Shown here: piece after piece, positions 1 through 20,274 of the stretch
How the letters are laid out: the number at the start of each line of letters is the position of its first letter
Numbering within the stretch: position 1 is the stretch's first letter
Position numbers and translations under genes: made by a program
IMG/VR virus record: IMGVR_UViG_3300017771_000165
Span: 1-20,274 of that record
Direction: 5' to 3' (one strand)
Length of the DNA: 20,274 nt
Origin: a virus
The notes under the pieces: model-generated
Databases searched by the model: none
What the model saw: the letters and a program-made list of their open reading frames with translations, nothing else
What the model was told of the DNA's origin: nothing

Positions 1-796
1 CATCTGGTGCTAATGCAGCATAGGGTTTTACAGTACCATTAGTAACAGCCCAATCATTAAGAAGTCTATAAGTATCTGTCAATAAGTTCCCAGTTTCAAC
101 ACGCTCATGGGTGAATCGTGGTGCTGAGTTTACTGTGCTTGTTGTTTTAATATATTCGGTAGCTGTTGAACCTATTTCTAGTTGTGCACCCCAAATTAAA
201 ATATCAGTACGACCAAGTAGATTATCATCAAAACCTATGTACTGATTACCACTAGGAGTAAGAGTCAAACTATACCTTACCCAGTCATCAGTAACTGTTA
301 TAAGTGATTCTCCTACATTCCATATTTTCAGTTGTACTTTATTTTCGTTATTGGTAGATGAGTTTTTTTTCATCCAAGCTGAATATGTATATGTCACCCC
401 ACCACTACCAAAAGGATAAGAGTTTTTTCTTACATAACTTCCAGATACAGGTCCATCAATAACTAATCTTGTCGCAGTTTGAGTTCCATCTGGAGCTTCA
501 GCGAAATTACTTGTAATTGATGTAGAACTTCCTGTAGCCCAATCTTGAGTAAAATCTTGACTGTATAAAAATAGATTTACAGGTGCTTCTTTAACCAACC
601 CTTCACTATCTATATATGTACCCTTACTCGCTCTCGTATGATCTATTAAATGTTCTCCAGTTATCTTATCTCTTAAACTACTTGTGCCAGCAAAATCTAG
701 GTCTAAGGACGGGCGAGATCCAGCCTTGTCATATAGAAGATCACCAAAACCTCTAGTCTGACTGACTGCACTCGCCCTAGAAGCAGTCGTTTTCAT
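1..796 (-). CDS. Tail fiber/spike-like protein with carbohydrate-binding-like domain (3' end outside window)
   Basis: The frame runs from ATG at 796-794 with no stop to the window edge (265 codons seen), so the C-terminus is missing. The start is fixed by a TAATG overlap with the stop of the upstream gene. Residues about 25-70 carry a block often seen in phage structural proteins (PSLDLDFAGTSSL, then HTRASKGTYIDSEGL and EAPVNLFLYSQDF). About residues 70-200 resemble a carbohydrate-binding or concanavalin-like beta-sandwich: an aromatic-rich core (YTYSAWMKK), a DDWVRYSLTLT strand and a typical closing WGAQLEIGS..TEYI motif. Such domains are known in phage fibers and spikes that bind surface glycans. 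Position next to the gp17-like fiber supports a role in host recognition. The fold call rests on motif memory rather than alignment, and receptor or enzymatic activity cannot be judged without the rest of the protein. Confidence 0.8.
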   Translation of the reverse strand, partial: MKTTASRASAVSQTRGFGDLLYDKAGSRPSLDLDFAGTSSLRDKITGEHLIDHTRASKGTYIDSEGLVKEAPVNLFLYSQDFTQDWATGSSTSITSNFAEAPDGTQTATRLVIDGPVSGSYVRKNSYPFGSGGVTYTYSAWMKKNSSTNNENKVQLKIWNVGESLITVTDDWVRYSLTLTPSGNQYIGFDDNLLGRTDILIWGAQLEIGSTATEYIKTTSTVNSAPRFTHERVETGNLLTDTYRLLNDWAVTNGTVKPYAALAPD

Positions 797-1113
797 TAAA
801 TAAGCTCCGTGAGTTCTAAAGTTCCATTTACTGTGCCATCTCTGATGACGGCTATGTTTGCTCCTGCTGGGATTCCAAAGTCTAATCTTTCACCATTAGC
901 GATAAAATTACTATCGTTTCCATGCGCAGTTTGTGTTCCTGTTCCAATACTGAATCGTATATCAGCTCCTACAGCTCTTACAGAAATACGATTTATATCA
1001 GCAGTTAAAGGTGTGTTTGAAGAAGCAGAACCAGCGACTAATTGTCTAGCCGTTCCAGCTCTTCCTAATATCTCAACTTGTGAGATGTTTTCAAATTTTC
1101 TTGGGTATGTCAT
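796..1113 (-). CDS. 105-aa virion-associated hypothetical protein in the tail-fiber cluster
   Basis: A 105-residue protein that I cannot assign to a named family. It starts 7 bases after the stop of the tail fiber and its own stop overlaps the next start as TAATG, so it belongs to the fiber operon. The sequence has no cysteine, no signal peptide and no membrane segment. It looks all-beta, with alternating polar and hydrophobic stretches (SVRAVGADIRFSIGTG, NFIANGERLDFGIPAGANIAVIRDG, TLELTEL). The pattern of an 'SIGTG' strand followed by 'GERLDFGIPAGANIAVIR' is one I associate with small structural proteins of marine phages. A fiber-attachment, trimer-capping or decoration role would fit the location, but this is inference only. 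Confidence 0.8.
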   Translation of the reverse strand: MTYPRKFENISQVEILGRAGTARQLVAGSASSNTPLTADINRISVRAVGADIRFSIGTGTQTAHGNDSNFIANGERLDFGIPAGANIAVIRDGTVNGTLELTELI

Positions 1114-1120
1114 TGTTTAT

Positions 1121-2425
1121 TTAAATTAAAACTTCTAGTAAAATTAAGGTGAGCAGATGGTGAAAAACGTAGTCGTAACTTGAACTTCCGGTTGTATTTA
1201 CTCTTATGCTATACGTAATAGAACCACCATTATGTGCATAAGTATCAAATCCTTTCTGGTCAAAAGAACAAAAATTCTGCTGATCGGCAAGAGCATCTGC
1301 TGTATGAGTTTGAAAAAGTCCGGCATTGTTGGCATCTCTATAAATTCGCATCTGGGCATCATTTCTTTGAGTAGTATTACTACCATATCTCCCTTTAAAT
1401 TGACCTGATCCCATTACTAAAATTTTAGAATTAGTCGCAACAGGATTTATAGTGCATGTTAAAACAGAGGTATAGTCACTTAAATTATTTAGGTACCGAC
1501 CTCCATCATAAGAAGTTCTTGCAGAAGCAGTAGCAGGGATAATTTGAGCACTTGCTGGATTTGCCCAAGATGTAACCGAACCATTAGTTGTCAAAAACTG
1601 ACCATTTTGACCTGATTGAGTAGGTAATAGATAATTTTGAAAAGTAGTATTGTTTAAAACATTACCTGTATCAACTTTTATTGCAGAAGGTAATGTACCA
1701 GTAGCAAGTTTTGAAAATGCAATACCAGCACTAGCATTTATGTTTACATCAACTATTGTTCCATCATCTATTTTTGCACTTGTTACAGCATCGTCAGTTA
1801 TTTCACCTGTTGATATTTGCCCACTAGATGCTGCTGTTAATCTTCCCTGTGCGTCAACTGTAATGTCAGCAGCAGTATAAGATCCGGCAGTAACACTAGT
1901 GTGGTTTAATTTATCACCAGTTATTTGATCGTTACCTATGTCGTGAGTCTGTATAGTTCCATTTATTAATGCATCACTATTAACTGACCCAGTTGCTATG
2001 TTTACACCATTTAATTGGATAGCAGATTGATTGTCTCCTAAAGCTAAATTACCAACTAACTCTCTTGCTTCTTCTGCTAAGTTAAGTGCTTGTTTTTGAT
2101 TTTCATTTAGATCTTGTGATCTTATTGCAGAAGCTGGTTGAAACGTATGTCTTAATGTAGAAGCATTTGTCTCTCTAAATATTCTGACATTGCCAGATCC
2201 TCTAGCTGGAATGTTATTAAAAAGAATGTGCATAGTACCATTACTACTTCCATCCTCTGCATAATTAACAATTGTGTAGTGTGTGGGAGTACTTTTAGCA
2301 TCTATATTTGCACCTGTTCCAACTTGTACATATATTTCTGACGAGGATAAAGTAGGAAAATTAAAAGAAAAACCTAAGTTATTAGTACCAGAAACATCTG
2401 CTGTTGTATGTATTTTTTGTGCCAT
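1121..2425 (-). CDS. Tail fiber protein (T7 gp17-like N-terminus)
   Basis: A 434-aa fiber starting 3 bases after the stop of the gp16-like gene. Residues about 1-140 match the layout of the T7 gp17 N-terminal domain that attaches the fiber to the tail: beta-rich start (FSFNFPTLSSSEIYVQVG), then NVRIFRETNAS, and the closing helix with RSQDLNENQKQALNLAEEAREL. Residues about 150-255 contain a loose repeat built on D-x-I/L-x-x-G-x-I (for example HDIGNDQITGDKL, GEITDDAVTSAKIDDGTIVD), which suggests a trimeric beta-helical shaft. The final ~130 residues form a separate beta-rich head that is likely the receptor-binding tip and ends in a hydrophobic strand. T7 gp17 is longer (553 aa). The T7-like N-terminus is well supported; the receptor is unknown. 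Confidence 0.9.
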   Translation of the reverse strand: MAQKIHTTADVSGTNNLGFSFNFPTLSSSEIYVQVGTGANIDAKSTPTHYTIVNYAEDGSSNGTMHILFNNIPARGSGNVRIFRETNASTLRHTFQPASAIRSQDLNENQKQALNLAEEARELVGNLALGDNQSAIQLNGVNIATGSVNSDALINGTIQTHDIGNDQITGDKLNHTSVTAGSYTAADITVDAQGRLTAASSGQISTGEITDDAVTSAKIDDGTIVDVNINASAGIAFSKLATGTLPSAIKVDTGNVLNNTTFQNYLLPTQSGQNGQFLTTNGSVTSWANPASAQIIPATASARTSYDGGRYLNNLSDYTSVLTCTINPVATNSKILVMGSGQFKGRYGSNTTQRNDAQMRIYRDANNAGLFQTHTADALADQQNFCSFDQKGFDTYAHNGGSITYSIRVNTTGSSSYDYVFHHLLTLILLEVLI

Positions 2426-2428
2426 CGT

Positions 2429-5400
2429 TTATTTAGGTAATTCCAAGATTCTGTCTATCGAATCTTGATTTGCTTTTCTATTTTTAAGCTTTTGATTTCT
2501 TTCTTCGATAATAAGTTTTTGGACGTCGTTATCATTTTTAATTGAAGCCCAAGCTCGTTTCTTAGCTTTGTCAAACGTTCTTGCAATTCGTTTGTAGTGT
2601 GGGAAGGATTTTGTTTCAACATCTTTCATGCCATTTTTCTTGTACCATTCCATCTCAGCAAGTGATGCTTGCATTGTTGGATCAGCAGCCATCTTGTCAA
2701 ACTCAGCTAATAGGTTTTGTTCTCCTATAGCTTTCTGCAACATGGATCTTACTTTTGGACTGTCAGATAAATCTGTTCCATCAGGAGCTGAGTATGTAGA
2801 AGTTCTCATGTCATAACCACTGTTAAATAACATTTCTCTTCCTTCTGAATAGTCCAAGTTAAAGTTGATTGGAGAGACTGCATTAAACATGCGAGTAACA
2901 AAATCGTGATCTTTAATAGGTTTACCAGTTAAGATGTCGTATTTAATTGGTAATGGATCTCCTGCAATCATTTCAGTTGCAAGGTTTCTATTTCTTATAG
3001 AGCTTTCAATATCAGAACCTAACTCTCTTGTGTAAGGTGTTAGTACTTTACCAATTTCATTTCTAAGACTAGACAAAGGAACTGTATTGTTCATTAGTGA
3101 AGCAATGATTCTTTGTTGTTGTCCGGGTTGTCCAGAAAACAAATCAACGAATGATTGCATACCAGCTAAGTAAGATTTACTTGTAGCGGTACCAGCTAAT
3201 GCCATAGCTAATTTAGCTAACCTATCTTCAGCCCATTCTTCACCCATTAATTGTTGGTGATCTCCTATGTCTCCTACTAATGCAAGTATTTGGTTATAAG
3301 GTTCAAAGGCATCATAGTTAACCCAGACGTCACCAATTTTTATAGTTCTTGGTTTCCATCCCATGTCTAACCATGCTTGTCTTTGTTTTCTATCTGTTGG
3401 TCCATTACCATGTAATCCACCACCTAGATATGCCATTGAAGCCATAAATAAGGCACCAGAACCTATAGCTAATCTTCCATTTTGTACAGCTTTAGCATTT
3501 ATTAAATCTCTAGAAGACTCAATACCATATTCTTTTAAATGACCGAGATCCATACCGGGTTGAGTTCTAGCTATCTGATTAAATTCATCAACTAAGAAGT
3601 TAAAACCGGGAGTATGTTTAGCAGTCAGTTGTAAACCATTTATTCCAGTTCTTGCAAATAGGAAGAATGGTCTAGCCCAAGGTGCATTATCAAACGCATT
3701 TGCTAAGTTTTTACCAAATCCTTTTAAAGGACTTGTAAGAGTAGCTTCACTTCTAGCATAATTAGCAGCTTTATTTGTTAAATTTCCTTCAGAATCAAAA
3801 ATTTTACTATTAAATATGTCTTCTTGATCTCTAAAGAATTTAGCATCAAAGTTTTGGAAATTTCCATCTGGTAACTTAGCCGCAGCTTCTAAGAATGCGT
3901 CTTGTCTTGCACTTGCTCTACCAATAAGTAAACTAAAAGCATCATCAGTAGATGCCATGATCTTGGTTGAGTAAGTAAGTAAACTACTATCATTCATTCC
4001 TCGGATCATATTAGCCATACGGAATAAAGCTTTATCTTTTACATTGCCTCTTTGCTCTGCCCAAGTACCATATAATTTCCATTGGTCTTCTACTGAACTT
4101 CTTTCAACATATCTAGTTTTAAGAGTTGAAAGTTCTCCAGACCAGTAACCATTAAGTTTCTTTTTAAATAATGTAAAAGCTTCTGGTACAGCTTCACGAA
4201 AAGCATTCATCGCTGCCAAACCAGCTCTAGCTGTTACCATGTCACCTTTCAGCGCACCACCTACAGCCATTGCCATTGGTCTAGTGAAAGCAGCAGTTCC
4301 TGTACCTAGAGTTGCTCGAACTGATGTTTTTGGTCCAGACAAAACACTATGAGTAAACATAGTTCCTGCCTCTCTTAATAAAGCACCAGTTTTTTTCTCG
4401 TCACCAAAGTACCCACCTCTCATTTTCTTACGCATAAATACGTCAAGATCATCAAGAGTGTGTACACCATCTGCCATTGAAATACCTTCAAAGATAACTT
4501 TAAATAAATCATCACCACCTTGTTCTGGTGTAAGTTCCATTGCCATTCTGAAAGCATCAATACTATGTTGTACTTGCTTTTCGTTAGCTTCTCTAGCAGC
4601 TTTTTTAGCATCAGCTACAGCCTTTTTAAAAGCTTTAAGAGTCTTAAAATTACCTGTTACTTGCTTACCTTTCTTTATTCCTTTTACACGGCTCCAACCA
4701 AAATCTGAAAGTTGTTCTGATACTAATGAACTTGATTCTTTTCTAAGTTTTAAACCAGCAATTAACTTATCTACTAGGTGATGTACTGGTCCATCTATAT
4801 CTTTTATGTCTGTAATATCAGCTAATTCTCTACCAACTAAACTTTGAGCTTGAATATCATTAAACAAAGAAATATTTACCATGTCTAATGCTTTTATATA
4901 TTGTGGTTTTACATAATCAACAATGGTTTCTGTTGTAATATTTCCAGTTTTAGGATCTTTAAAAGCTGCAATAATTGGTGTTTTATCCATTGTAATTCGT
5001 TCATAGAACTCCTTACTGGTTATGTTGCTTGTATTTCTACCTTCATAAATCTCTTTAGCGATTGCCATATTTTCAGCAACAACTTCGTTAATAGTTCTTC
5101 CAGATTTTCTAGCTTCTTCTGCAAACTCGTCCATATATTTTTCACCTTTAAAATCACCCAATATTGCTTTTACTAGATCTGAAGGTTTTTTCTTACCTTT
5201 AGCTACGTCTTCTATTTGTTGGTTAGAAACCATAGAACCTACATGACCTTCTTCATTACCCCATTCAGTCTTCTTCTGTTTGATAGCTTTATCAACATCT
5301 TTTGCTGAGTGGTTAGAAGTAGAGTTGCCTAACTCTCTTGAGCCGATTGGTTCGTTCTTTGGAAAACGTACTCCGGGTTCTTTTAATTGTTCTTTAACAC

Positions 5401-6463
5401 TTTCTCTAGTTTGTACTTCTACACTGTTTCTTCTTGATTCAGCGTATTCAGCATATCTGCTTCGTAAGTCATCAACATCTGTATCTAATACGTTTCTAAC
5501 TCGTTGACCAGCTCCAGTTAAATCTTCTGGATTTGCTGCAACTATTTCATTTTTAAGTTTTCCTAATCCTTCACCTAATTCTTTAGCTCCTCCAACAACA
5601 GCATCAGTACCTTTAACAGTTGCCTTTCCGACTTGTTCTAAACCCCCTTTAGCTACAGGAAGTAGCCCAACTAAAGCAACATCAAATACTGCACCTATTC
5701 CAAGGTCTTCTAAAACAAATTTTAGCTTCCTCATTACTGGACCATCAACATCATTTGTTGCCAATGGTGTACGTAATTGTGGATATTTTTCCGCTATTTG
5801 TCCAAAAATATTATTTTGTGTACCTGTTTCGTTTTGATCTAATGCTGAGTAAGTACCACCAATTAAGGCACCTCTTTTTAATTCTCTAGCTATTATAGTT
5901 CCTTTTTTTAATTTAGTAGCTGCTCCTGCTACTTTAGCTGCTCCTGCTACTTTAGCTGCTCCTGCTGCTGCTCCAGTTATACCTAGTGCTGATGCGCCAG
6001 CTTTTGCTGCAAATATTGCTAAAGCAGAAGTAGTTGCGACTTCAGTAGTAGTTTCAACAAATTGACCCCATCCTGTTTTAGTAACAATAGGATCACCGTC
6101 ACCATACATGAAGTCATCCCATTCAGGTTCATATCCTCCTGCGGCTTCCTCTTCTGCCATTTCGCCATTTTTATAATCAATGACTCTTTCAGGTGCTGTG
6201 ATTACATTACTCACACCTTCTCTACCTCCAGATCCAAGACCAATAAGCGTATCGGCTACATAGTCTCCAAAGGTATGACCTTTCTTCTCTTCAGGTGCAT
6301 TTGCTTCTATTGCTACTTCCTCTTTGCCTTCTTCAATTTCATTGTTGATAGCTTTTTGTTGGTCAGCAGCTTGTATGTTTGCGACTGCTTCAGCAGTCTC
6401 TTCTTCGGACATTCCCATTCCAGAGATTCCTACCTCTATCGTGGGATCAAATTCTTCGTTCAT
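2429..6463 (-). CDS. Internal virion / ejection protein (gp16-like), no transglycosylase domain seen
   Basis: A 1344-aa protein, close in size to T7 gp16 (1318 aa) and in the same place, between gp15-like and fiber genes. In T7, gp14, gp15 and gp16 leave the head and form a channel across the cell envelope for DNA entry. I chose ATG 6463-6461 because GAGG lies 4 bases upstream; a longer frame from a TTG at 6499 adds 12 residues but has no such site. The first ~110 residues are acidic and low in hydrophobics. A Gly/Ala-rich hydrophobic stretch follows (about 145-190, with the short repeat [12 protein letters not shown]), then a second near 250-270, and another late in the protein ([15 protein letters not shown]). 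The C-terminus is charged and helical. The N-terminal lytic transglycosylase domain of T7 gp16 is not recognisable. Assignment is by size, position and architecture. Confidence 0.85.
5919..5966. repeat. 18-bp tandem repeat inside the gp16-like gene
   Basis: The plus-strand unit GCTGCTCCTGCTACTTTA occurs perfectly at 5919-5936 and 5937-5954, followed by 12 matching bases at 5955-5966. It is in frame and encodes the repeated K-V-A-G-A-A residues in the Ala/Gly-rich hydrophobic region. It looks like a recent in-frame duplication. Confidence 0.9.
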
Positions 6464-6509
6464 TTTACCTCGGTAAATATTAGCTTTAAAGAAAGCCAAT
6501 AAACCGTAG

Positions 6510-8750
6510 TTATTGGTCTTGTCTTACGTAAGCTTTTTTATTAAAAATGGATTTAAATACTGAGCCGTATGGTTGTTCGGCTTCTTTTCTAGCTTTTATT
6601 ACTTGTTGACGTAATATTGGGTCTTTTGGTAAATCTAATTTATATCCTATTGCGTTTGGATTAAATATAGTTTTGTTTCTAGTATCTTCTTTTTCTAAAT
6701 ATTGTTTTATTGTTTCTTGATTCTTCTCTCTCATTTTCTGTATCTCATCTATTATCCTTGCTCTAGTAATACGTGAGCGAGTAGGAAATTTATAAATGTA
6801 ATTTAAAACTTCATTACTATGCTTCTGTTCTTCTGGTTTGTCTGGAGTCTGTCCTTCTGAAGTCTCTCCTTCCATCAACTGACCTACTTGAGCGTTAGCT
6901 AAATCAATAGGATTGATACCCATTCTCATTGCTACGTCTTTGTAGTAGTCTGGTATATCTTTTGACTGTTTTAATGGTGTTTTATACCAAGACAATAGTT
7001 CAGCTTTACTTGTACTGTCAGCACTGATTGCTTGTTTTTTCCATTTACCACCAGCAGATTGAGTCATACTTTTCTGTATCTGTTTGCTGTATGAATTATC
7101 AGATGGATCAAGTTCAGGATTCATCATACTAGTAACTGTCATAGGGTCATTTAAAACTTCTTCTAAAGCTCGTCTACCAGCTTTTATTGCTTCTTTAGGT
7201 GTACTTACTACCTGACCATTCTGTACTAGCTCAGCATTATAAGCTTTGTTAAATACCTCTTCCAGATTTCCATAAAGATCTAACCATTCTGATGTAGCAG
7301 TCTCAGTTGATCCAAACGTATTTCCAGATCCTTTATCTGTAGCAGCTTTTATATACTTAGAAGCTGTTTCATATTGTTCAGTTCCGGGAATCATTGTTCC
7401 AGTAGAAAGTATCTTATCCTTATGCTGATTAAATTTAGCTGTACTTACGTTAGCCATTTCAAAATCATACACACCATCTTGATAACGCATTGATTTTTCA
7501 ATCATGTCTTCTGCTTGCCAATCTTCCATATGACCAGCTAGAGCATCAGATAATTCTGTAGGCACATAACCATCATATTTGTCTCTGTAAATAGACATCA
7601 TCTGCATCTTATCTTCGTTAGTCCAATCTTCTTTAGACTTAACAACTTGTAAGTCAGCAGCTATGTTAGCTTCTCTCTTTTTTTCTATAGCTTGATTACC
7701 AAGTTCGGCAGCATTAACTAACTCACTAGATAAACTACTCCACTCTTTCCAAGAACCCATAGTCTTAGTAGAACCATCACGAGCTTCTATTTCGTGATTA
7801 ACAATAGACATAGCTTCGGGATATGTAATTACACTTTGCTCGACTAAATCAATTAAGTTCTCTTTAAATGCTATTCGTCCTGCGGAGATAGTAGTTCGAT
7901 TTCTAGCTGCATATCTAGCTGCCCAGTCGTGAGCAAGTTGATGTCCATCTTCAGGGTTAGCAGTAGAAAATCCAACTGCAATCATTCTGCTGTCAGATGC
8001 TTTAACTTGTGCCTGATAATTAGCTTCTCTTTCAATTGCTTGTTTCTTACGTCTAGCTGCATCAAACTTATCTATCTCAGGTTTAACAACAGTAGCTACA
8101 AGAGCTTCGTTTAATCCTGCAAATTGTCTTGCATATTCAAACTTTATTTTTTCATCTAAAGCTGCTTGTTCTGCTGGATTTAAATTATCGAAATGACCTA
8201 CTGATATTTCTTGACCATCTCTTACTACATCTATCTTTGTAGTTTCATAAGCATCATAAACATACTGGTCATAACCTTTAGCTTTCTCTAAAGCATATTG
8301 TTCTGCAACCATATACTTTTCCCAGCCAGCCATCTTACGAAATTCTTGAGCGGTGATACTGTCACCGGTTTCTTCTTCGTACTTAGAAGCAAACTCTTGA
8401 GTAGCTAAGTCGTCGTCGAATAAGGCATCTCTATCACCTCTAAACTGTGCTTCCAATTCTGGACTTACACCTTTAGTAAGTATGTCTAGTTTAATTTGAG
8501 CTTCTCTGTCAGCTCTATGTTTATCTTGTTTCTGTTTTATTATTCCACCGATGGTAGATGAAAGAGAGGCTAAGCCCTCGTACATCTTTTCAGTATTACG
8601 TACCTTATCAGCATTGTTCTTTTCTAGTTGCTGTAAGTATCTTTCTTCTGACGCTTGTATAGCTCTGTCAGAAGCTTCTTGTTCTGGTACTACATCAAGT
8701 ACTTCTTGAGGAGTTACTGACTGCCCAGTTATTTGATAATTTGGGATCAT
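6510..8750 (-). CDS. Internal virion / ejection protein (gp15-like)
   Basis: A 746-aa protein, essentially the length of T7 gp15 (747 aa), lying between gp14-like and gp16-like genes. In T7, gp15 is part of the internal core and of the periplasmic tube through which DNA enters. I chose ATG 8750-8748, five bases after the gp14-like stop. The longer frame would begin at a TTG that overlaps that stop and adds only four residues (MVEI). The sequence is hydrophilic and mostly helical, with long charged stretches (residues about 20-75 and 230-260) typical of coiled or bundled helices. There is no signal peptide, cysteine cluster or membrane segment. Assignment is by synteny and length plus overall character; no enzymatic motif is visible. 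It ends 46 bases before the next start. Confidence 0.85.
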   Translation of the reverse strand: MIPNYQITGQSVTPQEVLDVVPEQEASDRAIQASEERYLQQLEKNNADKVRNTEKMYEGLASLSSTIGGIIKQKQDKHRADREAQIKLDILTKGVSPELEAQFRGDRDALFDDDLATQEFASKYEEETGDSITAQEFRKMAGWEKYMVAEQYALEKAKGYDQYVYDAYETTKIDVVRDGQEISVGHFDNLNPAEQAALDEKIKFEYARQFAGLNEALVATVVKPEIDKFDAARRKKQAIEREANYQAQVKASDSRMIAVGFSTANPEDGHQLAHDWAARYAARNRTTISAGRIAFKENLIDLVEQSVITYPEAMSIVNHEIEARDGSTKTMGSWKEWSSLSSELVNAAELGNQAIEKKREANIAADLQVVKSKEDWTNEDKMQMMSIYRDKYDGYVPTELSDALAGHMEDWQAEDMIEKSMRYQDGVYDFEMANVSTAKFNQHKDKILSTGTMIPGTEQYETASKYIKAATDKGSGNTFGSTETATSEWLDLYGNLEEVFNKAYNAELVQNGQVVSTPKEAIKAGRRALEEVLNDPMTVTSMMNPELDPSDNSYSKQIQKSMTQSAGGKWKKQAISADSTSKAELLSWYKTPLKQSKDIPDYYKDVAMRMGINPIDLANAQVGQLMEGETSEGQTPDKPEEQKHSNEVLNYIYKFPTRSRITRARIIDEIQKMREKNQETIKQYLEKEDTRNKTIFNPNAIGYKLDLPKDPILRQQVIKARKEAEQPYGSVFKSIFNKKAYVRQDQ

Positions 8751-8755
8751 TATTT

Positions 8756-9511
8756 CTACCAATTAATGTTTGGACTGTAATCCATATAATTCCCACCAAC
8801 TAAAGGTGAAGAAGGAGTATAGAAACTTGTATTAGATTTACCTCCACCAGTTCCTCCACCTGCTTTACTGTTGTCCCATTTTTCCATGAGACCTTTGTTA
8901 CCCATAATTCCTTCACCTAACGCCTGACCCATGCCTAGCATTAAAGTCATTCCTACGTTCTGCATTACTGGAGGTGGTGGTGCTAAGTCAGCTACAGGCT
9001 GAATAGCTACCTGACCATAGGATCTATTTAGTAGTGATTTAAGTTGTATGTTTACATTCTCATTGCTTTCTTTAGCTTGATAACCAGCCATTGTCAAACC
9101 TCTGGATCTCATAGCTTGACTCATACCAAAGTTGGCATTATTCATAACTAATTGTCTAGCTACTGATTTACCTCTAACACCACGTTCGGCTGCTGAAGCT
9201 TCTACCATTCCTTCGTTCTGTAGCATCTTTTTAAAGTCTTCCTGATTTTCAAGAATTGCTAGAGACCTTGCATTATTTAATTGTCTTTGTGTTCTTGAGT
9301 AAGCACGTTGAGCTGCAATATTTGACTGGTCAACTTCTTGCTCGAACTGAACTTTCTTAGTTGCATAAGTAGTTCTAGTTTGCATCCACTTACGTTCTCT
9401 GACTTTAAGTTGATGCTCATAATTTCTTTTAGCGGCTGCATTACTTGCTGACGCTGCTTGAGCTTGTCCTATCGCTGAGAACGCTGGACCTATTGCTGCT
9501 GGACTGCACAC
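8756..9511 (-). CDS. Internal virion / ejection protein (gp14-like), GTG start
   Basis: A 251-aa protein beginning MCSPAAIGPAFSAIGQAQAA, which resembles the T7 gp14 N-terminus (MCWAAAIPIAISGAQA), so the GTG at 9511-9509 is very likely the true start. There is no usable ATG nearby. In T7, gp14 is the outer-membrane part of the ejection channel. Residues about 20-130 are rich in Ala, Gln, Arg and Lys and look helical. Residues about 165-200 contain a proline run (DLAPPPPV) and a Met/Gly-rich hydrophobic segment (MTLMLGMGQALGEGIMG). The tail is Gly-rich. The first 71 bases overlap the 3' end of the gp13-like gene in another frame. The stop lies 5 bases before the gp15-like ATG. Confidence 0.88.
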   Translation of the reverse strand: MCSPAAIGPAFSAIGQAQAASASNAAAKRNYEHQLKVRERKWMQTRTTYATKKVQFEQEVDQSNIAAQRAYSRTQRQLNNARSLAILENQEDFKKMLQNEGMVEASAAERGVRGKSVARQLVMNNANFGMSQAMRSRGLTMAGYQAKESNENVNIQLKSLLNRSYGQVAIQPVADLAPPPPVMQNVGMTLMLGMGQALGEGIMGNKGLMEKWDNSKAGGGTGGGKSNTSFYTPSSPLVGGNYMDYSPNINW

Positions 9512-9935
9512 GGCAAAATTCTATAAAGGATAAATTGTTTGGTCCATGGTTTAATCTCCTAAGAAATTTAAAACCTAAGAACCTAAGTAACTTGATATGG
9601 ACTTTGTTTCTTTCGTCAACAATGTTCCACAGTAACTTTTCTTTTCTTGACTTCACATAACGTCTTGCTTCTCTAGCAAACGTATGTGGATATTCGATAA
9701 TAGCTGGGGTGCAAAGCATCCAGATCTGTCCACCATTGTGGACTCCTGCCATGCCTGCTATATCGCCATTTGGCACTTCAAAATACACTGAGTCACAGTT
9801 ATGTAATCCTACGACTAGTGCATTTAAAGGGTCATGTCCATGACCTTCAGTTACCTCCCGATAATCATCGGGTAATAAATTAGAAGCCACACGAAGTGCA
9901 GCTTCTACGGTTGCTGGGTGAATGTATTTAGACAC
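9441..9935 (-). CDS. gp13-like internal virion protein with acetyltransferase-like (GNAT) fold, GTG start
   Basis: A 164-aa protein if it starts at GTG 9935-9933 (VSKYIHPATVEAALRVAS), which overlaps the tail tube B stop by 8 bases. The open frame extends a further 26 codons upstream to 10013, inside gp12, and I consider that spurious. The middle and C-terminal parts resemble T7 gp13 and GNAT proteins: a central strand and loop (GDIAGMAGVHNGGQIWMLCTPAI), a helix (FAREARRYVKSRKEKLLWNIVDERNK) and the closing HIKLLRFLGFKFLRR...LSFIEFCRV, where GNAT proteins have their last helix and strand. A clear acetyl-CoA P-loop (Q/RxxGxG/A) is not evident, so a structural role is more likely than catalysis. 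The final ~20 residues are a Ser/Arg-rich tail encoded in the overlap with the gp14-like gene. Confidence 0.82.
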   Translation of the reverse strand: MSKYIHPATVEAALRVASNLLPDDYREVTEGHGHDPLNALVVGLHNCDSVYFEVPNGDIAGMAGVHNGGQIWMLCTPAIIEYPHTFAREARRYVKSRKEKLLWNIVDERNKVHIKLLRFLGFKFLRRLNHGPNNLSFIEFCRVQSSSNRSSVLSDRTSSSSVSK

Positions 9936-12933
9936 GCTCGTAATAATTATTTGTGTATGTTCCTTCCCAAGTAAAGTTATGTATTGTTGCTGGTGAAGGA
10001 TGGGTAGATTCAATTGTTATATCTGCGTTTATATTTCTTTCGTAAATTGGAATAATTCGTAAGTTATTATCATCAACTATTGCTGTTGCGTTAGTTGCAT
10101 AAGTATCACTTTGAGTTACTTCAAACGTTTCTTCATAGTCTGTTGGTCTACCAAGCTTTTTAACTAAAGCTTTATATAAACCAATTGGACCGAAGCCTAA
10201 TTTAACTCTATGGACTATAGTGTTAGCTCTTGTGTCATGTATAAACTTCTCACCATCTTTAGTGTGGTAGTAAATGGTTGGTAATTGTAATTTCATTGTG
10301 TAGTTGTAACCAAGCAAGAATGTTTGACCACCCCAATTACCATTAATAATTAACTCACTTCCATCAGTAGTTACTACAGAGTATCTACCTAAATCAGTAC
10401 CAGTGTCAGTGTCGTAAGCAACTAACTCATTACTACTTTCTAAACCTACAGGTTTTGTAAAGCGAGTTTCATTTTGTGCTGAATCGTAGTTACTTGTTTG
10501 AGTAGTGACTGACATTAAATGATCTAAATGAACTCTGTAATCATTACTTGAAATAGTTGCACTTGTATCTTCTAGTTTCATTGCATACCTTAAAAGTTGA
10601 TTCTTATTATTGTTTTCAACTACTACAAATAAAGAATCATCTTGCATGCAATGGTACTGAATATTTCCAGTCAGTTCCCATCTAAACCAAGAAGCTAATT
10701 TTCTTTCAAAAACTTGATCAAAATATCTAAACCCATACAGGTTGTTATTGCCTTTTTCACTGAAAAATATAACTGAGTTTTCTCTGGAATTAGAAATATA
10801 CTTTAAATTTTTAGCAAATAATCTAGACACTACTGCACTCTGTTCTATTACTTGAGGTTCACCTTCTCTCTGGATTCTTGTCATTTCCCAGAACCGAGAA
10901 AACTTCCCTGCATTATCTAAGAAACCAATAGTAGTACCAAGAGAAACAGGGTTAGTAGTAGAGTTGAAATTATAAGTAGAAAGAGCATTGATCTTTGCTG
11001 TCAAAGGTCCAAACGCATCACTATCTGTCGTCAGCATAAACTGTTGATTCTTAGAAAATAACACTAAACCTGTATTAACTTGAATACCATCAAACAGTAT
11101 TGCAGGATATTCTGAACTTGCTGATATATCTATAGGATCACTTGCAATTAATTGAATAGCTGACTTTGCAAAGAAGTTAGTAAAATCTCCTGATCTTGAA
11201 AGAATAATATTTTCATCAGAAAGTATTGCAAACCTATTCCTAAAAAACAACATTTTGTTTATTGACTGTCCTATAAAAGAAGGTTCAGGGTTTGTATCTT
11301 CGTCACCTACTAAGGCATCATCCCATTTTTGTACAACTGGTTGCTGTACTCCACCAATACTGTATGTTGATCCGTCTAATTCAGTAAGTCTAAAATTACC
11401 ATCAGCAGTTCTGATTAAAACAACTGGCATAGTTGATCTTTTTAGTCTTATCTTTCTTCCCGGTTTTGCACACTCTTCCCAAATACCTTCACCATCTTTA
11501 TCATTATTTCCATAGAATTTAACGTAATAGTTATCTTCTTGTGCAGTGCTATTTATAACTTCAACTACCATTCCATGTTTACATTGTGTTGGTAGATCTC
11601 CAATATCTTTAACCTGACAAGCTACTACATTTAATAGTTCTCCTACTGGTGTTGAACCATTAAAGTTAGTCGAATGTTTAATATATAATCCGTTACCTAT
11701 TAATTCGATATCGCTTGCAGCTATATTTCCTTCAGCAATAATTTCAGTTCTGATATCACCAAGAATGCTTTCAGCAGTAATTGTGGTCTTAGTATCAAAC
11801 GGTGTAGGTTGTGGTCTAGCTAATGCTAAGTCTGCTTGAATTTCAGCAGTACTTATTGTTTCTATAGTTACTTTGTAGTAACCATCTTTCATCCATACGT
11901 AAAAATAATCTCCAGCTAACCAACCTTCTCCCCCATGTAAAAGATCAAATGAAGTAGTATATCTTGCTTGGTAAGTTGTATTAGTTCCAGATGTATATGG
12001 TACTGATTGTCCTGTAGTTGTTATACGAAAATATAAATTTTCTCCTCTATTAACTGAAGTTGTGCCAGTACCATCTGCTCCTCCGGCTTTTACATCAACA
12101 TTATATGTGTGAGGAGCTACAGGATTAGATGGTCCTATATCTGAAAGCGAAGCACCATCAGTAACACTAAAAATTTTTGTACCTACGTTAGGAGCAAAAG
12201 CATCTCTGCTATCTCCAGCATCTTCATCACATCTATTAGCTTCACCAATTCTTCCATCTCGAGTTGAAGGCAGAGTACCATCAGACTGACAATAATTATT
12301 ACTAGACTTAATTAATTCAACATTTATCCTAGTGGCTGTAGTTACGGTCTGAGTAGTTGTATTGGTAAATAAATTTAAAGCATACTGTTTTGAATAAGAA
12401 ATAGTTTTTAACTCGACAAACATTTCTTTTTTAAAAGTTGTGTCGTCTTCTATTGTCGTATCCATTTCAGCAATAACTTTTCTGTTATTGATGTAAGTAA
12501 AATCGTTTAAAGTTAATGTTTGGAGATCTTCTTCATCTCCATGTTTTAAATATTTATTACCTGTAGTGTTATCGGTATAGGTGTATAGATCGTTTGATGC
12601 TCTAGTTGAAGTTACATCAACAACAGTCTTAGGTGTACCTGTTAAACAGTCATACATTTTGACAGTACCATCTCTATCAATCTGTCCTATGTACTGTTCG
12701 TTTTCATCTCTGTAATAATGAAACCATTTACCAGTAGCAGATGAGTTCATTCCAGCAGGAAGATTATCGCTTAAAGACATCACAAACTTTCCAGCCGGTC
12801 TCTTAAGTAATCCTTCAGTAATGTTTGGTATAGCATTTACCATGTCTTTAACCTGACCCGGTATCTTCTGTTCGTCAGGTTGCTGTGATATACCTTGAGT
12901 TAGAGCATGAATTGTTTGTGTAATATTTGCCAT
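9928..12933 (-). CDS. Tail tubular protein B / nozzle (gp12-like)
   Basis: A 1001-aa protein with the characteristic N-terminus of the T7 gp12 family (ITQTIHALTQGISQQPDEQK, then NAIPNITEGLLKRPAG). The family forms the nozzle at the tip of the short tail and holds the fibers. The start codon overlaps the gp11-like stop as TAATG. The protein is longer than T7 gp12 (794 aa); a Gly/Thr-rich, probably inserted region lies near residues 205-330. Other regions fit the beta-propeller-like core of the family: the stretch around FIGQSINKMLFFRNRFAILSDENIILSRSGDFTNFF (two adjacent family motifs), FSKNQQFMLTTDSDAFGP, and LASWFRWELTGNIQ. The C-terminus (TWEGTYTNNYYERV) is typical in style. It acts with gp11-like and portal proteins in the virion. 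Confidence 0.95.
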   Translation of the reverse strand: MANITQTIHALTQGISQQPDEQKIPGQVKDMVNAIPNITEGLLKRPAGKFVMSLSDNLPAGMNSSATGKWFHYYRDENEQYIGQIDRDGTVKMYDCLTGTPKTVVDVTSTRASNDLYTYTDNTTGNKYLKHGDEEDLQTLTLNDFTYINNRKVIAEMDTTIEDDTTFKKEMFVELKTISYSKQYALNLFTNTTTQTVTTATRINVELIKSSNNYCQSDGTLPSTRDGRIGEANRCDEDAGDSRDAFAPNVGTKIFSVTDGASLSDIGPSNPVAPHTYNVDVKAGGADGTGTTSVNRGENLYFRITTTGQSVPYTSGTNTTYQARYTTSFDLLHGGEGWLAGDYFYVWMKDGYYKVTIETISTAEIQADLALARPQPTPFDTKTTITAESILGDIRTEIIAEGNIAASDIELIGNGLYIKHSTNFNGSTPVGELLNVVACQVKDIGDLPTQCKHGMVVEVINSTAQEDNYYVKFYGNNDKDGEGIWEECAKPGRKIRLKRSTMPVVLIRTADGNFRLTELDGSTYSIGGVQQPVVQKWDDALVGDEDTNPEPSFIGQSINKMLFFRNRFAILSDENIILSRSGDFTNFFAKSAIQLIASDPIDISASSEYPAILFDGIQVNTGLVLFSKNQQFMLTTDSDAFGPLTAKINALSTYNFNSTTNPVSLGTTIGFLDNAGKFSRFWEMTRIQREGEPQVIEQSAVVSRLFAKNLKYISNSRENSVIFFSEKGNNNLYGFRYFDQVFERKLASWFRWELTGNIQYHCMQDDSLFVVVENNNKNQLLRYAMKLEDTSATISSNDYRVHLDHLMSVTTQTSNYDSAQNETRFTKPVGLESSNELVAYDTDTGTDLGRYSVVTTDGSELIINGNWGGQTFLLGYNYTMKLQLPTIYYHTKDGEKFIHDTRANTIVHRVKLGFGPIGLYKALVKKLGRPTDYEETFEVTQSDTYATNATAIVDDNNLRIIPIYERNINADITIESTHPSPATIHNFTWEGTYTNNYYERV

Positions 12934-13547
12934 TAGCGTCTAAGTGCTTTGTAAGGTTGATAAGGACTGTAAGAAGTATTGTGTCCCCAGCCCATGAAAC
13001 TATGATCTCCTTGCTGTGTTTCGTATTCCATAACACTGGCTCTAGATAAAGCTTCTTGAGTTTGTAATAAAGTTACTAGTTGAGGATTAGAAACAAGCTG
13101 TGCTGCTGCTCTACTAGATGCACGAGATATTATGTATCTTTGAAAAACTGGAGGTAAGTCTACAAACTGGACTAAACGTGTTACGTCTAAAAGTACTTCT
13201 CCAGAAAATATAAATGTATGGTCAACTAAGTTATATAACTTCCCATCTCTTCTAACTACATCTTGAGTTCTTAAAGATTGTCCATCACATAAATCATATC
13301 TAAGAATATCATTACCAAATAAGATATTACCATTAGATTCTAATTGTGCTGGTTGATGATACTCAGTATTAAAATGCCAACCTTCATTCTGTACATCTTT
13401 ATTAACTTCACGTAAGAGATTAATTATAAAAGATATCTCTGGATTATTTAAAGCTGTACCTGTAATTGAAGATACTGGTGCTTGACCAATACTACCCAAT
13501 ATAGAGTTTACTGCGGATAGTTCGGTATCGATTGCTAATTGGGTCAT
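12933..13547 (-). CDS. Tail tubular protein A / adaptor (gp11-like)
   Basis: A 204-aa protein close to T7 gp11 in length (196 aa) and content. Recognisable points are the N-terminus LSAVNSILGSIGQAPVSSI, the EVNKDVQNEGWHFNTE motif, the IFSGEVLLDVTRLVQFVDLPPVFQRYI stretch and the following helix (ISRASSRAAAQLVSN). It forms the ring that connects portal and nozzle. The ATG at 13547-13545 directly follows the T-tract of the intrinsic terminator after the capsid gene, so no ribosome-binding site precedes it. Translation must rely on read-through transcripts and a weak or leaderless-like initiation context. Its stop overlaps the tail tube B start (TAATG), so the two should be made together. Confidence 0.95.
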   Translation of the reverse strand: MTQLAIDTELSAVNSILGSIGQAPVSSITGTALNNPEISFIINLLREVNKDVQNEGWHFNTEYHQPAQLESNGNILFGNDILRYDLCDGQSLRTQDVVRRDGKLYNLVDHTFIFSGEVLLDVTRLVQFVDLPPVFQRYIISRASSRAAAQLVSNPQLVTLLQTQEALSRASVMEYETQQGDHSFMGWGHNTSYSPYQPYKALRR

Positions 13548-13572
13548 AAAAAAAAAGGGAGCCGAAGCTCCC
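13548..13572 (-). terminator. Intrinsic terminator after the capsid gene (T-phi-like position)
   Basis: On the minus strand, GGGAGC-TTCG-GCTCCC forms a perfect 6-bp GC-rich stem closed by a cUUCGg tetraloop, followed at once by nine T residues. This is a textbook rho-independent terminator. It lies 22 bases after the capsid stop and its T-tract touches the ATG of the next gene. In T7 the terminator T-phi is likewise between genes 10 and 11, so the position is conserved in layout. Confidence 0.95.
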
Positions 13573-13594
13573 GTATAAAAAATAAAAGTTTTGC

Positions 13595-14908
13595 TTAGAA
13601 TGCAGCAGGCGCAGATGAGCCAACATATAATTCTACACAGGCAGCAGGATTTAAGTAATCCGCTCCCATAGCTAGACGTCCTAAGATTACGTCTCCTTGG
13701 TAAACCACTGAGATGTCACCATTAGTTGTCTGTACTTGAGGTCCAATAGCCTCAACAATACCAGCTCCTTCTTTTTGGAAGATAAGACCACAAGAACCAT
13801 CAAAGGCACCTGAAGTACCGTAGCTGTTGTTGATACCAAAGATTGAATAAGTACATGCAGAACTTGAAACACTACCACTAACTGTATCTGTAATAGTGAA
13901 AGTATTAGCATTTGGTACAGTAGCAACAGTGTAAACACCAGTTGTTCCAGCACCAGCAGTTGCTGTGAATGTTACTTTGTCTCCTACAGAAATACCATGA
14001 GCAGTTTTAGTAACTGTTATTGCTGTATTTGATCTTGCATAAGCAGCAGTTATAGTTCCACCAGCAGAATCCATGTCTGGTCCTACAAAGTCTCCAGCAT
14101 TAGTTGGAGCAGCAGTTGTACCGAACTTACCTAAGAAAGGTATGTTCATAGATTTGTAGATCTTAATACCAGCGATTTCAACAACACCTTTACCTGATTG
14201 TAAAGCTGAACCTTGTACGTCACGGTTTATAAGACCACTATCTCCAGTTGCTTGGATAAGTGCGTAGTACTGTCTTGGGTTAAGAACAGCTACTCTTCCG
14301 TCAGAACTTACACCTTTTTCATCTAGTACGCTTGCAGCTTCATAAAAACCATTAACTAAGTTACTAGCAGTTGTTGCTTGAATAGCGTTGTTTGTAGCGT
14401 TAAGTTGTATCTGTGTTCCACCGGGTTCTGCAAATCCAGATGCAGAGATTGGAGATGCTGCACGAGCACCACGAGCTAAAGCTCTGAAGATCTTACGGTC
14501 ATAATTCTCAGCAAGAGCATAACCGATCTTTCTAGAAATTTCTCCTCTCAATTCGTAATGAGCAAGAGTCTCATCTAGGTCATACACGAATGCAGAACTG
14601 ATGAGTAAGTCGTCCATAACAATTGTCTTCTCAGCAACTGGAGGTGCCTTATCAGCGTTACCTAATATGGCAGTTCCCGGTTGGTGATAGGAACTGGTCA
14701 TGCGACCTGTATAAATGAACTGCAATGATTTGCCGTTCTTTAATGTACGCTTAGTGACTAAATCACGAGCGATTGTGTTGTGTTGGAAGCCTTTAAACAT
14801 CTCTCCACTGAAGAGTTTAAGGTAGGTCGCGTACTTATCAGAAGCACCGTCATACCCTATTCCAGTGGACAGGTTAATTCTACCTACACCAACTTGATTA
14901 GTATTCAT
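13595..14908 (-). CDS. Major capsid protein (gp10-like, HK97 fold) with inserted beta domain
   Basis: A 437-aa protein in the gene 10 position, between the photosynthesis cassette and the terminator. Features of T7-like podovirus capsids include an early FSGEMFKGFQHNTIARDLVTKRTLKNGKSLQF (N-arm and E-loop region), MDDLLISSAFVYDLDETLAHYELRGEISRKIGYALAENYD (spine helix) and SDGRVAVLNPRQYYALIQ (P- and A-domain). Residues about 283-356 interrupt the A-domain with a compact Thr/Val-rich unit (ITVTKTAHGISVGDKVTF, then GVYTVATVPNANTFTIT). That unit is a short beta module found in many phage tail and surface proteins. It probably projects from the capsomer surface. A weak AGG lies 4 bases before ATG 14908. 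No slippery site or extension for a 10B-like frameshift product is present, because the terminator follows immediately. Confidence 0.95.
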   Translation of the reverse strand: MNTNQVGVGRINLSTGIGYDGASDKYATYLKLFSGEMFKGFQHNTIARDLVTKRTLKNGKSLQFIYTGRMTSSYHQPGTAILGNADKAPPVAEKTIVMDDLLISSAFVYDLDETLAHYELRGEISRKIGYALAENYDRKIFRALARGARAASPISASGFAEPGGTQIQLNATNNAIQATTASNLVNGFYEAASVLDEKGVSSDGRVAVLNPRQYYALIQATGDSGLINRDVQGSALQSGKGVVEIAGIKIYKSMNIPFLGKFGTTAAPTNAGDFVGPDMDSAGGTITAAYARSNTAITVTKTAHGISVGDKVTFTATAGAGTTGVYTVATVPNANTFTITDTVSGSVSSSACTYSIFGINNSYGTSGAFDGSCGLIFQKEGAGIVEAIGPQVQTTNGDISVVYQGDVILGRLAMGADYLNPAACVELYVGSSAPAAF

Positions 14909-14938
14909 TTACCTAAAAATTGAATGTATATTTACACC

Positions 14939-14950
14939 TACGACGTCGTA
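14939..14950. promoter_or_regulatory. 12-bp perfect palindrome in capsid leader
   Basis: TACGACGTCGTA is identical to its reverse complement and lies about 30 bases upstream of the capsid start codon. It could be a protein-binding site or a short hairpin with a reduced loop. Its role is not known. Confidence 0.5.
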
Positions 14951-14969
14951 AAAAGTTATCAGTCTTATT

Positions 14970-14992
14970 TAGTCTAGCGTGAGACTACACGC
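14970..14992. repeat. Two overlapping, mutually exclusive inverted repeats
   Basis: On the minus strand the order is GCGTG, TAGTCT, CACGC, T, AGACTA. GCGTG can pair with CACGC (5 bp, 6-nt loop), or TAGTCT can pair with AGACTA (6 bp, 6-nt loop). Both cannot easily form together because the connecting loops are 0 and 1 nt. Confidence 0.55.
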
Positions 14993-15007
14993 CTGTGGTC
15001 TGTCCCA

Positions 15008-15019
15008 CCGTCATGACGG
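15008..15019. promoter_or_regulatory. 12-bp perfect palindrome
   Basis: CCGTCATGACGG is its own reverse complement. It lies about 100 bases upstream of the capsid ATG and contains an ATG opening only a 9-codon frame, 15 bases after AGGAGG. The palindrome is directly visible; its function is unknown. Confidence 0.5.
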
Positions 15020-15056
15020 CTAATGGTATCCTCCTCGGAGGGCAAAAGCCAAATTA

Positions 15057-15087
15057 GAAGAGAGTCCGACTCTGAGGTGCTCTCTTC
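15057..15087 (-). promoter_or_regulatory. 8-bp-stem hairpin, possible RNA-processing or weak termination site
   Basis: GAAGAGAG pairs perfectly with CTCTCTTC around a 15-nt loop, which itself can form a short AGAGT/ACTCT stem as an alternative. On the transcribed strand the following bases (TAATTTGGCTTTTG) are only moderately T-rich, so this is a poor intrinsic terminator. T7-like phages use RNase III hairpins between genes, so a processing site is a fair guess. Confidence 0.45.
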
Positions 15088-15096
15088 CTGTGTCAT

Positions 15097-15138
15097 TTAC
15101 TTCTTGTAAACAACGCCACGATATACGTAAGTAACCAT
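15097..15138 (-). CDS. 13-aa YRG-motif peptide, or 3' part of a frameshifted gene
   Basis: ATG 15138-15136 has GGGAG six bases upstream and opens a 13-codon frame, MVTYVYRGVVYKK. The Y-x-YRG-x-x-Y pattern recalls the small DUF4278-type YRG proteins of cyanobacteria and their phages. The same frame is open upstream to 15225 without an ATG and reads as plausible protein just before this peptide ([14 protein letters not shown]). It is the -1 frame relative to the 68-aa gene that stops at 15174. It may therefore be a free micropeptide or the detached C-terminus of that gene. The length is below what statistics can support, so the ribosome-binding site and motif are the main evidence. Confidence 0.4.
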   Translation of the reverse strand: MVTYVYRGVVYKK

Positions 15139-15173
15139 TGGTTTCTCCCATATACCTAGACCCCGTTCCGTGC

Positions 15174-15380
15174 CTAGGTTTGCATGCGTTCCTGCATAGG
15201 AATGAACGGACGTGGCTGCCAGTGTCTAATAACACCAGCAATGATAAAACAATTAGTTACTAAATAACTAATAAAAATAAAAGTACGAGTAATAGCTATG
15301 ATGTTGTCATAAGATTTAGTCTTATTATCTTCAAAGCTACCAAGAGCGTACTTCCATATAGTCCAAAATTTTTTAGCCAA
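15174..15380 (-). CDS. 68-aa single-pass membrane protein downstream of psbA, TTG start
   Basis: The frame starts at TTG 15380-15378, inside the last codons of psbA, and overlaps the psbA stop by 8 bases. An in-frame TAA lies just upstream and there is no other start before residue 61, so TTG is the only plausible full-length start. Residues 1-32 are basic and amphipathic ([16 protein letters not shown]...). Residues about 33-50 form one hydrophobic segment ([17 protein letters not shown]), followed by [17 protein letters not shown]. With N-terminal Lys residues and RHW after the membrane span, orientation is unclear. I know no function. Its position suggests it is co-translated with D1 and may act at the thylakoid or cytoplasmic membrane. 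The reading frame may originally have continued into the YRG sequence downstream. Confidence 0.65.
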
Positions 15381-16452
15381 TTTGTGGAGCTGTTAATGCA
15401 ACTTCTGTTGACTCAGTTGAAGCTAAGTCAAGTGGGAAGTTGTGTGCATTTCTTTCATGCATTACTTCCATACCTAAAGACTGTCTGTTAAGAACATCAG
15501 CCCATGTAGGAATAACATTGCCACTAGCATCAACTACTGATTGGTTAAAGTTAAAACCATTGAGGTTAAAAGCCATAGTGCATATACCCATGGAGGTAAG
15601 CCATATGCCAATAACCGGGAAAGCACCAAGGAAGAAGTGAAGCGAACGGCTGTTGTTGAATGAAGCATATTGAAATATAAGTCTTCCGAAATATCCGTGT
15701 GCAGCAACTATGTTATAAGTCTCGTCTTGCTGACCAAACTTGTAGCCATAGTTCTGTGATTCAGTTTCCGTAGTCTCCCGTATGAGCGAGGAAGTAACAA
15801 GGCTTCCGTGCATAGCAGCAAACAGAGAGCCACCAAAAACGCCTGCAACTCCGAACATATGAAAGGGGTGCATGAGGATGTTGTGTTCCGCTTGGAAGAC
15901 GAACATAAAGTTAAAGGTTCCACTGATTCCTAAAGGCATACCATCAGAGAATGATCCCTGACCAAATGGATAGACTAGAAATACTGCTAGTGCAGCAGAC
16001 ACTGGAGCCATGTAAGCAACAAAGATCCAAGGTCTCATTCCGAGTCTGTATGAAAGTTCCCATTGTCTTCCTGCATATGCAGCCACTCCAATGAGAAAGT
16101 GGAATATTATCAATTGATATGGTCCGCCGTTATATAGCCACTCGTCTAGCGTGGCAGCTTCCCAGATAGGATAAAAATGTAGTCCGATTGCGTTAGAGCT
16201 AGGGACGACTGCTCCTGATATTATGTTGTTTCCGTACAACAGAGAACCTGAAACTGGTTCACGTATGCCATCGATGTCCACTGGAGGAGCAGCGATAAAG
16301 GCGAGAATAAAACATGTGGTGGCAGCTAGTAAGCAAGGTATCATTAGTACTCCAAACCAACCTACGTAAAGGCGATTGTTTGTACTAGTTACCCACTCAC
16401 AAAACTTTTCCCAATTGGTTGTAGTGTCTCTTGTTACTGAGATTGCAGCCAT
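15373..16452 (-). CDS. psbA: Photosystem II D1 reaction-centre protein
   Basis: A full-length 359-aa D1. It replaces the rapidly damaged host D1 in the thylakoid so that light-driven energy supply lasts through infection. Key residues can be counted directly: Tyr161 (redox Tyr-Z), Asp170, Glu189, His190, His332, Glu333, His337, Asp342 (Mn cluster), His198 (P680 chlorophyll), His215 and His272 (non-heme iron), Ser264 and Phe265 (QB pocket). Residue 130 is Gln. The PEST-like loop [12 protein letters not shown] is intact. Ala344 is followed by a 15-residue tail for processing by the host C-terminal protease. I chose MAAISV (ATG 16452-16450), which gives the standard length; upstream in-frame codons add 11 atypical residues. 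No Shine-Dalgarno is visible, and the start follows the preceding stop by 8 bases. No intron or frameshift is present, so it should be functional. Confidence 0.99.
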
Positions 16453-16460
16453 GTGATTAA

Positions 16461-16598
16461 TTAATTTAAATGAATGTTGTCGCATTCCTCTTCGACTTTG
16501 GAGAGGAAAAATTCGATGAGGTCCATCTTATTCTTAAGAGGTAGATTCTCATCGAGTATCACTTTGTATCTTGCTTCAAGAAAATGAAAGCAACTCAT
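16461..16598 (-). CDS. 45-aa hypothetical protein between hli and psbA
   Basis: A small protein starting [18 protein letters not shown] at ATG 16598-16596, 7 bases after the hli stop, and ending 8 bases before psbA. It is predicted helical and acidic at the end ([17 protein letters not shown]). It has no membrane segment or signal peptide. The frame remains open upstream through the hli gene to 16706, but that part is an implausible antisense-like composition and overlaps hli. The start codon is buried in a 7-bp hairpin whose loop carries the hli stop, so translation is probably coupled to hli. A second inverted repeat (TTCCTCT at 16485-16491 with AGAGGAA at 16502-16508) lies near its 3' end. 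I do not recognise a family. Compact spacing between two real genes supports it being expressed. Confidence 0.6.
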
Positions 16599-16615
16599 CT
16601 TCCATTTAGAAGATG
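16596..16615 (-). promoter_or_regulatory. Hairpin over hli stop and next start codon
   Basis: On the minus strand, CATCTTC-TAAATG-GAAGATG gives a perfect 7-bp stem with a 6-nt loop. The loop begins with the hli stop codon TAA, and the 3' arm ends with the ATG of the 45-aa gene. A ribosome finishing hli would open the stem, so this looks like a translational coupling element. Confidence 0.6.
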
Positions 16616-16812
16616 CCGGGTATGATCTGACCTGTGGTGACATAAGCACCGATAGCAGCAACAAAGCCAAGCATTGCTGCCCAGCCGTTAAAGCGTTCCG
16701 CTTCATGTGTCATAAAAGGATTTGTGTTGTGGTGTGTCATTGGAATAATTCGTACTGGTGGTTCGTAAGGGTATTCGTTTTCTAGTAGTGTGTCTAGATC
16801 TTTAGTTTTCAT
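16606..16812 (-). CDS. hli: High-light-inducible protein (single-helix chlorophyll-binding stress protein)
   Basis: A 68-aa Hli with the chlorophyll a/b-binding-type helix at residues 37-68, EAERFNGWAAMLGF and then AYVTTGQIIPGIF. The C-terminal TTGQIIPG is diagnostic of cyanobacterial and cyanophage Hlis. These proteins sit in the thylakoid membrane and protect photosystem II during assembly and light stress, which fits the adjacent psbA. The family motif ExxxxNxR is here E37..N42-G-W44, so Arg is replaced by Trp. The start at 16812 forms a TAATG overlap with the scaffold stop; a second Met at residue 25 would give a more usual ~44-aa protein, so the polar N-terminus (residues 1-35) may be an extension. 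It is the first gene of the photosynthesis cassette. Confidence 0.97.
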   Translation of the reverse strand: MKTKDLDTLLENEYPYEPPVRIIPMTHHNTNPFMTHEAERFNGWAAMLGFVAAIGAYVTTGQIIPGIF

Positions 16813-17615
16813 TAGAAGTCAACATCTGAACGTTCTAGTTTTTCAATAACGTCAGCTCTATAAGCTGGGTCATTGTCATATCTTGGGTCACTCATAGCTT
16901 CTATAAGTTGAGCCTGACTTCTATAGACATCGCCTCTAGAGTCGGCTGCTTTGCCTTGTAGCATTCTTCCTTCATATCCGTTTGCTTCATTGAATCTGGA
17001 TTGGAGTCCTTGGAAAGCTATACCAATAGCTGCTGGATTTCCTGAGTCAACAACAGAATCGAATGCGTCGATCTGGTTGTCTGGAAGATTACTAGCAGCC
17101 CATTCAACTACTCTGTTGTAATTAGCTTCTCCACCTGCTGCATTCTGTACACTATTAACTTGTGCATCAGATAATTCAACCGCTTGTTGTTGAGCTTGTG
17201 GGTTGTTTGCTTGTATTTCTAAGTAAGCATTGACAAGATCTTGACTACTCATTTCAGAAAATTTAGCAATTGTTTCTTCGCTAAGATTTCCATCATTTGC
17301 ATAGTACTCATTTGAGGCTTCGTTTATTAAACTGACCGCAGGAGCATCTTCAGATACCTCCTCATTGCTTCCTTCTTCTTCTGCATATCCTTCGTCACTT
17401 TCTTCGTAGTCTGTTTCGTCTTCTGATTCTTCTTGTCCAAGTTTCTTTTGTAATGATAAGTAAGCTTGTTCTAAATCTTCAGCATTTTTATATTTACCAG
17501 CTAAAAGTTCATTTTGCTGGGCTACTAATTCTTCTCCGACTTGTAGAGAATCCTGCTCTTCAGCAGTCAACTCCCCTGAGTCGGGAGAATCATTCATAGT
17601 TAATGTTTCTGCCAT
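16812..17615 (-). CDS. Capsid scaffolding / assembly protein (gp9-like)
   Basis: A 267-aa acidic protein in the T7 gene 9 position, directly after the portal gene with a TAATG overlap. Scaffold proteins guide capsid shell assembly and leave before DNA packaging. Residues about 40-60 (KYKNAEDLEQAYLSLQKKLG) match a motif common near the N-terminus of phage scaffolds. Residues 60-90 are almost all Glu, Asp and Ser. The remainder is helical with Ala/Gln-rich stretches, and the C-terminus has a positively charged helix (RADVIEKLERSDVDF) that would contact the capsid protein, as is typical. There is no cysteine. The capsid gene is displaced ~1.9 kb downstream by the photosynthesis cassette, whereas in T7 genes 9 and 10 are adjacent. 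Confidence 0.92.
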   Translation of the reverse strand: MAETLTMNDSPDSGELTAEEQDSLQVGEELVAQQNELLAGKYKNAEDLEQAYLSLQKKLGQEESEDETDYEESDEGYAEEEGSNEEVSEDAPAVSLINEASNEYYANDGNLSEETIAKFSEMSSQDLVNAYLEIQANNPQAQQQAVELSDAQVNSVQNAAGGEANYNRVVEWAASNLPDNQIDAFDSVVDSGNPAAIGIAFQGLQSRFNEANGYEGRMLQGKAADSRGDVYRSQAQLIEAMSDPRYDNDPAYRADVIEKLERSDVDF

Positions 17616-19180
17616 TATTCAGTTGGTGGTGGTGTTTGTTGTCCTTGTTGTAAACTTTCTAGGTTTTGTCCGTCAGCTAATTTTGAATTTGCAAACTGAC
17701 CAGCTTGCTCAAGTAGAGTCTGGTTCTGTTGTTCACCCATCATTTGCTGCTTGTCTTGCATAATCTCTTCTTCACTCTTAACTAAGCCAAGTACATCTAT
17801 ACCTTGAGCAGCAGCTAGACGTTTAATAGCTTCAGTAGGATTGATAAATTTCATCAACACTTCTGGTCCTAATGTCTGTGCAATAGTTTGTACAAACATA
17901 GTTAAAGCTTCTCTGTCTTGTCCTCTGCCTAAAGCATTTATTCCTGCCACAATGGTAGGTCTAACTACATCTTTAGGTAACTTAGGTATTTCATTATTTC
18001 TTTGTAGAACTAATAATGTTCTATTGAGATAAGGTATTAAGAATAAAGTAGTAATCAAACTAAATATTCCACCTAGACTTTGTTCCAATTCAAGTTGTGT
18101 GAGGCGTACCTCTTCTGCTGTTACTCTTTCTGCATTCCTTACGTTCATCACAAGGAAAGCTTCTAGTAATCGCTTTTCTATATTTTGAGCCATCTGAGCC
18201 GCTGTTGAAAAATCAGCAGTTTTTCCGACTTGGACGACTTGGACGTCCTCTGCCCTACCCTGAACAATTGCACCGTTACCGGCTTTAGCTATTGTTGCAG
18301 GCTTGGTTGTACTTGAAGGAGAAACCAAGAAAATTACTTTTGCAGCAGCAGCACTTCCTTCGACTAATGCTTGTGATAAACCCTCTAAAGATTTAAGATC
18401 GCCGAGGAACTCTTCTACTCTGCCACGACCGTACTGTTCTCCGTCCACCGAATTAAAGGTGAGAACGAGCCAGGGACTTGCATTTTTAGGAGCTGAGCTA
18501 CGGCTGTTAGGGATAATTTTATCTAATACTTCTTGGTGCCATACCCATCTGCCGTTTTCTAGTTTCACGCACGTGTAAACTTCGACCTCATCGGAAGCAC
18601 TTTTAGAAGCATCAACAACAGAGTTTGGGGTTTCTGTATTTACATCAAACCCGAGAACATCTTTGTTTATCAATTCCTTTGTAACTATTTCTAGGACGTT
18701 ACCGTTTCCATCTCTATTAACGACATACCTATTAAGAGGATAGTTTTTAATACCATCTTTACCCATATAAAGCAGAGCATTACCACCAACAATTAAATGT
18801 TTAAATGCTTGGTGGATAATTACTCTGTCATTAGATGCAGCGATGTAGTCCATGACCATACGCTCCATTTTGGAAAAAGAAAGATCTAATTCTGCCCTTG
18901 CTTCTGCTGGTATCTCTTCACCTAACTTATCATCTCTAACTTGTAATTTAAAAAAACTTGTCTGAGGAGGTAGCGTGCCTAGCATTAGCTTTGCTGCTAA
19001 TGTCACAACGCACTTACTACCTACCGATTGCCAAGGAACATTTAGAGTTTCGTGTGTAGGTCGTGAAGATAAATCGTCTTGTATTAAATAAGGTAACGTG
19101 AGCTTAGAACATTCAACTGCTGTGTCTAGGAATTGACGTCGATCAGAAGACAGTTTGTTGTATCTCTCACGGGCGTACAT
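17615..19180 (-). CDS. Portal / head-tail connector protein (gp8-like)
   Basis: A 521-aa protein close to T7 gp8 in length (536 aa). The N-terminus RERYNKLSSDRRQFLDTAVECSKLTLPYLIQDD is the usual start of podovirus connectors. Other family features are WQSVGSKCVVTLAAKLMLGTLPPQTSFFKL, the HLIVGGNALLYMGKDG strand, YGRGRVEEFLGDLKSLEGLSQALVEG (clip/stem helix) and NVRNAERVTAEEVRLTQLELEQSLGGIFSLIT (crown helix). A dodecameric ring forms at one vertex, through which DNA is packaged and ejected. The C-terminus is Gln-rich and low in complexity (EEIMQDKQQMMGEQQNQ). Its start overlaps the proline-rich gene stop and its stop overlaps the scaffold start, both as TAATG. Confidence 0.97.
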   Translation of the reverse strand: MYARERYNKLSSDRRQFLDTAVECSKLTLPYLIQDDLSSRPTHETLNVPWQSVGSKCVVTLAAKLMLGTLPPQTSFFKLQVRDDKLGEEIPAEARAELDLSFSKMERMVMDYIAASNDRVIIHQAFKHLIVGGNALLYMGKDGIKNYPLNRYVVNRDGNGNVLEIVTKELINKDVLGFDVNTETPNSVVDASKSASDEVEVYTCVKLENGRWVWHQEVLDKIIPNSRSSAPKNASPWLVLTFNSVDGEQYGRGRVEEFLGDLKSLEGLSQALVEGSAAAAKVIFLVSPSSTTKPATIAKAGNGAIVQGRAEDVQVVQVGKTADFSTAAQMAQNIEKRLLEAFLVMNVRNAERVTAEEVRLTQLELEQSLGGIFSLITTLFLIPYLNRTLLVLQRNNEIPKLPKDVVRPTIVAGINALGRGQDREALTMFVQTIAQTLGPEVLMKFINPTEAIKRLAAAQGIDVLGLVKSEEEIMQDKQQMMGEQQNQTLLEQAGQFANSKLADGQNLESLQQGQQTPPPTE

Positions 19181-19440
19181 TAGTTAAGTCCCCCGGGTTT
19201 GTTCTGACCCATACCTGTATTTAATTTTGGATTTAGTTTTATTCTTAATCCACCAGTTCCGTCTTGATAATTACTTCCCAGTTTTTTACCACGTTCTTTC
19301 TTAGCTCTTCTAACCTGTGGGTCTACAGTTTTAACTGCTTGAGGTGGATCAACTGGTGGTGTTGGGGGTAGTGGTGCTGGTGGTGCTGGTGGTAATGGTG
19401 GTGGTGGTGCAACGCTAGGGCTGCCTCCAAATATACACAT
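19180..19440 (-). CDS. Proline-rich small protein in the T7 gene 7.3 position
   Basis: An 86-aa protein starting MCIFGGSPSVAPPPP. I chose ATG 19440-19438 because it overlaps the upstream stop as TAATG; the frame is open 35 codons further, but that part overlaps the previous gene. Residues about 10-40 are a proline-rich arm built from PPxPP units (encoded by a GGT/GCT-type triplet run on the plus strand). Residues 45-60 are basic (VRRAKKERGKKLG), and the end is Gly/Asn-rich. T7 gp7.3 (99 aa), a virion-associated tail assembly factor, also lies just before the portal gene and has a basic stretch and a Gly-rich C-terminus. The equivalence is by position and composition only. Similar Cys-then-proline-rich small proteins are common before portal genes of marine podoviruses. 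Confidence 0.8.
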   Translation of the reverse strand: MCIFGGSPSVAPPPPLPPAPPAPLPPTPPVDPPQAVKTVDPQVRRAKKERGKKLGSNYQDGTGGLRIKLNPKLNTGMGQNKPGGLN

Positions 19441-19625
19441 TAGATTTCGTCCTCCATAATGGATCTTATATATTCGATAACGCTGGCTTGTCCAGCACGG
19501 TACATGATTGTTTGTACATCTTCTTTTGGGTGAATTGGTTTCCACCCAAAGTTCTCTTCTAACTTGTCGATTAACTTATCAAGTCTTTCGTTGTGAAGCT
19601 TAAGAGTATTGAGGGAGATTGACAT
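19440..19625 (-). CDS. 61-aa hypothetical protein
   Basis: Reads MSISLNTLKLHNERLDKLIDK at the start and ends in YIRSIMEDEI. ATG 19625-19623 overlaps the reductase stop by 26 bases; upstream in-frame codons to 19715 lie wholly inside the reductase gene and are ignored. The first half is a charged amphipathic helix with leucine/isoleucine at heptad-like spacing. A Trp-containing turn (NFGWKPIHPKED) follows, then a second helix. No membrane segment or catalytic motif is seen. Its stop overlaps the start of the proline-rich gene (TAATG). It lies between nucleotide metabolism and virion genes, and its composition suggests a small helical-hairpin protein. I know no function for it. Confidence 0.7.
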   Translation of the reverse strand: MSISLNTLKLHNERLDKLIDKLEENFGWKPIHPKEDVQTIMYRAGQASVIEYIRSIMEDEI

Positions 19626-20274
19626 TCGAGTGCTCAAAAAATGAAGGCATTCTAGCTGCCTTGGTTTGGGAAAATTCTGGTGCTTTGCCTTCGTACATAA
19701 GTCTGTCGCTGGCATCTAACCAAAATTTTTTGTCTAAATATCTATCGGAACTTTGCTTAAGAGGTTCCATTACCCAGTTGATAGTTGCCTTCCTTAGAAG
19801 GTCAAGTGATCTACTTGGTTCAAGTCCTAGCTCAGCACAGACTAAAGAATTAGCTGCCACATGGACTTGCTCATCCCTTGATATATCTGCACTTACGGTC
19901 CTTAGACCGGCATCTCCACAGAACCTGAAGAAAGGTAGTAGTACAAAGAAGATTGCTCTCTCTGCTACTAACGCCTTACAAATTGTGTGGTCTGGATGCG
20001 CTTCCCACGCTGCACGTAAGCGTAATGCTTCGGCTTCGGCTTTTTCATCTACGCCTAGTGCGTTGGTGATGTATCCAAGAGCAAGATCATGTTTGATTTC
20101 GTCTTGAACGTTCGACTCTAGAAGTGCTCTAGCAGTGTCGGGAACTTCTTTATCAAGTGCGTCTGTAATAAACTCGCCAACTGGTAACTCCATATGGCGT
20201 ATTGCAAGGGCACGGTAGATGGTTTCTTCTGCACCTTCTTTTAGTTTTCCTTTAGATGTTTGAACGGGTGTCCA
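19600..20274 (-). CDS. nrdB: Class I ribonucleotide reductase small (beta) subunit, C-terminal part; 5' end outside window
   Basis: The frame is open to the window edge (224 codons seen), so the true start lies beyond 20274. The fold is ferritin-like: two helix-pair motifs supply the metal ligands, E59-x-x-H62 (QDEIKHD) and E135-x-x-H138 (SRDEQVHV), with E105 (VAERAIFF) between them (numbering from the first visible codon). This is the E/ExxH pattern of NrdB. The residue four after H62, where Escherichia coli NrdB has its radical tyrosine, is Leu66; Tyr68 is the nearest tyrosine. The C-terminus NVNLPQYS ends with a tyrosine that could serve in radical transfer. The enzyme would make dNTPs from degraded host nucleotides. 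A P-SSP7-type class I reductase with an unusual beta subunit is known, and this fits that type. The alpha subunit is expected upstream, outside the window. Confidence 0.88.
   Translation of the reverse strand, partial: WTPVQTSKGKLKEGAEETIYRALAIRHMELPVGEFITDALDKEVPDTARALLESNVQDEIKHDLALGYITNALGVDEKAEAEALRLRAAWEAHPDHTICKALVAERAIFFVLLPFFRFCGDAGLRTVSADISRDEQVHVAANSLVCAELGLEPSRSLDLLRKATINWVMEPLKQSSDRYLDKKFWLDASDRLMYEGKAPEFSQTKAARMPSFFEHSNVNLPQYS

Follow-up and report, generated by a model that had tools for sequence, protein, structure and literature searches.

An endosialidase-type beta-barrel inserted in the major capsid protein of a T7-like marine cyanophage, with signs of exchange between close relatives

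Results

The window, that is, the whole stretch of DNA analysed here, is the complete 20,274-base virus record IMGVR_UViG_3300017771_000165, and its best-covered named relatives at the DNA level are P-SSP2, P-SSP3, P-GSP1 and P-SSP7. The major capsid protein gene (T7 gp10-like) is located at 13595 to 14908 on the minus strand. It encodes a 437-amino-acid-residue protein that scored 238.1 bits against the Pfam profile PF21703 (Gp10A-like), above the curated cut-off of 27, and its closest solved relative is the P-SSP7 capsid (2xd8). The virus is an ocean cyanobacterial virus with a T7-like, HK97-fold capsid protein.

Directly before the start codon of the adaptor gene lies a terminator-like hairpin with a TTCG loop (13557 to 13572, minus strand; T run of nine to 13548), at a position that matches the T7 terminator after gene 10. 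One such hairpin was observed and 0.2 were expected in shuffles. A gene for a high-light-inducible protein (16609 to 16812, minus strand) adjoins psbA and shares 75% identity with its P-SSP3 counterpart. Between capsid and adaptor genes, P-SSP3 (L081, 4349 to 4768) and P-SSP2 (L084, 2854 to 3246) have an extra gene matching phrog_35130, of unknown function in PHROGs, and no counterpart of it was found in the window. We considered this gene as a partner of the insert described below and dropped it, phmmer having found it only in P-SSP2, P-SSP3 and L091 among the loci compared, some of which were short fragments.

The capsid gene contains an inserted beta-barrel module of 71 residues (residues 286-356; 13841 to 14053, minus strand), a block missing from P-SSP7 and most relatives. 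The initial annotation had pointed to residues 283-356 (13841 to 14062, minus strand) as a self-contained beta module of the tail-protein kind within a T7-like capsid protein, quoting a motif that runs from residue 297 (ITVTKTAHG) to residue 340 (NANTFTIT). The insertion itself was borne out, and alignment with relatives narrowed its extent to residues 286-356. The left border is placed only to within some residues, since the preceding loop (residues 262-285; 14054 to 14125, minus strand), which aligns with the T7 loop holding R262, is also variable. A short stretch of the module, HGISVGD (residues 304-310; 13979 to 13999, minus strand), stands out in an alignment of 47 modules, in which HG is invariant and the first G of GD nearly so.

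Presence and absence of the module among relatives follow a single block. We aligned the window protein with those of seven named phages and 29 IMG/VR proteins; block 286-356 occurred in P-SSP2, P-SSP3 and L001-L013 but not in P-SSP7, P-GSP1, S-TIP37, NATL1A-7, Syn5 and L014-L029. The P-SSP7 capsid (2xd8) matches window residues 2-285 and 357-437 and nothing between, its own residues 293 and 294 flanking the gap. A scan of genome contigs gave 14 capsid relatives. Among the 80 closest IMG/VR capsid genes (the best 80 of at least 594 relatives), 13 have the module in the capsid gene and 67 do not. The initial annotation had named a segment shared by all close relatives as what would count against an insertion, and these 67 genes and the five named phages are without it. 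Locus counts from the capsid scan and the module scan are not counts of separate phages since some loci share contigs.

It is very improbable that there was no insertion, the segment being either an ordinary part of the A-domain lost in other cyanophages or an assembly error. The only root of our tree is the very long Syn5 branch, which leaves some room for loss, but T7, Syn5, NATL1A-7, P-SSP7, P-GSP1 and S-TIP37 are all without the segment in the alignments, and the insert occurs in two isolates and many contigs, which speaks against faulty assembly. The match to PF12195 described below (E 1.2e-8), a confidently predicted independent fold and the one-block presence or absence among relatives put the insert beyond chance. 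A foreign beta domain is inserted in the capsid protein of this virus, and the relatives that do without it indicate that this kind of capsid can assemble in its absence.

In a tree of 89 proteins built from the capsid body only, one change separates 22 carriers from 67 non-carriers, as a single origin of the capsid inserts would give, but it falls on a branch without support. This tree omits identical proteins, the L088 copy of the window and proteins shorter than 300 residues (among them the carriers L092, L107 and L108). In a tree of the modules themselves, L013 stands apart from the other capsid inserts, and the AU test does not reject one clade (p 0.314). The best BLAST match of the L013 insert is the tail-tip module of L122 (54% over 74 residues), with capsid inserts next (54% over 59). 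A second, separate acquisition of the module in L013 is only suggested by these sequence comparisons.

By sequence and by predicted structure, the best match of the insert is the endosialidase beta-barrel family PF12195 (End_beta_barrel). The segment alone matched the Pfam profile at E 1.2e-8 (35.2 and 35.1 bits; cut-off 35), whereas within the whole capsid protein the score was 31.3 bits, below the cut-off; 43 of the 47 aligned modules matched at E 0.01 or better. A sequence search of the PDB with the module found the endosialidases of phi92 and K1F (E 6.5e-4 and 4.3e-3). AlphaFold2 predicted an all-beta fold for the module alone with 46 relatives (mean pLDDT 97.5). When this model was compared with VIA-align, the endosialidases 4hiz, 3ju4, 3gvj, 3gvk and 1v0e took the top five places (Z 9.7-9.0, rmsd 1.8-1.9, 71 residues), for example 4hiz with Z 9.7, rmsd 1.8 and 71 aligned residues, and 3ju4 residues 427-505 with Z 9.2. 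Lower ranks went to ubiquitin E1 (Z at most 8.0) and riboflavin synthase (at most 7.7). The Foldseek order agreed (best E 1.9e-3, probability 1.00); Foldseek gave no match for the module at E 0.001 or better in the PDB, and at that level 20 predicted viral structures matched. Two P22 coat chains were weak Foldseek matches (8i1v_B, E 0.27; 5uu5_A, E 0.36). Within the module family Y290 and F337 are invariant and Y326 is nearly so, and the module lacks tryptophan.

Ig-like accessory domains of phage virions are promiscuous surface modules found across unrelated virion proteins. Like them, the capsid insert belongs to a kind of module spread over unrelated virion proteins, but its profile and fold are those of the endosialidase barrel. 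The PKD profile gave 14.1 bits (cut-off 23.5; E 0.049), and no other Ig-type family was among the Pfam matches listed.

The same module occurs in other virion proteins. We took the best 80 of 477 module-encoding places in viral contigs and classified their ORFs by masked phmmer against class representatives named by PHROGs. These 80 loci held 81 module-bearing ORFs: 26 capsid proteins, 23 nozzle proteins, 18 tail-tip proteins of the J type, 12 small unclassified proteins, one adaptor and one internal virion protein (L128). When the phage collection was searched with a nozzle copy, 26 records matched, 17 of them from Prochlorococcus phages or cyanophages (the GenBank and RefSeq versions of a record count separately). 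The matches included tail tube B of NATL1A-7, baseplate wedge gp7 of P-HM1, a tail fibre of P-HM2, a minor tail protein of MED4-184 and the capsids of P-SSP2 and P-SSP3. With the window's module as query, P-SSP2 and P-SSP3 were the only matches in that collection (E up to 0.01). PF12195 is named in a table of receptor-binding-protein domains in the accessible text of PMC9230537.

In L009 two successive genes carry the module, the capsid gene with its insert and the adaptor gene behind it. The adaptor ORFs of L009 (6292-7425), L010 (3080-4030) and L097 (3401-4369) encode 317 to 378 residues, compared with 204 in the window. The long adaptor ORF of L009 contains the barrel module, and the extra part of the L010 adaptor had no Pfam match at E 0.01. 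Small ORFs of 148 to 202 residues (L123, 2479-3006; L147, 2317-2922; and ten similar ones) have the barrel in the middle; the L123 protein had no PHROGs match at E 0.001, and the match of L147 was confined to the module stretch. The nozzle ORFs of L006 (2638-6372) and L013 (2590-6345) encode about 1250 residues compared with 1001 in the window, and they have matches to the carbohydrate-binding module PF02839 that are weak and below its cut-off.

No part of the capsid gene other than the N-terminus is less conserved than the insert. In 220 of the 231 pairs formed by the 22 carriers, the insert had diverged further than the body (median 24% vs 9%, gaps counted). All 22 distinct carriers longer than 300 residues keep the insert open and in frame, with its invariant positions. 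Close relatives appear to trade versions of the barrel domain. The clear case is L097 and L010, whose DNA, compared in 60-base steps, is mostly 93-100% identical over about 4 kb; identity falls to 63-85% in four steps at the insert and then returns to 98-100%. Two other steps were lower (52/60 and 50/60, the second within the capsid gene), and the 420 bases before the insert were slightly less alike than the rest. Between these two loci dS was 0.05 in the body and 0.89 in the insert. Together, the drop at the insert and the contrast in dS argue for replacement as a unit and not for fast change alone, which points to one clear cassette-like replacement between closely related phages. The nozzle gene holds another block of sharp divergence between the two loci (L097 4928-5323; about residues 186-317).

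For nine close pairs, the insert had a pN/pS of 0.51, compared with 0.11 for the body (Fisher p 7e-12). The pairs were nearest neighbours used without reuse, their independence not being proven, and pairs below 0.003 or above 0.15 were excluded, as was L097-L010. Synonymous change pooled over the nine pairs was 0.10 in the insert vs 0.19 in the body. In the pair L007-L105 the body shows about 43 synonymous changes and the insert shows none, a pattern that fits exchange and that local constraint on synonymous sites could also give.

Discussion

In an alignment with T7 gp10A, the inserted block comes directly behind residue 275, in the same loop as R262. A review (PMC5701804) assigns R262 to the A-loop of T7, which it locates at the five-stranded sheet and describes as following the insertion position of P22-like phages (for T7 it writes 'P7', but the structure cited is that of T7). 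In PhiM1 an external decoration protein is reported to dock in a pocket partly made by the A-loop (PMC11440229), and the T=7 shell of P-SCSP1u is given 415 capsid subunits (PMC10575957). The outward position of the barrel on the head, in hundreds of copies, is the natural inference from the T7 A-loop. This placement relies on the A-loop literature because our model of the whole capsid protein, made with a 52-sequence alignment, was poor in the body (mean pLDDT 53). The A-loop of P-SCSP1u, as PMC10575957 describes it, is about as long as the T7 loop, and P-SSP7 and Syn5 have longer ones. This disagrees with our alignments, in which the loops at the insertion site are short in both P-SCSP1u and Syn5 and longer in T7; the paper may be referring to a different stretch.

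Beta domains set into HK97-fold capsid proteins have precedents in P22, phi29 and crAss001 (PMC5701804, PMC10172136). Like the P22 coat I-domain and similar inserts in phi29 and crAss001, the cyanophage insert is an accessory beta domain within such a protein. The I-domain, a six-stranded Greek-key barrel with a D-loop and an S-loop, spans residues 226-344 in P22, compared with 71 residues in the cyanophage insert, and the fold match between the two is weak. Unlike the I-domain, the cyanophage insert is found in a single cluster within a phage group and appears to be exchanged between phages. The beta-barrel of the K1F and phi92 endosialidases (PF12195) resembles the insert in sequence profile, predicted fold and nesting inside another domain. 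That barrel is seated in a tailspike enzyme, whereas the insert is in a major capsid protein and has no known sialic-acid binding. The P-SSP7 capsid protein (2xd8), the best solved relative, has a body like the window's and is without the insert. The suggestions of the initial annotation that the module projects from the head and aids surface binding or stability are plausible. It had also offered the module as a replacement for a separate decoration protein, and this part was not upheld: the available text of PMC10575957 reports a shell of capsid protein only for the insert-free P-SSP7.

We tentatively propose, at a probability of roughly 45%, that the insert is an accessory binding domain, outward-facing in hundreds of copies, with a putative ligand, and exchanged as a cassette. 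The putative binding role is based on the barrel family (K1F), the company of tail proteins and the evolution of the insert. Standing on the outer face of the head in an A-domain loop, the barrels would bind weakly and in many copies to cell-envelope or dissolved glycans or to other particles. Such binding may raise the chance of encountering a host or remaining near it, and recombination would exchange barrel versions as targets differ. According to PMC12632334, the K1F endosialidase binds polysialic acid at three sites, one of them the barrel, which is also a hotspot of host discrimination. The mutational scan in that source found the barrel largely tolerant of mutation, which counts against binding. 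Y290, F337 and Y326 look like core residues and tryptophan is missing, so that no sugar-stacking face is evident, and the module copy in the internal-virion-protein family (L128) also counts against surface binding. A broader version is rather doubtful in our estimation: the head lattice itself would be an adhesion or host-recognition surface, its hundreds of glycan-binding barrels coming from a common stock that also supplies the nozzles and tail-tip proteins of marine phages, Prochlorococcus phages included, and being swapped as cassettes under host-driven selection, as tail fibres are.

The main rival is a cement fused to the capsid, with the barrel packing on neighbouring subunits and strengthening the head as the P22 I-domain probably does, and binding no external ligand. 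Inserted beta-barrels in the HK97-fold capsids of P22 and crAss001 are reported to contribute to stability (PMC5701804, PMC10172136, in the parts available), the decoration proteins of PhiM1 are placed near the A-loop (PMC11440229, in its available text), and the P22 coat chains 8i1v_B and 5uu5_A are among the weak Foldseek matches. A tight subunit interface, however, would hardly be the most poorly conserved part of the gene outside the N-terminus, nor replaceable with the body almost unchanged, and close relatives manage without the insert; we regard a cement as unlikely. Less probable again is that the barrel is merely tolerated as a passenger: after a single landing of a mobile domain in a permissive loop, it would drift under relaxed constraint and serve no function. 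A pN/pS above that of the body and below 1 fits relaxed constraint as well, and the single change on the unsupported branch between carriers and non-carriers would agree with one landing. The intact reading frame and invariant positions in all 22 distinct carriers and the recurrence of the same fold in several virion proteins weigh against a passenger.

In a search of PubMed Central titles and abstract starts, a coverage outside which most subscription papers lie, we found no paper describing this insert. As far as that literature goes, an endosialidase-type barrel in a T7-like cyanophage capsid protein, apparently behaving as an exchangeable cassette, is new. Family identity and exchange between phages also go beyond the initial annotation. 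The barrel, whose family is known from a capsule-cutting tailspike, also occurs in tail proteins and can be exchanged whole between close phages.

When 20 cyanopodovirus genomes were compared in 2015, mcp proved incongruent with other core genes, and the authors call the reason for its lower conservation unclear (PMC4646655). A swappable surface cassette is one possible contribution, partial at most because only P-SSP2 and P-SSP3 in the phage collection matched the window's module. The insert also speaks against using the full-length mcp sequence as a marker for this group. For these viruses, the head itself may help the particle to stick to surfaces.
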